Position numbers and translations under genes: made by a program. Of a DNA stretch of 64,000 bases, positions 1 through 64,000 are shown one piece after another. How positions within the stretch are numbered: position 1 is the stretch's first letter; every line of letters starts with the position of its first letter. The stretch is taken from positions 1 to 64,000 of the forward strand of contig NZ_JAGJCB010000020.1 of the NCBI RefSeq assembly GCF_017814435.1. The letters run 5' to 3'. The notes under the pieces were generated by a model that had not been told where the DNA came from, searched no databases, and saw nothing but the letters and a program-made list of their open reading frames with translations. This DNA comes from Mariniflexile gromovii (GTDB lineage: Bacteria; Bacteroidota; Bacteroidia; Flavobacteriales; Flavobacteriaceae).

Positions 1-313
1 CAAGTTCAAAGCAGAGAGAGAAAGGAACTAGCATTGCGAACAGCCTTTAAGACCAATGACAGGACTTAGCTTTTATCTTTCTCTATCTTCTGTTGAAAAT
101 AAATTTACTCATTATTCAAAGAACTTTCATTCTACAAACATAGGATGACGTACAAGCAAGCGCACTGCCGAAGTACACCGTTTTAACTTAATGAAAAAAC
201 TAGACGTTAAAAACCTTATGGAACTAAGTAATAAGGCTAAGGAGTTTGAGTTGGTTTAGTTAGTATTGTGGTGCATTTTGTATCACGTTTTTCAATAATT
301 TTCAGGATAATCA

Positions 314-346
314 AGACCTCACAGGTTTTTAAAACCTGTGAGGTCT
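314..346. repeat. 33-nt perfect palindromic repeat, copy 1
   Basis: Arms agacctcacaggtttt (314-329) and its exact reverse complement (331-346) flank a single central T. The identical 33 nt recur at 19290-19322. Neither copy overlaps a gene. This copy is not followed by a T-run and does not sit at a gene end, so it is not an obvious terminator. An identical palindrome at two distant sites suggests a dispersed repeat family. My impression that this sequence is common in Bacteroidota intergenic DNA is recollection, not a search result. Confidence 0.85.
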
Positions 347-635
347 GAATAACGAACATGCCTTTCTATGTTAAATGTTTATATTTCCATTCTGAATTTT
401 TGCCATCTATTAATCAAAAGTTTATCAAATAGCATGATTGCGAATTTTACTTCTTTTAAGTAAAATTGGGCAATCTTCCTATTGAAATATGTGTTTATAA
501 AAACAATTTTCATCAAAAATTCTTTCAACTTTAATTGCTGTTTTATTATTTACAAAGCTTAGAAATACTTTTTTTTTATCAATTCTTCAAAAACCAACTT
601 CAAAAATTATCAACCTCATATTAATTATCAAATAA

Positions 636-698
636 TACGTATTAACTACGTATAATTAAGTAAATATACTTAGTTTTGTACGTATAAATATACTTATT
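636..698 (+). promoter_or_regulatory. narK promoter with repeated TACGTAT operators
   Basis: TAGTTTTG at 671-678 matches the Bacteroidota -7 consensus TAnnTTTG and predicts a start near 685, leaving a leader of only about 14 nt. TACGTAT occurs three times (636-642, 647-653, 679-685), spaced 11 and 32 bp, close to whole helical turns. The first two form an ACGTA-N5-TACGT dyad centred at 644, about 41 bp upstream of the predicted start, the class II position of CRP/FNR-family activators. Two further small dyads, AAGTA-N4-TACTT (658-671) and GTATA-AA-TATAC (682-693), overlap the core promoter. The regulator is unknown. No clear -33 TTG is seen, which fits an activator-dependent promoter. Confidence 0.5.
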
Positions 699-2126
699 AT
701 GAAAACTTCACAATCTCTTAAGGCTACAAAATTTAATTTATTAAACTTAAAATCCATTCCAACTCGTACGTTTTGGATCACGTCTATATCATTCTTCATG
801 TGTTTCTTTGCATGGTTTGGTATTGTACCGTTTATGCCCGATGTTGTTAAAGATTTAGGTTTAACACCAACACAAAAATGGAACTCCATTATTTTAGCAG
901 TTTCAGGAACCGTGTTTGCTAGATTACTTATTGGAAAATTATGTGATAAATACGGGCCACGTTTATGTTATACTTGGTTGTTAACCCTTGGTGCTATTCC
1001 GGTTATTGCATGTGGTTTGGTACAAACACCGCTTCAGTTTTTAATATGTAGATTATTTATTGGTTTTATTGGGGCATCTTTTGTAATTACCCAAGTACAC
1101 ACTTCTTTAATGTTTGCGCCTAATGTAGTGGGAACAGCCAATGCTACCTCGGCAGGATGGGGTAATTTAGGTGGTGGTGCTAACCGTTTAGGGATGCCAT
1201 TAATTGCAGCAGCTGTTGTAAGTTTTGGGGTTGCCGATGCCGAAGCTTGGAGATATTCCATGGTTGTTGCTGGTGCTGTTTGTTTTTTAATGGGACTTGT
1301 ATATTACTTTTTTACACAAGATACCCCTGAAGGAAACTTTAAAGATTTAAGAGAGTCTGGTGAAACCATCACAACTAAAAAAGATAAAGTTGGTTTTTCA
1401 ACCGTTATAAAAGATTACAGAACATGGATACTTTTCTTTGTATATGCCGCTTGTTTTGGTATAGAACTTACGGTTTATGGTACTATGGACGATTATTTAC
1501 AAAACACCTTTCAACTAAGTAGGCTTACTGCAGGAAACATTGTATTGTCGTTCGCTTTAATGAATATTTTTGCCCGTACTTTAGGAGGTTTCTTTGGCGA
1601 TAAATTTGGGAAACTTAAAGGTTTACGTGGTCGTGTATTGTTTTTGGCAGCCATTTTATCCTTAGAAGGGATCATGCTTATAACGTTCTCAACTACCACA
1701 AGTATTGTTTTCGGAATCATGTTTTTAATCATGTTCAGTTTAACGGTACAAATGGCAGAAGGTGCTACATTTTCGGTGGTGCCGTTTATAAATAAAAAAG
1801 CGATTGGCTCGGTTTCAGGTATTGTGGGTGCCGGAGGAAATGTGGGTGCTTTTTTAGCGGCTATGTTGCTAAAATCTAAATCGGCCGTAGCTGAAAAAGC
1901 TGCCATTGTTTCTAGTGAAGGATTGGGTGAAGAGGTTATGAAATCTGCACAATCTGCAGCAGCTTCAAGTGCCGTTTCCAGTGGTTATTTTATTATTGGT
2001 TTTATAGTGGTTTTAGCAGGAGTCCTTTCATTAGCCATTCGTTTTTCAACCAAAGAAGAAGAAGTGGTTAGGGAAGATGCATTAGAAGCGAATCCTAAAT
2101 TGATTACCGTAAAAGCAGATTATTAA
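699..2126 (+). CDS. narK: NarK-type nitrate/nitrite transporter (MFS)
   Basis: Predicted inner-membrane nitrate/nitrite transporter of the major facilitator superfamily, 475 aa with about 12 hydrophobic segments. The NarK/NRT nitrate signature is visible in the first half (AGWGNLGGGANRLGMP, residues about 152-167). The second glycine-rich signature (GSVSGIVGAGGNVGAF) starts near residue 370. An MFS loop motif (LLIGKLCDKYGPR) lies near residues 76-88. It is first in a nitrate assimilation cluster, followed after 118 bp by the nitrate reductase, so uptake for assimilation is the likely role. The start is set by the ATG 14 nt after the predicted transcription start. A weak hairpin (2154-2200) separates it from the reductase. 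Confidence 0.93.
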   Translation: MKTSQSLKATKFNLLNLKSIPTRTFWITSISFFMCFFAWFGIVPFMPDVVKDLGLTPTQKWNSIILAVSGTVFARLLIGKLCDKYGPRLCYTWLLTLGAIPVIACGLVQTPLQFLICRLFIGFIGASFVITQVHTSLMFAPNVVGTANATSAGWGNLGGGANRLGMPLIAAAVVSFGVADAEAWRYSMVVAGAVCFLMGLVYYFFTQDTPEGNFKDLRESGETITTKKDKVGFSTVIKDYRTWILFFVYAACFGIELTVYGTMDDYLQNTFQLSRLTAGNIVLSFALMNIFARTLGGFFGDKFGKLKGLRGRVLFLAAILSLEGIMLITFSTTTSIVFGIMFLIMFSLTVQMAEGATFSVVPFINKKAIGSVSGIVGAGGNVGAFLAAMLLKSKSAVAEKAAIVSSEGLGEEVMKSAQSAAASSAVSSGYFIIGFIVVLAGVLSLAIRFSTKEEEVVREDALEANPKLITVKADY

Positions 2127-2153
2127 TATTAAATTTATATATTTTAAAAAATG

Positions 2154-2200
2154 AAACAGGCTTTTTATCGTATTAGTAATAATAAATAGGAAGCTTGTTT
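2154..2200 (+). terminator. Weak hairpin between narK and nitrate reductase
   Basis: Arms aaacaggctt (2154-2163) and aagcttgttt (2191-2200) form a 10-bp stem with one G-U pair and a 27-nt loop. No T-run follows, so it is at most an attenuator or mRNA-stability element between the transporter and enzyme genes. Confidence 0.25.
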
Positions 2201-2244
2201 GGTGTTGTTAAATTGTCTTAATTCGTATTAAATCACTCGTATAA

Positions 2245-5200
2245 ATGATAAAAAAGGAAGTAAAAACTACGTGTTCGTATTGTGGGGTTGGTTGCGGCAT
2301 CATTGTTAAAAAAGACAATAATGATAAGGTTTTTGTTGAAGGCGATAAAGACCACCCAGTAAACAGAGGCATGCTTTGTTCCAAAGGCATGAATTTACAT
2401 TACGTGGTTAACGATACTTCCGATAGAATTTTATATCCCGAAATGCGTTGGAGCCGTTCGCACCCTCGCGAACGTGTTAGTTGGGACGATGCTTTAGATC
2501 GTGCTGCCAGCGTTTTTAAATCCATTATAAAAAAACATGGTCCTGATAGTGTGGCGTTTTATGTGTCCGGACAAAGTTTAACCGAAGAATATTACATTGC
2601 CAACAAGCTTACAAAAGGGTTTTTAGGAACGAATAATATTGATACCAACTCGCGTTTGTGTATGAGTTCGGCAGTGGTTGGTTATAAAAAAACTTTTGGT
2701 GAAGATAGCGTGCCGGTGTCTTATGAAGACATCGAATTAGCCGATTGTTTTTTAATTACAGGTGCAAATCCAGCATGGTGCCATCCCATTCTTTTCAGAC
2801 GCATCGAACAGCATAAAGAGAAAAACCCCGATGTAAAAATCATTGTGGTCGATCCGCGTAAAACCGATTCAGCAAATTTTGCCGATTTACACCTGCAATT
2901 AATTCCAGGAACCGATGTTATTCTTTACAATGCCATTGGTAGATGTTTGTTCAAACGCGGCTTGATTGACGATGATTTTATTAAAAACCATACCGAAGGA
3001 TTTACAGCTTATAAAGAACAAATTTTTGCAACGTCTATAAAAGATGCTTCAAGAATATGCGGCGTACCAGAATCGGATATTCGAAAAGCAGCCGATATTA
3101 TAGGGCTTTCAAAAGGCTTTATAAGCATGTGGGCTATGGGGCTTAACCAAAGTGTGGTGGGTACCGATAAAAATACGGCCTTGTTGAATTTATCGTTAAT
3201 TACGGGTCAGGTTGGTAAACCGGGTTCAGGACCTTTTTCGTTAACGGGACAGCCCAATGCTATGGGCGGACGCGAAGTAGGAGGTATGGCCAATTTACTA
3301 GCGGTTCATAAAGATTTGATGAATGAAGAACACCGCAGGGAAGTAGCACAATTTTGGGGCGTTGATAAAATTTCACCAAAACCGGGTTTAACGGCTACCG
3401 AAATGTTTGATGCTTTAGAATCTGGAAAATTAAAAGCCGTTTGGATTGCTTGCACCAATCCGTTGGTGAGTTTACCAAATACGCACCGTATTGAACGCGC
3501 CATGAAAAACGCAAAGTTTGTGGTGGTTCAAGATATTTCATATAAATCCGATACCGTAGCTTATGCCGATTTGGTACTTCCTGCTGCTGGTTGGTTGGAA
3601 AAAGAAGGTACGATGACAAATTCTGAGCGTCGTATTTCCTATTTGCCAAAAGAAATCAATGCACCGGGTGAAGCAAGACCCGATGTGGAGATTTTCTGCG
3701 ATTTTGCGCAACGTATGGGCTTCCGTGGTTTTAATTTCAACAGTGCCGAAGAAATTTATGATGAATATGCATCAATGACAAAAGGAACAAAAATTGATGT
3801 TTCTTTTCTAAATTATGATAGATTGAAAGGTGAGGGCACCTTCCAATGGCCTGTACCCGAGTACCGCCATACAGGAACCCCAAGGCTTTTTCAAGAAAAA
3901 AAATTCTATACACCTTCTCAAAAAGCCATATTTAATGTGGCAACCAGTATTGAAAATACCTCATTAAAACCCAATGAAGAGTATCCTCTGGTTTTAACAA
4001 CGGGTAGGGTGCGCGACCAGTGGCACACCATGACCAAAACGGGTAAGGTATCGCGTTTAAAAACACATTACCCAACACCTGTATTGGAAATCAATCCTGT
4101 TGATGCCTATTTGAATAAGGTTAAAGATGGCGATATTACCGAAATTAAAAGTGAAAACGGTGTTGTTCGTGTACGTGCAAAAGTTACCGAAAACATTGTA
4201 AAAGGTTGCGTGTTTTTACCAATGCATTGGGGAAAACAATTGCAAAGCGACCTAAACAGAGCTAACAATTTAACCAACACGCACATCGATCCTACATCTA
4301 AAGAACCGGATTTTAAATTTACGCGTGTATCGGTTTCAAAATATAAAAAACCTGTTGAAAAAATAATCATTGTTGGGGCAGGAGCTGCTGCTTTCAGGTT
4401 TGTTCAAAATTATAGGGAATATAACGAGGTTGATGAAATTCATGTATTTTCAAAAGAACCTAATTTATTTTATAACAGGGTATTATTACCTGAATATGTT
4501 ACCGAAGAACTTTCTTGGGAACAACTTCTTAAAATTAAACAAAAGGAATTAGGTAAGCTTAATATAAAGGTATATCCTGAAACCTCTATCCAGAAAATTG
4601 ATTCTGAAAATAAAGTAGTGACGGATACTAATGGCGACCAACATACATTCAATAAGCTTATTTTGGCAACGGGTAGTCGTGCGTTCATTCCTAAAGATGT
4701 TCAAATAGATTTACCGGGTCGTTTTACCATGCGTAATAAAAGTGACGCCGATAGGTTTAAAGCCTATTTAGATGCCACTGGGTTGCCACCAGAAGAACAA
4801 CATGTGGTTATTGTTGGTGGTGGTTTGTTAGGTTTGGAGTTGGCAGCGGCCATGAAACATAAAAACGTAAAAATTACCATCATACAACGTGCTTCCAGAT
4901 TGATGGAGCGTCAATTGGATAAAGTTTCCAGTAAATTATTGGCTTTAGATGTACAGGAACGCGGTATTCAAATTTACTTTGATAATGAGGTAAGTACGGT
5001 ATTTGATGATGATGAAACCGGTGAATTGAACATCACCTTAAAAAGTGGAAAGTTCATAACTGCCAATGCCATTGTGTATGCTATTGGAACGATTCCTAAT
5101 ATAGAAATTGCTAGAGAAAATGGTATTGTTTGCAGTCGTGGGGTTAAGGTAAATCAGCATTTGCAATCCTCCAATCCAGATATTTTCGCCATTGGAGAAA

Positions 5201-5766
5201 TTGCCGAATTTAACAATCAGTTATTCGGAATTACCTCGGCAGCAGAAGAGCAAGCAAACATTTTGGCAAACTTTATTGCGGGCGATATCAGTTGTGCTTA
5301 CAATGGTTCGGTTTTAATGAATATTTTAAAATTCAACGACTTAAACCTTTGTAGTATTGGGAATATAGATGTACCTGATAATGACGATTCTTATGAAGAA
5401 GTTATTTTCACCGATATTTCAAAACGTTATTACAAAAAATGCATCGTTAAAGACGATTTATTGATTGGTGCGGTTTTAATGGGCGACAAAAATGAGTTTG
5501 CCGAATTCAAAACCATGATTGAGAGCAAAATTGAAATGTCCGACAAGCGAAATACCTTATTACGAGGTGCTTCCAACGATGTGCCAGTAATTGGTAAGTT
5601 GGTATGCTCGTGCAGTCAGGTAGGCGCAGGAAATATAGAAGAAGCCATCAAAGGTGGATGTACAAACTTTACCGAACTGTGCAATAAAACAGGCGCTGGT
5701 TTGGGCTGCGGAAGTTGTAAAACAGAGGTTAGGGAAATTTTAAATAACACAAAGGTATTAGCATGA
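2245..5766 (+). CDS. nasA: Assimilatory nitrate reductase fused to FAD/NAD(P)H reductase and BFD [2Fe-2S] domain
   Basis: A 1173-aa fusion. Residues about 8-700 are a Nas/Nap-type molybdopterin nitrate reductase: an N-terminal 4Fe-4S motif (CSYCGVGC, then C at LCSKG), the presumed Mo-ligating Cys139 in NSRLCMSS, and a molydopterin dinucleotide-binding domain from about 588 (TTGRVRDQWHTMTKTG). Residues about 705-1080 are an FAD/NAD(P)H oxidoreductase like the NasB/NirB N-terminus (VGAGAAAFRF near 710, VGGGLLGLELAAA near 855). Residues about 1119-1165 are a BFD-type [2Fe-2S] domain (CSC ... GCGSC). Electrons could pass NAD(P)H-FAD-2Fe-2S-4Fe-4S-Mo in one chain, reducing nitrate to nitrite in the cytoplasm. 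No signal peptide is seen, which favours assimilation over periplasmic respiration. The stop overlaps the next ATG (ATGA). NasA assignment is strong; the electron path is inferred. Confidence 0.93.
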   Translation: MIKKEVKTTCSYCGVGCGIIVKKDNNDKVFVEGDKDHPVNRGMLCSKGMNLHYVVNDTSDRILYPEMRWSRSHPRERVSWDDALDRAASVFKSIIKKHGPDSVAFYVSGQSLTEEYYIANKLTKGFLGTNNIDTNSRLCMSSAVVGYKKTFGEDSVPVSYEDIELADCFLITGANPAWCHPILFRRIEQHKEKNPDVKIIVVDPRKTDSANFADLHLQLIPGTDVILYNAIGRCLFKRGLIDDDFIKNHTEGFTAYKEQIFATSIKDASRICGVPESDIRKAADIIGLSKGFISMWAMGLNQSVVGTDKNTALLNLSLITGQVGKPGSGPFSLTGQPNAMGGREVGGMANLLAVHKDLMNEEHRREVAQFWGVDKISPKPGLTATEMFDALESGKLKAVWIACTNPLVSLPNTHRIERAMKNAKFVVVQDISYKSDTVAYADLVLPAAGWLEKEGTMTNSERRISYLPKEINAPGEARPDVEIFCDFAQRMGFRGFNFNSAEEIYDEYASMTKGTKIDVSFLNYDRLKGEGTFQWPVPEYRHTGTPRLFQEKKFYTPSQKAIFNVATSIENTSLKPNEEYPLVLTTGRVRDQWHTMTKTGKVSRLKTHYPTPVLEINPVDAYLNKVKDGDITEIKSENGVVRVRAKVTENIVKGCVFLPMHWGKQLQSDLNRANNLTNTHIDPTSKEPDFKFTRVSVSKYKKPVEKIIIVGAGAAAFRFVQNYREYNEVDEIHVFSKEPNLFYNRVLLPEYVTEELSWEQLLKIKQKELGKLNIKVYPETSIQKIDSENKVVTDTNGDQHTFNKLILATGSRAFIPKDVQIDLPGRFTMRNKSDADRFKAYLDATGLPPEEQHVVIVGGGLLGLELAAAMKHKNVKITIIQRASRLMERQLDKVSSKLLALDVQERGIQIYFDNEVSTVFDDDETGELNITLKSGKFITANAIVYAIGTIPNIEIARENGIVCSRGVKVNQHLQSSNPDIFAIGEIAEFNNQLFGITSAAEEQANILANFIAGDISCAYNGSVLMNILKFNDLNLCSIGNIDVPDNDDSYEEVIFTDISKRYYKKCIVKDDLLIGAVLMGDKNEFAEFKTMIESKIEMSDKRNTLLRGASNDVPVIGKLVCSCSQVGAGNIEEAIKGGCTNFTELCNKTGAGLGCGSCKTEVREILNNTKVLA

Positions 5767-7190
5767 AGGAATCGTGTAGATTGATAGTTAATGGCGGTGT
5801 ATTGTCTCCGGGAGAATTAAAATACATTTGTGAAGCTGCCGAAAGTTTGGGTTTAGATACCATTTCATTTGGATCTAGACAAGACATTATTTTTCCAGAA
5901 CCTGTTGATATAGAAAAGCTAAGAAGTTTTGATAAGCTTCAAATTGTGGCGCCCAATCAGGTGCGTACTGAAAATATGGTGTCTTCATACGTGTCTTCAG
6001 ATATTTTTCCAAGTACCTCATGGCTTACTAGTGATAGGTATTTGTACATTTTAGAGCAATTCAAACACGAACTGAAACTACGCGTAAATGTTACCGACCC
6101 CAAACAGCGTTTAGTACCCTTGTTTACGGGGCATATCAATTTTATAGCTTCAGAGCATGAAGACTATTGGTATTTATACATCCGTCTTCCAGAATGGAAA
6201 AAAACGGTTATGTATCCGGCGCTTATTTACAGCTGGGATTTGGATAAGGTAGAGTTGGCCATTGAAAACATGTTACAAGAAGAGCCAGAAAACGTTGAAA
6301 CCATTTTTGAATTGGTAAGTGATGCCATCGATACCAACAACAGAACGGTTGATAAACCCTTGGAGGTGCCATTTTACCCATTTCCATATTACGAAGGGAT
6401 GAACCGCATTGGCGATAAATATTGGTTAGGATTGTATTGGAGAAACAACCGCTACGACCTAACATTCTTAAAAGCCATGTGCGAGTTGTGTGCCGAAAAT
6501 AAAATAGGTAAAATATCCATTACCCCATGGAAATCCTTTATTGTAAAGGGTATTCCGTTGCAAGCTAAATTGCAGTGGGAAAAGTTTTTAGGTAAATTCG
6601 GTATCAATGTACGCCATTCCATGTTGGAATTGAATTGGCATTTACCGGTGAACGATAAAGATGCTTTAAACCTTAAAAAATACTTGGTAACCAATTTCGA
6701 CCAAAACGATATCAGTACCTATGGTTTAACATTCGGACTCACCAATTACGCCAGTAGCGCCTATCATTTCACGTCTATTGTTGTAGAAAAAAACAAAAAA
6801 CCAGAAGCCCTAAGCGATTTTGTAATTCGAGATACCTACAATCTGTTGTACGCCAAAAATTTCGATCCCAACACATGCGAATACATCATGCATGTTCAGG
6901 ATGTAGATAAGGTAGAATTGCCTGGGTTGTTAATGGAATTAAGCCAGTTGTATTTTGAACAATTAGGAACCGAACGCGAGGTTGTTTCTACAAAAGATGC
7001 CATAAAGGAAACCACCGAAGAAAAAGTGTACCAGTGTAAAGATTGCCTAACTATTTATAATGAAGTGTATGGCGATATTACTCAAAACATAGCACCCAAC
7101 ACAACATTTGATAGTCTTCCAGAAACCTACGAATGTTCACTGTGCGAAGCGCCAAAAAGTAGTTTTGAGAAAAAGGTATTGGTAAAATAG
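5763..7190 (+). CDS. Degenerate sulfite/nitrite-reductase-like protein with C-terminal rubredoxin domain
   Basis: 475 aa, translationally coupled to the nitrate reductase by an ATGA overlap. Two regions resemble the ferredoxin-like half-domains of sulfite/nitrite reductases: residues 5-60 (GGVLSPGELKYICEAAESLG then FGSRQDIIF, like the family TRQ motif) and about 215-265 (GLYWRNNRYDL then ISITPWKSFIVKGI, like the family LTPW motif). The C-X5-C ... C-X3-C signature that holds the siroheme-coupled 4Fe-4S cluster is absent, so nitrite reduction by the usual mechanism is not expected. Residues 422-470 are a rubredoxin domain with Cys425, 428, 458 and 461 in canonical spacing. It could carry electrons to the nitrate reductase or to a nitrite reductase encoded elsewhere. 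Domain reading is fairly firm; the role is inferred. Confidence 0.8.
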   Translation: MKESCRLIVNGGVLSPGELKYICEAAESLGLDTISFGSRQDIIFPEPVDIEKLRSFDKLQIVAPNQVRTENMVSSYVSSDIFPSTSWLTSDRYLYILEQFKHELKLRVNVTDPKQRLVPLFTGHINFIASEHEDYWYLYIRLPEWKKTVMYPALIYSWDLDKVELAIENMLQEEPENVETIFELVSDAIDTNNRTVDKPLEVPFYPFPYYEGMNRIGDKYWLGLYWRNNRYDLTFLKAMCELCAENKIGKISITPWKSFIVKGIPLQAKLQWEKFLGKFGINVRHSMLELNWHLPVNDKDALNLKKYLVTNFDQNDISTYGLTFGLTNYASSAYHFTSIVVEKNKKPEALSDFVIRDTYNLLYAKNFDPNTCEYIMHVQDVDKVELPGLLMELSQLYFEQLGTEREVVSTKDAIKETTEEKVYQCKDCLTIYNEVYGDITQNIAPNTTFDSLPETYECSLCEAPKSSFEKKVLVK

Positions 7191-7265
7191 TTTAAAAAAG
7201 CAATTTGATTTGGGTTGGAATTGATGTTGTTTAGTTAAAATTTCAATGAAACTAATAATGTCCCC

Positions 7266-7325
7266 TCGAGCGCAGTCGAGAGGTTTTTTCAATTCGTGAT
7301 TTTAATAGGTCTCGACTGCGCTCGA
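7266..7325. repeat. 16-bp inverted repeat between convergent genes, possible bidirectional terminator
   Basis: tcgagcgcagtcgaga (7266-7281) and its exact reverse complement (7310-7325) enclose a 28-nt loop that starts with six T. It is much more GC-rich than its surroundings and sits exactly between convergent genes ending at 7190 and 7336. A transcript hairpin could end transcription from both sides. The core ctcgactgcgctcga resembles a short repeat I associate with Flavobacteriaceae intergenic DNA (recollection). Confidence 0.65.
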
Positions 7326-7335
7326 CCTGACAAAG

Positions 7336-7836
7336 CTACATAATCTGCTTAGTCATTTCATAAAGCGCAATGTTGGTGGCTTGCACCACGTTCATGCTGC
7401 TGTTTTGCCCGAACATATCAATATGTACCAACACATCCGATATATTTAGAATAGCCTCGGAAACTCCAAAATTTTCATCACCAATTACCAAAACCATAGG
7501 TTTTTCTGCTGAAAACTTTAATGTGTGTATAGGTTTGCTGCTAGAAGTAATTTCTAGCGATATAACTTGGTAGCCCTCATTCTTCAAACGGTCGACAATA
7601 CTTAAAGCCTCATCGCAAATTTCAAAATCCACTACTTTTTCGGTAGCTCTCGATGTTTTGGTTATTTTTCGTCCCAAAGTAATGCCAGCACCACAAAGCA
7701 TCAATTTTTCAACACCAAATGCATCCGAAATTCTAAACAAACTACCAATGTTTGGCGCGTTGGTTACATGATCGCACACTAATATTATAGGGAAAGTACG
7801 TTTGTTAAAATGGGTATTGTAGTGGGTGAGTTGCAA
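7336..7836 (-). CDS. TrmH/SpoU-family RNA 2'-O-methyltransferase
   Basis: 166 aa, the bare SPOUT methyltransferase domain without the usual N-terminal substrate-binding extension. The three SpoU motifs are visible: N-x2-N-x-G-x3-R as NAPNIGSLFR, IGDENFGVSEAIL, and FGQNSSMNVVQATNIALYEM, which together form the S-adenosylmethionine-binding trefoil knot. Members 2'-O-methylate ribose in tRNA or rRNA; the target base cannot be read from sequence. It ends 11 nt beyond the inverted repeat at 7266-7325. A 68-bp spacer made largely of simple repeats separates its start from the end of the DUF4159 gene. Confidence 0.88.
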   Translation of the reverse strand: MQLTHYNTHFNKRTFPIILVCDHVTNAPNIGSLFRISDAFGVEKLMLCGAGITLGRKITKTSRATEKVVDFEICDEALSIVDRLKNEGYQVISLEITSSSKPIHTLKFSAEKPMVLVIGDENFGVSEAILNISDVLVHIDMFGQNSSMNVVQATNIALYEMTKQIM

Positions 7837-7850
7837 GGGAATTTAGGTGT

Positions 7851-7900
7851 TTATTTGTTTATGAGTTGATTTGTTTAATCGTAAATCAAAAATCGTAAAT
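7851..7900. repeat. Spacer of degenerate simple repeats
   Basis: Contains tcgtaaatcaaaaatc (7879-7894), also found exactly at 42267-42282, followed by a second gtaaatc unit. The adjoining gttgatttgtttaat (7865-7879) is the exact reverse complement of 52789-52803. These spacers lie beside unrelated genes, so the shared words belong to the spacer and not to coding homology. Confidence 0.6.
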
Positions 7901-7904
7901 CGTT

Positions 7905-8558
7905 TCAATTTTCAAACGCATATTTAACAATATTTGCGCCCATTTTTAAGGCTTTTTCCCTAACATCGACGGGGTCGTTGTGTACTTCGGGGTCTTCCCA
8001 ACCATCGCCCAAATCGCTTTCAAAAGTAAAAATTAACACCAAGCGGTCTTCAAAATAAATTCCAAAAGCTTGCGGGCGCTTGCCATCGTGTTCATGTATT
8101 TTAGGCAATCCGTTGGGGAATTTAAACGCTGTATTAAAAATAGCGTGGGTTGAAGGTAGTTCTACCAATTCCTTATCAGGAAATACTTTTTTAAGTTCTT
8201 TGCTTATGTAAGGTTGAAACCCGTAATTATCATCAATATGTAAAAAACCACCAGATATTAAATAATTCCGAAGGTTTTCGGCATCGTTATCACTAAAAAA
8301 CACATTGCCATGTCCCGTCATATGTAAAAAAGGAAACTGAAAAATATCAGAACTCCCCACTTCTACATCTTGCGGTTTGGGGTTTATTTTGGTGCCTATA
8401 TTGTTGTTGCAAAAGGCAATTAAGTTACGTAAAGCTGTTGGGTTTGCATACCAATCGCCACCACCTTTGTATTTAACTAGGGCTATTTCTTGGGCAGATA
8501 AAGTTAAAAGTAGCAAGTTGAAAGTTAAAAGTAAAACGGCTTTTTTCATATTACTCAT
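7905..8558 (-). CDS. Secreted DUF4159-domain protein
   Basis: 217 aa with an N-terminal signal sequence (hydrophobic stretch LLLTFNLLLLTLSAQ, cleavage probably after SAQ). The body fits the DUF4159 family: a conserved tract around FPFLHMTGHGNVFFSD, GGFLHIDDNYG near the middle, and FESDLGDGWEDPEVHNDP near the C terminus. The biochemical function is unknown; in larger relatives the domain resembles glutamine-amidotransferase/ThuA-like folds. Part of the signal peptide is encoded by a 13-nt direct repeat (8500-8512 and 8521-8533). The start at 8558 overlaps the end of rsmE by 8 nt; Met4 at 8549, just after the rsmE stop, is an equally good start. Confidence 0.85.
   Translation of the reverse strand: MSNMKKAVLLLTFNLLLLTLSAQEIALVKYKGGGDWYANPTALRNLIAFCNNNIGTKINPKPQDVEVGSSDIFQFPFLHMTGHGNVFFSDNDAENLRNYLISGGFLHIDDNYGFQPYISKELKKVFPDKELVELPSTHAIFNTAFKFPNGLPKIHEHDGKRPQAFGIYFEDRLVLIFTFESDLGDGWEDPEVHNDPVDVREKALKMGANIVKYAFEN
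8500..8533. repeat. 13-nt direct repeat inside signal-peptide coding region
   Basis: aaagttaaaagta occurs at 8500-8512 and again at 8521-8533 on the plus strand, inside the minus-strand DUF4159 gene. It encodes the hydrophobic core of the signal peptide. The same kind of word (aaagttaaaaagtt) makes the intergenic hairpin at 47190-47242. Confidence 0.6.
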
Positions 8559-9255
8559 TTATAAATGCAACGCTGTGGCACGCTACAATAGCAGCAGTTT
8601 CAGTGCGTAGTCTGGTTTCACCCAAAGTTACGGGAATAAACTTGTTTTTAAGTGCCCATTCAATTTCTTTGGTGCTAAAATCGCCTTCAGGTCCAATTAA
8701 AATGGTAATGTTTTGATTGGGTTTTAGTTGTTGTTTTAACGATTTTCTATCGGTTTCTTCACAATGTGCAATAAATAAATCGCCTTCAAAATCTTGTTTT
8801 ATAAAGTCTTTAAAATTGATGGCCTCATTAAGTTTCGGCATAAAACAACTCAACGATTGTTTCATGGCCGATTGTAAAATTTTCTCATAGCGTTCGGGTT
8901 TTATAACCTTTCGTTCGCTGTGGTCGCAAATAATAGGGGTGATGCTATCAATACCAATTTCGGTAGCTTTTTCCAAAAACCATTCATAGCGGTCGTTCAT
9001 TTTGGTAGGCGCTACCGCCAAATGCAAATGATAGTTGTGTTTTTGCTGTTTAGATTTTGAAATAATATTAGCAACACATTTGTTAATATTTGGAATGGTA
9101 ATTTCGGCATCAAACAACCAGCCATTACCGTTTGTAATATGCAAAGTATCACCAACCGATTTACGAAGCACTTTTACAATATGCTTGCTTTCTTCTTTTT
9201 CAAAAGAAAATTGGGTGGTGTTTTCGGTAATGTCTGGATTGTAAAAAAGTTGCAT
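8551..9255 (-). CDS. rsmE: 16S rRNA (uracil-1498-N3)-methyltransferase RsmE
   Basis: 234 aa, the usual length for RsmE, a SPOUT methyltransferase that N3-methylates U1498 in the 30S decoding region. Visible features are the N-terminal PUA-like region (HIVKVLRKSVGD, then the DGNG-like NGNGWLFDA), the catalytic-region motif EKATEIGIDSITPI, SERKV, and the SAM-binding knot (ILIGPEGDFSTKEIEWA, then TLGETRLRTETAAI). The start overlaps the stop of the upstream PPIase gene by one base (TAATG on the coding strand), suggesting a coupled operon with DUF4159 and the PPIase. Confidence 0.95.
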   Translation of the reverse strand: MQLFYNPDITENTTQFSFEKEESKHIVKVLRKSVGDTLHITNGNGWLFDAEITIPNINKCVANIISKSKQQKHNYHLHLAVAPTKMNDRYEWFLEKATEIGIDSITPIICDHSERKVIKPERYEKILQSAMKQSLSCFMPKLNEAINFKDFIKQDFEGDLFIAHCEETDRKSLKQQLKPNQNITILIGPEGDFSTKEIEWALKNKFIPVTLGETRLRTETAAIVACHSVAFINE

Positions 9256-9899
9256 TAGTTTATAGCATCTACAATTTTTAAAACTTTGATTTCGGTAATA
9301 TCTTTAGGTTCAAAAGTTTTTAGAATAATATAGTAATTGTTTTTTTCTGGAATATCAACAGTGAAAACGTCATTAAAACTATGGTTCCCGTTGATAATTT
9401 CATTTTCAAATTCGGGTTCAAAATCTCCTTCTATAAACCAACCAGTATCTCCGCCTTTATTGGCATGGTCATCCATGGAATAGCGTTTCGCTAAAAAATC
9501 GAAAGGGGCATTACTATTTTTATACTCGTTAATCAATACGGATCTTAAGTTGTTTAAGTGTTCTATGTTTTCATATTTTGTTCCATCTAAATAAATATAT
9601 GAAACTCTGTAATATGTTTTTTTTGTTTTTTCTACTACTTTATAAATTATTCTTTCATAGCTTGTTTTTACTGTTTTCATACTTCCAGTATTAAGCTCTA
9701 AAAGTTCTTTAGCTAGTATGGTTTTGTGTTTTTCTTCATTAAAAGTAAGCAATTTATTGTCGTTTGATTTTTTTAATGCGAGATACTCACTAATCTGTTC
9801 GGGGGTTTCAATAAATTCTAATTCGTTTTCAATTAAATTTTGGGCATTCAAAAAAGCAGAACCGCTAAGGATTGCTGCGAAAAGTAGGTGTTTAATCAT
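9255..9899 (-). CDS. Secreted parvulin-like peptidyl-prolyl isomerase
   Basis: 214 aa with a signal peptide (ILSGSAFLNAQ, cleavage near residue 19). Residues about 140-205 resemble a parvulin (PPIC-type rotamase) domain: FLAKRYSMDDHANKGGDTGW, a following F-E-x-E-F-E segment, and the terminal strand YYIILKTFEPKD. It is shorter than SurA/PrsA-type foldases and has only a short N-terminal part. The likely role is proline isomerisation during folding of exported proteins in the periplasm. It is first in a tightly packed run with rsmE and DUF4159. Family assignment is fairly sure; activity is untested. Confidence 0.75.
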   Translation of the reverse strand: MIKHLLFAAILSGSAFLNAQNLIENELEFIETPEQISEYLALKKSNDNKLLTFNEEKHKTILAKELLELNTGSMKTVKTSYERIIYKVVEKTKKTYYRVSYIYLDGTKYENIEHLNNLRSVLINEYKNSNAPFDFLAKRYSMDDHANKGGDTGWFIEGDFEPEFENEIINGNHSFNDVFTVDIPEKNNYYIILKTFEPKDITEIKVLKIVDAIN

Positions 9900-9986
9900 G
9901 ATTTTGGGTTTAAATTTAACCTCAAATTTAAAGTTATTGTCGGAAAATTTAAATAGAAAGAAAATAAGTTTTTAAGAATAGATTGT

Positions 9987-10454
9987 TTACAACTTTTTAG
10001 TTCTATTGTTAAAGTAGAAATGTGCTAATATTGAAGTACATAAATTGGTAATGAATAGCATTTGAATAAAAGAAAAAATAATAAAAGATAAAGTGATAAA
10101 AGAATGGTTGTCTATGGTATCATTGAACAACGGAAATTCATTTTCGGTTTTAATTTTGTTATAATAAAATATGCCGATACTAAACATAATAACACAAGAA
10201 ATGCTTGCAATTGAATGGATTTTAGATAATAAAGTGTTTAGTTTTAAACTTGTTTTACTCAAAATCCAATAAATAAAACCTATTAAAGCAAATATGGAAG
10301 CAAAAATTATAGAAGCATCGAAATTTGAAATCACAAAGTACGTATCATGATTATTTAAAACAATCACATCTTCACTGGTTTTATAAAACATACCAATAAT
10401 AAAAATTATTACAGCAGTGAATACAAACCAGAAATACGTTTTTGAATATTTCAT
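9987..10454 (-). CDS. Four-helix membrane mini-protein resembling part of cytochrome oxidase subunit I
   Basis: 155 aa with four hydrophobic segments (about 8-24, 47-65, 80-98, 120-146). Residues 36-46 read HDTYFVISNFD, aligning with the helix-X signature HDTYYVVAHFH of heme-copper oxidase subunit I. The match continues with an I-F-A-x-x-G-x-x-x-W segment and then KIH at nearly the same distance as in subunit I. The two heme-ligand histidines of the HFH motif are Asn44 and Asp46 here, so heme binding in the usual way is not expected. It lies directly downstream of tsaD (4-nt gap), which does not inform function. Homology is my reading of the motif; the function is unknown. Confidence 0.6.
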   Translation of the reverse strand: MKYSKTYFWFVFTAVIIFIIGMFYKTSEDVIVLNNHDTYFVISNFDASIIFASIFALIGFIYWILSKTSLKLNTLLSKIHSIASISCVIMFSIGIFYYNKIKTENEFPLFNDTIDNHSFITLSFIIFSFIQMLFITNLCTSILAHFYFNNRTKKL

Positions 10455-10458
10455 TCTT

Positions 10459-11481
10459 TTATATCTTCAACCGTGCCGAAGCAGCCACATTCTGTTCGGC
10501 AAACTCACCATCCAAATATTTTAGGTGACCTACAATGGCAATCATAGCAGCATTATCGGTAGTGAATTCAAATTTGGGCACATAGGTAGTCCATCCAAAT
10601 TTTTGTTCGCCATCTTTTAAAGCTTGTCGAATGCCCGAATTTGCCGAAACACCACCACCAATAGCAATATGTTTAATCCCCGTTTGCTTAGATGCCAGCT
10701 TCAATTTATCAATTAAAATACCAATAATGGTGTATTGAATGGAAGCACAAATATCGTTCAGATTCTCTTCAATAAAATTGGGGTTCGCTTTGGTTTCATT
10801 CTGAATGAAGTATAGAATAGCGGTTTTTAAACCCGAAAAACTAAAATTCAATCCATCTACTTTGGGTTTGGTAAATTTAAAGGCTTTAGGGTTTCCTAAT
10901 TTGGCACGTTTGTCAATTTCTGGTCCTGCTGGGTAGCCTAAACCAAGAATTTTTCCACTTTTATCAAAAGCTTCACCAACGGCATCATCAATAGTTTCAC
11001 CTATAACGGTCATATCAAAATAGTTGTCAACCATCACAATTTGTGTGTGACCACCCGAAATGGTCATAGCCAAAAAGGGAAAAGGTGGTTTTTCAAACCC
11101 ATCTTCATCTATAAAATGTGCCAATATATGCCCTTGCATGTGGTTAACGTCAATAAGTGGAATATCTAACCCGTAAGCCAGCGATTTAGCAAATGATGTT
11201 CCTACCAATAAAGAACCCATAAGCCCAGGGCCTCGTGTAAACGCAATAGCATGCAATTGATCTTTAGTTATGTTGGCTTTTTTTAAAGCTTGCGCCACCA
11301 CCGGAACTATGTTTTGTTGGTGCGCCCTAGATGCCAATTCGGGCACCACACCACCGTATTCTTCGTGTATTTTTTGGTTGGCAACAATATTGCTTAAAAT
11401 GCGTCCGTTGTGCATTACAGAAGCCGCTGTGTCATCGCAAGATGACTCAATTCCTAGAATATAAATATTTTGTGAAGCCAT
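10459..11481 (-). CDS. tsaD: tRNA N6-adenosine threonylcarbamoyltransferase TsaD
   Basis: 340 aa, full length for TsaD (Kae1/YgjD), which transfers threonylcarbamoyl from TC-AMP to A37 of ANN-decoding tRNAs with TsaB and TsaE. Visible are the N-terminal ASKHA phosphate motif (GIESSCDDTAASV), the metal-binding HMQGH with His114 and His118, the glycine motif TISGGHTQIV, and the C-terminal TDNAAMIAIVG with its ligand Asp. The start MASQNIYILGIESS agrees with family N termini. It is divergent from tamB. TsaD is essential in most bacteria. Confidence 0.97.
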   Translation of the reverse strand: MASQNIYILGIESSCDDTAASVMHNGRILSNIVANQKIHEEYGGVVPELASRAHQQNIVPVVAQALKKANITKDQLHAIAFTRGPGLMGSLLVGTSFAKSLAYGLDIPLIDVNHMQGHILAHFIDEDGFEKPPFPFLAMTISGGHTQIVMVDNYFDMTVIGETIDDAVGEAFDKSGKILGLGYPAGPEIDKRAKLGNPKAFKFTKPKVDGLNFSFSGLKTAILYFIQNETKANPNFIEENLNDICASIQYTIIGILIDKLKLASKQTGIKHIAIGGGVSANSGIRQALKDGEQKFGWTTYVPKFEFTTDNAAMIAIVGHLKYLDGEFAEQNVAASARLKI

Positions 11482-11754
11482 TAGTAAAATTTAGGCATAA
11501 TAATTGTTAATTTTGAAACAGAATTAAAGTCTAATACAGTACTTTTATCCGTAATTGCAAAACTACTTAAATATATTTTTTAATTGAAGTAAAAATACAG
11601 ATTGTATAATTTACTTTAATCAATAATTTATAGGTAGAATTTGACTAAGGAAATGTTAAGCGTTCTCAATAAATCCATAATTTAAAAAAGCATCAAAAAA
11701 GCCTTCAAAATAGCATATAAAATAGCAGGTATCTTACTGCTACTTTTCATCATT

Positions 11755-14700
11755 TTGGTGCTGGTACTTTCTATTCCTTCTGTTCAAACCAGCCTTGGTA
11801 AATATGCCACAAAGCGATTGAACGACGAATTTAAAACCAACATAAATATTAATAAAGTTAGCTTACAGTTTAATGGCGATGTGGAACTTAAGGATATTTA
11901 TATAGAAGATTATAAGAAAGATACACTTATTGGTATTGCAGAATTAAACACCTCCATTATAAGCATCAATAATTTAATTAATGGGAAATTGACTTTTGGG
12001 GATATTGATATTGAAGATTTAGTTTTTAATATTAAAACCCATAAAGGCGAATCGGAAACAAATTTGGATGTTTTTGTGCATAAATTTGAAGATGATAACC
12101 CACGAAAAAGCCCCAGCACCTTTTTATTATCTTCTAGTGATGTTTCTATTTATAATGGAACATTTAGACTTCTTGATGAAAACAGGGAGACCTCAAAACT
12201 ACTTGAATTTACGAAGCTAAACATAAATGCTACCAATTTTTTAATTAATGGAAGTGATGTTAGCGCCCGAATAAACACCCTAGCTTTTAAAGATAGCAGA
12301 GGATTGGTTATGAAAAATATGATGACCGATTTTGCATACACGCTTACCGATATGACCTTTGCTAATTTAGATGCTAAAACCCAGCACTCCAGATTAAAAG
12401 GCGATTTGAAGTTTTCGTATATAAGAGAAGATTTGCAATATTTTACCGATAAGGTTTTGGTAACCGCCAGTTTTAATAATTCTAATGTATTTGTAGATGA
12501 AATTAATGTGTTTTATAATGAATTTGGAAACAATCAATCGGTTGAGTTAAGCGTTGATTTATCTGGAACTTTAAATAATTTACAAACCACCAATCTAAAA
12601 TTAAATACAGGAAACAACACGGTTGTTGATGGCGACATACTTTTTAAGAACCTGTTTAACAAGGAAGAAGGGAATTTCTATATGAATGGAAATTTCAGAA
12701 ATTTATCTTCCACATATAAAGATTTAAAAGGTTTGTTGCCCAATATTTTAGGAGCGTCGATCCCTTCTTCGTTTGATAAGCTAGGAAAATTTACCATTGT
12801 TGGTAATTCCCAGGTAACCGCATCAACCGTTGATGCTAATATTCAAATTGATACCGAATTGGGTTATGTAGATTCCAACTTACAAATATCAAAAATTAAC
12901 GATATCGACAATGCATCATACAATGGTAAGGTTGCTTTTGAAAGTTTTGATTTAGGCGCTTTTCTTAACGACCCAACAGTTGGAAAGGCATCTTTAAATT
13001 TTGATGTAAAAGGATATGGTTTTACTGCTCAAAATTTGAACACCCAAGTAAAAGGTGATGTGTATGAAATAGAATTCAATAAATATAACTACTCAGAAAT
13101 TAAAGTTATTGGAAATGTTAGGAATAAAATTTTTGACGGAAATTTAATTGCAAACGATAAAAATTTAAGATTGAACTTTTTAGGACTTGTAGATTTTTCT
13201 GAAAAAGTTAAAAAATATGATTTTGAAGCCCATGTAGATTATGCCAATTTAAACGCTCTAAATTTTATAAAGAAAGATAGTTTGTCCCAGTTTAGCAGTA
13301 AAGTTAAAATGAACATGAACAGTAGCACGCTTGATGATGCCTACGGAAAAATTTCTTTTGAAAATACAGTTTATAAAAACCAAAATGACACGTATTATTT
13401 TGATAAATTAGATTTAACGTCCAGATTTGAAGAGGATATTCGCTTTATAGAAATAAAATCGCCCGATGTAATTGAAGGGGAACTTAAAGGCCGTTTTGTT
13501 GTTAATGATATAAAAAAACTATTCGAAAATTCATTAGGGCATATTTATACCAATTACATTCCGCATAAAATAAAAACCAATCAAAACATCGATTTCAATT
13601 TCAAAATTTATAATAAAATAGTTGAAGTTTTCTATCCAGAAATCGAACTTGGAAAAAACACCTATATAAAAGGGCGTGTTGAAAACGATCAAAGACAATT
13701 TAAGCTCACTTTTAAATCGCCACAAATAAAATTGCTTGATTATTTTGCCAACAATATTGAGCTTCAGGTTGATAATAGCAATCCGCTTTTTAACACTTAT
13801 GTAGAGGTAGATAGCTTAAATACAAAGTATTACAACGTTTCCAAATTCAGTTTAATTAATGTTACGGTAAACGATACCTTATTTATGCGTTCGGAGTTTA
13901 GAGGCGGAAAACGCAACAATGATATTTTCAACTTAAGCTTCTATCATACCATCAATAAAGAGAAAGAGTCGGTTATTGGATTTAAAAAATCGGATGTTAC
14001 CATAAAGGATAATACATGGTATATTAACGAAAAGAAGGATAAATTCAATAAAATTTCGTTCAATAATACCTTCACAAAATTTAATATAGACAAGCTGGCT
14101 ATAAACCACCAAGATGAAGAAATTAAATTTTCGGGCTTTATAAAAGATTCCACACAAAAAGACTTAAAGCTGGATTTCAAAAATGTCGATTTAGCTAAAA
14201 TAGTTCCAGAAATTGACAGTTTAAAATTAGCAGGTAGGGTTAATGGTAAGCTGGATTTATTGCAAAAAAATGGAAGTTATTTGCCTAATTCAAATATTGT
14301 GATTGATGATTTTAAGGTGAACGATTTCGAATTAGGTTCGTTTGATGCCAATATAAAAGGGAATCAAAATTTAACCAATTACAATGTAGATGTTACCATT
14401 AAAAATGATGTTCATAAATCCTTTAGGGCACTTGGCGATATCACTGTAAACGGAAAACAATCTAATATAAATGTAGATTTGGAGCTTAACGACTTTAATT
14501 TGAAGCCCTTAAACCCTTTTTTACAAAATGTATTATCAAACATACGCGGTTTAGCTACCGGAAAGGTGAATGTAATAGGAAATTTAAGGAAACCTGATAT
14601 AAATGGTAGCTTAAGTTTAGATAATGGTGGTTTTGGCGTTCCTTATTTAAATGTAGATTATCAATTTGCCAATAATTCTTCGGTGTCACTTAAAAACCAG

Positions 14701-16131
14701 AGTTTTATTTTTAACAGAATTCAAATTACCGATACAAAGCAAAAATCAAAAGGACAGATAAACGGTTCTATAAGCCATGTTAACTTTTCAAAATGGAGCC
14801 TAGATTTAAGATTAAACACACCCAGACTATTGATTTTAGACACCAAAGAAACCGAAGACGCTTTATACTACGGAACAGGTTTTATTGGTGGTAGGGCAAG
14901 TATTTCAGGGCCAACAGACCAATTGGTAATTAGCGTTATTGGTGAAACAAAATCTGGAACTGTTTTTAAAATTCCGTTAAGTGATACCGAGTCTTTTGGA
15001 GATAACTCCTATATACATTTCATCACAAAAGAAGAAAAAGAAGCCCGAAGGTTAGGTAAAGAAGTTGTGTTTAACGAAATACGAGGGCTGGAGCTGGATT
15101 TTGATTTGGATGTAACCGAAGATGCCGAAGTTGAAATTATTATTGATAAAAATTCAGGACACTCCTTAAAAGGTCGTGGTCGTGGGGGCTTATTGGTTGA
15201 AATCAATACCAATGGAAAATTCAATATGTGGGGAGATTTCTCGGTATTTGAAGGGGTTTATAATTTCGCCTATGGCGGTCTAATTCAAAAGGAATTTACA
15301 GTACAACCCGGTGGTACCATTGCTTGGGAAGGCGATCCGCTTAACGCCGAATTGAATATGCGCGCTACCTATAAAACCCAAACAAACCCATCGCCATTAC
15401 TGGACAATCCTATTAATAGAAGCATCCCTGTAGAGCTGGATATCACTTTAACAGGCGATTTAGAGCGTCCAACGCCACTTTACGATTTTAGATTCCCTAC
15501 CGTAAGCTCCACTATAAAATCGGAGTTGCAATACCGTTTGGAATCTGATAACGATAAACAAAACCAAGCCTTGTACTTATTATCTACAGGATCTTTTTCA
15601 AGAGGTTTAAGCGAACTTAATTTTTCGGGTACCATTGCCGAACGATTAAATGGCATCATTAATGGCATTTTTACAACAGGCGATAGTAAACTTAATATAG
15701 GGTTGAACTATGAAGCGGGTCAAAACCAACCAGACTACCAAACTGATGACCGATTTGGTGTTACCTTACAAACCCAAATTAGCGACCGCATACTTATCAA
15801 TGGTAAAGTAGGAGTGCCCGTTGGAGGTGCAGCTACTGAAACTGTTATTGCAGGCGATGTGGAAATCAATTTTTTATTAAATGACGAAGGTACTTTAACT
15901 GCCAATGTATTCAATAGAGAAAACAGTATTCAAAATTTTGGCGAAAAAATAGGCTACACCCAAGGTATCGGGCTTTCATATAGTGTAGATTTTGATACGT
16001 TTAAAGAGCTAATACAAAACTTTTTTAGAAATGCTAAAAAGGAAGAAGAAATTACTATTGAAAAAGAAACCGAAAAAGAAGCGAGTGTATTTCCCGATTA
16101 TATGAAAATGAAGACTTCTTCAAAAGAATAA
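11755..16131 (+). CDS. tamB: TamB-family translocation/assembly protein (start codon anomalous)
   Basis: 1458 aa or slightly more. The body is the long beta-taco repeat protein typical of TamB/AsmA-like lipid-bridge proteins, ending in the conserved TamB (DUF490) domain from about 1090 (FSVFEGVYNFAYGG, then KSELQYRLESDNDKQNQAL). Relatives are anchored in the inner membrane and span the periplasm, helping barrel assembly or phospholipid transport. TTG 11755 is the first conventional start but would cut the anchor helix. The same frame is open back to 11686 and encodes KKAFKIAYKIAGILLLL, clearly the missing anchor, with no ATG/GTG/TTG. ATC at 11692 sits where ATG is expected. An upstream in-frame ATG (11653) is blocked by TAA at 11683. 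Either initiation is unusual or one base has changed. Confidence 0.88.
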   Translation: MVLVLSIPSVQTSLGKYATKRLNDEFKTNININKVSLQFNGDVELKDIYIEDYKKDTLIGIAELNTSIISINNLINGKLTFGDIDIEDLVFNIKTHKGESETNLDVFVHKFEDDNPRKSPSTFLLSSSDVSIYNGTFRLLDENRETSKLLEFTKLNINATNFLINGSDVSARINTLAFKDSRGLVMKNMMTDFAYTLTDMTFANLDAKTQHSRLKGDLKFSYIREDLQYFTDKVLVTASFNNSNVFVDEINVFYNEFGNNQSVELSVDLSGTLNNLQTTNLKLNTGNNTVVDGDILFKNLFNKEEGNFYMNGNFRNLSSTYKDLKGLLPNILGASIPSSFDKLGKFTIVGNSQVTASTVDANIQIDTELGYVDSNLQISKINDIDNASYNGKVAFESFDLGAFLNDPTVGKASLNFDVKGYGFTAQNLNTQVKGDVYEIEFNKYNYSEIKVIGNVRNKIFDGNLIANDKNLRLNFLGLVDFSEKVKKYDFEAHVDYANLNALNFIKKDSLSQFSSKVKMNMNSSTLDDAYGKISFENTVYKNQNDTYYFDKLDLTSRFEEDIRFIEIKSPDVIEGELKGRFVVNDIKKLFENSLGHIYTNYIPHKIKTNQNIDFNFKIYNKIVEVFYPEIELGKNTYIKGRVENDQRQFKLTFKSPQIKLLDYFANNIELQVDNSNPLFNTYVEVDSLNTKYYNVSKFSLINVTVNDTLFMRSEFRGGKRNNDIFNLSFYHTINKEKESVIGFKKSDVTIKDNTWYINEKKDKFNKISFNNTFTKFNIDKLAINHQDEEIKFSGFIKDSTQKDLKLDFKNVDLAKIVPEIDSLKLAGRVNGKLDLLQKNGSYLPNSNIVIDDFKVNDFELGSFDANIKGNQNLTNYNVDVTIKNDVHKSFRALGDITVNGKQSNINVDLELNDFNLKPLNPFLQNVLSNIRGLATGKVNVIGNLRKPDINGSLSLDNGGFGVPYLNVDYQFANNSSVSLKNQSFIFNRIQITDTKQKSKGQINGSISHVNFSKWSLDLRLNTPRLLILDTKETEDALYYGTGFIGGRASISGPTDQLVISVIGETKSGTVFKIPLSDTESFGDNSYIHFITKEEKEARRLGKEVVFNEIRGLELDFDLDVTEDAEVEIIIDKNSGHSLKGRGRGGLLVEINTNGKFNMWGDFSVFEGVYNFAYGGLIQKEFTVQPGGTIAWEGDPLNAELNMRATYKTQTNPSPLLDNPINRSIPVELDITLTGDLERPTPLYDFRFPTVSSTIKSELQYRLESDNDKQNQALYLLSTGSFSRGLSELNFSGTIAERLNGIINGIFTTGDSKLNIGLNYEAGQNQPDYQTDDRFGVTLQTQISDRILINGKVGVPVGGAATETVIAGDVEINFLLNDEGTLTANVFNRENSIQNFGEKIGYTQGIGLSYSVDFDTFKELIQNFFRNAKKEEEITIEKETEKEASVFPDYMKMKTSSKE

Positions 16132-16266
16132 ATTGCACATTTTTATATAAAAAGAAGTGGGTTTATAATTCTTCACTATTTTTTTTGCAAACTAAAACGT
16201 TATAGTTTAATATGTGCATTAAAATAGGGTAAATGCTATAGATATATGGTTTTTGTTTAGTAATTT

Positions 16267-16274
16267 TACCTTTG
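16267..16274 (+). promoter_or_regulatory. Predicted -7 element for pfkA-gapA
   Basis: TACCTTTG matches the Bacteroidota -7 consensus TAnnTTTG and lies 15 nt before the pfkA ATG, implying a very short leader. No well-spaced -33 TTG is seen; the TTTTG at 16251-16255 is too close. Confidence 0.4.
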
Positions 16275-16289
16275 AAAAATTAAAATTTA

Positions 16290-18298
<2,009 letters not shown>

Positions 18299-18322
18299 TT
18301 TAAGAAAAGAATATTAATTATG

Positions 18323-18369
18323 AACTCCACAGATTTATTGTTTTAAAACAAAGTCTGTGGAGTTTTTTT
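18323..18369 (+). terminator. Rho-independent terminator after gapA
   Basis: Arms aactccacaga (18323-18333) and tctgtggagtt (18354-18364) form an 11-bp stem, with a self-complementary ttgttttaaaacaa inside the loop. A run of T follows (18363-18369). It ends only 14 nt before the next ATG, so it insulates the following kinase gene from glycolytic transcription. Confidence 0.85.
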
Positions 18370-18382
18370 ATTTAGAAAACTC

Positions 18383-19243
18383 ATGATTTTAATTGTTGAT
18401 AGTGGCTCCACAAAAAGTGATTGGATTGCAGTAGATAATAATGGCAAACAACTTTTAGAGAAGTTGCGAACAAAAGGTCTTAATCCTGAAATCTTAAAAC
18501 AGGAAAAGCTAAAAAAACTAATTAAAAAGAATCCAAACTTAAAAGCCCACAGAAAAGAAGTAACGCACGTGTTTTTTTACGGTGCGGGTTGTGGTACAGA
18601 GCGTGGTAAAGAAATTGTAAAAAATGCCTTGGTAGAAGTGTTTCCAACAGCTATGGTTAAAGTTGAAGAAGATACTTTGGCAGCTGTTTACGGCACTATT
18701 AGTCACGATACGGAGGCTGCAGTTGTTTGTATTTTAGGAACAGGTTCTAATTGTAGTTATTATGATGGTACCAAGTTGCACCAAAAAGTTCAGTCTTTAG
18801 GCTATATTTTAATGGACGATGCTTCAGGAAATTATTATGGAAAACAGTTGATTAGAGATTATTATTTCAACCTGATGCCCGAAAATATTAAAGTAGCATT
18901 TGGTAGCAAATATAACATGGAAGCCGATTATGTTAAATACAACATATACAAACAGCCAAATCCAAACGCGTATTTAGCAAATTTTGCAGAATTTATGTTT
19001 TTAAACAAAGATTCAGAATATATTGTTGAAATGATTAAAGAAGGCATTCGCATTTTTGTTAAAAATTACATCATGCAATATAAAGAGGAACTTAAAACCG
19101 TTCCTGTACATTTTGCAGGCTCTATTGCTTATTTTGCACAAGATGAAATTAAAGCCGTAGCTAAGGAAATGGGCTTTACAGTTGGTAATTTTGAACGCAG
19201 ACCTATTGAAGGTTTGGTTGCTTATCATACTAAAAACTTATAA
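18383..19243 (+). CDS. N-acetylglucosamine kinase-like BadF/BadG ATPase
   Basis: 286 aa, ASKHA-fold kinase of the BadF/BadG/BcrA/BcrD family. Residues 3-13 carry the phosphate-1 motif (IVDSGSTKSDW). Residues about 113-122 carry the second phosphate motif (CILGTGSNCSYY), followed by a GYILMDDASG segment and the adenosine motif near 245 (FAGSIAYFAQDEI). Bacteroidota relatives are annotated as N-acetylglucosamine kinases, which would feed amino sugars from cell-wall recycling into metabolism; the substrate cannot be read here. The gene lies between a terminator and a palindrome, so it is probably transcribed alone. Confidence 0.8.
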   Translation: MILIVDSGSTKSDWIAVDNNGKQLLEKLRTKGLNPEILKQEKLKKLIKKNPNLKAHRKEVTHVFFYGAGCGTERGKEIVKNALVEVFPTAMVKVEEDTLAAVYGTISHDTEAAVVCILGTGSNCSYYDGTKLHQKVQSLGYILMDDASGNYYGKQLIRDYYFNLMPENIKVAFGSKYNMEADYVKYNIYKQPNPNAYLANFAEFMFLNKDSEYIVEMIKEGIRIFVKNYIMQYKEELKTVPVHFAGSIAYFAQDEIKAVAKEMGFTVGNFERRPIEGLVAYHTKNL

Positions 19244-19289
19244 ATCTAAATTTTTAAATCGAAATATTTTTTTTGATGATTAGATTATC

Positions 19290-19322
19290 AGACCTCACAG
19301 GTTTTTAAAACCTGTGAGGTCT
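19290..19322. repeat. 33-nt perfect palindromic repeat, copy 2 (possible terminator)
   Basis: Identical over 33 nt to 314-346: 16-nt arms 19290-19305 and 19307-19322 around one central T. Here it follows the BadF-type kinase gene and is followed by TTTT, so it may work as a terminator at this site. Confidence 0.85.
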
Positions 19323-19385
19323 TTTTATGAGGTGGTAGTTTTAAAATTAAATTTATTAGTTTAGAACCCAAAAAAAACAAACCCA

Positions 19386-20606
19386 TTGAAAAACCATATA
19401 GCCATTTACATTAGCAATAATGATGATAAACTTCAGCTAATAGAACAAATCATTTCTGGAGCTATTTTTAAAGAGTTGAAAGATTTAAAACACGGTCTTT
19501 TTTCTGAAATAAGCTTGAATAAATTTATTGATGAAGAAATCATTCATGGGCATTTTGATGTGCGTACAGAAACAAAAAACAGTTTGCTGCATTCTTCTGA
19601 AGGCGAACGAAAAAAGGCCTTGTTAAACCATATCATTTTACAAAAGCCCGATTATATTATTGCCGATAATGTTTTTGGCAATCTTGATGTAGCAAAACAA
19701 GCCGATATAGAAAAAACGTTTTCAGATTTAAGTAATGAAACCCAAATCATTCAAATTACAAATAGAAAAGATGATATTTTACAATTTATAACCAAAACTT
19801 ATAAACTTCAAGATAAAACGCTGGTTGAATTCAATCTAAAGGAAACTTCACAAACCAATCAAAATATGCGGTTTGTGGAGGCCTTACCACAACCGTACCG
19901 TCCCATTTCAGAAAAAATCAATCCCTTGGTAAAGTTTAATAAGGTATCAGTGTCTTATCAAGAACGTCCTATTATTACCGATATTTCTTGGGAAATAAAG
20001 CGTGGCGAATTTTGGCAATTAATAGGTGCCAACGGTTCGGGAAAAAGCACTATGTTGAGTATGATTTATGGCGACAATCCCAAAGCATACGGACAAGATA
20101 TTATTTTATTTGGAGTAAAAAAGGGTAGTGGAGAGAGCGTTTGGGATATTAAAAAGAAAATCGGTTATTTTTCTTCAGAAATGTTACGAGGTTTTAAACG
20201 CTTGGATTCTATAGGGAATATGATAGTTTCCGGTTTTTTTGATACGGTAGGCTTGTATAAAACACCTACCAACGAGCAAATTAAAATCACCGAGCAATGG
20301 CTGCACGTGTTGCAAATGTACGCTATTAGAAAACAAAGTTTTTTAGACTTATCAAAAGGGCACCAACGCTTGGTATTAATAGCCAGGGCCATGGTAAAAC
20401 ACCCACCATTGCTTATTTTAGACGAGCCCACTAACGGACTCGACGACTCTGATGCCAAACTATTCTCCGAACTTATAAATAAAATAGCCAAAGAAACCGA
20501 TACTGCTATTTTATACGTGTCGCACCGAAAAGAAGTTGGTTTAAACCCTGATTTTATTTATGAGTTAACACTGAGTGAAAAGGGATCTGTTGGCGGAAAA
20601 ATTTAA
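19386..20606 (+). CDS. Double ABC ATPase with degenerate first half (ModF-like)
   Basis: 406 aa with two ABC ATPase-like halves and no membrane segments, like ModF/soluble double ABC proteins. The second half is intact: Walker A GANGSGKST (near residue 220), signature LSKGHQRLVLIARAM, Walker B LLILDEPTNGLDD and a switch His in YVSHRKE. The first half has lost Walker A (IYISNNDDKLQL is in its place) and keeps worn versions of the signature (HSSEGERKKALL) and Walker B (DYIIADNVFGNLD). No permease gene is adjacent, so its partner is unknown. The start is TTG at 19386; no in-frame ATG gives the same N terminus. Confidence 0.82.
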   Translation: MKNHIAIYISNNDDKLQLIEQIISGAIFKELKDLKHGLFSEISLNKFIDEEIIHGHFDVRTETKNSLLHSSEGERKKALLNHIILQKPDYIIADNVFGNLDVAKQADIEKTFSDLSNETQIIQITNRKDDILQFITKTYKLQDKTLVEFNLKETSQTNQNMRFVEALPQPYRPISEKINPLVKFNKVSVSYQERPIITDISWEIKRGEFWQLIGANGSGKSTMLSMIYGDNPKAYGQDIILFGVKKGSGESVWDIKKKIGYFSSEMLRGFKRLDSIGNMIVSGFFDTVGLYKTPTNEQIKITEQWLHVLQMYAIRKQSFLDLSKGHQRLVLIARAMVKHPPLLILDEPTNGLDDSDAKLFSELINKIAKETDTAILYVSHRKEVGLNPDFIYELTLSEKGSVGGKI

Positions 20607-20669
20607 ATAGTTGTTGAAATAAAATTAGTTTATAGCTAAACAATTAATTATAAATTATCGTAGGTTAAC

Positions 20670-22100
20670 TTATTCGTTTTTTTTACTCCAATTTGCTAAA
20701 TGGTTAAAAAGTATCCATTTAACATTATCCAATAATGTTGATAATTCTTTTTTTTTAAAACCTGACTCCATAAGAAAAGCACAAACGAGTAGTAACTTTA
20801 ATTTTTCAGACAAATAATTTAAATCACTTTCTTTAAGAGCATTTCTTTTACTACTATTTGAATAATGTGTATAATAATTTCTGGAATGTTTTACTTGAAA
20901 AATGAATTCGTCTTTATCAGAAATTATTTCATCAATTACGTCATTTGAGTATTTTTCTGTGATTTCCTTAAGTCTCAAATGTAAATTAAGATTATTTCCA
21001 AAATTGAATTGCTCATTAAGCCATTTATGATATTTATAATCAGTTGTCTTTAATATTTCTTTTTTCATAATCTTATATTTTTCTCTTGGAATTTTTGTGT
21101 GATTATGAATTCTAGCGTGGAATGTTTCAGCAGATTGAGCAAGGTTTAAGAAAGAATTTTCATTGAATTTTGAAACTTGATAAAATTGTTCAAAAAGTAG
21201 GTTGAAGGCAGGTTCTAGTAAATCGTAATTTGAATACCAGTTTTTAATTAATTCTGGGAATTTGTAATCTATATCTTGATAACTAAAAATCATTTCTCGG
21301 AATGATATAGGTCTGTCATAATTTTCAGAATGAAATGTTGAAAAAAATAATTCTATGCGCTTCTTGAATTGTCTACCATCTGCTAAAATTTCCTTATGGC
21401 TTTCTCCTTTCAATTTTAAAGATAAAATACTTGTATTTCTGTAAAGTGCTAAAAGTAAAAAATTCTTAAATCTATTAACTTTTTTTATAAGTTCAAGAAA
21501 ATTAATTTCATTTTTAGAGCAAATTTGAAATTGTACTTGTTGACTAATTTGTTGATTTCCATGATGATTAGAAAAGCCCAGGTAATTCACGCTAAAACTA
21601 AATTTACCAGAATATGTTTTGTCTATTTCAAATTCTATTGATTCAGGTAATTTATATTCAATACAATATTCGTTATTTTTAATCTTTTTAGAGTAAAGTT
21701 CATTTTTTTTGAAGCCACTAATTCCTAACCATTGGTAAAGATTGAATATTTCGGATGAGATGTTATCAAATATTAATTCGTCATTTCTAGAAACGTGTAT
21801 ACCAATAAAAATATAAGATATTAAATAAGTTACAGAACTTTTTGCTCCCTCTTTTCCTCGAACAAAAGTTGCACTTTCATAGTTTGTCATATAGCAGCCT
21901 GAAAGTGTTAACTCTTTATTCTTACTTGATATTCCAAGTATTATTTCATGAGTTTCTAATTCTGGAATATTATCAGAGGTTAAACTTCCATATAATTCAA
22001 GAGTTGTTTTGCCGTTTTTTTCGTAATTTAATGTTCCATGAATTCTGTTTTTTTGATTTGGTAAGAACCATTCGCCAATTATTTTAAAATTTTCTTTCAT
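20670..22100 (-). CDS. apeA: ApeA-like HEPN anti-phage defence protein
   Basis: 476 aa. The N-terminal half (1 to about 300) is a beta-rich ApeA N-terminal-like domain (IGEWFLPN, RIHGTLNY, ILGISSKNKELTLSGCY). The C-terminal part is a HEPN domain with a visible R-X4-H RNase motif, KHSRNYYTHYS (Arg407, His412), and the upstream conserved helix SAETFHARIHN near 330. ApeA is a known single-gene anti-phage system; HEPN proteins usually cleave RNA and cause abortive infection. This fits a stand-alone defence gene. It is AT-rich and sits with a toxin-antitoxin remnant between housekeeping genes, which suggests acquisition. Domain calls are from motif and length, not from a search. Confidence 0.78.
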   Translation of the reverse strand: MKENFKIIGEWFLPNQKNRIHGTLNYEKNGKTTLELYGSLTSDNIPELETHEIILGISSKNKELTLSGCYMTNYESATFVRGKEGAKSSVTYLISYIFIGIHVSRNDELIFDNISSEIFNLYQWLGISGFKKNELYSKKIKNNEYCIEYKLPESIEFEIDKTYSGKFSFSVNYLGFSNHHGNQQISQQVQFQICSKNEINFLELIKKVNRFKNFLLLALYRNTSILSLKLKGESHKEILADGRQFKKRIELFFSTFHSENYDRPISFREMIFSYQDIDYKFPELIKNWYSNYDLLEPAFNLLFEQFYQVSKFNENSFLNLAQSAETFHARIHNHTKIPREKYKIMKKEILKTTDYKYHKWLNEQFNFGNNLNLHLRLKEITEKYSNDVIDEIISDKDEFIFQVKHSRNYYTHYSNSSKRNALKESDLNYLSEKLKLLLVCAFLMESGFKKKELSTLLDNVKWILFNHLANWSKKNE

Positions 22101-22362
22101 TAAGATGTAAATGTATATTTTACGGCTTGTTTATAGGTAGCTGATATTAAATTGTTCTAATGTTTAATATTAGTAGTTGAACGAATTTAGAAATTTTTTC
22201 CCACAAAACCTATATAAATAAATTTAAATATAAATCACTTTTTCATCCTTAAATAGATTTGAAAAGTACTAAGGAAAATCAAGTAGGTTTAATGTAACTA
22301 TAAGTTTAAAAATTTTGAAAACCTATTTTTTTTGGTGTAAATTTTCATCAAAAACGCACCTC

Positions 22363-22602
22363 ATGGCAAGACAAAGTATTTCATTAACGCAACCAAATGA
22401 TGAATGGTTAAAATCTCAAGTGGAAAATAAAGAATATGCTAGTAAAAGCGAAGTTGTAAACGATTTGATAAGACAAGCTAGAAAACAGCATCAACATATT
22501 GATTGGATAAATTCTAAATTGGAAAAAGCTGAGAATAGTGGATTTACGAATGATAGTAAAGATCAAATTTTAGCGAAATCAAAGGCTTTACTTAATGGCT
22601 AA
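22363..22602 (+). CDS. parD: ParD-like (RHH, CC2985-family) antitoxin
   Basis: 79 aa from ATG 22363 (MARQSISLTQPNDEWLKSQV); an upstream in-frame TTG at 22315 would add 16 atypical residues. The N terminus is a ribbon-helix-helix DNA-binding region (SISLTQ strand, then SKSEVVNDLIRQARKQ), and the C-terminal part is the toxin-binding tail. Such antitoxins repress their own operon and neutralise a ParE toxin. The partner toxin gene follows with an 8-nt overlap but is broken, so this is now an orphan antitoxin. It may still regulate its promoter or protect against related toxins. Confidence 0.85.
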   Translation: MARQSISLTQPNDEWLKSQVENKEYASKSEVVNDLIRQARKQHQHIDWINSKLEKAENSGFTNDSKDQILAKSKALLNG

Positions 22603-22881
22603 ATACTAATTAAGTCGTGTAGCTAGTAAGACTTAATAAGAATTCATCATTATGGAGTTAAAAAATTTGGAGAAATTCAAGCAGATAAATATTTTAACTA
22701 TTTCTTTGTGTATTTTGATATCATATATGAAAACCCGTTTTGATTTGAATCAGTCGATTTTATGAGAGAAGGTTATAGATGCTGTGTTTGTGGTTCTGAT
22801 AGTATATATTACAGAGTTAATAATGGTATTGTAGAAATTATGACCATAGTTGGAAGACAAGACTTGAAAAATATGTTATAG
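22595..22881 (+). pseudogene. parE: Broken ParE-family toxin gene
   Basis: The ATG at 22595 overlaps the antitoxin stop. It reads MAKY, then TAA (22607-22609) where a Lys codon would fit, then LSRVASK. A one-base deletion just before 22630 shifts the frame. In the shifted frame the rest of a ParE protein is clear: DLIRIHHYGVKKFGEIQADK, FFVYFDIIYENPF, a TGA at 22741-22743, then FESVDFMREGYRC, DSIYYRVN and IVEIMTIVGRQDLKNML, ending at TAG 22879-22881. The total length (287 nt) is one base short of 96 codons. Two nonsense codons and one frameshift make a functional toxin very unlikely. Confidence 0.85.
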
Positions 22882-22919
22882 TTTTTAAAATAGTCCTATT
22901 TCAAACAATTCAAACCTTC

Positions 22920-23810
22920 CTAAACAGCTGGCCTGATATCCACAGCCACCTTCATCTTATTTTTACCAGTACTGTAAATAACACCTTTTAGCGGTGGTAC
23001 ATCATAATAATCGCGTCCCCACGATACGGTTATGTGTTGGTTTTTTGGTATTTGGTTGTTGGTGGGGTCAAAATCTACCCAACCAAACGTAGGTATATAA
23101 ACCGAAAACCACGCATGCGATGCATCGGTGCCAACCAATTTTTCTTTTCCAGGAGGTGGCAACGTTTCAATATAACCACTTACGTAACGTGCAGGTAATC
23201 CTATAGAACGCACACAGGCAATGGCAATTTGTGCAAAATCTTGACACACGCCTTTTTTCTCTTTCATGACCTCGTGAAGTGGCGTTGCAATGGTGCTAAA
23301 TTCTGAATCGAATTCAAATTCGGTGTAAATACGTTGCATCAACTCATAAGCAGCTTCAAAAATGGGTCTGTTTGGTTTAAAGGATACTTCGGCATAAGCC
23401 TTCATTTCTGGTGAAATTTTCGCTATAAAAATAGACTCTAAAATGAATTGTTTCTCATCAATATGCTCTGGTGAATTCGTTTTTAAACTTTCTAACGCTG
23501 TTTCTAAAGTGATGGTTTTTCCAGTGGCAGAAGATTCAATATCGGGTTGTAAACTGCTATCTCTTAAAATTTTACTTAGCGCAGTTACTTTAAGTTCTGT
23601 ATGATGTTGTTGAATAGAAAAACGGGTGATGGTATTCCCGAAAAAATCCAAACGCTCCGTTATTTCAGCAGGAGTAGGGCTAATTATAAGTTGATAATCC
23701 AATAAAGTTTGCCCTACAATACTTTTTGGTTTTAACGTAGCAATGTTATGGCAAAAGGTAACACCACTTTCATATTCATAACTGGTAGTATGTGATACTG
23801 TAAACTCCAT
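22920..23810 (-). CDS. Transglutaminase-like cysteine protease-fold protein
   Basis: 296 aa. An N-terminal beta-sandwich of the bacterial transglutaminase type (HTTSYEYESGV ... LDFFGNTITRF) is followed by a transglutaminase-like core with the full triad: Cys189 in GVCQDFAQ, His232 in SHAWFSVY and Asp246/248 in WVDFDPTNN. No signal peptide is seen. It is last in a three-gene operon with a permuted ATP-grasp/alpha-E protein (3-nt gap) and a transglutaminase-DUF2126 protein. Genes of this set co-occur in many bacteria and are thought to make or process a peptide-like modification; the substrate is unknown. Confidence 0.88.
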   Translation of the reverse strand: MEFTVSHTTSYEYESGVTFCHNIATLKPKSIVGQTLLDYQLIISPTPAEITERLDFFGNTITRFSIQQHHTELKVTALSKILRDSSLQPDIESSATGKTITLETALESLKTNSPEHIDEKQFILESIFIAKISPEMKAYAEVSFKPNRPIFEAAYELMQRIYTEFEFDSEFSTIATPLHEVMKEKKGVCQDFAQIAIACVRSIGLPARYVSGYIETLPPPGKEKLVGTDASHAWFSVYIPTFGWVDFDPTNNQIPKNQHITVSWGRDYYDVPPLKGVIYSTGKNKMKVAVDIRPAV

Positions 23811-23813
23811 AAA

Positions 23814-26375
23814 TTAAAGAGGGAAATTTTGATTAACCAATTGTGTTTGCTGGTACGCATGATTGAAATAAGTGTCCGATATGGATAAATTCATTTTATG
23901 CAGCAAATCGCTTAATTCAGCTAAAGCATCATCTAAATTTTGTCTGATAACACCATCTGGATCCAATACTAAAAGCGCATCTATATTTAAACTTTTAATT
24001 TTAAAATTAGCTTCAGAAATATATTTTTGGCAGTCGGTTGCTTTTCCAGTGACTTCCGAATGGGGTAACCGATCAATATCTTTTTGAATGCGTCTAAGCT
24101 GATAGGTTAGCGATTTTGGATATTCGGTGTCCAATAGAATAAGGTTGATAACATTTTCAATGCTTAAATACGAACGGTAACTGTAGCGGTAAATATTTAA
24201 ACTCTCATGGCTGGTTAATAAAGCTTCCAAAATGTCGTACTGGGGTTGTTCTCTATGGTTTATTACTAAAAGCGAACGGCATTTGGCAATATTCATAGTG
24301 GCTTGTTCGGTTTGTAAACCAATAAAATATAAAAGCAAACCTTGATCAACCAGAATACTTTCTTCAATAAGCCCCATAAAAGCGATGAGTCTGGTAATAA
24401 TTCTGTCCAGAACTTTTATAAGGGCAGGGGTAGATGTTTTATCATCCTCAACTTCAAAACGTTTCCAAATTTTTTGGATGCCATCAAAAACACGCCACAT
24501 GTCTTTAGACCATAAATTTCGAAGCGAATAATATGAATTATTAAAACTGGAAAGTGTTTGCGCAAAACTTCCCATCCTATCGGCATCCATCATTAAAGAC
24601 AAAATTTCTTTTAATGGATCTTCTAGAGCTTCTTCGCCTTCTTCACCTATAAAACCAGGAAATGTAGAGGTAATATTTGTAACCGACTGAAATAAATTAA
24701 GTAAACTTTCAGATTCCGTTATTTGTTTGTTGTATTGTTCGCTGCTCATCTTGTTGAGTACGGTGCGTAAAAATCGAGCAGTAAGCAAGGCTCTGCCTAA
24801 ATACCTACCAGACCAATATAAATTTTCGGCGGTATTGCTGGGTAAATCGTTGATGCCTGAAATGGAAATTCTACAACTATCATCCCACGAATAATTTTGA
24901 ATGTTGGTTTGGTGTTCATCTGTAACGATCCAAAAATCTTTACTAACGCCACCACGTTGGTTTGATACGAATAAATTTTCACGTTCAGGGGCTACTCGTA
25001 CTAAACCCCCTGGCATTACCGAATAGCCATCTTTATGCGCAATGGAAAATGTTCTGCACATCACTTTACGGGGTTCGAGTTTGCCATTTACAAAATCGGG
25101 TGCTGTTGAAAAGGATATTTTTTCTTGAGCTACAAAATTATAGGGGTTGGTTAGAATTTCCTGTTTTAACTCTTCTAACTGATTTGGTTTTAAAAATTCA
25201 CAGAAAAAGATGCTTTCTCTGTTGGAACGGTCTATGCGTTTTACAACCAAATTGGTTAGGTTGTTTAAAACATAAGTGCGTTCCTTTTTTTGTCCGCACC
25301 ACCACGAAGCTATTTGTGGTAAAATTAAATCTTCCTTTAAAAAGTATTGGCAAATAGCATTCATAAACGGGATTAACCCCGAGTTTTCTAAAACGCCACT
25401 ACCAATAGGGTTTACAATAGTTACTTGTTGTTGCCTAACTACATCCAGCAAACCAGCAACTCCTAAATAAGAGTCTTCACGAAGCTCTAAAGGATCCATA
25501 AACACATCATCTACACGTCTTAAAATAACATCAACTTGCTTCAGTTCTTTTAAAGATTTCATCCAAACTTTTCCGCTTCGTACCACCAAATCGTTTCCTG
25601 TTACTAAGGGATAGCCTAAGAATGACGACATATAGGCATGCTCGAAATAGGTTTCGTTTAACGGACCGGGAGTAAGGATAACAATATTGGGGTTCTCCTT
25701 ATTTTGTGGCGCTGCTTCGATGAGCATTTGATTGAAATCGAAAAAGAAATGCGAAGGTTGTTTTACATAGATATCTTTGAAAATATCTGGTAATATTCTA
25801 CTGGTTGAAAACCTGTTTTCCAAAGCATAGCCCATACCTGATGGTGCTTGGGTTCTGTCGTTTACCACCCACATACGGCCATCGGGACCACGTGCTAAAT
25901 CGGCAGAATATATTAATAGATCCTTTGCTGTTTTATATTGAATTTGGTCGCATTGTCTTAAAAAGCCACGGTGAGCAAAAATAACTTCGGGCGGAATGAT
26001 GCCATTTTTAATAAGTTCGCGCTCACCATAAACATCTTTTAAAATTAAATTCAATAACTCTGAGCGTTGTTTGATGCCTTTTTCAACTGTTTCCCATTCT
26101 TTTTCATGAATAAGAAAAGGCACAATATTTAACTCCCAAGCACGGTGCATGCCTTTGGGGTCGTTATAAACGTTATAGGTAACACCGTTTTCATCCATTA
26201 ACCAATCCATCTCATTTTGCTTCGAGATTAAGGTATCGGCACCCATTTCGGTAATATTATTGAGTAGTTTGTCCCAATTGGGATTCACGGACATATTGGA
26301 TTTTAGAACTTCATCATAATTCTTAAAATCGGAAAAATAATTTTTAAAAAGCGTGTTATTATCAATCGGCATCAA
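23814..26375 (-). CDS. Circularly permuted ATP-grasp protein fused to alpha-E domain
   Basis: 853 aa. Residues about 75-500 match the circularly permuted ATP-grasp type 2 family: YNVYNDPKGMHRAWELNIVP, the family block GPDGRMWVVNDRTQAPSGMG, RVDDVFMDPLELREDSYLG, NPIGSGVLENSGLIPFMN and CRTFSIAHKDGYSVMPGGLVR. Residues about 530-840 are the all-helical alpha-E domain (SNTAENLYWSGRYLGRA, then RSYLSIENVINLILLD). In many genomes these are two adjacent genes; here they are fused. ATP-grasp enzymes join a carboxylate to an amine through an acyl phosphate, so a peptide-bond-forming activity is expected. It lies 4 nt from the next operon gene. Confidence 0.9.
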   Translation of the reverse strand: MMPIDNNTLFKNYFSDFKNYDEVLKSNMSVNPNWDKLLNNITEMGADTLISKQNEMDWLMDENGVTYNVYNDPKGMHRAWELNIVPFLIHEKEWETVEKGIKQRSELLNLILKDVYGERELIKNGIIPPEVIFAHRGFLRQCDQIQYKTAKDLLIYSADLARGPDGRMWVVNDRTQAPSGMGYALENRFSTSRILPDIFKDIYVKQPSHFFFDFNQMLIEAAPQNKENPNIVILTPGPLNETYFEHAYMSSFLGYPLVTGNDLVVRSGKVWMKSLKELKQVDVILRRVDDVFMDPLELREDSYLGVAGLLDVVRQQQVTIVNPIGSGVLENSGLIPFMNAICQYFLKEDLILPQIASWWCGQKKERTYVLNNLTNLVVKRIDRSNRESIFFCEFLKPNQLEELKQEILTNPYNFVAQEKISFSTAPDFVNGKLEPRKVMCRTFSIAHKDGYSVMPGGLVRVAPERENLFVSNQRGGVSKDFWIVTDEHQTNIQNYSWDDSCRISISGINDLPSNTAENLYWSGRYLGRALLTARFLRTVLNKMSSEQYNKQITESESLLNLFQSVTNITSTFPGFIGEEGEEALEDPLKEILSLMMDADRMGSFAQTLSSFNNSYYSLRNLWSKDMWRVFDGIQKIWKRFEVEDDKTSTPALIKVLDRIITRLIAFMGLIEESILVDQGLLLYFIGLQTEQATMNIAKCRSLLVINHREQPQYDILEALLTSHESLNIYRYSYRSYLSIENVINLILLDTEYPKSLTYQLRRIQKDIDRLPHSEVTGKATDCQKYISEANFKIKSLNIDALLVLDPDGVIRQNLDDALAELSDLLHKMNLSISDTYFNHAYQQTQLVNQNFPL

Positions 26376-26379
26376 TCGG

Positions 26380-29300
26380 TTATTTTTTTCTGAGGTCTAA
26401 GGTATAAGGAAATTCGAAATTAATTGGTAATTCTTTATAATTAAATTTTTTGGAAGCTTCAGATTTTTTTAAGTCTCTGTCGGAATTGTTGTCATCTTGC
26501 GTAATTTTCTCAACTTCAGTAATATCACCTTGTGTATGCCCTTGTTCCCAAAAACGATTGATACGTCTTGATTCTGCTTCATAACTATTTACAGGATAGG
26601 TTTCATACGAACGGCCACCCGGGTGATTCACAAAATAGGTGCAACCACCAATAGAATGTTTATTCCAAGTATCAATAATATCGAAAACCAAAGGCGTATC
26701 TACACCAATGGTTGGGTGTAATGATGAATGTGGGTTCCAAGCTTTATAGCGAATTGCAGCAACATATTCACCTTTAACCCCCGTACTATTTAAGTGTACT
26801 TTAATACCGTTGCAAGTAAGTACATAACGCTCTTCAATAAAGTGCGACACTTTAACTTGAACACGTTCTACAGAAGAATCTACATATCTGGCAGTTCCGC
26901 CTCCAGTCATTTCTTCACCTAAAACGTTCCAAGGTTCTATGGCAGCTCGTAGTTCTAAATGGATATTATTGATTTCAACCATACCATGAAGCGGAAATCT
27001 GAATTCAAAAAAAGGATTAAACCAATCTTCTTTAAACGGATATCCAGCTTTATTAAGTTGGTCTACAATATCCTTAATATCTTCTCTTACATAATGTTCC
27101 GTTAGGAATTTGTCGTGCAATTCGGTACCCCAACGCACTAAATTGTGTTCATAAGGTGTTTTCCAGAACCAAGCAACCAACGTTCGAACCAATAAATTTT
27201 GCATCAAGCTCATGCGTGGATGTGGGGGCATATCAAAAGCACGCAATTCTAAAATACCTAAACGTCCAGAAGATGAATCGGGTGAGTATAATTTATCGAT
27301 ACAGAATTCTGCACGGTGCGTATTTCCTGTTAAATCTGTTAATAAATGGCGGAATAACCTATCGGTTAACCAAAAAGGCACGTCGCCATTTTTAGGTATT
27401 TGGCTGAATGCAATTTCCAATTCATATAAATTTTCCATGCGCGCTTCATCTATTCTTGGCGCTTGACTGGTAGCGCCAATAAAAGCACCGGAAAACAAAT
27501 AGGAAAGTCCTGGGTGGTGTTGCCAAAAAGTTAACAAACTGCGCAATAAACTGGGTTTACGTAGTAACGGACTATCGGCAGGCGAGGTACCGCCTAAAGT
27601 AACGTGGTTACCACCACCTGTACCCGTATGCTTACCATCGAGCATAAATTTTTCGGTGCCTAAACGTGCATGTTTAGCATGGTCATATAGTTTGAATGTG
27701 GTGTTTGTAAGCTCTGACCAATTTTTAGACGGATGCACATTAATTTCAATAACCCCAGGATCTGGAGTTATTTTTAAAGATTCCAAGCGATTATCTTTAG
27801 GAGCGCTATAACCTTCTAAAATTACGGGAATACTTAATAAACTGGAAGTGGCTTCAATGGAAGCAATCAGGTTTAAAAATACTTCGGCTGAATCGGTAGG
27901 CGGCAAAAATAAATGAAGTTTTTCATCTCTAATTTCAGCACATAATGCTGTTCTAATAAAATAATCCTCATTTAAATTATCTAATTTATTCTTTAGAAAT
28001 TTTTCACGTCTAACTAAAACAGAATAGAAATATTGTGGTAATTCTTCTTGTTTTGAAAATTGATCTGGTTCATATATTGGGAAATCTTGTTGCTCAGGCT
28101 CTCTTAAAAGCGAACCAAGTGGTAATCTCAAACCTATAGGGGAATTACCAGGTATTAAAAAAATGTGTTTACGCCTAAAAGTCCAATTACAAGTGAACCA
28201 TTTATTTTTATAATTGTTAATAGGAACTACATACCCCACAGGCTTTGTAGTACCATTTTTTAAAATTTCTTTTAGCTTGTTTTTAACCAGCATATTGCCG
28301 TCTTCTTGAGTCGGGTCAATATCTATTGGTAATTTGCCCTCTTCCCAAAGAAAGTAGAAACTATCTTCATATACAGGTTTAATGGTTTTATCTGTAATGC
28401 CTAGAAAAGTTGTTAACGTTTCTAAAAATAGCTTATCTGAATCTGGTGCTAATTTTGTGTTTTTGGCAAACAAGCAGAATAAATCCTTATTTCTGTTTCT
28501 CCACATGGCTTTACCATCTTTTCGCCAACATAATTCAATATTCCATCTTGGTAAAGGCTCACCAGGATACCATTTTCCTTGTGCTTGGTGAATGATGCCA
28601 TTTTCGCTAAATTCATCATATAATCTAGCTGCTAGGTTTTTTGCAAGGTCTCGTTTGTGGTCGCCATCGGCTTCTGTGTTCCATTCTTCACTTTCCATAT
28701 CGTCAATGGAAATAAAGGTAGGTTCGCCCCCCATTGTAAGCCTAACATCGCCTTTTACCAAATCTTTTTCAACTTCATAACCCAGTGCGTTTATGGCATC
28801 CCATTGTTCTTCGGTGTAAGGTTTGGTAACTCTGGGCGATTCAAAAATTCGTTTTACTGAATTTTCAAAAAAGAATTCGGTTTCGCAAACATCGCTCATT
28901 CCAGATACTGGGGCAGCACTTTCAAAAGACGGTGTACATGCCAATGGAATATGTCCTTCACCAGCCAATAAACCAGAAGTGGCATCAAAACCTATCCAGC
29001 CAGCACCTGGGATGTATACTTCTGCCCAAGCATGTAAATCGGTAAAATCTTCTTCAGGGCCTGATGGACCGTCCAGTGATTTTTCATCCGATTTTAACTG
29101 TACTAAATAACCTGATACAAAGCGCGCACCAAAACCTAAGTGGCGTAAAGTTTGCACAAATAACCAAGCATAATCACGACAAGAACCGCTTTTTAGTTTT
29201 AAGGTTTCTTCACAGTTTTGTACACCCGGATCTAATCGAATATTATATTTAAGATACTCATATATTTTTCTATTGATATCAATCAAAAAATAAATGGTTT

Positions 29301-29718
29301 TTCTAGGTGTTTTAGCTATGGTTTTTAGGAAGTTTTTTAAAAGTTCTCCATTTTCGGTGACTTCTAGATAGGGAAGAAGTTCTTTTTTTGTGATGGCATC
29401 ATATTTAAATGGAATTTCTTCGGCATATTCTTCAACAAAAAAATCAAAAGGATTGATGGTTTTTAAATCGGCTATAATCTCAACCTCAATAGATAACTCC
29501 TTAGTTTTCTCAGGAAAAATAACTCGGGCTAAATAGTTGCCAAAAGGATCCTGTTGCCAGTTGAAAAATTGATTTTCAGGCTTAATTTTTAAAGAGTACG
29601 CTTCTATGGGAGTTCTGCTATGAGGCGCGGGTCGAAGCCTGAAAATATGAGGGGATAATGATACCGAACGATCGTATTTGTAAAGTGTTTTATGTGAAAT
29701 TACAATTTTTAATGCCAT
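26380..29718 (-). CDS. Transglutaminase-like/DUF2126 fusion protein
   Basis: 1112 aa. Residues 1-285 form a transglutaminase N-terminal sandwich (SHKTLYKYDRSVSLSPH) plus core with triad Cys in KSGSCRDYAWLF, His in DLHAWAEVY and Asp in WIGFDATSGL. The rest is DUF2126: LTMGGEPTFISIDDME, the GGGNHVTLGG segment and the C-terminal NHPGGRSYETYPVNSYEAESR. DUF2126 has been proposed to be a glutamine-synthetase-like amidoligase. It is first in the operon with the ATP-grasp/alpha-E and transglutaminase proteins, so the three probably act on one substrate. Domain content is sure; the pathway is inferred. Confidence 0.9.
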   Translation of the reverse strand: MALKIVISHKTLYKYDRSVSLSPHIFRLRPAPHSRTPIEAYSLKIKPENQFFNWQQDPFGNYLARVIFPEKTKELSIEVEIIADLKTINPFDFFVEEYAEEIPFKYDAITKKELLPYLEVTENGELLKNFLKTIAKTPRKTIYFLIDINRKIYEYLKYNIRLDPGVQNCEETLKLKSGSCRDYAWLFVQTLRHLGFGARFVSGYLVQLKSDEKSLDGPSGPEEDFTDLHAWAEVYIPGAGWIGFDATSGLLAGEGHIPLACTPSFESAAPVSGMSDVCETEFFFENSVKRIFESPRVTKPYTEEQWDAINALGYEVEKDLVKGDVRLTMGGEPTFISIDDMESEEWNTEADGDHKRDLAKNLAARLYDEFSENGIIHQAQGKWYPGEPLPRWNIELCWRKDGKAMWRNRNKDLFCLFAKNTKLAPDSDKLFLETLTTFLGITDKTIKPVYEDSFYFLWEEGKLPIDIDPTQEDGNMLVKNKLKEILKNGTTKPVGYVVPINNYKNKWFTCNWTFRRKHIFLIPGNSPIGLRLPLGSLLREPEQQDFPIYEPDQFSKQEELPQYFYSVLVRREKFLKNKLDNLNEDYFIRTALCAEIRDEKLHLFLPPTDSAEVFLNLIASIEATSSLLSIPVILEGYSAPKDNRLESLKITPDPGVIEINVHPSKNWSELTNTTFKLYDHAKHARLGTEKFMLDGKHTGTGGGNHVTLGGTSPADSPLLRKPSLLRSLLTFWQHHPGLSYLFSGAFIGATSQAPRIDEARMENLYELEIAFSQIPKNGDVPFWLTDRLFRHLLTDLTGNTHRAEFCIDKLYSPDSSSGRLGILELRAFDMPPHPRMSLMQNLLVRTLVAWFWKTPYEHNLVRWGTELHDKFLTEHYVREDIKDIVDQLNKAGYPFKEDWFNPFFEFRFPLHGMVEINNIHLELRAAIEPWNVLGEEMTGGGTARYVDSSVERVQVKVSHFIEERYVLTCNGIKVHLNSTGVKGEYVAAIRYKAWNPHSSLHPTIGVDTPLVFDIIDTWNKHSIGGCTYFVNHPGGRSYETYPVNSYEAESRRINRFWEQGHTQGDITEVEKITQDDNNSDRDLKKSEASKKFNYKELPINFEFPYTLDLRKK

Positions 29719-30024
29719 TTAAATAAAGGTGTTAGAAACAATGCAAATTACTGTTTTAATTGAAAAGAAAGTTATTTTATAAACTCTAATTTACAAATAA
29801 CTGAGCACTAATTATTAAAAAAATAATAACTAAGAGCAATTTTGTAATAATAATAGAATAACAATTTTAAACTATTATAATCACATATTTAATGGTAAAA
29901 AAATAAAGTATTATTAATAGTATTACGGTTAAAAAACAGGTTTTTATTCATACATCTTCTATTAGAAACAATGTTTTACCTTATTATATGTATTTTTAAT
30001 CTTTTAATTTGAAATGGATATTTT
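29719..30024. other. AT-rich divergent intergenic region
   Basis: 306 bp between the divergent DUF2126 operon and the SMP-30 gene. It is almost entirely A/T, with no open frame of note and no clear repeat. Promoters for both directions must lie here. TTAATTTG near 30010 resembles a -7 element for the plus-strand gene but is one base off consensus. Confidence 0.6.
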
Positions 30025-30921
30025 ATGAAAAAACTCGATTTTTTGTTTTTATTTTTTGTGATCATTTTTTTTATGGCTTCCACACATGGTCAAAAAAAGG
30101 ATAAATTATTTAAACAAAATGCTCATGTAGAAATGGCTGGAACTGGTTTTCTTTTTACAGAAGGCCCAGCGGTGGCCAAAAATGGTAACGTATATTTTAC
30201 CGATCAGCCTAATGATAAGATTCATATTTGGGATGAAAAAAAAGGTGTTTCACTTTATTTACAAGGAACAGGACGATCCAATGGTATGTATTTTAATTCA
30301 AAAGGACAGCTTGTTGCCTGCGCCGATGAAAATAATCAATTAGTCTATTTTGATGAAAACAAAAAAATGAATGTTATTTTTCAAGACTTTGAAGGTAAGC
30401 ATTTAAACGCACCAAACGATTTATGGATTGCCCCAAATGAAACTATCTACTTCACCGATCCGTATTACCATAGAACCTACTGGGCCGAAGACCATAAACA
30501 AATACAAGACGTACAGGGCGTCTATTCACTAGATTCAGAAGGACATATAAAACTTGTGATTTCTGATTTTGTAAAACCGAACGGTATTATAGGGACACCT
30601 GATGGGAAAACACTTTATGTTGCAGATAATGGAGATAATAAAATATGGAAATATGATATAACTGAAGATGGAACTTTAGCTAATAAAACCTTTTTTGCAC
30701 CACATGGTAGTGATGGAATGACCATTGATGCCAAAGGAAATATTTATCTTACCTCAGGAAAAGTATGGGTATATAACGCTAAAGGAGCCTTAATTAGTGA
30801 GATAGAAGTACCCGAAAAACCTTCAAATGTTTGTTTTGCCGGTAAAAAAAGAAACATACTTTTTATCACGGCTCGCAAATCTATATATACATTAAAGATG
30901 CAGGTAAAAGGTGTAAACTAA
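30025..30921 (+). CDS. Secreted SMP-30/gluconolactonase-family lactonase
   Basis: 298 aa with a signal peptide (about 22 residues, ending STHGQ). The mature part is a six-bladed SMP-30/gluconolactonase propeller with the usual metal ligands: Glu in LFTEGPAV, Asn in FVKPNG, Asp in HGSDGMTID, and the substrate-side NAPNDLW. Members hydrolyse sugar lactones to aldonic acids in a Ca/Zn-dependent way; here this would be periplasmic. It is convergent with a KDG-kinase-like gene (5-nt gap), a pairing that suggests sugar-acid catabolism. The exact lactone is unknown. Confidence 0.88.
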   Translation: MKKLDFLFLFFVIIFFMASTHGQKKDKLFKQNAHVEMAGTGFLFTEGPAVAKNGNVYFTDQPNDKIHIWDEKKGVSLYLQGTGRSNGMYFNSKGQLVACADENNQLVYFDENKKMNVIFQDFEGKHLNAPNDLWIAPNETIYFTDPYYHRTYWAEDHKQIQDVQGVYSLDSEGHIKLVISDFVKPNGIIGTPDGKTLYVADNGDNKIWKYDITEDGTLANKTFFAPHGSDGMTIDAKGNIYLTSGKVWVYNAKGALISEIEVPEKPSNVCFAGKKRNILFITARKSIYTLKMQVKGVN

Positions 30922-30926
30922 AACCC

Positions 30927-31931
30927 CTATCTATTGAATCTACCAGAAATATTCCCATCTAAAATCCCCATTACTTCGGGTACTGTTGCGTAGTTAACAT
31001 CACCTTCATAAGTGTGTTTTAATGCGCATGCAGCACTTGCAAATTCCATGGATTTATAATCGTCAAATTCTTGTAAACCATAAATTAATCCAGCGGCAAA
31101 GGCATCACCTGTACCAATTCTATCAATAATGTGAGTAATGTCAAAATCACTGGTTTCCCTAAACTCTTTTCCATTCCACATTCTGGCTCTAATTTTGTGC
31201 CACGAGGCGTTTATTGGAGTTCGTATTTTATCGAAAACCTTTTCAATGGAAGGAAATTTAACCATTAACGCTTTACTTGCTTCAATAAAATCATCATTGG
31301 AATATTCGTATTTGGTATCTAAAACTTCATTTATTTCATTAATGCCACCAATAAAAATGGTAGAATAGGTAAGTAAATCTATTAAAACATCTTTGGCATT
31401 TTCACCATATTTCCATAAACCATTGCGGTAGGTGGGATCGGCACTAACAGTGATTCCATGTTTTTTGGCTATAATAAGACCTGCTTTTAGGGTGTCGTAC
31501 GCCCCTTTGCTAAGGGCAGGAGTAATGCCTGTCCAATGGATCCATTTCCCTTTTCTTAAAATACCTTCCCAATTTACCATATTTGGTTTAATATCAGAAA
31601 ACGAAGAATGGGAGCGATTGTAAGAAATAGCACTTGGTCGCATTACAGCCCCAACTTCAAGAAAATAAACACCTAAAGGTTTATCCGAACGTACAATGGC
31701 AGAGGTGCTAACTCCAAATTTTTGTATATACTTAATGGCAGTATCACCAACAAAATCATTAGACACACAACTAATGTGCTTTACTTTTTCACCAAAATTA
31801 GCAATAGAGATGCCCACATTTACTTCAGTACCACCAAAATAAAATTCCAATAAATTAGCTTGTATAAATTTTTTGTTTCCCTCTGGAGATAAACGCATCA
31901 AAACTTCTCCGAATGTAATAATTTGCTTCAT
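30927..31931 (-). CDS. kdgK: PfkB-family sugar kinase, probably 2-dehydro-3-deoxygluconokinase
   Basis: 334 aa, ribokinase/PfkB fold. N-terminal FGEVLMRLSPEGNKKF and FYFGGTEVNVGISIANFGEKV (first PfkB signature) are typical of KDG kinases, and the C-terminal signature DRIGTGDAFAAGLIYGL carries the catalytic Asp. The predicted reaction is phosphorylation of 2-keto-3-deoxygluconate in Entner-Doudoroff-type or uronate breakdown. No KDPG aldolase gene is in the window. Substrate assignment is by resemblance and could be another keto-sugar acid. It lies 38 bp downstream of guaC on the same strand. Confidence 0.8.
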   Translation of the reverse strand: MKQIITFGEVLMRLSPEGNKKFIQANLLEFYFGGTEVNVGISIANFGEKVKHISCVSNDFVGDTAIKYIQKFGVSTSAIVRSDKPLGVYFLEVGAVMRPSAISYNRSHSSFSDIKPNMVNWEGILRKGKWIHWTGITPALSKGAYDTLKAGLIIAKKHGITVSADPTYRNGLWKYGENAKDVLIDLLTYSTIFIGGINEINEVLDTKYEYSNDDFIEASKALMVKFPSIEKVFDKIRTPINASWHKIRARMWNGKEFRETSDFDITHIIDRIGTGDAFAAGLIYGLQEFDDYKSMEFASAACALKHTYEGDVNYATVPEVMGILDGNISGRFNR

Positions 31932-31969
31932 ACTGAAAGATATACCTTTAATTTTGGTTAATATATTAA

Positions 31970-33010
31970 TTATTTTGTATAAACTCTATTTTCTTGTTCA
32001 TTAACTCTTATAAATGTGGTTCGCTTTGTTAGTTCTTTTAAACGTTTGGCACCAACATAAGTACAGGTACTTCTTAAACCTCCTAGTATATCTTGCAACG
32101 TGTTTTCAACATCACCTCTATAAGGAACTTCTACTGTTTTGCCCTCGCTTGCTCTATAATCGGCAACACCGCCAATATGTTTTTCCATGGCGGTGGTAGA
32201 ACTCATACCATAAAATTTCCGATACGGTTTTCCTTGTTTTTCAACGTGTTCTCCGCCACTTTCGGTATGGCCAGCAAGCATCCCACCAAGCATTACAAAA
32301 TCGGCACCAGCACCAAATGCTTTGGCAATATCACCCGGAATGGAGCAACCGCCATCGCTAATTATTTGTCCGCCCAAACCATGAGCAGCATCGGCACATT
32401 CTATTATGGCAGAAAGCTGCGGATACCCAACGCCTGTTTTAATGCGTGTGGTACAAACAGAACCAGGGCCAATACCCACTTTAACAATATCGGCACCAGA
32501 TAATAACAATTCTTCAACCATTTCGCCAGTAACAACATTTCCCGCAATAATTACTTTATCAGGATATAATGTTCTGGTTTCTTTTACAAAATCTGCAAAA
32601 TGTTCAGAATAGCCATTGGCAACATCAATGCAAATGAATTTTAGATAAGGATTGAATTTGAATACGGACGCTAAATGTTCAGAATCCTTTTTGCTAATTC
32701 CGGTACTAACGGCTATATAATTTTCAATACCCTCGGGTAAGTTTGATGCAAATATATTCCAATCGGCAATGGAATAATGTTTATGTATAGCAGTAAAAAG
32801 TTGTTTTTTTGATAGTGATTTCGCCATTTCAAACGTGCCAACGGTATCCATATTGGCTGCTATAATAGGGATTCCTGTCCATGAAAACGGACTGTGTAAA
32901 AATTTGAAATCGCGTTCTAAACTCACTTCAGATCGACTTTTAAGAGTAGATCGTTTTGGACGAATCATCACATCCTTGAAGCCTAATTTTATATCATATT
33001 CTATGCGCAT
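31970..33010 (-). CDS. guaC: GMP reductase
   Basis: 346 aa, close to the usual 345-347 aa of GuaC and lacking the CBS domains of IMP dehydrogenase. Visible are the N-terminal [25 protein letters not shown]-binding [13 protein letters not shown], catalytic loop [20 protein letters not shown] (catalytic Cys), [20 protein letters not shown] and the phosphate-binding MLGGMLAGH. It converts GMP to IMP for purine recycling. Confidence 0.95.
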
Positions 33011-33093
33011 GTATCATTGAGATTATGGTCGTTTTAAAAGTATTTTATAAAGTTAAATAAAACAAAATAATTTATAAAAATTAAAAGCTGTAT

Positions 33094-33101
33094 TACTTTT
33101 G
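33094..33101 (+). promoter_or_regulatory. Predicted -7 element for the hybrid kinase
   Basis: TACTTTTG matches TAnnTTTG. The expected start near 33108 would produce a leader containing the 11-codon frame at 33117-33152. No good -33 TTG is visible at the usual distance. Confidence 0.35.
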
Positions 33102-33116
33102 TATATTAATATAATT

Positions 33117-33152
33117 ATGGATAAGTTTGTTAAAAGTGCGCTAATTTTATGA
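33117..33152 (+). CDS. Possible 11-codon leader peptide overlapping the kinase start
   Basis: ATG 33117 opens MDKFVKSALIL and ends at TGA 33150-33152, overlapping the kinase ATG (33149-33151) as ATGA. This arrangement is typical of translational coupling. The frame is short and could be chance. Confidence 0.3.
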   Translation: MDKFVKSALIL

Positions 33153-34549
33153 AATTTCCTATATCATTTCTTAAATCTATTCGAGTAAAGAAAATATTAT
33201 CCATTATTATTTTTTCTTCAATAGCTGTTGTTTTATTGTTAGTATACTTTTTTCTGGAGAAAAAAATAAATACAGACATTCTCGTTTTGATTTTATTAGG
33301 ATTTGTAATTGCTCTAATTTTTGTGTTGCAATATTTTTTTAAAAATCAATTAAGGAATGAGGTTAGAATTTCAAATTTAAATACTAGAATTAAGGAGCTT
33401 AAATTTAATCTGGATGATGCCAATAAATTAGCCGATTATAAATCTGTATATATTTCTAATATGAGTTACGAAATACGTACTCCACTTAGTACTATATTGG
33501 GTATGCTCAACATGTTGAAACAAACTCATTTAGATGAGGACCAAATAGCACAGGTTGAAATTGCTGAATATTCTTCAAAGCACTTATTGCAGCTTGTAAA
33601 CATGGTTACAGATAATGAAGATGTGGATAAGGGCAATGTAAGCATTAATTTATTGGCCCTCGATTTAAAATCTGATTTGTCACACCTTTTCAAAGTATTT
33701 GAATTTCAGGCTTGGGAAAAAGGCCTGCAATTTGAGTATAAATTTTTAGTAGGTGAGAAAAGTAAATTTTCTCTTTTGGGCGATTCTTTGCGTATTCAAC
33801 AAGTCCTTATCAATTTAATTAACAACGCTATAAAGTTTACAAACTCCGGAAAAATAACAGTAATTGTAGATCAAACCGTAAGTATAGATGATGATCAAAT
33901 TGTAACATTCTATATTAAAGACACGGGTATTGGTTTGAATCCTGAAAAAGTAAAGCAATTTTTTGAAGATTCTAAGGCATTTAATACAACAGAAGGAAGA
34001 GATTATAGAGGTGGTGGTATTGGGCTTTCCATTTCACATCAACTTGTAAAATTGATGGGAGGTGAATTAAAATTGGAAAGTAAAGAAAACGAAGGTTCTA
34101 CTTTTTATTTTAGTCTACAACTTAAAAAAACACTGGGCATAAATACTGAAGATGAAATTTTAAAACCTGTGTTATTAAAAAAGTTTAGTGTTTTGGTTGC
34201 TGAAGATAACAGAATGAATCAAAAAGTAATTAAATTTTTGTTAGAACAACAAGGTGCGGATTGTACGTTTGCCAAAAATGGTCTAGAAGCGGTTGATTTG
34301 TATAAGATTTTAGATTTCGATATGATTTTTATGGATATTTATATGCCAGATATGGATGGTTATGAAGCTACAAAAGCCATAAAAGCAACAGAAAAATATT
34401 CAGATTTAAAAACACCAATTATTGCAGTATCTGCAAGTGCTTTTGAAGAAGATATACTAAACGCAAAACTAGCTGGAATAGATGAATTTTTGCCAAAACC
34501 TATTGAGGTTGCGCAACTGAAAGAGTTATTAATAAAATACTCAAAATAA
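33149..34549 (+). CDS. Hybrid sensor histidine kinase/response regulator lacking the phospho-accepting His
   Basis: 466 aa. There are two membrane helices (about 15-36, 44-62) with almost no periplasmic loop, a coiled linker (68-98), a HisKA-like dimerisation region, a HATPase domain and a C-terminal receiver. The H-box reads NMSYEIRTPLSTILG: Tyr107 (TAC, 33467-33469) replaces the His of SHEIRTPL. The ATP-binding motifs look intact (N-box NLINNAIKF near 222, G1 DTGIG near 258, G2 GGGIGLSIS near 288). The receiver is intact: Glu352/Asp353, phosphorylation site Asp396 (FMDIYMPDMDG), Ser428, Lys450. It cannot autophosphorylate at the usual site, so it may be a pseudokinase controlling a partner or a single-base mutant. 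The signal is unknown. Confidence 0.87.
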   Translation: MKFPISFLKSIRVKKILSIIIFSSIAVVLLLVYFFLEKKINTDILVLILLGFVIALIFVLQYFFKNQLRNEVRISNLNTRIKELKFNLDDANKLADYKSVYISNMSYEIRTPLSTILGMLNMLKQTHLDEDQIAQVEIAEYSSKHLLQLVNMVTDNEDVDKGNVSINLLALDLKSDLSHLFKVFEFQAWEKGLQFEYKFLVGEKSKFSLLGDSLRIQQVLINLINNAIKFTNSGKITVIVDQTVSIDDDQIVTFYIKDTGIGLNPEKVKQFFEDSKAFNTTEGRDYRGGGIGLSISHQLVKLMGGELKLESKENEGSTFYFSLQLKKTLGINTEDEILKPVLLKKFSVLVAEDNRMNQKVIKFLLEQQGADCTFAKNGLEAVDLYKILDFDMIFMDIYMPDMDGYEATKAIKATEKYSDLKTPIIAVSASAFEEDILNAKLAGIDEFLPKPIEVAQLKELLIKYSK

Positions 34550-34568
34550 GAGCTGGTTTTTTTTTAAA

Positions 34569-34949
34569 TTACTTTACAGCAATCACGCTAATTTCAACGT
34601 TTACATTTTTTGGTAAACGTGCCACTTGAACGGTTTCGCGCGCAGGCGCACTAGCTTCATCAAAAAAACTGCCATACACCGCGTTAATTTTTGCAAAATC
34701 ATCCATATTGCTAATGAATATTGATGATTTTACAACGTGTTCAAATGTCATATTTGCAGCTTCCAAAACAGCTTTTAAGTTATGCATCACTTGTTTTGTT
34801 TCAGTTTCAATATCACCTAAAACAAGTGCGTTGGTTTTTGGGTCAATGGCAATTTGCCCAGAAGTGTATAAGGTGTTTCCGCTTAAAATAGCTTGATTAT
34901 AAGGACCAATAGGAGCAGGTGCATTTGGTGTTGTAATGATTTTTTTCAT
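34569..34949 (-). CDS. ridA: RidA-family enamine/imine deaminase
   Basis: 126 aa, standard YjgF/YER057c/UK114 length. Residues run NAPAPIGPYNQAI (N-terminal signature), LYTSGQIAIDP, and the C-terminal block APARETVQVARLPKNVNVEISVIAV, containing the Arg that binds substrate carboxylate. RidA hydrolyses 2-aminoacrylate and other enamines released by PLP enzymes, protecting the cell. It lies 55 bp downstream of lptD on the same strand, separated by a heptanucleotide tandem repeat. Confidence 0.95.
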   Translation of the reverse strand: MKKIITTPNAPAPIGPYNQAILSGNTLYTSGQIAIDPKTNALVLGDIETETKQVMHNLKAVLEAANMTFEHVVKSSIFISNMDDFAKINAVYGSFFDEASAPARETVQVARLPKNVNVEISVIAVK

Positions 34950-34969
34950 ACGGAGTTGTTTTTAATTTT

Positions 34970-35000
34970 CAATAGGCAATAGACAATAGACAATAGACAA
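34970..35000. repeat. 7-nt tandem repeat
   Basis: One caatagg followed by three perfect caataga units (34977-34997) and a partial unit, between ridA and lptD. It is too short and uniform to be a CRISPR array; it is a simple sequence repeat. Confidence 0.8.
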
Positions 35001-35004
35001 TAAG

Positions 35005-37758
35005 CTATAGTTGTATATCTGGTTGATTTCGTTTCTCGTACTTTAAATCTTTTAGCATATTCGATTTTATTCCAATAAAGAAATTCCAAGAACTACGATC
35101 ACTAAAAGGCACCCAACTAAAATTCATGCGCCAGCTCATTAAATCGCGTTCAAAACGTAGTTGGGTATAGGTGAATCCGGCATTTTTTAAATCGTAACCA
35201 GAAGAGGCTCCAATAGACCATTTGTCGGATAATTTAATATCGCCCGAAAACATTAGTGAATGCGATGATATTTCGTTCTGTCGGGTTGAATTGGAATAAT
35301 TTACAGCATATGCAATTCTTAAGTTCCAAGGTATGCTAAAATGATAAAATTCACTGGGTTTTTCTTCTTCATCGGGTTCTTCTTCTCTGTTTTTTTGCTG
35401 ATTAGCAAAATCTTCTGAAATTCCGAATAAATCATCATCACGTCCGCCACTTCTTAAATTTTCTTCAATACCTCTTTTGTTCTCGTCTTTTTTACCACCT
35501 TCTTTACTAGATAAAGACCAGCTTGTAGTTAAGTTGGCACTTGTTAACCTAAAAAGGCTTCCACCGTTATCAATATTGAAAGTGTTAATTCTTCTATTAT
35601 TATTGTCCAACGCATAGGGGTCTAACGTAGCACCAAAGTTAATGCTCATTTTATTGTCGAAAAGTTGCGTACCCCCACTCATACTAACAGGACTCCATTG
35701 TAAAGAGTCGCCCGCAACGTTGTAAGAGGTTGAAAAGTTTAAATTGTTTAATAAGATAATTTTTTTAGATTCGGTAGCCGTAGTATCCCTATCGCGCACT
35801 TTAGCTTCAAGATTGTTTGAAAGCGAAAGGCCAATAGAACTTGAGAAATTATTACCAGGTTGTCCAAAAATGCTTTCCTCAAAACGCGTGTATGACACGT
35901 CACTTGTAGTTAAACCGTCGGCACTTACAACTTCATAAGTATCATAATATTTATCGAAAGCTGGATTAATATTATAGCTTACCGAGGGTCTCATAACGTG
36001 ACGAATAGCTTGAATTTTAGGGTCTTTTCCTTCTTTTTCAAAGTTAAACATACCATAAACTGTACTTCCTAAACTGGTACTGAAATTATAGGTTCTAAAG
36101 GCATCAAAACCGTTTACATCTTTAGTTACAACCTCTCTTTCAGTGGTGTCGTATGATTTTTCAATGGTTTTAAATGTCCAAACTTCATTAAAATTACTAC
36201 TAGCACTTAAACTAAAATATTTAAATAATTTAAAATTAGTAGTAAGAGGAATGGAATGTTGAAATCCTGCAACGGCATCATCAAACATTTCTTTTTTGAA
36301 GAAAAATTCATCGGTCGTGGTAATTCTATTTTCACCTCGCACACTATATTGAAGGTTGATGTTTTGAATGATTCCTTTTTTTGTACCAGTTTTTGATGCA
36401 AACGGATATATTCTACCAATGCTTCCTTGAAACGTAGGAAGCGTCATATTAATCACTTGTGTGTTTGTGTTTTGGGAATGGGTAGCCGTTAAACTAATAT
36501 TAGGTTGTAATTCACCTTGAAATGTCTTTGAGTAAGAGATGGAAGATGATAACGTGTTATTTAAAAACGCACCCGTATTTAATTGATTTACAGATGTTTG
36601 GTAGTACCTACTGCTCCCTAAGTTGACGGAGGCAGAAAAACGGGAATTCGGATTCGCTTTAGTATCTTGACTGTGCGACCAACGAATATTGTAAACGGTA
36701 GATTTAGAATAATCAGGAAAACCACGTTCGCTGTTAATTAAGCTTTCATACCTCAAACTTAGATTTCCTCTAAATTTATAACGTTTAGCATAAGTACTTT
36801 CACTACTAAACCCATAACTTCCGTTGGTATAGTAATCGCCCAAAAGTGTTAAATCAAAATATTCGCTAAGTGCTAAATAATAACCTCCATTTTGTAAAAA
36901 GTAGCCACGGTCGTTTTGTTCACCAAAACTAGGGATGATAATACCAGAGGTTTGTTTGTCGGACTGCGGAAAGAAACTAAATGGCAGCCAAACAGGGGTT
37001 GGAATATCATAAATGTACAATCCTGCAGCTCCTGTTACTATTTTTTTTCCGGGTACAATTTTAGCTTTTAATAAGCGGATATAATACTCGGGGTCATCTA
37101 AATCTTCGGCAGTTGTATATTTGGCGTTCTTTAAAAAGTAAACAGAATCGTTTTCTTTTTTAGTTAACGATGCAATAACGGTACCATCACCTTGTTCGGT
37201 TTTAGAGTTGTAAATAAGTGCTTTTTTTGTTTTTGTGTTAAAAACGATCGAGTCGGGCTCTACCACATTGGCACCTTGTGTAAAAACAGGCTTTTGGGAA
37301 TAAGTACCAATAGAATCTGTAATACCTTTAGCATACACGGTGTTTTTTGTATAATCTATGGTTATATTACCAGCAGCTATATTCATGTCGCCATAATCTA
37401 TAGTGGCTTCATTATATAAATACAGTTTATGTTCTTTTTGGTTAAACTTGGTATAATCAGTAGCATGGTATTTTACGGTATGTTCTAAAAGTTCCTTTTT
37501 AGGTTTAATGGAATCTTTTAATGTAGAATCTTGTTCTTTTTCAGCAATTTGCGGAACAAGCAAACTATCAACATTATCAACAATGCTGTCTTTTACATTT
37601 CTGTCAATAGGAATACCGCCTTTAGGGATGTCTTGTGCAAAGCTTAACATGTTAATAAACATTGTAAAACTTAGTGTAAAAAGTATTTTAAAGTTGTTTG
37701 TGTGCAACGCTTTTAAATGTATTTTTGTAAAAGTATGGCTCGATTTTTGAAAAGCCAA
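35005..37758 (-). CDS. lptD: LPS-assembly protein LptD-like outer-membrane barrel
   Basis: 917 aa. A hydrophobic signal segment (FKILFTLSFTMFINMLSFAQ, ends near residue 42) is followed by an OstA/LptA-like periplasmic domain (YLYNEATIDYGDMNIAAGNI, then IDYTKNTVYAKGI) and a long barrel region rich in aromatic strand motifs (from about 250, LPFSFFPQSDKQTSGIIIPS). LptD inserts lipopolysaccharide into the outer leaflet together with LptE. The start is a TTG at 37758, which gives a long basic n-region; no nearby in-frame ATG upstream is seen. It is divergent from the amidase and upstream of ridA, an arrangement I associate with Flavobacteriia. Confidence 0.88.
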   Translation of the reverse strand: MAFQKSSHTFTKIHLKALHTNNFKILFTLSFTMFINMLSFAQDIPKGGIPIDRNVKDSIVDNVDSLLVPQIAEKEQDSTLKDSIKPKKELLEHTVKYHATDYTKFNQKEHKLYLYNEATIDYGDMNIAAGNITIDYTKNTVYAKGITDSIGTYSQKPVFTQGANVVEPDSIVFNTKTKKALIYNSKTEQGDGTVIASLTKKENDSVYFLKNAKYTTAEDLDDPEYYIRLLKAKIVPGKKIVTGAAGLYIYDIPTPVWLPFSFFPQSDKQTSGIIIPSFGEQNDRGYFLQNGGYYLALSEYFDLTLLGDYYTNGSYGFSSESTYAKRYKFRGNLSLRYESLINSERGFPDYSKSTVYNIRWSHSQDTKANPNSRFSASVNLGSSRYYQTSVNQLNTGAFLNNTLSSSISYSKTFQGELQPNISLTATHSQNTNTQVINMTLPTFQGSIGRIYPFASKTGTKKGIIQNINLQYSVRGENRITTTDEFFFKKEMFDDAVAGFQHSIPLTTNFKLFKYFSLSASSNFNEVWTFKTIEKSYDTTEREVVTKDVNGFDAFRTYNFSTSLGSTVYGMFNFEKEGKDPKIQAIRHVMRPSVSYNINPAFDKYYDTYEVVSADGLTTSDVSYTRFEESIFGQPGNNFSSSIGLSLSNNLEAKVRDRDTTATESKKIILLNNLNFSTSYNVAGDSLQWSPVSMSGGTQLFDNKMSINFGATLDPYALDNNNRRINTFNIDNGGSLFRLTSANLTTSWSLSSKEGGKKDENKRGIEENLRSGGRDDDLFGISEDFANQQKNREEEPDEEEKPSEFYHFSIPWNLRIAYAVNYSNSTRQNEISSHSLMFSGDIKLSDKWSIGASSGYDLKNAGFTYTQLRFERDLMSWRMNFSWVPFSDRSSWNFFIGIKSNMLKDLKYEKRNQPDIQL

Positions 37759-37959
37759 AATTACATATATTTTTCTGTGATTAATTTATTATTCAATTAA
37801 AATTTTAAATTAAACTTGGTGCTACTTAAATTAAATAATAAACCAAGTTTTTTAATCGTTAAAATGTTTGTGAGCTATTAATTGTCAAAATAAAATATAA
37901 TGTGATAATTATAGTTAATGTTTATGAGTTACCGATTTATGTCAAAAATGATTTATTCC

Positions 37960-39030
37960 ATGAAAACGCCTAAAATATTACTTTTCGTATTATTTATAAT
38001 AGTATTAACATTTTCTTCATTTACTAAAGCTGATCAAGAAAAGCCAGAAGCTAAATTTATTGTGGTTTTAGATGCAGGTCATGGAGGTCACGACCACGGT
38101 AATAAAGGAAATGGCTATAAGGAAAGTGAAATTTCATTAAATATTGCTTTAGATGTTGGGAAACAATTGGAGGCAAACCCGAATATAAAAGTGGTTTACA
38201 CTAGAAAGACCGATGTATTTGTAGATTTATTTGAAAGAGGGCAAATAGCCAACAAAGCTAAAGCCGATTTGTTTGTATCCATTCACTGTAATGCGCATAA
38301 ATCGGATGCACATGGTACGGAAACCTTTGTACTTGGAACCCACAGGAACGAAACCAATTTTGAAGTTGCCAAAAAGGAAAACTCGGTAATTTTTCTTGAA
38401 GATGATTATGAAAAGAAATATAAAGGGTTCGACCCCAACTCCCCCGAATCTGTAATGAGCATATTAATAAGTCAAGAAGAATATCTGGACCAAAGCATAA
38501 TGTTGGCAAGTTTAATTCAAAATAGATTCACAAATAAATTAAAACGAACCAACAGAGGTGTTAAACAAGCAGGATTTATTGTATTGCACCAAACCGTGAT
38601 GCCTAGTGTATTGGTAGAAGTTGGTTTTTTAACAAATAGGGAAGAAGGTGCGTATTTGAATTCACCAAAAGGACAAAAAGATATGTCCAATTCCATAACC
38701 AGTGCTATTTTGGAGTATAAACATACTTTAGATGGCAATGTAAATGATTTTGTTTTTTACGATGATACACCAGATGTAAAAACACCCGAAACTATTGAAG
38801 TGCCTAAAATATCGCAAGTAATAAAGTCTGTAGCTAGTTCCATAACATTCAAAGTGCAAATAGCTGCCACCACAAGAGCCATAGAGCCAAAACCCAATAA
38901 TTTTAAAGGACTTAAAAATATTACCAGAGAAAAAGAAGGAAATCTGTTCAAGTACTTTTATGGCAATACCTCCGATTACAATACCACAAAAATATTAGAG
39001 GAAGAAGCCATAAAAACAACTGCCAATTAA
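37960..39030 (+). CDS. N-acetylmuramoyl-L-alanine amidase (Amidase_3) with SPOR-like tail
   Basis: About 356 aa from ATG 37960; an earlier in-frame ATG at 37918 would add 14 residues before the signal peptide (LLFVLFIIVLTFSSFTKA). The catalytic domain is AmiC-like: VLDAGHGGHDHG (Zn His), YKESEISLNI (Zn Glu), VSIHCNAH (Zn His), and LVEVGFLTNREE with the catalytic Glu. It cleaves the amide between MurNAc and the stem peptide for cell division or wall turnover. The last 60 residues (FKVQIAATTRAIEPK ... LFKYFYGNTSDYN) look like a SPOR peptidoglycan-binding domain, but the final strand seems to be missing. Confidence 0.92.
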   Translation: MKTPKILLFVLFIIVLTFSSFTKADQEKPEAKFIVVLDAGHGGHDHGNKGNGYKESEISLNIALDVGKQLEANPNIKVVYTRKTDVFVDLFERGQIANKAKADLFVSIHCNAHKSDAHGTETFVLGTHRNETNFEVAKKENSVIFLEDDYEKKYKGFDPNSPESVMSILISQEEYLDQSIMLASLIQNRFTNKLKRTNRGVKQAGFIVLHQTVMPSVLVEVGFLTNREEGAYLNSPKGQKDMSNSITSAILEYKHTLDGNVNDFVFYDDTPDVKTPETIEVPKISQVIKSVASSITFKVQIAATTRAIEPKPNNFKGLKNITREKEGNLFKYFYGNTSDYNTTKILEEEAIKTTAN

Positions 39031-39087
39031 AGAGGTTCTTTTTAAATTTATTTTAAATTTGTACTTCTAACATTTACTCTATTTACT

Positions 39088-40017
39088 TTGAAGATATCAA
39101 AAGAAGTTAAAACAGGCATATTAGTATTATCAGGAATTGCACTTTTTATTTTTGGATTTAATTACCTAAAAGGAAATAATATATTTGAACCCACCGATGT
39201 TTTTTACACTGAATTTGATTATAATTCATTAAGTAAATCGTCGCCAGTTACCGTTATGGGCAATTCGGTTGGAAAAATTGAAGACATCTCATACAACTAC
39301 GATACGGGAAAAACAAGAGTTGCATTTACTGTAAGCGAGAAATTAAAATTTTCCAAAAACAGTGTTATTAGAATGTATGAAACCGGCTTAATGGGAGGGA
39401 ATGCACTAGCCATACTTATTAGTAATGAAGGTGAACAAGCAAAACCCGGTGATGTATTGCCATCTGAAGTTGAATTTGGCTTAGTAACCAATCTTTCTAA
39501 AAACTTTTCAGGAGTTACTGATAATTTAGATTCTACTTTAAAATCGACTGATACGTTAATGTCAAGTATCAATAGATTGGTTAATGATAATTCAGATGCT
39601 GGTTTAAAACGTACCATTGAAGAATTAAATCACACCTTAAAGTCATTTAAAACCACATCAAATTCTGTAAATGCGGTTATATCCAATAATGATAAAAACA
39701 TAACGGCCATACTAGAGAAATTTAAAACGATAAGTAGTGATTTAGCTTTACTTTCTGCCGATTTAAAAGACGCTAACGTTGGGGCAACGGTTGAAAATTT
39801 AAATAGCGCCATCACCAAATTAAATACCATATTAACAACTCTAGATAAAGGCGAAGGTTCTTTAGGAAAGTTACTAAAAGATGAAGGATTGTATAACAAT
39901 CTTGATGGAGCAACAAAGGAGATGGAAGAATTGCTGCGTGATATAAAATTGCACCCAAAACGTTATTTTAGAATATTATCTAAAAAAGAAATTCCGTATC
40001 AAGAAGAAACTAAATAA
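39088..40017 (+). CDS. MlaD/MCE-domain protein
   Basis: 309 aa starting at TTG 39088. One N-terminal membrane anchor (GILVLSGIALFIFGFNYLKG, residues 11-30) is followed by an MCE domain (about 38-115: FYTEFDYNSLSKSSPVTVMG ... VGKIEDISYN ... LMGGNALAIL) and a long helical C-terminal region (150-300). MlaD-type proteins form periplasmic rings that move phospholipids between membranes with an ABC ATPase and permease. No such partners lie nearby, but the neighbours (lptD, cell-wall amidase) also serve the envelope. Confidence 0.88.
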   Translation: MKISKEVKTGILVLSGIALFIFGFNYLKGNNIFEPTDVFYTEFDYNSLSKSSPVTVMGNSVGKIEDISYNYDTGKTRVAFTVSEKLKFSKNSVIRMYETGLMGGNALAILISNEGEQAKPGDVLPSEVEFGLVTNLSKNFSGVTDNLDSTLKSTDTLMSSINRLVNDNSDAGLKRTIEELNHTLKSFKTTSNSVNAVISNNDKNITAILEKFKTISSDLALLSADLKDANVGATVENLNSAITKLNTILTTLDKGEGSLGKLLKDEGLYNNLDGATKEMEELLRDIKLHPKRYFRILSKKEIPYQEETK

Positions 40018-40023
40018 ATACGC

Positions 40024-41337
40024 ATGGCATATTTACCAAATATAATCTTTGTAATATTACTTGGTATAGGTGTTGGTTTTTTCGTAAAAAACGTAAAAAA
40101 ACTTACCCGTAATATCAAATTAGGTCATGATGTAGATGTTAGTGATAACAAATCACAACGTTGGAAAAACATGGCAATGATAGCTTTAGGGCAAAGTAAA
40201 ATGGTGCGTCGCCCCATCGCTGGCTTTTTGCATATTGTGGTTTATTTAGGCTTCATTATCATCAATATTGAAGTATTAGAAATTATTATCGATGGTATTT
40301 TTGGTACACATCGCATCGGTTTATCAGTACTTCCAGAACCTGTTTACGGTTTTTTAATAGGTGCTTTTGAAGTGTTGGCTATTTTAGTTTTAATCTCCGT
40401 TATTATTTTTTGGATACGTAGAAATATTATCAAATTAGCACGTTTCTGGAAAAGCGAAATGACCAGTTGGCCTAAAAACGATGGTAATTTCATCTTGTAT
40501 TTTGAAATGGTTTTAATGACCTTGTTTTTGGTTATGAATGCCACCGATACCCATTTCCAGAGTATCAATACGTGCAATATCATAAGTCAACATATAGCAC
40601 CATGGTTTAATGGGCTGTCAGAAAACGCACTTCATGCAGTAGAAAGAACTGCTTGGTGGCTTCATATCATGGGTATTTTAGTGTTTTTGAATTATTTGTA
40701 TTTTTCTAAGCATCTTCATATTTTATTGGCTTTTCCAAACACTTATTTTGGAAAATTGAAACCAAAGGGGCAGCTTGATAATTTAGAAGCAGTTACCAAA
40801 GAAGTAAAAATGATGATGGACCCCAATGTCGATCCATTTGCGGCACCTGCTGAAGGCGCCGAAAATGCTATGCCAGCCAAATTTGGAGCCAGCGACGTGA
40901 AAGATTTAAATTGGGTACAGCTTTTAAATGCCTATACCTGTACCGAGTGCGGACGTTGCACCAGCGAATGTCCTGCAAACCAAACAGGTAAAAAACTATC
41001 GCCACGAAAAATCATGATGGATACCCGCGACCGTTTAGAGGAAGTAGGTAAAAATATAGACGCCAACAAAGGAGAGTTCAAGGAAGACGGGAAACAACTT
41101 CTAGATAATTATATCACCAGAGAAGAATTGTGGGCATGTACCTCGTGTAATGCCTGTGTAGAAGCGTGTCCTGTAAGCATCGATCCGCTTTCAATCATCA
41201 TGGATATGCGTCGATATTTGGTTATGGAACAGTCCGCTGCCCCCGTAGAATTAAATAACATGATGAGCAATATTGAAAACAACGGTGCGCCGTGGCCATA
41301 CAACCAAATGGACCGATTAAACTGGAAAAACGAATAA
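40024..41337 (+). CDS. Membrane-bound 4Fe-4S dicluster oxidoreductase subunit
   Basis: 437 aa. About five membrane helices in residues 1-245 (starting NIIFVILLGIGVGFFV; later HIVVYLGFIIINIEVLEIII) precede a soluble part with two 4Fe-4S motifs: Cys306/309/312/316 (CTECGRCTSECP) and Cys372/375/378/382 (CTSCNACVEACP). The layout resembles HdrE/HdrD- or NarI-GlpC-like electron-transfer proteins. The next gene encodes a CCG-domain partner, so together they look like a heterodisulfide-reductase-like or quinone-linked reductase module. Electron donor and acceptor are unknown. It lies 7 nt downstream of the MCE gene. Confidence 0.85.
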   Translation: MAYLPNIIFVILLGIGVGFFVKNVKKLTRNIKLGHDVDVSDNKSQRWKNMAMIALGQSKMVRRPIAGFLHIVVYLGFIIINIEVLEIIIDGIFGTHRIGLSVLPEPVYGFLIGAFEVLAILVLISVIIFWIRRNIIKLARFWKSEMTSWPKNDGNFILYFEMVLMTLFLVMNATDTHFQSINTCNIISQHIAPWFNGLSENALHAVERTAWWLHIMGILVFLNYLYFSKHLHILLAFPNTYFGKLKPKGQLDNLEAVTKEVKMMMDPNVDPFAAPAEGAENAMPAKFGASDVKDLNWVQLLNAYTCTECGRCTSECPANQTGKKLSPRKIMMDTRDRLEEVGKNIDANKGEFKEDGKQLLDNYITREELWACTSCNACVEACPVSIDPLSIIMDMRRYLVMEQSAAPVELNNMMSNIENNGAPWPYNQMDRLNWKNE

Positions 41338-41347
41338 TAAAATAATT

Positions 41348-41434
41348 TGGGCGTTACCCAAGGGTCGGGCTTTCGGCAGTCGCTTCCCGATGAAAAAATC
41401 GGGAGAGCTCCAACAATGCCTCAATCCCTAACGC
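41348..41434. repeat. Palindromic intergenic repeat element, copy A
   Basis: An 87-bp GC-richer element between two cistrons of the Fe-S operon. It starts with gcgtta (41351-41356) and ends with its complement taacgc (41429-41434). Inside are small hairpins: accc-aa-gggt (41356-41365) and cccgat ... atcggg (41386-41391, 41398-41403). It shares the words cgctt, gctttcggc and a tcaatc-type end with the element at 54971-55100, so both seem to be members of one family. Confidence 0.65.
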
Positions 41435-41449
41435 AAAAAAAAATAGAAC

Positions 41450-42241
41450 ATGAGCGAATTACTAAAAGTGCCAACCATGGCAGAATTTATGGCAGAAGGA
41501 AAGCAACCTGAAGTATTGTTTTGGGTGGGTTGTGCTGGTAGTTTTGACGATAGAGCCAAAAAAATAACCAAAGCTTTTGTTAAACTATTAAATAAAGCCA
41601 AAGTAGAATTTGCTGTTTTAGGAACCGAAGAAAGCTGTACTGGTGATCCTGCAAAACGCGCTGGAAACGAATTTTTGTTTCAAATGCAAGCCGTAACAAA
41701 CATAGAAGTTTTAAACGCTTACGAAGTAAAAAAGATAGTAACCGCTTGTCCGCATTGTTTTAATACCATAAAAAACGAATATCCTGAATTAGGTGGAAAC
41801 TATGAGGTCATGCACCACACACAGTTTTTAAAAACCTTATTGGACGATGGGCGTTTAACTGTTGAAGGTGGCGAATTTAAAGGAAAACGTATCACCTTTC
41901 ACGATCCTTGTTACCTAGGTCGTGCCAATAATGTATATGAAGCACCACGCGATTTAATTAAAAAATTAGAAGCGGAATTGGTAGAAATGAAAAACTGCAA
42001 GCGCACTGGGTTATGTTGCGGAGCAGGAGGCGCTCAAATGTTTAAAGAACCAGAAAAAGGAAATAAAGACGTAAATGTAGAGCGTACCGAACAAGCTTTG
42101 GAAGTACAACCAGAAATTATTGCAGCGGGATGCCCGTTCTGTAATACCATGATGACCGATGGGGTCAAAGCCAAAGATAAAGAAGCCGAGGTACCTGTTA
42201 TGGATATTGCCGAATTAATTGCCAATGCCCAAGATTTATAA
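41450..42241 (+). CDS. CCG-domain Fe-S oxidoreductase subunit (HdrB/GlpC-like)
   Basis: 263 aa with two cysteine-rich CCG domains: the first around WVGCAGSFDDRA and TACPHCFNTIKNEY, the second HDPCYLGRANNVYE, LCCGAGGAQMF and GCPFCNTMM. In HdrB-type proteins these bind noncubane 4Fe-4S clusters and form the active site or a quinone-side relay. It works with the preceding membrane dicluster protein; the 112-bp gap between them is taken up by a repeat element instead of a promoter of recognisable form. Soluble, cytoplasmic face expected. Confidence 0.88.
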   Translation: MSELLKVPTMAEFMAEGKQPEVLFWVGCAGSFDDRAKKITKAFVKLLNKAKVEFAVLGTEESCTGDPAKRAGNEFLFQMQAVTNIEVLNAYEVKKIVTACPHCFNTIKNEYPELGGNYEVMHHTQFLKTLLDDGRLTVEGGEFKGKRITFHDPCYLGRANNVYEAPRDLIKKLEAELVEMKNCKRTGLCCGAGGAQMFKEPEKGNKDVNVERTEQALEVQPEIIAAGCPFCNTMMTDGVKAKDKEAEVPVMDIAELIANAQDL

Positions 42242-42294
42242 ATTAGGCAATAGCTTAAAACGTCAGTCGTAAATCAAAAATCTTAAATTAAATC

Positions 42295-42780
42295 ATGTTA
42301 GTAGATTTTAAAACATTACCGGAAGAATCACGAGTTTGGATATATCAAGCCAATCGTTCTTTTTCTGAAGAAGAAATAGAAGAGATACAGTCAAAATTGG
42401 ATGTATTTATTGAAAATTGGACAGCACATGGAAGTGATTTACAATCGGGCTATTTAATTAAATACAAAAGATTCATCGTCATAGGCATCAATCAAAACCT
42501 AAACAAAGCAACGGGTTGTTCCATTGATTCATCTGTTCGTTTTATTCAGCAATTAGAAAAAGATTATAATGTTGATTTGATGGATAAAATGAATGTTTCC
42601 TACAAACAAGGCGATTTTATAGCATACAAAACACTTACCGATTTTAAACAAATGGCAAAAGATAAAGCTGTTTCAAAAAACACCATCGTTTTTAATAATT
42701 TAGTTTCCAATATTGCCGAGTTTAATGAAAATTGGGAAGTTCCTGCAAGCGAGAGTTGGCATAGTCGATTTGTTAAGTAA
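42295..42780 (+). CDS. Conserved Bacteroidota protein of unknown function
   Basis: 161 aa, soluble, no signal peptide. Recognisable segments are SRVWIYQANRSFSEEE at the N terminus, IENWTAHGSDLQSGYLIKY and CSIDSSVRFIQQLEKDY in the middle. Relatives are often labelled ABC transporter ATPase, but no Walker A, signature or Walker B motif is present, so I do not accept that name. It may share a transcript with the Fe-S oxidoreductase pair (53-bp gap containing a simple repeat). Function unknown. Confidence 0.75.
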   Translation: MLVDFKTLPEESRVWIYQANRSFSEEEIEEIQSKLDVFIENWTAHGSDLQSGYLIKYKRFIVIGINQNLNKATGCSIDSSVRFIQQLEKDYNVDLMDKMNVSYKQGDFIAYKTLTDFKQMAKDKAVSKNTIVFNNLVSNIAEFNENWEVPASESWHSRFVK

Positions 42781-42854
42781 ATCTTCAAAATTTAAACAGA
42801 AAAGCTTTCATATTTCAAATACAATAATCAATTTTACAGCTTAAATAGTAAATT

Positions 42855-44078
42855 ATGGCTAAGGAAATTTTCCTATTAAATATCTCTGGACAAGATAAAC
42901 CAGGTTTAACTGCTAGTTTAACAAGTGTTTTAGCAGAATACAAAGCAAAAGTATTAGACATTGGTCAAGCAAACATTCACGACACCTTATCCTTAGGTAT
43001 TTTATTTGAAATTCATGCAGGTTCAAAATCGGCAGCCGTTTTAAAAGATTTGCTTTTTAAATCGTATGAACTAGGTATAAAAGCAAAATTCACTCCAATT
43101 TCACTTGAAAATTACGAAAAATGGGTGGGGCTTCAAGGTAAAGACCGCTACATTGTAACCATTTTAGGTGAAAAGTTAACAGCACAACAAATATCGCAAG
43201 TCACTGAAATTATTTCGCAAAAGAACCTGAATATCGATTCTATAAAACGATTAACAGGAAGAACCTCGCTTGTAAAAAAAGAAGAATATCCTAGAGCTTG
43301 TATTCAATTGTCCATTAGAGGGCATATTGATGATAAACGCGAGTTTACCTTAAAATTCATGCAAATTTCAAGGGATTTGGATGTTGATATTGCATTTCAA
43401 GAAGATAATATTTACAGAAGAAACCGCCGTTTGGTGTGTTTCGATATGGATTCCACCCTTATTCAAGCTGAAGTTATTGATAAACTAGCAGAATTAGCTG
43501 GTGTTGGCGATGAAGTAAAAGCCATTACAGAATTGGCTATGCAAGGTGAAATAGACTTTAGCGAAAGTTTTATTAGACGTATGAAGCTTCTAAAAGGACT
43601 ATCAGAAGAAGTATTGCATGAAGTGGCTGTTAATTTGCCTCTTACAAAAGGAGCTAGAAGACTTATGACCACTTTAAAAAGTTATGGATTTAAAACCGCA
43701 ATTTTGTCTGGTGGATTTACCTATTTCGGTCACTATTTACAAAAAGAATTAGGGATGGATTATGTATATGCCAATCAATTGGAAATTAAGGATGGTGTTT
43801 TAACGGGCGGCTACCTTGGTGATATTGTAGATGGTAATAAAAAAGCAGAATATCTTAAAGAAATTGCCTTAAAAGAAGGTATTGATATCAGTCAAACTAT
43901 AGCTGTTGGTGATGGTGCCAACGATTTACCGATGCTTAATTTAGCTGGTTTAGGCATTGCGTTTCATGCAAAACCTAAAGTTAAAGACAATGCCCAAAGT
44001 TCTATTTCAAGTATTGGTTTAGATGGTGTTTTGTATTTATTAGGCTACCACGATAGACACATCGATTTATTGGATTAA
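42855..44078 (+). CDS. serB: Phosphoserine phosphatase with N-terminal ACT domains
   Basis: 407 aa. Residues 1-180 hold two ACT-type regulatory domains (LLNISGQDKPGLTASLTSVL; YIVTILGEKLTAQQISQV). The HAD phosphatase follows: nucleophile Asp197 in FDMDSTLIQAEVIDKLAELA, SGGFTYFGHYLQKELG (motif II Ser), and VGDGANDLPMLNLAGLGIAF (motif III). It makes L-serine from phosphoserine, with ACT domains for serine feedback. A hairpin follows at 44102-44141. Confidence 0.94.
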   Translation: MAKEIFLLNISGQDKPGLTASLTSVLAEYKAKVLDIGQANIHDTLSLGILFEIHAGSKSAAVLKDLLFKSYELGIKAKFTPISLENYEKWVGLQGKDRYIVTILGEKLTAQQISQVTEIISQKNLNIDSIKRLTGRTSLVKKEEYPRACIQLSIRGHIDDKREFTLKFMQISRDLDVDIAFQEDNIYRRNRRLVCFDMDSTLIQAEVIDKLAELAGVGDEVKAITELAMQGEIDFSESFIRRMKLLKGLSEEVLHEVAVNLPLTKGARRLMTTLKSYGFKTAILSGGFTYFGHYLQKELGMDYVYANQLEIKDGVLTGGYLGDIVDGNKKAEYLKEIALKEGIDISQTIAVGDGANDLPMLNLAGLGIAFHAKPKVKDNAQSSISSIGLDGVLYLLGYHDRHIDLLD

Positions 44079-44101
44079 ATAAAAGAAATCCATTCATAAA
44101 A

Positions 44102-44141
44102 AACTATTTGGCTTGTTTTATTAAAAAGAAGCCAAATAGTT
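44102..44141 (+). terminator. Hairpin after serB
   Basis: aactatttggctt (44102-44114) and aagccaaatagtt (44129-44141) form a perfect 13-bp stem with a 14-nt loop. The downstream T content is moderate (cattactttcttt), so termination is probable but not strong. Confidence 0.6.
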
Positions 44142-44263
44142 CATTACTTTCTTTATAAATCTATCATAAAGTCTTTTCAACTTCTTTTTAAAAGTAGTAT
44201 TTTGGCATGGTTATTTATGTAGTAATAAAATACTATGTTCACTTGCTAAATTAATCCTCAAAT

Positions 44264-47182
44264 ATGCGTCAAATATTATTAACGGTACTTTCTCTATATA
44301 TATCATTCTCAGGCTTTGCTCAAATACACAATAACCCTTTGGCTTCCAGAGATATGGAAGCGCAAAAAAAATGGGTAGACAGTGTATATAAATCCTTGTC
44401 TTTAGAAGAAAAAGTTGGGCAGTTATATATGGTTCAAGTAATGTCTAATCAAGATCAAGCAACAAAAAACAAGTTGGTAGATTTGATTAGAACGCATCAC
44501 ATTGGAGGCTTAATTTATTCTCTTGGAACACCCGACAAACAAGCAGCATTAAATAATGAATTGCAATCGCTTTCTAAAATTCCGCTGTTAGTAGGTATGG
44601 ATGCTGAATGGGGTTTGAGCATGCGTTTAAATAATACCTACGCTTTTCCTTGGAACATGACGCTTGGAGCCATAAACGATAACAACTTAATCGAACAAAC
44701 TGGCAAACAAATAGGTGAACATTGTAAGCGTTTAGGGGTTCATTTTAATTTTGCGCCTGTGGTTGATATTAACACTAACCCGTTAAACCCCATTATAGGA
44801 AATCGTTCGTTTGGTGAAGATAGAGACAATGTAACCGAAAAAGCATTGGCCTTTATGAAAGGTATGCAAGGTGCTGGTGTTTTGGCAAGCGCGAAACATT
44901 TTCCTGGGCATGGGGATACCGATCAAGATTCGCATAAAACCTTACCAACTATTAGTTTTAATGAAAAGCGTATCGATTCCATAGAATTGTATCCTTATAG
45001 AAAATTAATAAACGAAGGTTTAGCTAGTGTAATGGTAGCGCATTTAAAAGTGCCAAGTTTAGAACCGTCTGGCTTTCCTTCCTCATTGTCAAAACATATT
45101 GTAACGGATATATTAAAAGAGAAATTAGGCTTTCAAGGACTCATTTTTACTGATGCCTTGGATATGAAAGGTGCTGCCGATTTTAAAGAAGCTGGAAGTA
45201 TAGATTTAGCTGCTTTTAAAGCAGGGAATGATGTGATGTTAATGTCTGAAAATGTAGCTGTTGGTATTTCAAAAATTGTAGAAGCTTATAATAATGGAGA
45301 GATTAGTGAAGCACATTTAGAACTTTCAGTTAAAAAAATTCTACAAGCAAAATATAAAGTTGGTTTAAATAAGTATGAACCAGTTGGTTTGAATAATTTG
45401 TCAACCGATTTAAATAGATTAAAAGATGACATTTTATATGAAGAATTATTAGAAAATGCCATCACTATTGTTAAAAATAAACAGGATTTATTGCCATTTC
45501 GCCATCTTGAAGAAAAAACAATTGCATACGTTAAAATGGGTGATGATGATGGTACCGTGTTTTTAAACGAACTTAAAAAGTACGCCAAAGTACATGAAAT
45601 TCAAGGAGAAACTTTAGAAGATTTAATGGCAAAACTTCAAGATTACAATACGGTTGTTATTGGTTTGCACCGTTCAAATCAAAATCCTTGGAAATCCTAT
45701 CAGTTTACTAGTACAGAATTGACATGGCTCTATGAAATTGCGAAAACCCACAAAGTAGTTTTAGACGTATTTGTTAAACCATACGCGCTTTCAGACCTAA
45801 CTTCAATTGCAAATATTGAAAGTATTGTGGTAAGTTATCAAAACAGTAAAATAGCTCAAGAAAAATCGGCACAAATCATTTTTGGGGCTATCGCATCAAA
45901 AGGCACTTTACCGGTTTCTATTGGGAAATATTTTAAAGCGGGTGATGGTATTCAAAACAATGCCATACTGCGTTTAAGTTACACGGTTCCAGAACGTGTG
46001 GGAATGGATTCTAAAAAATTAAATAAAATCGATTCATTAGCTCTAAAAGCCATCAATGGTAAGATGACACCAGGAATTCAATTATTGGTAGCAAGAAAAG
46101 GAAAAGTAATTTATAATAAAAGTTTTGGAAAACATACCTATTCAGGAAATGAACCAGTAGAATTTGATGATATTTATGATGTTGCATCGTTAACTAAAAT
46201 TCTGGCAACTTTACCTTTACTTATGGAATTGGTGGAAAAGGGTGAAGTTAATTTAAATACAAAGCTTTCTCAAATTTTACCTAGTTATAAGAATTCAAAC
46301 AAAGCAAATACCACATTAAAAGCAATGTTATCACATTATGCCCGACTAAGGCCATGGGAACCTTTTTATGCACATACTTTAGACAGTGCTACAAAACGCC
46401 CAAGTGATAAATATTATAGAAAGGAACGCAGTGAAAAGTTTAATATTGAAGTAGCCAATAATTTATATTTACGATCAGATTATCCAGATTCTATTCAAAA
46501 AATCATTAGAGATTCAGATTTATTAAGTAGAACACAATATAGATATAGTGATTTTCCATATTTCATTTTAAAGAAATATATTGAGAACTATTACGATAGA
46601 ACATTAGATTTTCTTGTAGAAGAACATTTTTATAAATCGTTAGGCGCTAACTATACTATGTACAATCCGTATCATAAAATAAGTAATACAAAAATAGTTC
46701 CAACGGAAATTGATGATTATTACAGATTTCAAGAAGTACATGGTTATGTGCACGATATGGGAGCTGCCATGCAAAATGGAATTGGTGGGCATGCAGGAAT
46801 ATTTAGTAATGCCAATGATGTTGCTAAAATTATGCAAATGTATTTGCAAAAAGGATTTTATGGCGGAAAGCGTTATTTTAAATCAGAAACACTCGATTTG
46901 TTTAACACGTGTTACTATTGTGATAAAGGAAACAGAAGAGGTATTGGTTTCGATAAACCACAATTAGGTGAAGATGGTCCAACATGTGGCTGCGTGTCAT
47001 TAAATAGTTTTGGTCACTCTGGTTTTACAGGAACTTATGCGTGGGCAGATCCCGAGGAAGAAATAGTTTATGTGTTTTTAGCGAATAGAACGTACCCAAG
47101 TGCTACACAAAATTTGCTTTTAAAGGAAAATATTAGAACAGATATACAACGCTTAATTTATGAAGCGATAATTAAAGAATAA
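44264..47182 (+). CDS. Glycoside hydrolase family 3 / serine beta-lactamase-like fusion
   Basis: 972 aa with a signal peptide (ILLTVLSLYISFSGFAQ). Residues about 35-560 are a GH3 domain of the NagZ-like type: KHFPGHGDTDQDSH (His of the catalytic dyad, from Lys211) and nucleophile Asp297 in FTDALDM, followed by a GH3 C-terminal-like region. Residues about 590-970 are a serine beta-lactamase/PBP4-like domain with Ser642-x-x-Lys645 (ASLTKI), a YSD motif near 765 and a HSGFTG motif near the C terminus. The combination could hydrolyse beta-N-acetylglucosaminides and an amide or ester in peptidoglycan fragments in the periplasm. The role is inferred from domains. Confidence 0.9.
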   Translation: MRQILLTVLSLYISFSGFAQIHNNPLASRDMEAQKKWVDSVYKSLSLEEKVGQLYMVQVMSNQDQATKNKLVDLIRTHHIGGLIYSLGTPDKQAALNNELQSLSKIPLLVGMDAEWGLSMRLNNTYAFPWNMTLGAINDNNLIEQTGKQIGEHCKRLGVHFNFAPVVDINTNPLNPIIGNRSFGEDRDNVTEKALAFMKGMQGAGVLASAKHFPGHGDTDQDSHKTLPTISFNEKRIDSIELYPYRKLINEGLASVMVAHLKVPSLEPSGFPSSLSKHIVTDILKEKLGFQGLIFTDALDMKGAADFKEAGSIDLAAFKAGNDVMLMSENVAVGISKIVEAYNNGEISEAHLELSVKKILQAKYKVGLNKYEPVGLNNLSTDLNRLKDDILYEELLENAITIVKNKQDLLPFRHLEEKTIAYVKMGDDDGTVFLNELKKYAKVHEIQGETLEDLMAKLQDYNTVVIGLHRSNQNPWKSYQFTSTELTWLYEIAKTHKVVLDVFVKPYALSDLTSIANIESIVVSYQNSKIAQEKSAQIIFGAIASKGTLPVSIGKYFKAGDGIQNNAILRLSYTVPERVGMDSKKLNKIDSLALKAINGKMTPGIQLLVARKGKVIYNKSFGKHTYSGNEPVEFDDIYDVASLTKILATLPLLMELVEKGEVNLNTKLSQILPSYKNSNKANTTLKAMLSHYARLRPWEPFYAHTLDSATKRPSDKYYRKERSEKFNIEVANNLYLRSDYPDSIQKIIRDSDLLSRTQYRYSDFPYFILKKYIENYYDRTLDFLVEEHFYKSLGANYTMYNPYHKISNTKIVPTEIDDYYRFQEVHGYVHDMGAAMQNGIGGHAGIFSNANDVAKIMQMYLQKGFYGGKRYFKSETLDLFNTCYYCDKGNRRGIGFDKPQLGEDGPTCGCVSLNSFGHSGFTGTYAWADPEEEIVYVFLANRTYPSATQNLLLKENIRTDIQRLIYEAIIKE

Positions 47183-47189
47183 AGTACTT

Positions 47190-47242
47190 AAAGTTAAAAA
47201 GTTTTAAAGTTGATTATCTAAACCATACAACTTTTTAACTTT
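47190..47242. repeat. 14-bp inverted repeat made of simple-repeat words
   Basis: aaagttaaaaagtt (47190-47203) pairs exactly with aactttttaacttt (47229-47242); loop 25 nt. It lies between the GH3 gene and bshA. With almost no G/C it would be a weak RNA hairpin; the same word type appears at 8500-8533. Confidence 0.55.
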
Positions 47243-47264
47243 ATAACTTTTCAACTAAAAAAAT

Positions 47265-48401
47265 ATGAAAATAGGCATAGTATGTTATCCTACTTTTGGA
47301 GGTAGTGGTGTGGTAGCAACCGAGTTAGGTTTAGAACTTTCTAAACGCGGTCATGAAATTCATTTCATCACCTACAACCAACCAGTTAGGTTAGAGTTAT
47401 TGAGTAATAATGTGCATTATCATGAGGTTAATGTTCCAGAATATCCATTATTTCATTACCAACCCTACGAGTTAGCTTTATCGAGTAAGTTGGTGGATAT
47501 GGTAAAACTTCATAAAATTGAAATTTTACATGTGCATTATGCTATTCCCCATGCTTATGCGGCGTATATGGCTAAAAAAATGCTCCAAGAAGAAGGTATT
47601 TTAATGCCTATTGTAACTACTTTACATGGAACAGATATCACACTTGTTGGTAGTCATCCGTTTTATAAGCCAGCAGTAACATTCAGTATTAACAAGTCTG
47701 ATGCAGTAACAGCAGTGTCACAGAGTTTAAAAGATGATACGTTGCGTTTATTCGACATTAAAAATGATATTCATGTGGTGTCTAATTTTATTGATTTAGA
47801 TAAATATAATCATAAATTTACCGATTGCCAACGCGGTATGATGGCGAATGAAAATGAAAAAATAATAACACACATTAGTAATTTACGTCCTGTAAAGCGA
47901 TCACAAGATGTTATTAGCATATTTTATAACATTCAAAAAGAAATGCCTGCAAAGCTGATGCTTATTGGTGAAGGGCCAGAACGTGAACGCATAGAATTAC
48001 GTTGTCAGGAATTAGGTATTTTAGATAAAGTTATTTTCTTCGGAAAGAGTAATGAAATTGATAAAATATTATGTTATAGCGATTTGTTTTTATTACCATC
48101 TCAAACTGAAAGTTTTGGATTGGCAGCTTTAGAAGCTATGGCATCGGGTGTTCCTGTTATATCAAGTAATACAGGTGGTATTCCAGAAGTAAATATTCAC
48201 GGCGTTTCGGGATTTTTAAGTGATGTTGGAGATATTGCAGATATGACAAAAAATGCTCTGTATATTTTAAGTGATAAAAAGCGATTAGAAACTTTTAAAG
48301 TGAATGCTAGAAAAACCGCTGAGAAATACGATTTACATACTATTGTACCACAATATGAAGCTATTTATCAGGATACTCTAGCAAAGTGTTTAGTACTATA
48401 A
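47265..48401 (+). CDS. bshA: N-acetyl-alpha-D-glucosaminyl L-malate synthase BshA
   Basis: 378 aa, GT-B fold GT4 glycosyltransferase. The N terminus MKIGIVCYPTFGGSGVVATELG is the characteristic BshA start. THLHGTDITL-type text (VTTLHGTDITLVG), NFIDLDKY and the donor-site loop LLPSQTESFGLAALEAMASG follow. It transfers GlcNAc from UDP-GlcNAc to L-malate, the first step of bacillithiol synthesis, so this organism's main low-molecular-weight thiol is probably bacillithiol. That matters for judging the glutathione-synthase-like gene at 61392. A strong terminator follows. Confidence 0.93.
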   Translation: MKIGIVCYPTFGGSGVVATELGLELSKRGHEIHFITYNQPVRLELLSNNVHYHEVNVPEYPLFHYQPYELALSSKLVDMVKLHKIEILHVHYAIPHAYAAYMAKKMLQEEGILMPIVTTLHGTDITLVGSHPFYKPAVTFSINKSDAVTAVSQSLKDDTLRLFDIKNDIHVVSNFIDLDKYNHKFTDCQRGMMANENEKIITHISNLRPVKRSQDVISIFYNIQKEMPAKLMLIGEGPERERIELRCQELGILDKVIFFGKSNEIDKILCYSDLFLLPSQTESFGLAALEAMASGVPVISSNTGGIPEVNIHGVSGFLSDVGDIADMTKNALYILSDKKRLETFKVNARKTAEKYDLHTIVPQYEAIYQDTLAKCLVL

Positions 48402-48420
48402 AATATAAATACAAAAAATA

Positions 48421-48462
48421 AAAAAAGGGTGTTTTACAAATTTGTAAAACACCCTTTTTTTT
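48421..48462. terminator. Strong bidirectional terminator
   Basis: A perfect 20-bp inverted repeat (48421-48440 and 48441-48460) built around aagggtgttttac. It has A-runs on the left and T-runs on the right, so it works as a rho-independent terminator in both directions. It lies between bshA (plus) and the outer-membrane protein gene (minus). Confidence 0.93.
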
Positions 48463-48476
48463 ATAAAAAGAAGTTT

Positions 48477-48992
48477 TTAAAATATATAAGTGATTCCTGC
48501 TTTAATTCCGCTGAAAACATTTCCACCACCCACTTGTACATTAACTCCAAAATTATCAGTAAAGAAATAACGACCACCTGCATGTAATCCTAAACCAAAA
48601 TTATCTTCACCATTATAACTATTTACTTTTTCACCATTTACTTTTGTAGTCCAAGAGAAATAATTCAAGTTAGCACCAGCATATACATCAAATTCACTAG
48701 GGATTTGAAGTAATTCATTAAAATGATAACTTCCATTAGCTTGAATTCCTATGATATTACTTTTGTAATCATAACTAGAACCAAAATAATCGTGGTTATA
48801 AGAATGGTAGGATGCTTCAGCACCAATAGTAATATCTGGCAACAATCCATATTCAACACCTCCATAAACTGAGGCACCCCAGCCAGTAGCTCCAACACCA
48901 GCGTTTAATTGTAAACCACCTTCTTCTAAGGGAGCTTGAGCAAAAGTAAATCCGAAAGCAAATAAAGCCAAAAATAATGTGATTTTTTTCAT
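48477..48992 (-). CDS. Small outer-membrane beta-barrel protein
   Basis: 171 aa with a signal peptide (ITLFLALFAFGFTFAQA, cleavage near 19). The mature part has about eight alternating strands with aromatic ends (GGVEYGLLPDITIGAEAS, YDVYAGA-like FDVYAGANLNYFSW, GLGLHAGGRYFFTDNFGVN) and ends in a terminal aromatic, ITYIF, the usual beta-barrel C-terminal signal. It fits the OmpX/opacity-like eight-strand barrel class. Function unknown. A related protein is encoded next to it (49193-49687). Confidence 0.8.
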   Translation of the reverse strand: MKKITLFLALFAFGFTFAQAPLEEGGLQLNAGVGATGWGASVYGGVEYGLLPDITIGAEASYHSYNHDYFGSSYDYKSNIIGIQANGSYHFNELLQIPSEFDVYAGANLNYFSWTTKVNGEKVNSYNGEDNFGLGLHAGGRYFFTDNFGVNVQVGGGNVFSGIKAGITYIF

Positions 48993-49192
48993 GTTTTAAA
49001 ATTGTATTAATGTTAGTTGTTAATGTTTAATTAATTGTTTTATTCAGAAAATACAACCAAAAGTAATTAAATAATTCTTTAATATAAACGAAAAAATAAT
49101 TTGGTTTCTAAAAAGATTATAGCTAAATATTGATTATGTTTTAAATAAAATATGTTGCAAATTGAAACTCTTTATCTTTAAAAATACTTTTT

Positions 49193-49687
49193 TTAGAATT
49201 GGTATCTAATACCTAATCCAATATCAAAATCTAAATCATTGTTGTCATAGTCTCTAGGTCCAAAACCAATTTCAGGTCTAAAATCCAAAGAAATTAATAA
49301 CGGAATATTGAAATTATATTCAATCCCAATATCACCTGCAGCAAATATAAAAGTGTTGTTATCATAATCATCATAGTTTTTTCTATAATGATCAAACGAA
49401 GCTAAACCACCGCCAACACCAGCATACCAGTTAAAATCTCCTTCAATATTCCAAACCCATTGGTATAAACCAACAAGTTTAAAACCATCATAATATTTAC
49501 TGTCTCTCCAACCTAAATCTACTTCTAAACGGTTCATATCACCCAACGCCCGTTGGTATGATACTTCAGCTCCAACACCGTTGCTGTCCCCTAAACGTAA
49601 ACCAATAGCATTTTTTGAAACGTCTTGAGCGTTTGATGCAAAGCCGAAACCTAATAAAACCAGTGAAAATAAAAGTAATTTCTTCAT
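49193..49687 (-). CDS. Small outer-membrane beta-barrel protein
   Basis: About 164 aa from Met at 49687 (MKKLLLFSLVLLGFGFASNAQ signal); an in-frame ATG at 49696 would add three residues. The mature part alternates strands with Gly and aromatic residues (IGLRLGDSNGVGAEVSYQRAL, YAGVGGGLASFDHY, PEIGFGPRDYDNN) and ends GLGIRYQF, with a terminal Phe as in barrel proteins. It resembles its neighbour at 48477 in size and plan but not closely in sequence. A 200-bp gap separates the two; each probably has its own promoter. Function unknown. Confidence 0.78.
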   Translation of the reverse strand: MKKLLLFSLVLLGFGFASNAQDVSKNAIGLRLGDSNGVGAEVSYQRALGDMNRLEVDLGWRDSKYYDGFKLVGLYQWVWNIEGDFNWYAGVGGGLASFDHYRKNYDDYDNNTFIFAAGDIGIEYNFNIPLLISLDFRPEIGFGPRDYDNNDLDFDIGLGIRYQF

Positions 49688-49831
49688 AAATGTCATTTTT
49701 TTGTTTTGTTATATACGATTGTTTTTTAGCAAAAGATTATTTTTAATAATCCAATTTGAATTAACAAAAATAACGTCAAAATTGTATTTATATTTAACAT
49801 CTCATTAGTTTTTAAACATTTTTATTGAATT

Positions 49832-52753
49832 ATGTCGTTAACATCACATTTACAGACACTAAGCGAAAAATTATCCGGTGAATTATTCTATGACGATTTA
49901 ATAAAATCGATATATGCCACGGATGCTTCTGCGTTTAGAATGTTGCCATTAGCCGTCGCGTACCCAAAAAATGATGAAGATATTAAACAACTTATTCAGT
50001 TTGCGGAAAAACATAACACCTCATTGATACCAAGAACCGCAGGAACATCGCTTGCAGGTCAATGCGTTGGAGAAGGTATTGTGGTGGATGTTTCAAAATA
50101 CTTCACCAAAATTTTAGATGTTAATGAAAAAAATCAAACTGTTACGGTGCAACCGGGTGTTGTGCGCGATGCTTTAAATAACTATTTAAAACCATTCGGA
50201 TTGTGGTTTAGCCCAAATACATCTACATCCAATCGCTGTATGATTGGTGGAATGGTTGGGAACAATTCATCAGGAACAACCTCCATTCAATACGGAGTAA
50301 CCCGTGACAAAGTAATTGAAATGCATACCATTTTAAGTGATGGTAGTGAAGTGGTTTTTAATGAAATAAGCTCTGAAGCATTTCAAAAGAAAACTACTTT
50401 AGAAACTTTGGAGGGAGAAATTTATGAAACTATTTATAAAGAACTTGAATCTGAAGCTGTTCAAAATCAGATTATTGAAAACTTTCCAAAACCAGAAATA
50501 CACCGAAGAAATACTGGGTATGCTATTGATGAATTAATAAAATCGGATGTGTTTTCTAATACTTCTGAAAAATTTAATATGTGTAAGTTACTATCGGGAA
50601 GCGAAGGCACATTGGCATTTACAACACAAATCACTTTAAAATTAGATAAGTTACCACCACAGGAAGCCGTTATGGTGGCGGCACATTTTACAAGCATTGA
50701 AGCCTGTTTAAATGCGGTAGAACCTGTTATGCATCATAATTTGTACAATTGTGAAATGATGGATAAAACCATTTTAGATTGTACAAAGCATAATAAGACA
50801 CAACAAGAAAACAGAAGTTTTATTCAGGGGGATCCCAAAGCCATTTTAATGTGTGAAGTAAGAGCATTTACAAAAAAAGAAGCTGCTATTTTAGCTCAAA
50901 ACTTAGTAAATTCTATTGAAGCTTCCGGGTTAAGTTATGCATTTCCATTACTTGAAGGTGATGAAATAAATAAAGCAAATAACCTGCGCAGTGCCGGATT
51001 GGGTTTATTGGGTAATATTATTGGTGATAAAAAATCGCACCCCTGCATTGAAGATACCGCTGTAACGGTAGCAGATTTAGCTAATTACATAGCTGAGTTT
51101 TCGGCATTGATGAAAGGTTATAACCAAGAAGCAATTTATTACGCGCATGCTGGGGCTGGTGAGCTGCATTTACGTCCTATTTTGAATTTAAAAAAATCGG
51201 AAGACGTGGTGTTATTTAGAAAAATAACTACCGATGTTGCCCATTTAGTTAAAAAATATGGTGGTTCTATGAGTGGAGAACACGGCGATGGTATTGTACG
51301 TGCTGAATTTATTCCGTTTATGATTGGTGAAGCCAATTACCAAATTTTGAAGCGAATAAAATCGGCTTTTGATGCCCATAATATTTTCAATCCAGGTAAA
51401 ATTGTAGATGCATTTCCTATGGATAAATCATTGCGATATGTTCCAGATAGGGTAGAACCCGAAATTGAAACCATGCTCGATTTTTCACATTCCCAAGGTA
51501 TTCTGCGTGAAGCCGAAAAATGCAATGGTTCTGGCGATTGTAGAAAACTCCCGGAATTTGGTGGTACCATGTGCCCAAGTTATAGAGCAACCCGAAACGA
51601 AAAAGATACTACACGAGCACGCGCCAATGCATTGCGTGAATTTTTAACCAATTCTAATAAAGCTAATAAGTTCGATCATGAGGAATTAAAAGTGGTTTTC
51701 GATTTGTGTTTAAGTTGTAAAGCCTGCGCCAGTGAATGCCCAAGTAGTGTAGATGTAGCGAGTTTAAAAGCAGAATTTTTATACCAATATCAAAAAGCAA
51801 ATGGCGTATCATTACGCACCAAATTGTTTGCATATAATAATACGTTGAACCGTTATGGAAGTGCCTTTCCGAAGCTATCAAACTTTATGTTTTCTAATGG
51901 TTTTACATCTTCCATTTTAAAAAAATCATTTGGAATTGCTAAAGAAAGACAATTGCCTTTAATATCAAATAAGAGTTTAATTAAAGAGTTTCAAAGTATT
52001 AAAAAACAAGAAGTTAAAAAAGAATATATAAAAACGATTTATTTGTTTAATGACGAGTTTTTAAACTATTTAGATACCCCTATTGGAATGGACGCCATTC
52101 AACTTTTAACTGCATTAAATTACGATGTGAAGATGGTTGAAAGTGCAGAATCTGGTCGTGCATTTATATCAAAAGGTTTATTGGAACAAGCTAAAGAGGT
52201 TGCCAATAAAAATGTTTCAATTTTCAAGAATTTAATTTCTAATGAAACACCTTTAATAGGCATTGAACCATCAGCTATTTTGACTTTTAAAGATGAATAT
52301 TTAAGATTAGCAGACGATAGAACTTCCGCAGAAGCGATAGCAAAACACACGTTTTTAATAGAAGAATTTATTCAACATGAAATAAAATTAGGTAATATTA
52401 CTTCAGATCAATTTACTTCAGAAGCAAAAACCATTAAATTTCATGGGCATTGCCATCAAAAATCATTTAGCAACCAATTGTCTAGTTTCGATGTTTTGAA
52501 TTTACCAAAAAACTACAAAGTCACTCTTATATCAAGTGGTTGTTGTGGAATGGCAGGAAGTTTTGGGTATGAAAAAGAACATTACGACGTCAGTATGAAC
52601 GTGGGTGAACAAACCTTATTTCCAGCTATTAGAAAAGCATCAAGCGATACCATTATTTCGGCCAATGGAACCAGTTGCAGACATCAAATTAAAGATGGTA
52701 CCCAGCGTGAAGCAAAACACCCAGTGACAATTTTACGAGAAGCTTTGGTTTAG
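49832..52753 (+). CDS. FAD-linked oxidase fused to Fe-S/CCG subunit (GlcD-GlcF-type dehydrogenase)
   Basis: 973 aa. Residues about 30-560 are an FAD-binding type 4 oxidase: LIPRTAGTSLAGQCVGEG, TVQPGVVRDALN, MVGNNSSGTTSIQYG, and C-terminal GEHGDGIVRAEF and FNPGKIVD. Residues about 568-973 carry a 4Fe-4S region (CNGSGDCRK ... MCPSYRAT, CLSCKACASECPSSVD) and a CCG-like region (GHCHQKS, SSGCCGMAGSFGYE). In glycolate or D-lactate oxidases these are separate D and F subunits; the fusion resembles YdiJ/DLD-type D-2-hydroxyacid dehydrogenases feeding electrons to quinone. The substrate is inferred, probably D-lactate or a related 2-hydroxy acid. Confidence 0.9.
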   Translation: MSLTSHLQTLSEKLSGELFYDDLIKSIYATDASAFRMLPLAVAYPKNDEDIKQLIQFAEKHNTSLIPRTAGTSLAGQCVGEGIVVDVSKYFTKILDVNEKNQTVTVQPGVVRDALNNYLKPFGLWFSPNTSTSNRCMIGGMVGNNSSGTTSIQYGVTRDKVIEMHTILSDGSEVVFNEISSEAFQKKTTLETLEGEIYETIYKELESEAVQNQIIENFPKPEIHRRNTGYAIDELIKSDVFSNTSEKFNMCKLLSGSEGTLAFTTQITLKLDKLPPQEAVMVAAHFTSIEACLNAVEPVMHHNLYNCEMMDKTILDCTKHNKTQQENRSFIQGDPKAILMCEVRAFTKKEAAILAQNLVNSIEASGLSYAFPLLEGDEINKANNLRSAGLGLLGNIIGDKKSHPCIEDTAVTVADLANYIAEFSALMKGYNQEAIYYAHAGAGELHLRPILNLKKSEDVVLFRKITTDVAHLVKKYGGSMSGEHGDGIVRAEFIPFMIGEANYQILKRIKSAFDAHNIFNPGKIVDAFPMDKSLRYVPDRVEPEIETMLDFSHSQGILREAEKCNGSGDCRKLPEFGGTMCPSYRATRNEKDTTRARANALREFLTNSNKANKFDHEELKVVFDLCLSCKACASECPSSVDVASLKAEFLYQYQKANGVSLRTKLFAYNNTLNRYGSAFPKLSNFMFSNGFTSSILKKSFGIAKERQLPLISNKSLIKEFQSIKKQEVKKEYIKTIYLFNDEFLNYLDTPIGMDAIQLLTALNYDVKMVESAESGRAFISKGLLEQAKEVANKNVSIFKNLISNETPLIGIEPSAILTFKDEYLRLADDRTSAEAIAKHTFLIEEFIQHEIKLGNITSDQFTSEAKTIKFHGHCHQKSFSNQLSSFDVLNLPKNYKVTLISSGCCGMAGSFGYEKEHYDVSMNVGEQTLFPAIRKASSDTIISANGTSCRHQIKDGTQREAKHPVTILREALV

Positions 52754-52812
52754 TTTACAGTCTCAGTCGCAGTATCAAGTTGTTAACAATTAAACAAATC
52801 AACGAATAAACA
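52754..52812. repeat. Spacer of simple repeats shared with 7851-7900
   Basis: Contains cagtctcagtcgcagta and attaaacaaatcaac (52789-52803), the exact reverse complement of 7865-7879. It lies between convergent genes. Confidence 0.55.
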
Positions 52813-53670
52813 TTATTTAGCTTTCTTCTCATGCTGTTCTACAATAGTAATGGCAGCAATTAAGTCTCTAAACTCCATGTTTTCAAAATCTTCATCTACA
52901 AAAAAAGGGGAGAGTTTGTCTTTGTTGTAATGGTAAACCTTCCAACGTTTAAATTGGTATTCTAAGGCGGTAAAATTTTCAACCCAATCGCCTGAATTCA
53001 AATACATAGTGGTACCGTGTTTGTTTTCAATATATGCCATTTTTGGATGGTGTATATGGCCGCAAACCACATAATCATAGGCATTTTCAATGGCTAGATC
53101 TGAAATTACTTTTTCGAATTTTTTAATGCGTTTTTCAGCATTTTTTGCATCGTTTTTAACTTTATCGGATAAAGAGTAGCGCTCTTTTCCTCTGCGTTCC
53201 AAATACCAATTCACAAGGCGGTTAAGTTGGGTTAGCGCCCTATAACCATAATCTCCCAATTTAGCTAGCCATTTGGCATTTTGAATAGAAACATCGAATA
53301 CATCTCCATGAAAAAACCACGCCTTTTTTCCATGTAAATCCAATGCCAATTTATCTACAATGGATATGTTTCCAATGGTGTTTCCTGTAAATTTACGAAG
53401 CATTTCGTCGTGGTTGCCTGTAATGTAAATAACCTCTACACCATCGGCAGCCATATTCATGATTTTTTTTATAACCTTTAAATGCGATTTTGGGAAATAA
53501 CGTTTTCGGAATTGCCAAGCATCTACAATATCGCCATTTAAAATAAGCTTTTTTGGTTCTATACTGCTTAGGTAATTAAGTAGGTGTTTTGCGTGACAAC
53601 CATGCGTGCCCAAGTGTACATCTGATATTACGGCAAGTTCTATTTTACGTTTAATTCTCAAAAGTTTCAT
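52813..53670 (-). CDS. lpxH: UDP-2,3-diacylglucosamine diphosphatase-like metallophosphoesterase
   Basis: 285 aa calcineurin-type phosphoesterase with all metal motifs: ISDVHLGTHGCHAK (near residue 15), LNGDIVDAW, TGNHDEMLRKF and CGHIHHPKMAYIE. Bacteroidota proteins of this length are assigned to UDP-2,3-diacylglucosamine hydrolysis in lipid A synthesis (LpxH family), acting at the inner face of the cytoplasmic membrane. It is longer than E. coli LpxH (about 240 aa), with an extra helical insert (RLVNWYLERRGKERYSLSDK). No other lpx gene is in the window, so assignment rests on family resemblance. Confidence 0.82.
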   Translation of the reverse strand: MKLLRIKRKIELAVISDVHLGTHGCHAKHLLNYLSSIEPKKLILNGDIVDAWQFRKRYFPKSHLKVIKKIMNMAADGVEVIYITGNHDEMLRKFTGNTIGNISIVDKLALDLHGKKAWFFHGDVFDVSIQNAKWLAKLGDYGYRALTQLNRLVNWYLERRGKERYSLSDKVKNDAKNAEKRIKKFEKVISDLAIENAYDYVVCGHIHHPKMAYIENKHGTTMYLNSGDWVENFTALEYQFKRWKVYHYNKDKLSPFFVDEDFENMEFRDLIAAITIVEQHEKKAK

Positions 53671-53778
53671 TTAGTTATTGTAAAATACAAGGTTCTGTAT
53701 TACTTAATCATTATCTCATAATTATTTAAATATGAGCATATTGTTAAACAAATGTTATGCTATGTAATTACGATTGAT

Positions 53779-53799
53779 GAATTACGAATTACGAATTAC
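53779..53799. repeat. 7-nt tandem repeat gaattac x3
   Basis: Three perfect gaattac units upstream of aroC, followed by looser variants (cacgttttac, gtttcacgaattac) up to 53835. A simple sequence repeat with no evident function. Confidence 0.75.
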
Positions 53800-53900
53800 A
53801 TTTAATGTTAATTGGCATTTCACGTTTTACGTTTCACGAATTACTCATTTAGTACCTTTGATTTCTAAAAAATGATTTATTTTAGCTGAAAATTTTAATT

Positions 53901-54962
53901 ATGGCTGGGAATTCTTTTGGAAAACTATTTACTCTAACAACTTATGGCGAATCTCATGGGCCTGCTTTGGGCGGTGTTATTGATGGTTGCCCATCTGGAA
54001 TTGAATTAGATTTAGAAGCCATTCAACAAGAATTAGACAGAAGAAAACCAGGACAATCGTCTATTGTTACACAGCGTAAAGAACCCGATGTTGTTCAGTT
54101 TCATTCAGGTATTTTCGAAGGAAAAACCACAGGAACTTCTATTGGTTTTGTGATAGAAAACACCAATCAAAAATCACACGATTACACCCATATAAAAGAT
54201 AGTTACCGGCCAAGTCATGCCGATTATGTGTACGATAAAAAATACGGTTTTAGAGATTACCGTGGTGGCGGACGTAGTTCAGCACGCGAAACCGCATGTC
54301 GTGTAGTTGCCGGTGCCGTTGCTAAACAAATGCTTAAAGGCATTGAGTTTTATGCATACGTGTCTGGAGTGGGAACTTTAAAATTAGATAAACCACATAA
54401 CGAGTTAGATTTAACCCAAATAGAATCCAATATAGTACGTTGCCCCGATGCCGCTATGGCAGCAACCATGGAAACGTATATTAAAGAAGTTCGTGGAAAA
54501 GGTGATACCGTTGGTGGTATTGTAACCTGTGTTATTAAAAATGTGCCAATCGGTTTAGGAGAACCTGTTTTCGATAAATTGCATGCCGATTTAGGTAAAG
54601 CCATGTTATCCATAAACGCCGTAAAAGGTTTTGAATATGGCAGCGGTTTTAAAGGTTGTACCATGTTGGGAAGCCAACATAACGATGCATTTAATACCGA
54701 TGGTACCACAAAAACCAACTATTCAGGTGGCGTACAAGGAGGCATTAGCAACGGTATGGATATCTACTTTAACGTCGCGTTCAAACCCGTAGCAACCCTA
54801 ATTCAAGAATACGAAACCATAGACAAAGAAGGAAAAGTCGTGGTTATGCACGGTAAGGGGCGTCACGACCCTTGTGTAGTTCCACGTGCCGTACCCATTG
54901 TAGAAGCTATGGCAGCATTGGTTTTGGCCGATTTTTACTTACGTAATAAAATGTATAGTTAG
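53901..54962 (+). CDS. aroC: Chorismate synthase
   Basis: 353 aa, standard length. Signatures run in order: N-terminal [20 protein letters not shown], the central [19 protein letters not shown] (FMN/substrate loop), and the C-terminal [19 protein letters not shown]. It converts EPSP to chorismate, the last common step of aromatic amino acid, folate and menaquinone synthesis, using reduced FMN. The start is [10 protein letters not shown]. It appears to be monocistronic, with a repeat element just downstream. Confidence 0.97.
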
Positions 54963-54970
54963 AAGCTATT

Positions 54971-55100
54971 CCCGCTTTCGGCTATATCTTTCTTGTGCTG
55001 AACTTGTTTCAGTATCTCATCATAGTAGTTGTGTGCATTTTAATTTGTGTTTCAAGCCACTTTTCGTTTAGCACAAAAAAGGATGCCGCTTCAATCGGGG
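54971..55100. repeat. Palindromic intergenic repeat element, copy B
   Basis: A long imperfect hairpin: cccg/cggg (54971-54974, 55096-55099), cggc/gccg (54979-54982, 55085-55088) and ttgtgct/agcacaa (54993-54999, 55070-55076) nest in order around a roughly 70-nt loop. The words gctttcggc and a tcaatc-type right end are shared with the element at 41348-41434. It fills most of the aroC downstream spacer. Confidence 0.6.
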
Positions 55101-55181
55101 CTAAATTATCTGTAGTGTTTGTGTTTAGAATAAAGGTAGCTTTCCTATCTTAGACCCATCATATTTACAGCTAGTTCAGAA

Positions 55182-56210
55182 ATGAAAAATCTGCGTTACT
55201 TAGTGCTATTTATTTGTTTGAACTCCTTTTCTCAAAGTGTTAAAGTAGATACGTTGTTCTTGGCGCCCTACGAAAAAAACAAATCTTCAACTGATAAGTT
55301 AATTTATCCAATAATTAATACAGGTAACATCAAAATAGATTCGTTAATAAATTTTGATTTAAAGAATAGATACACCTTTGATGAAGCTCCAAATTTATCA
55401 GTAAGAGAAACGCTTACGCAATGGATTGGAGATCAAATAGGGTATATAGATTTCAATGTTACTTATAATCAAAACAATTTACTGTCACTAAATATCCAAA
55501 CAGAAGGTTGCGCTGCGTACTGTACGAACTGGGTATCGTATTTTAACTACAACACAAAAACAGGTGAATACTTGGAACTTAACCACATTATAGACTTATA
55601 CCAATTCAAAGAACAATTAATTACCGATAAAAGCAACCAATTTGATGGACAATTGAATGAACTGAAGGAATTGCTAAAAACCAACGAGATTAATTTAGAT
55701 GAATATAATTGGGTTCATGAATATTACATTAACTGTAAAAATAATGCTGATTTTGAGGAGTTTGCTTTGTATGATGATTATTTGCAAGTTATAGAAGAGT
55801 GTAGTCTTCCAAATGCTATAAAGAGTATGACACCACATATTGAATTAAAATATGCTTATTCTACATTAAAAAATAAACTAAAATTATCTCTTGAGGATAA
55901 AGGCCTAAATTATTACAGTAAAACCAACGATTTAGAAGTAATTTATGTAGATGCGAATACAATAAAAATAAGCTTAATGATTGCCAATGAAAATTGTGCT
56001 GTCCCCGATTTTGAAGGCGTTCTATATAAATCTAAGGAGAATACATTTGAAGGTTTTGTGTTTTCTGATAAAGGTGAAGTATATGAATCAAAGCATCATT
56101 TAAAAATACAAAAGATTAATAATGTTCTAGAAGTATCGTCAAAAGATTCTGTTGAAAATTGGCAATTAGGGGCATTTTGTTGGATTGAAGGAAAATATAC
56201 AGCTAGATAA
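55182..56210 (+). CDS. Secreted protein of unknown function, possibly DUF3298/RsiV-like
   Basis: 342 aa with a short signal peptide (LVLFICLNSFSQ, cleavage near 18). The mature region shows a plan seen in DUF3298-type proteins: paired strands (LIYPIINTGNIKIDSLINFDL ... FNVTYNQNNLLSLNI) then a phrase like YFNYNTKTGEYLELNHIID followed by helices. Three cysteines are near CAAYC (about 110). I do not recognise a firm family. Periplasmic or surface location is expected. It follows a repeat element and is about 110 bp upstream of the symporter gene. Confidence 0.6.
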   Translation: MKNLRYLVLFICLNSFSQSVKVDTLFLAPYEKNKSSTDKLIYPIINTGNIKIDSLINFDLKNRYTFDEAPNLSVRETLTQWIGDQIGYIDFNVTYNQNNLLSLNIQTEGCAAYCTNWVSYFNYNTKTGEYLELNHIIDLYQFKEQLITDKSNQFDGQLNELKELLKTNEINLDEYNWVHEYYINCKNNADFEEFALYDDYLQVIEECSLPNAIKSMTPHIELKYAYSTLKNKLKLSLEDKGLNYYSKTNDLEVIYVDANTIKISLMIANENCAVPDFEGVLYKSKENTFEGFVFSDKGEVYESKHHLKIQKINNVLEVSSKDSVENWQLGAFCWIEGKYTAR

Positions 56211-56289
56211 AGCAGTAAGTTTTATTCATTCACAACTTAGTTTAAATTCTTATCTTGCTTCAAAATTCAATAATCAACTAAAAACAATC

Positions 56290-56316
56290 CCTCTCCTTTG
56301 GAGAGGTTAGGAGAGG
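56290..56316 (+). promoter_or_regulatory. Hairpin with alternative pairing over a Shine-Dalgarno-like site
   Basis: CCTCTCC (56290-56296) is complementary to GGAGAGG at 56300-56306 (3-nt loop) and equally to GGAGAGG at 56310-56316. The second copy is part of AGGAGAGG, an SD-like site 3 nt before the ATG at 56320. The two hairpins are mutually exclusive: one leaves the site open, the other hides it. SD sites are rare in Bacteroidota, so function is uncertain; the sequence also looks like a dispersed repeat. Confidence 0.45.
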
Positions 56317-56319
56317 CTT

Positions 56320-57765
56320 ATGAAAAAACTCGCACTACACTGGAAAATATTAATAGGAATGACCCTCGGTATTATATGGGCATTACTTTCAAGTACATTA
56401 GGTTGGAGTGCATTTACAATAAATTGGATAGACCCTTTTGGTACCATTTTCATAAATTTATTAAAACTTATAGCAATTCCATTGGTGCTTTTTTCTATTA
56501 TTGGAGGCGTAGCTAATATTGGAGATCCTAAAAGCTTAGGAAGAATGGGAGGTAAAACCTTGGGTATTTACCTTGTTACCACGATAATGGCAATTTCATT
56601 AGGTTTGGTTTTGGTAAATGTGATAAAACCAGGTAAATTAATTGATGAACAAAGCAGAATTGATAACAGAATTAGTTACGAAATTTGGTCATCTTCCGAA
56701 GGTCATGAGGTAAAAGATGGTATCAATTATTTAAAAGACCCTGCGTTTTTTGAGCGTGCCCAAGAAATATCCGAATTATCAAAATCAGAATTAAAAGAAG
56801 CTTCGGTTTCAGATAAGCTCGAAAAAGCTAATAAACAACAAAGCGTCTCGCCTTTACAACCATTGGTTGATATTGTGCCAGAGAATTTCTTTGCATCTCT
56901 TTCTAATAATGGATTGATGTTGCAAATCATCTTTTTTGCCTTGTTTTTTGGAATCTGCTTATTATTCATACCAAACGACAAATCGCAACCCGTATTAGTT
57001 TTGGTTGACGGCATAAATGAAGTGTTTTTAAAAATGGTGGATTTGGTAATGCAAGGAGCTCCTTTTTTCGTATTTGCTTTATTGGCAGGTGTAGTTAGTA
57101 AAATGGCGGGTGACGATATGGGTAAAGTGATCGAAATTTTTAAAGGATTAAGTTGGTATTCATTAACCGTTTTAATCGGATTGTTGCTTATGATTTTTGT
57201 AGTATACCCAACCATATTAAAGTTGTTTGTTAAAAAGATTCCGTATTTGGGCTTTTTTAAAGCTATGGGGCCAGCACAAACCTTGGCGTTTTCAACCTCT
57301 AGTAGTGCTGCAACACTTCCGGTAACTATGGAATGTGTGGAGCAAAATTTGGGTGTAGATAAAAAAGTAAGCAGTTTTGTGTTGCCTATTGGTGCTACCG
57401 TAAATATGGATGGTACCAGTTTGTATCAAGCAGTTGCGGTTATATTTTTAGCTCAAATGCACATGATAGATTTAACCATTGGTCAGCAAATAACGGTGGT
57501 TTTAACCACTACTTTGGCATCTATTGGATCTGCCGCTGTGCCAAGTGCAGGTTTGGTTATGCTTATCATCGTTTTAAATTCTGTGGGTTTAAATCCAGCT
57601 TGGATAGCTATTATTTTTCCTGTGGACAGAATTTTAGATATGTTCAGAACCGTAGTAAATGTAACAGGCGATGCCACGGTTTGTTCTATAATTGCCGATG
57701 GTGAAAATATGCTGAATTACAAAGACGAGAAAGATCCAACCGAAACTTTTGATTTAGATTCTTAA
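56320..57765 (+). CDS. Dicarboxylate/amino acid:cation symporter (DAACS family)
   Basis: 481 aa with about eight membrane helices and two re-entrant hairpins. Family marks: HP1 AFSTSSSAATLPVTMECVE (near 325-345), TM7 GATVNMDGTSLYQA with the sodium-binding NMDGT, and HP2/TM8 GSAAVPSAGLVMLIIVL then PVDRILDMFRTVVNVTGD. The central residues (about 110-190) form a large hydrophilic insert between TM3 and TM4. It imports glutamate, aspartate or C4-dicarboxylates driven by Na+ or H+. The start at 56320 is supported by the SD-like site just upstream. Confidence 0.93.
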   Translation: MKKLALHWKILIGMTLGIIWALLSSTLGWSAFTINWIDPFGTIFINLLKLIAIPLVLFSIIGGVANIGDPKSLGRMGGKTLGIYLVTTIMAISLGLVLVNVIKPGKLIDEQSRIDNRISYEIWSSSEGHEVKDGINYLKDPAFFERAQEISELSKSELKEASVSDKLEKANKQQSVSPLQPLVDIVPENFFASLSNNGLMLQIIFFALFFGICLLFIPNDKSQPVLVLVDGINEVFLKMVDLVMQGAPFFVFALLAGVVSKMAGDDMGKVIEIFKGLSWYSLTVLIGLLLMIFVVYPTILKLFVKKIPYLGFFKAMGPAQTLAFSTSSSAATLPVTMECVEQNLGVDKKVSSFVLPIGATVNMDGTSLYQAVAVIFLAQMHMIDLTIGQQITVVLTTTLASIGSAAVPSAGLVMLIIVLNSVGLNPAWIAIIFPVDRILDMFRTVVNVTGDATVCSIIADGENMLNYKDEKDPTETFDLDS

Positions 57766-57784
57766 TATAAAACATAGGTAATTA

Positions 57785-58615
57785 ATGAGCAAAATTTCAA
57801 TCACATCTCCAGTTGTTTCAGTGTCTTGGTTAAATGACCATTTAGATGCTGAAAATTTAGTTGTATTAGATGGTTCTATAAAGAAAATAGTCAATCCTAA
57901 AATTGATTCTATTGAATTTCAAATACCAAAAACACGTTTTTTTGATTTAAAAACAGCGTTTAGTAATGAATCTGCACCGTTCCCTACTACGTTTCCATCG
58001 GAAGAGAAGTTCACTTTAGAAGCACAGGCTTTAGGTATTAATAAAAACAGTGCGATTGTGGTGTATGATGATAAAGGAATTTATTCAAGTGCCCGAGTTT
58101 GGTGGATGTTTAAAGCTATGGGGCATGATAATGTAGCAGTTTTAAATGGTGGATTGCCAGAATGGATAAAAGCAGGATATATAACAGAGGGTAAAAGCTA
58201 TTTTACTGGAGTTAAAGGAGACTTTGAGGCGCATTACAAACTAGGTTTTATGAAGTTTTATGATGATGTTAAACAGGCTTCAGAAACAAAAACCCATACC
58301 ATTATCGATGCTCGTTCTGAAGGGCGGTTTAAAAGTATAGAACCAGAACCTAGAGTTGGCTTGCGTATGGGAACCATACCAAATTCGGTTAATTTTCCTT
58401 TTGAAGATTTGTTAAAAAATAATCAATTGCTTTCAAAAAAAGTGATAGAGGCAAAATTTCAATCAATAGCTAAAAAAGAAGAGCCTATTATTTTTTCTTG
58501 TGGTTCTGGTATAACGGCTTGTATTTTGGCTTTAGGAGCTACTATTTCAGGATATGAAAACATCGCGGTATATGATGGTTCTTGGACTGAATGGGGAAGT
58601 TTAGTTTCTGAATAA
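57785..58615 (+). CDS. sseA: Thiosulfate/3-mercaptopyruvate sulfurtransferase
   Basis: 276 aa with two rhodanese domains. The N-terminal inactive domain has VSWLNDHLDAENLVVLDGS and NSAIVVYDDKGIYSSARVWWM; the C-terminal domain has IDARSEGRFKS and the active-site loop SCGSGITACI with Cys239. The loop CGSGxTA is typical of 3-mercaptopyruvate sulfurtransferases, as against CRxGxR/T in thiosulfate enzymes. It is 19 bp after the symporter and may share its transcript. A weak hairpin with a T-run follows (58622-58652). Confidence 0.9.
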   Translation: MSKISITSPVVSVSWLNDHLDAENLVVLDGSIKKIVNPKIDSIEFQIPKTRFFDLKTAFSNESAPFPTTFPSEEKFTLEAQALGINKNSAIVVYDDKGIYSSARVWWMFKAMGHDNVAVLNGGLPEWIKAGYITEGKSYFTGVKGDFEAHYKLGFMKFYDDVKQASETKTHTIIDARSEGRFKSIEPEPRVGLRMGTIPNSVNFPFEDLLKNNQLLSKKVIEAKFQSIAKKEEPIIFSCGSGITACILALGATISGYENIAVYDGSWTEWGSLVSE

Positions 58616-58621
58616 CTAAAA

Positions 58622-58652
58622 ATTTCTTAATTTGAAGAAATAAAATTTTTTT
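58622..58652 (+). terminator. Weak hairpin plus T-run
   Basis: atttctt (58622-58628) and aagaaat (58635-58641) form a 7-bp stem, then a T-run at 58646-58652, just 3 nt before the next ATG. It is nearly all A/T and therefore weak. If active it would isolate the N-formylglutamate amidohydrolase operon. Confidence 0.3.
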
Positions 58653-58654
58653 CA

Positions 58655-59488
58655 ATGGAAAAATTAGCACTTAAAGACATAATAACTAAAATAAAGAATG
58701 AAGAAATTTTTGAAGCTGTAGCTTCAGATTATTCGTTTACCATAAAGATTGAGAAGTTAGTTCCTTATGCATGTGCTGCAATACATGACGGTCATCAATT
58801 TAGGAAAGAACTTTGGTCCAATTGCATCCATTCGGAATATGAGCGCTGGTATGAGGAAGATCCTGAAACTAAAAACATGATTAAATCGCACCCAATAGTT
58901 ATTGCAGGTCGCGATTCCCGTTTTGAATACGATTTAAATCGCAGCCCAGAAGAAGCTGTTTTTGACACCGCTTGGGGAAAAGAACTTTGGCACAATCCGC
59001 TATCAGAAAAGATGAAAGACAAAAGCCTGAGAAAGCATACCAATTTTTACAAAGTGGTGCATACACTCATTGAAACTTTGGAATCAAAATTTGGGTTTTG
59101 TACGGTTTATGATATGCATAGTTACAACTGGAAACGTTGGGATAGAGAAGTGCCAACTTGGAATTTGGGAACCTCCAATCTTGATGCCACACGTTTTGAA
59201 GAAGCGATTGAAAAATGGCGATTAAGCCTTTCAAAAATCTCATTTCCTGACGGTATTAAATCTACTTCAAAAATTAACGATACCTTTCAGGGTAACGGTT
59301 ATTTTTTAAAATATATCACACAAAATTTCAAAAACACACTGGTGTTGGCTACCGAAATAGGAAAAGTGTATTGCAATGAAAGCGAACAGATTATATTTCC
59401 AGAAATTGTGACATCGGTAGAAAAGCAACTCAATATTTTACTGCCACAAAATGCCATGGAGAATTATAAAAAATATTCAAATAAATGA
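58655..59488 (+). CDS. N-formylglutamate amidohydrolase-family zinc hydrolase
   Basis: 277 aa of the N-formylglutamate amidohydrolase (HutG-like, phosphorylase/hydrolase fold) family. Visible are the N-terminal ACAAIHDGHQFRKEL (metal His), the RSPEEAVFD segment, VYDMHSYNWKRW (metal/catalytic His) and NDTFQGNGYFLKY. The histidine-pathway neighbours HutU/I/H are absent, so histidine degradation is unlikely. It is coupled by an ATGA overlap (59485-59488) to the DUF1704 gene and followed by an ATP-grasp gene. In this context it may remove a terminal acyl or glutamyl-type group from a peptide or small molecule; this is inference. Confidence 0.85.
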   Translation: MEKLALKDIITKIKNEEIFEAVASDYSFTIKIEKLVPYACAAIHDGHQFRKELWSNCIHSEYERWYEEDPETKNMIKSHPIVIAGRDSRFEYDLNRSPEEAVFDTAWGKELWHNPLSEKMKDKSLRKHTNFYKVVHTLIETLESKFGFCTVYDMHSYNWKRWDREVPTWNLGTSNLDATRFEEAIEKWRLSLSKISFPDGIKSTSKINDTFQGNGYFLKYITQNFKNTLVLATEIGKVYCNESEQIIFPEIVTSVEKQLNILLPQNAMENYKKYSNK

Positions 59489-61323
59489 TTAAAGAAAACC
59501 ATATCGATTCTGAGATTGTGGACAGGATTTGCGAAAACTTGGATTCTAAGAATCCTATTAATCAAAAATTGCCAAAAAATGGCATTCTTCATATAGATAA
59601 GTTGTTGCCGTTTATCTGTATTTACAGATTTAACATGTTAGATGTATATTTTTCTCGATTGATAAAAACGCAGGCATCTTATTTAATAGCAGATGAAACC
59701 CTAAACCTCACTCATTTAATAGAGGCTATCCGCATTATCATGGAGCAAAAATTCGCAACCTTTTTAATTCTAGAATTTTGGCCAGACAAGGATTTAAAAT
59801 CTAGTGAATTTACAATAAGAGGCCCTAAAGTAAAAGAACCAGGCACATTAAACGCTTTAAAAAAAGGGTTTGAGTCTTTAAATGCTGCCTATCCAAATAT
59901 TTCAAGCAGTACGCATGTGCAAAAGGAAAGACATCCCGAACATCTTGAACCTTTGTTGAATGACGAAATGTCAAAAAAAACAGGAACCCTAATTTTAGGA
60001 ATTTCAGTTCCAGTTCTTTACAAAAATGCCGATACTAACGAATTGTATTCACTTTTTTTTAGGGAATTTTATGCGGTTTTTTCAGAAACTGTAAAACGGG
60101 CAGCTTATGAATTTATTAGAATCCAAAATGCCGATGATTTTAAAAATTATCTTATGCTTGGAAAAACCCATTTGGATGAAATCACCCAAAAAGCGGATGA
60201 AGATCTGGCTGAAATAAGTTCTGGTATGTTCTTCTTGTTAAGAACAACTCCTGTAAATAGTAATGAAGAATGGGAGAAATTTCAAGAAAATAATTTCGAA
60301 AAAACACCCACTTTTAAATACAGGTTGATATCCTTGGATCCAGAATTAGAAAAGCGCAAACTCTACAACATACCTATTGACCAAATTGAAGATCCTACCA
60401 TTGCATTTATTTTAAGAGGAAAACGTTTGGAAATTGAAAAACAACTAACCATGTTAGAGGAGCGTGGTACGGATAACTTTCGTTATATAAGTGAAAGTCT
60501 TTATAGTACTATCAGTAAAGATGTATTAAATGAAGCTAAAAACATATTAGAAACTTATCAGAAAGGAGAAAATTCAGATGATAGTACACGATTTAATTGT
60601 TATCAATTTGCTCACTATGCTCAAATGGAATTGGATTACTACAGCGAAAAATTCCCAGATTTGGAATTGAAATTGGAAATTAGAAATGATGTGGCCGGTA
60701 TTATGGTATCAAAGTCCAAACTCTTGATAAATGATCAAATGTCTCTGGATTCCAAACGTTGCGATGCCCTCATTCAGCATGAAGTGAGCACACATATCCT
60801 TACATATTGTAATGGAAAACAACAACCATTAAATCAAATGTATGAGGGATTTGAAGGCTATGACCAGTTTCAAGAAGGGATTGCCGTAATAACAGAGTAT
60901 TTAGTGGGAGGTCTAACAATTAATAGGTTACGCCTGTTGGCAGGCAGAGTAATGGCTGTTAAATCAATGACAGAAAATGCTAGTTTTATTACGACCTTCA
61001 ATTTATTATATAAAAAATATGCTTTTCCGTCAAAAGTGGCATATAATATTACTATGCGTGTTTATAGAGGTGGTGGGTTAACTAAGGATGCTGTATATTT
61101 AGCTGGCGTTATGGACGTTTTAAAGTATATTAAAAATGGCGGTGCCCTTGAAACCTTATATACTGGCAAATTTAACATGCATCACATTAAAATTATAGAA
61201 GAATTGCTACAAAGAAATGTTTTGAAGGCTCCTGTGTTGCCACGATTCTTAGAAAGGGAAAGTGTTAAGGAACGTTTGCATCAATTGCGACATGGTATTA
61301 AGGTAACACAGTTAGTAAATTAA
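59485..61323 (+). CDS. DUF1704/MATCAP-like zinc metallopeptidase (QEGLA-motif family)
   Basis: 612 aa. Residues 1 to about 300 form a family-specific N-terminal region; the C-terminal half holds the metal site, Gln-His432-Glu433-V-S-T-His437 (HEVSTH, an HExxxH motif) and Glu464 in QFQEGIAVITEYLVGG, the position of the QEGLA signature. Bacterial members carry the misleading name flavohemoglobin expression-modulating. The eukaryotic relatives (MATCAP) are carboxypeptidases that remove the C-terminal Tyr of alpha-tubulin. No signal peptide, so cytoplasmic. It overlaps the upstream gene by ATGA and precedes an ATP-grasp ligase by 68 bp. Carboxypeptidase activity here is inferred from family. Confidence 0.85.
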   Translation: MIKENHIDSEIVDRICENLDSKNPINQKLPKNGILHIDKLLPFICIYRFNMLDVYFSRLIKTQASYLIADETLNLTHLIEAIRIIMEQKFATFLILEFWPDKDLKSSEFTIRGPKVKEPGTLNALKKGFESLNAAYPNISSSTHVQKERHPEHLEPLLNDEMSKKTGTLILGISVPVLYKNADTNELYSLFFREFYAVFSETVKRAAYEFIRIQNADDFKNYLMLGKTHLDEITQKADEDLAEISSGMFFLLRTTPVNSNEEWEKFQENNFEKTPTFKYRLISLDPELEKRKLYNIPIDQIEDPTIAFILRGKRLEIEKQLTMLEERGTDNFRYISESLYSTISKDVLNEAKNILETYQKGENSDDSTRFNCYQFAHYAQMELDYYSEKFPDLELKLEIRNDVAGIMVSKSKLLINDQMSLDSKRCDALIQHEVSTHILTYCNGKQQPLNQMYEGFEGYDQFQEGIAVITEYLVGGLTINRLRLLAGRVMAVKSMTENASFITTFNLLYKKYAFPSKVAYNITMRVYRGGGLTKDAVYLAGVMDVLKYIKNGGALETLYTGKFNMHHIKIIEELLQRNVLKAPVLPRFLERESVKERLHQLRHGIKVTQLVN

Positions 61324-61391
61324 GCGATTGAGTCCACAATTTTTCATAGGATATAGTAATATTGAAGAGTAAAACAATTAAGCTTTAAATT

Positions 61392-62432
61392 ATGAAAATT
61401 GCATTCATTATAAATGATCACGAAACAGAAAAAGTAAATTATACAACTCCAGGTTTAGGATATTCAGCATACAAGCGTGGACATGATGTTTATTTTATAG
61501 GTGTTGGAGAATTATCTTATGCATCTAAAGGTCATCTATCCATTCGTTGTAAAACCATTAAAGATGCTAATTTCAATAGTCAAGAAACTTATTTTAAAGC
61601 GCTTCAAAAAGAAAGTTTTACAACTATAAGTTCAGAAAATTTGGATATTCTTTTCTTAAGAAACAATCCCGCAGATGAGATAAATAAACGTGATTGGGCG
61701 CAAAATGCCGCATATATTTTTGGCGAGATTGCTATGAGTAATGGTGTGATTGTATTAAATCACCCTAGTAGTTTGGCTAGTGCTGTTAATAAGATGTATT
61801 TTCAACATTTTCCAGAAATTTTAAGACCTCAAACGATAGTAACACGTGACCATAATGAGATAAAAGCTTTTTTTAAAGATCAAAAACAGAAAATGATATT
61901 AAAACCTTTGCAAGGTTCTGGTGGCACCAATGTATTTATGATGGATAAAAAAAATGAACATAATCTGTCTCAAACCATTGATGCTATTTGTAGAGATGGT
62001 TTTGTAATTGCTCAAGAATATTTAACAGAAGCAAGTAATGGCGACACCAGATTGTTTTTAATGAATGGTGAACCTTTACAAGCTGATGGTAAGTATGCTA
62101 TGATGCAGCGTGTAAATGCATCTGGAGATATTCGAAGCAATATTCATGCAGGAGGAAAACCCCAACCAGCAAAAATGACGGATCAAATTATGAAATTAGC
62201 CGAACTTGTTAGACCGAAACTTGTTCAAGATGGGATGTTTTTGGTTGGACTTGATATTGTTGGAGATAAGCTTATGGAAATTAACGTGTTTAGTCCAGGA
62301 GGATTAAACGTCATCAACCAAATGTATGATGCAGATTTTTATGCACCAATTATTGAAGCTATTGAAAAAAAGGTGTATTATAAAAGTATGTATGAAGGTT
62401 ATTTACAAAATTCCCGATTGGCTACCCTGTAA
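61392..62432 (+). CDS. GshB-like ATP-grasp ligase
   Basis: 346 aa, with a pre-ATP-grasp domain (MKIAFIINDHETEKVNYTT) and an ATP-grasp fold. Lys171 in MILKPLQGSGGTNVF is the nucleotide-binding Lys and glycine loop; Glu296 and Asn298 in MEINVFSPGG are Mg ligands. It is like glutathione synthetase GshB but shorter context clues oppose that role: no gshA is in the window and bshA indicates bacillithiol. ATP-grasp ligases of this kind attach an amino acid or peptide to a carboxylate. Coupled with a carboxypeptidase-type enzyme, it may add a residue the other removes. Substrate unknown. Confidence 0.85.
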   Translation: MKIAFIINDHETEKVNYTTPGLGYSAYKRGHDVYFIGVGELSYASKGHLSIRCKTIKDANFNSQETYFKALQKESFTTISSENLDILFLRNNPADEINKRDWAQNAAYIFGEIAMSNGVIVLNHPSSLASAVNKMYFQHFPEILRPQTIVTRDHNEIKAFFKDQKQKMILKPLQGSGGTNVFMMDKKNEHNLSQTIDAICRDGFVIAQEYLTEASNGDTRLFLMNGEPLQADGKYAMMQRVNASGDIRSNIHAGGKPQPAKMTDQIMKLAELVRPKLVQDGMFLVGLDIVGDKLMEINVFSPGGLNVINQMYDADFYAPIIEAIEKKVYYKSMYEGYLQNSRLATL

Positions 62433-62437
62433 TTTTC

Positions 62438-62872
62438 TCATTCCAAAAACTTACTCTTTAATTCGGGAGTAGGTATCCAACACGATTCTTTTTTTCCATA
62501 CCATTTGTATCGGTTTTTCGCAATATAATCATATACCCAATTGCGGATAAATGGTGGAATAATAAAAAATACAATCATTAAGTTTTGTGGAAACCCCAAA
62601 TGACTTGCTATTTTTATAGCTGCTGTAGATTTTGAAACCACACCTTGTTCTGGAGTGTATAACAATATAGAATCTGTTTTGTTGGTGTCTATATTATATT
62701 CTTTAATAATTTCTTGACCAGCATCACTTTGTAATGCCGTAAACATAAATACATTTTGTTTATCATGTTCAATAACATATTGAACCGAACTGTTGCAAAG
62801 GTTGCAAACCCCGTCGAATAAAATTAGTTTTTTATGGTTTGGAATATCTACTTTCACAATGTAAAAATACAA
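62438..62872 (-). CDS. DCC-family thiol-disulfide oxidoreductase-like protein (DUF393)
   Basis: 144 aa. The N-terminal signature FDGVCNLCNSSVQYVIEHD matches the DCC family, named for its Asp-Cys-Cys motif (D-G-V-C-x-x-C), which resembles a thioredoxin-type CxxC. FTALQSDAGQEI and ILLYTPEQGVVSKSTA follow, and the C-terminal part has a hydrophobic segment (LMIVFFIIPPFIRNWVYDYI) as in the family. A redox function is presumed. It is convergent with the ATP-grasp gene (5-nt gap) and only 7 bp downstream of the TPR regulator gene on the same strand. Confidence 0.88.
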   Translation of the reverse strand: MYFYIVKVDIPNHKKLILFDGVCNLCNSSVQYVIEHDKQNVFMFTALQSDAGQEIIKEYNIDTNKTDSILLYTPEQGVVSKSTAAIKIASHLGFPQNLMIVFFIIPPFIRNWVYDYIAKNRYKWYGKKESCWIPTPELKSKFLE

Positions 62873-62879
62873 TAAGCTT

Positions 62880-64000
62880 TTAAATTGTGTTTAAAAATTG
62901 CGTTAAATCTGTTTCGGAGTTTAAATTCAGTTTTTTCTTTAACCGGTATTTAGATTTCAAAACACTTTCAGGCAAAACGTTAAGCATGGATGCGATTTCT
63001 TTGGTTGAAAGATTCATGTGTAAAAAAGCCGCTAATCTAATTTCCTTTTCAGTGATGTCACTTGAAATCGATTTGATTTTCTCATCAAAATTGTTGTGTA
63101 CTTCAGAGAAATAGGATTTGAACACTTCCCAATCTTTATCTTCTGCACTTTCTTTTTTTAATAACATTACAAGACGTCTAAATTCAATTTTAAATAACTC
63201 TGGCGATTGTTTTATTTTTTCTAAATTTTCTTTTAATTCCTGTATAAATGTGTTTTTTTGAACCAAATGAAGTGTTTGAGATGCCAATTCTTTCTTTTTA
63301 AATTCAATTTCTTGCTTATAGATTTCTTCTTGAGCTTCACGTTCAATTCTATTCTTTTTCATACGCTGTTTAAAACCAAAAAACAAAAGACCTGATACAG
63401 CTAAAAAGGTGAACATACCACCCGCATAAAGTCCTTTTCTTAAATTACTAATCTCAACTTTCTGGTTTAAGGTTTTTATTTCTTCTTGTTGTAAGGCTAT
63501 TTCAGTTTCCTTTTTTTCGGTTTCGTAAATGGTTTTTAGTTCTTCAATTTGTTGGTGTTTTTTTATATTAAATAGGCTATCATTTATTTTTTGGGATTCT
63601 TTTAAATATAAAACAGCATCTTTGGTGCTATTCATTTTAAAAAGTATTTCGGAACGAAACTTATAAAGATCTTTTAAATGTGGTAATGTACCCATGGGTT
63701 TTGATAGAGCTATGGCTTTGTCATTATAATTTAGAGCTTCTGAAAATTTGTTGGAATGATAATCAACTTTTGATAAACCGTCAAGAGCATTTGCCAAACT
63801 TAATTGAAGGTTTTCTTTTTCAGCTATATCTTTCGCGTTTAAAAGCAGTTGTTTTGCGTTTGAATAGTTTTTGTTTAAAATTTCTAATTCAGCTAAATTG
63901 TGTAAGATGTTTGAAAGTGATAATTTGTCTTCCACTTCTTTGGAGTATTCTATAGCTAAATCATAACACTTTTTTGCGTTTTCGTAATTTTTTAAATTTT
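62880..64000 (-). CDS. TPR/membrane/LuxR-type HTH regulator (5' end outside window)
   Basis: Partial: the frame stays open to base 64000 and its upstream codons continue the TPR pattern (YENAKKCYDLAIEY), so the gene starts beyond the window; a GTG at 63935 is internal. What is present, at least 373 residues, shows TPR repeats, a coiled region, one membrane helix (YAGGMFTFLAVSGLLFFGF), another coiled coil and a C-terminal HTH resembling LuxR/GerE (ITEKEIRLAAFLHMNLSTKEIASMLNV). This layout is that of Bacteroidota two-part membrane regulators that lack a kinase. The signal and target are unknown. Confidence 0.8.
   Translation of the reverse strand, partial: NLKNYENAKKCYDLAIEYSKEVEDKLSLSNILHNLAELEILNKNYSNAKQLLLNAKDIAEKENLQLSLANALDGLSKVDYHSNKFSEALNYNDKAIALSKPMGTLPHLKDLYKFRSEILFKMNSTKDAVLYLKESQKINDSLFNIKKHQQIEELKTIYETEKKETEIALQQEEIKTLNQKVEISNLRKGLYAGGMFTFLAVSGLLFFGFKQRMKKNRIEREAQEEIYKQEIEFKKKELASQTLHLVQKNTFIQELKENLEKIKQSPELFKIEFRRLVMLLKKESAEDKDWEVFKSYFSEVHNNFDEKIKSISSDITEKEIRLAAFLHMNLSTKEIASMLNVLPESVLKSKYRLKKKLNLNSETDLTQFLNTI

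Follow-up and report, generated by a model that had tools for sequence, protein, structure and literature searches.

The window analysed here, a 64,000-nucleotide stretch of a Mariniflexile gromovii contig (NZ_JAGJCB010000020.1), contains an operon encoding an N-formylglutamate amidohydrolase-like protein (FGase), a MATCAP/DUF1704 metallopeptidase and a GshB-like ATP-grasp ligase, all three with intact catalytic motifs. The genes follow one another in this order on the + strand, where FGase and MATCAP overlap in an ATGA at 59485 and a 68-base gap separates MATCAP from the ligase. This arrangement, as well as the presence of bshA in the same window, agrees with an earlier sequence-only reading of this DNA. 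The features are as follows:

47265-48401, within the window: bshA (TIGR03999, 567.7 bits)
56320-57765, + strand: SDF-family amino-acid/dicarboxylate symporter (PF00375, 1.1e-119), accessory
57785-58615, + strand: rhodanese / 3-mercaptopyruvate sulfurtransferase-like protein (PF00581, 5.6e-26), accessory
58655-59488, + strand: FGase, lineage A as placed by tree (PF05013, 3.3e-12)
59485-61323, + strand: long MATCAP/DUF1704 metallopeptidase, lineage B (PF08014, 1.9e-94), with HEVSTH at 432-437 and E464
59506-60129, + strand: predicted degenerate FGase domain at the MATCAP amino terminus (about residues 8-215; hhalign against FGase)
61392-62432, + strand: GshB-like ATP-grasp amide ligase, PRK12458 subfamily, type B (NF009110), with K171, E296 and N298

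The co-directional run comprises five genes, with the symporter first and the rhodanese second, upstream of FGase. The symporter scored below the cut-off of its nearest model, GltP (253.8 vs 638 bits), and occupies the same slot in Flavobacteriaceae relatives (L011, L033-L036, L038, L039, L050-L052). The rhodanese, with a 3-mercaptopyruvate sulfurtransferase-type score of 198.4 against a cut-off of 250, is present in some relatives only (L011, L038, L041, L042, L051) and was not seen at loci L033-L036 and L039. Between rhodanese and FGase, L041, L042 and L051 harbor a 110-residue ORF, for which the two copies scanned (L041, L051) gave no Pfam match.

Catalytic residues and folds of the three enzymes

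The window FGase passes PF05013 (47.5 vs 28.9 bits) and retains the motifs HDGH (44-47), DLNR (93-96) and DxH (153-155), which we take to have a metal role and whose columns are conserved in 16 sequences; a sequence search found no solved relative. The MATCAP passes PF08014 (317.1 vs 27 bits), with H432-E433-x-x-x-H437 and E464 invariant in 46 long MATCAPs. At 319.6 bits it remains under the cut-off of the QEGLA family TIGR02421 (338.65), which other cassette MATCAPs, such as those of L182 and L037, pass. Its structural model (pLDDT 92.6) matched human MATCAP best among PDB entries (7z6s, E 3.4e-9, TM 0.70 by target length), and a profile search yielded 2.4e-16, whereas a single-sequence search reached only E 0.57. 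Scanning contigs with the window MATCAP alone returned no relative, whereas the alignment-based scan found relatives.

A profile comparison aligned approximately residues 8-215 of the MATCAP to FGase (hhalign 96.1%, E 3.2e-9; controls 0.7% and 0.9%). All ten long MATCAPs of set A2 lack HxGH and DLNR and have another sequence in place of DxH, and a Foldseek search with this domain gave a weak match to the FGase 2q7s (E 0.018), with purine nucleoside phosphorylases scoring similarly. On the profile evidence the amino-terminal domain is a degenerate FGase domain that has lost its motif residues.

The ligase passes NF009110/PRK12458 (432.7 bits, cut-off 408), and its K171, E296 and N298 do not vary among 38 ligases. 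When the comparison is extended to 81 rows, all 80 with a letter at the position of K171 have this residue, and E296 is retained in 75/77 and N298 in 76/77. Its model (pLDDT 91.3) adopts the GshB fold with 1gsa as best match (E 1.4e-25, TM 0.89 by target length). The residues singled out by the sequence-only reading (HEVSTH with Glu464; Lys171, Glu296/Asn298) are corroborated by their conservation across relatives.

Spread of the cassette and replacement of its amidohydrolase

Among 395 genomes of the phylum, a PRK12458 ATP-grasp match above 390 bits was found in 18 of the 19 genomes with MATCAP and in 0 of the 376 others (Fisher p 3e-30), and MATCAP lies within about 2.3 kb of the ligase in all 18 genomes with such a strong match. 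FGase occurs in 16/19 MATCAP genomes vs 33/376 others (Fisher p 2e-13). More widely, we counted all open frames at 80 named loci of about ten phyla, taken as the best of 561. In all 80 the ligase shares the locus with MATCAP, and in 76 it immediately follows MATCAP, co-directional and no more than 150 bases away, while FGase is present at 56/80 and directly upstream, within the same limits, at 51/80. The distances among the cassette proteins co-vary (Mantel r 0.82, 0.80 and 0.72; none of 2000 permutations as high). The genome-neighbourhood comparison thus bears out the proposed association of the three families, which exceeds chance by far and keeps its gene order across phyla. The cassette is also found on rhizobial megaplasmids such as pSymB.

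Grouping the neighbours by single linkage (best 40 groups, minimum of four loci, overlapping ORFs dropped, one member each named by Pfam), no further partner conserved everywhere was found within 6 kb. The commonest cross-phylum neighbours in this range were sigma-54 type regulators (10/80 loci), BrkB (7), CorA (6/80) and MscS-like channels (4/80), which, counted without a background from random loci, serve as leads only. Small conserved peptides near the operon, a possibility raised by the sequence-only reading, were sought among ORFs of at least 70-90 residues, and none recurred beside the cassette across phyla, which makes a small peptide less likely as the target.

At the same 80 loci (best of 561), an AstE/AspA-like protein occurs in place of FGase at 15, both together at none, and neither is in view at nine, for two of which a contig end is the cause. 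The AstE gene is convergent on the opposite strand in 3/15 loci, for which cassette membership is looser. Two of the cassette AstE-like proteins were scanned and fell well short of the equivalog cut-offs for AstE and AspA. Although hhalign detected no homology between FGase and AstE (2.1%), their motifs line up (HDGH/HGNE, DLNR/DLNR, DxH/DxH), so that the swap looks like a same-chemistry replacement. It fits an amidohydrolase that would remove an acyl group.

Two lineages were distinguished. Lineage A includes FGase-MATCAP fusions, of which seven were observed (L007, L008, L037, L166, L168, L171, L183; Pfam-confirmed in L037 and L183), whereas in lineage B, that of the window, MATCAP carries the degenerate FGase domain. 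According to the trees (SH-aLRT 100), the window operon is a chimera of a lineage-A FGase and a lineage-B MATCAP. The occurrence of a lineage-B MATCAP-ligase pair beside a lineage-A FGase points to one type of substrate for the two lineages. A candidate GSHS-MATCAP fusion in L048 (956-residue open frame) was rejected, as the matches lie in different frames.

Candidate functions of the cassette

We tentatively favour a transferable three-enzyme cassette that may build and dismantle an amide-linked acidic compound. The ligase would activate the carboxylate of an acidic compound, e.g. an N-acyl-glutamate or a gamma-glutamyl compound, as acyl phosphate and join it to an amino acid; MATCAP, as a carboxypeptidase, would take off the C-terminal residue, and the acidic amino acid thus released would then lose its N-acyl group to the amidohydrolase. 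The FGase-MATCAP fusion would reflect two hydrolases acting in sequence, and in lineage B the FGase part of this fusion may have decayed into a binding domain, with a free FGase or AstE taking over catalysis. The most likely substrate class is an acidic acyl- or gamma-glutamyl-type peptide, with protein-tail tagging as the main rival. With slightly more reserve, we propose a reversible peptide-bond cycle of ATP-grasp ligase, MATCAP carboxypeptidase and N-acyl-amino-acid hydrolase that would be new in bacteria and exchanged between phyla. Against a cycle of this kind, neighbour analysis showed no substrate or acyltransferase gene tied to the cassette, and in 16 of 20 fetched gammaproteobacterial regions MATCAP occurs with neither FGase nor cassette ligase, indicating that it can work without its partners. 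Furthermore, human MATCAP acts on protein tails and not on small peptides, as described in PMC10499314, which counts against a small-compound cycle.

This last observation speaks for a reversible cycle on a cellular protein, in which the ATP-grasp enzyme would add a C-terminal or side-chain residue and MATCAP would remove it, by analogy with tubulin tyrosination (TTL against MATCAP) or with RimK/RimB on ribosomal protein S6, a reading we consider unlikely, albeit with several points in its favour. Human MATCAP/TMCP remove C-terminal residues of tubulin and share the HExxxH motif with Glu as third ligand (PMC10499314), RimK ranks directly behind GshB among the structural neighbours of the ligase, and one short MATCAP (L172) is convergent with a RimK-RimB pair. 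In addition, a published Photobacterium damselae transcriptome reports co-induction at low salt of RimK (52-fold) and of a GshB and a QEGLA protein with adjacent tags (38- and 27-fold), the probable cassette ligase being called glutathione synthetase there (PMC10308900). Induction at low and not at high salt also weakens a simple osmolyte-synthesis reading. However, the window ligase stays below the rimK_fam cut-off (79.8 vs 143.4 bits) with GshB as its best fold match, the core includes an amidohydrolase of small-molecule type, and the cassette could not be linked to a target protein.

Rather improbable is a degradative or salvage cassette for uptake and breakdown of acidic acyl peptides, in which the ATP-grasp enzyme would only reactivate the product. 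In its favour, the cassette has two hydrolases to one ligase, some lineage-A members carry the hydrolases as a fusion, and symporter and sulfurtransferase join in Flavobacteriaceae, but the most constant partner is the ligase.

Glutathione or gamma-glutamylcysteine metabolism, as implied by the common name, is largely refuted here and we regard it as highly improbable, in spite of the GshB fold. The window ligase falls below both GshB equivalog cut-offs (215.7 vs 272 for NF003573; 202 vs 299.05 for TIGR01380), whereas the two type-A ligases scanned pass the first (279.4 and 291.7) and not the other. After the catalytic Glu-x-Asn, where 10/10 true GshBs have SPT[CG], 12 of 13 cassette ligases have SPGG and the remaining one has TPGG. 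The window ligase reads NVFSPGGLNV, without the R-E/Q that follows the GshB motif; the R is kept in 9/10 true GshBs, and R-E in one type-A cassette ligase (L008). A true GshB above cut-off coexists with the cassette ligase in 7 of 12 carrier genomes examined. Searches for gshA with PF04262 and PF04107 gave no match in the window's own genome; in MATCAP genomes of the phylum PF04262 was found in 0/23 and PF04107 in 7/23, while two of ten carriers from other phyla have a PF04262 gshA. BshC is present in 23/23 MATCAP genomes of the phylum, a rate among MATCAP carriers only, from which we draw no connection between the cassette and bacillithiol. Given the lack of a gshA match, the sub-cut-off scores, the changed motif and the coexistence with true GshB, the ligase does not act as the glutathione synthetase of the cell.

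A chance or loose neighbourhood devoid of joint function has virtually no probability left given the counts and the order, overlaps and fusions conserved across phyla, even though the cassette is missing from 5/5 same-genus genomes. As for anti-phage defence, the five proteins matched none of the PADLOC families at E 0.01 and the candidate was rejected; phage records gave one weak partial match to the cassette only.

In public records the three proteins go by glutathione synthetase, flavohemoglobin-modulating protein and N-formylglutamate amidohydrolase, and the first two of these labels are probably misleading. The sequence-only interpretation thus stood in part: that common names hide the function is supported, and the unlikelihood of true glutathione synthesis and the co-occurrence held as well, whereas its small-peptide version lost ground; the add/remove cycle, the tubulin-like analogy and the removal of an acyl group by the amidohydrolase are what we still infer. 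Searches of one open-access library listed no description of the operon, an earlier mention being most likely to be met in the 2009 amidoligase survey by Iyer and co-workers. The spread of the cassette across many phyla under misleading names suggests, at the level of genes, an undescribed make-and-unmake pathway. As a clear unit with two lineages, a natural fusion, an enzyme swap and a chimera, it makes the substrate question directly testable.

Comparison with known systems

With E. coli GshB the window ligase shares the fold and the conserved ATP-grasp residues, but differs in its changed motif, in the absence of gshA matches from its genome and in the true GshB found alongside it elsewhere. 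HutG, AstE and aspartoacylase share the FGase family and a comparable motif set with the cassette, whereas no histidine or arginine breakdown genes were noted beside the cassette FGase. In the NAGGN osmolyte dipeptide system an ATP-grasp peptide ligase is likewise encoded next to a peptidase; its synthetase model TIGR03103, however, gave no match to the window ligase (NCBIfam, E 0.001). The RimK-RimB system of ribosomal protein S6 also combines an ATP-grasp ligase and a protease in a conserved cluster, but the cassette protease belongs to a different family and the ligase lies under the rimK_fam cut-off. Tubulin tyrosine ligase (TTL) is itself an ATP-grasp relative, and the tubulin tyrosination cycle (TTL, MATCAP/TMCP) has in common with the cassette a MATCAP-fold HExxxH metallopeptidase opposite an ATP-grasp-type ligase. 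In contrast, the cassette is bacterial, is arranged in an operon, and contains a GshB-type ligase and an extra FGase/AstE amidohydrolase. Its function would show what MATCAP enzymes do outside tubulin and, if the proposed cycle is true, the cassette would represent a bacterial counterpart of the eukaryotic ligase/MATCAP tubulin chemistry, acting on an N-acylated acidic peptide metabolite or a protein tail.

Layout and co-occurrence of the cassette

The window carries three head-to-tail plus-strand genes, as the sequence-only reading had described:

58655–59488, + strand, N-formylglutamate amidohydrolase-like (FGase) family protein (Pfam PF05013, 3.3e-12)
59485–61323, + strand, MATCAP/DUF1704 protein of 612 residues (Pfam PF08014, 1.9e-94)
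61392–62432, + strand, ATP-grasp protein of 346 residues (NCBIfam PRK12458, 432.7 bits; cut-off 408)

The ATGA coupling of the first two genes was confirmed as an overlap, and 68 bases separate MATCAP from the ATP-grasp start. Co-directional SDF symporter and rhodanese genes lie upstream of the FGase; in some Flavobacteriaceae loci an ORF of ~110 residues stands between rhodanese and FGase (L041 5212–5538, L042 5231–5569, L051 6118–6450), with no Pfam match in the two scanned (L041, L051). Within 56100–62900, promoter-like matches showed no excess (22, shuffle mean 28.9), and the 11 terminator-like matches, in excess of shuffles (mean 4.4), fell mostly within genes or on the opposite strand. 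Elsewhere in the window, at 2245–7190, a protein of 1173 residues that combines a molybdopterin oxidoreductase domain with pyridine-nucleotide reductase and BFD domains is followed by a protein with rubredoxin and a nitrite/sulfite reductase half-domain.

Among 395 genomes of the phylum, MATCAP was present in 19, FGase in 49 and a PRK12458 ATP-grasp above 390 bits in 18 (17 over the curated cut-off), all 18 belonging to the 19 and having MATCAP within ~2.3 kb; the best score outside them was 215 bits. The genome-neighbourhood comparison thereby bears out the proposed co-occurrence beyond chance, with the ligase in 18/19 genomes with MATCAP versus 0/376 without (Fisher p = 3e-30) and FGase in 16/19 versus 33/376 (p = 2e-13), in a test that treats related genomes as independent, most counts resting on related genomes. 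FGase was clustered or fused in 14 of 18 fetched neighbourhoods of other MATCAP genomes (15/19 counting the window), replaced by an AstE/AspA-like amidohydrolase gene in three (L046, L047, L049), and MATCAP stood alone in one (L032, genome G204). The distribution is patchy, since none of the five same-genus genomes examined carries the cassette.

An alignment-based scan of named genomes yielded at least 561 relatives; the 80 best were retained, so that the sample leans to window-like MATCAPs. Within these best 80 of 561, every locus had a ligase gene; in 76 it immediately follows MATCAP in the same orientation, no more than 150 bases away, and in four it is otherwise placed (L065, L079, L096, L128; two on the other strand). 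FGase occurred in 56 loci (51 directly upstream), an AstE-like gene in 15 (3 on the other strand), both together in none and neither in nine. By record title, the best 80 came from Bacteroidota genera, Planctomycetota, Campylobacterales, Calditrichaeota, Acidobacteria, Gemmatimonadota, Verrucomicrobia, Kiritimatiellae, Poribacteria, Desulfobacterales, Polyangiaceae and Gammaproteobacteria. The ligase frame is in two pieces in L055 and L075 and leaves the contig end in L093; planctomycete/gemmatimonadote contigs L067, L070 and L087 hold tandem repeats of the MATCAP–ligase pair or of the ligase.

A MATCAP match occurred in 117 of 72,556 plasmid records, mostly rhizobial ones, and 113 of these matches cover ≥80% of the query. 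Eight plasmid regions were inspected, five with annotation at the place; four of the five show FGase–MATCAP–ligase (L130, L131, L184, L185), and L182 (S. meliloti pSymB) shows FGase–MATCAP with the ligase ORF left unannotated. The sole MATCAP-like match in phage records was in Pseudomonas phage Y1 (OQ572403.1, 63521–64540; 24.5% over half the query). Within the class to which a Kangiellaceae genome belongs, 35/229 genomes carry MATCAP; four of 20 fetched regions held a cassette or fusion (L166, L168, L171, L180), and in the other 16 MATCAP had neither FGase nor cassette ligase, from which we infer that the family can also work alone.

Chimeric operon and MATCAP anatomy

The FGase tree (35 rows) and MATCAP tree (42 rows; both quick IQ-TREE, SH-aLRT only) conflict in one respect: the window, L038, L039, L050–L052 and L073 have FGases within cassette lineage A (branch 100) and MATCAPs in lineage B (branch 100). 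Judged by these phylogenies, the window operon is a chimera of a lineage-A FGase and a lineage-B MATCAP; BLAST and profile scores place its ligase in type B. Otherwise the MATCAP, ligase and FGase distances are correlated (r 0.82, 0.80, 0.72), an outcome that shared host ancestry alone would also produce. Type-A and type-B ligases share one operon in genomes G122 and G137 and in Winogradskyella L051.

Lineage-A FGase and MATCAP occur as separate proteins or as a single fused chain; a type-A ligase adjoins six of seven fusions (L007, L008, L037, L166, L168, L171, L183). Lineage-B MATCAPs have ~605–645 residues, and their N-terminal part matched FGase in profile comparison (96.1%, E 3.2e-9; controls 0.7% with the ligase and 0.9% with the AstE profile), the 81.9% match to the MATCAP core profile being confined to a stretch common to both alignments. 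All ten long MATCAPs of alignment A2 lack HxGH and DLNR and have Ex[W/Y/F] for DxH, and five keep the ATE[IV] glutamate. Among 46 N-terminal domains no His is invariant (three columns hold His in 32, 30 and 16), and P42, R48, E97 and G172 are invariant in all 46, which suggests that this degenerate FGase domain has kept a role. The MATCAP model (pLDDT 92.6) best matched human MATCAP in Foldseek, with M14 carboxypeptidases, poly-gamma-glutamate hydrolase and FGase 2q7s (E 0.018 and 0.048, TM 0.39–0.42) lower; fold support for an FGase-like N-terminal domain is weak, because many purine nucleoside phosphorylases score like 2q7s.

A short MATCAP in genome G012 is apparently a dead remnant:

L010 8907–10058, short MATCAP without intact motif residues (HEIGVN, QAGL), following an SDF symporter, in the aroC slot

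No FGase or ligase lies beside it, and a second cluster elsewhere in G012 reads MATCAP–ligase–AstE.

Proposed cycle and genomic context

The three predicted chemistries are consistent with a cycle acting on an acidic compound of the N-acyl or gamma-glutamyl type, in which the ligase would join a residue to the compound, the C-terminal residue would be taken off and the cap would then be removed. FGase and AstE both take their names from N-acyl acidic amino acids, and their interchange points to a substrate of this class. A cycle on protein tails stays the main rival, as the characterised MATCAPs described in two reports act on tubulin tails (PMC10499314, PMC13269789).

A P. damselae study comparing 1% with 3% NaCl gives a GshB (RS17020) as up 38-fold at the lower salt and a QEGLA protein (RS17025), with an adjacent tag, as up 27-fold (PMC10308900). 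In Photobacterium sp. DA100 (L183) a type-A ligase overlaps an FGase–MATCAP fusion, an arrangement by which RS17020–RS17025 would be a type-A cassette.

Within 6 kb of cassettes, several neighbours recur across phyla in raw counts: CorA transporters (L104 5223–6296 and five more loci), MscS-like channels (L117 10335–11276 and three), sigma-54 regulators (L128 4351–5766 and nine) and BrkB proteins (L096 10429–11427 and six). BrkB also occurs in L043 and L131, a mechanosensitive channel in L185 and Mrp antiporter genes in L184, so that these neighbours possibly reflect an ion or osmotic setting. FGase genes adjoin GCS2-family ligases (G190:C42 9793–11599, G229:C5 281408–283239, G204:C3 209438–211257) or lie near an ATP-grasp of 480–490 residues (G390:C1, G338:C1), in what looks like a second, different FGase–ligase system. 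At L172 6448–9101 a short gammaproteobacterial MATCAP is convergent with genes for a RimK ligase and a RimB-like retropepsin, another ligase/protease pair adjoining a MATCAP.

Comparison with glutathione synthetase

Several comparisons indicate that the window ligase is not a glutathione synthetase. Its profile scores fall under both GshB equivalog cut-offs. Neither PF04262 nor PF04107 was found in the window's genome, in keeping with the earlier view that true glutathione synthesis is unlikely there. Across 23 MATCAP genomes from the phylum, PF04262 was found in none and PF04107, a family that also contains other ligases, in seven; the bacillithiol-pathway protein BshC was present in 23/23. 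PF04262 occurred in two of ten carriers from other phyla. Among 12 hand-picked genomes (11 from the Kangiellaceae class, one Desulfobacterales), ten had GshB above cut-off, seven of them together with a cassette ligase adjoining MATCAP (174–237 bits). As a counterpoint, both scanned type-A ligases exceed one of the two GshB thresholds. Position 303 of cassette ligases is Gly in 76 of 77 rows with a letter. The two kinds of enzyme differ after the catalytic Glu-x-Asn, in what we take to be substrate-binding residues: true GshBs keep SPT[CG] (10/10), whereas cassette ligases carry SPGG (12/13) or TPGG (1/13) instead.
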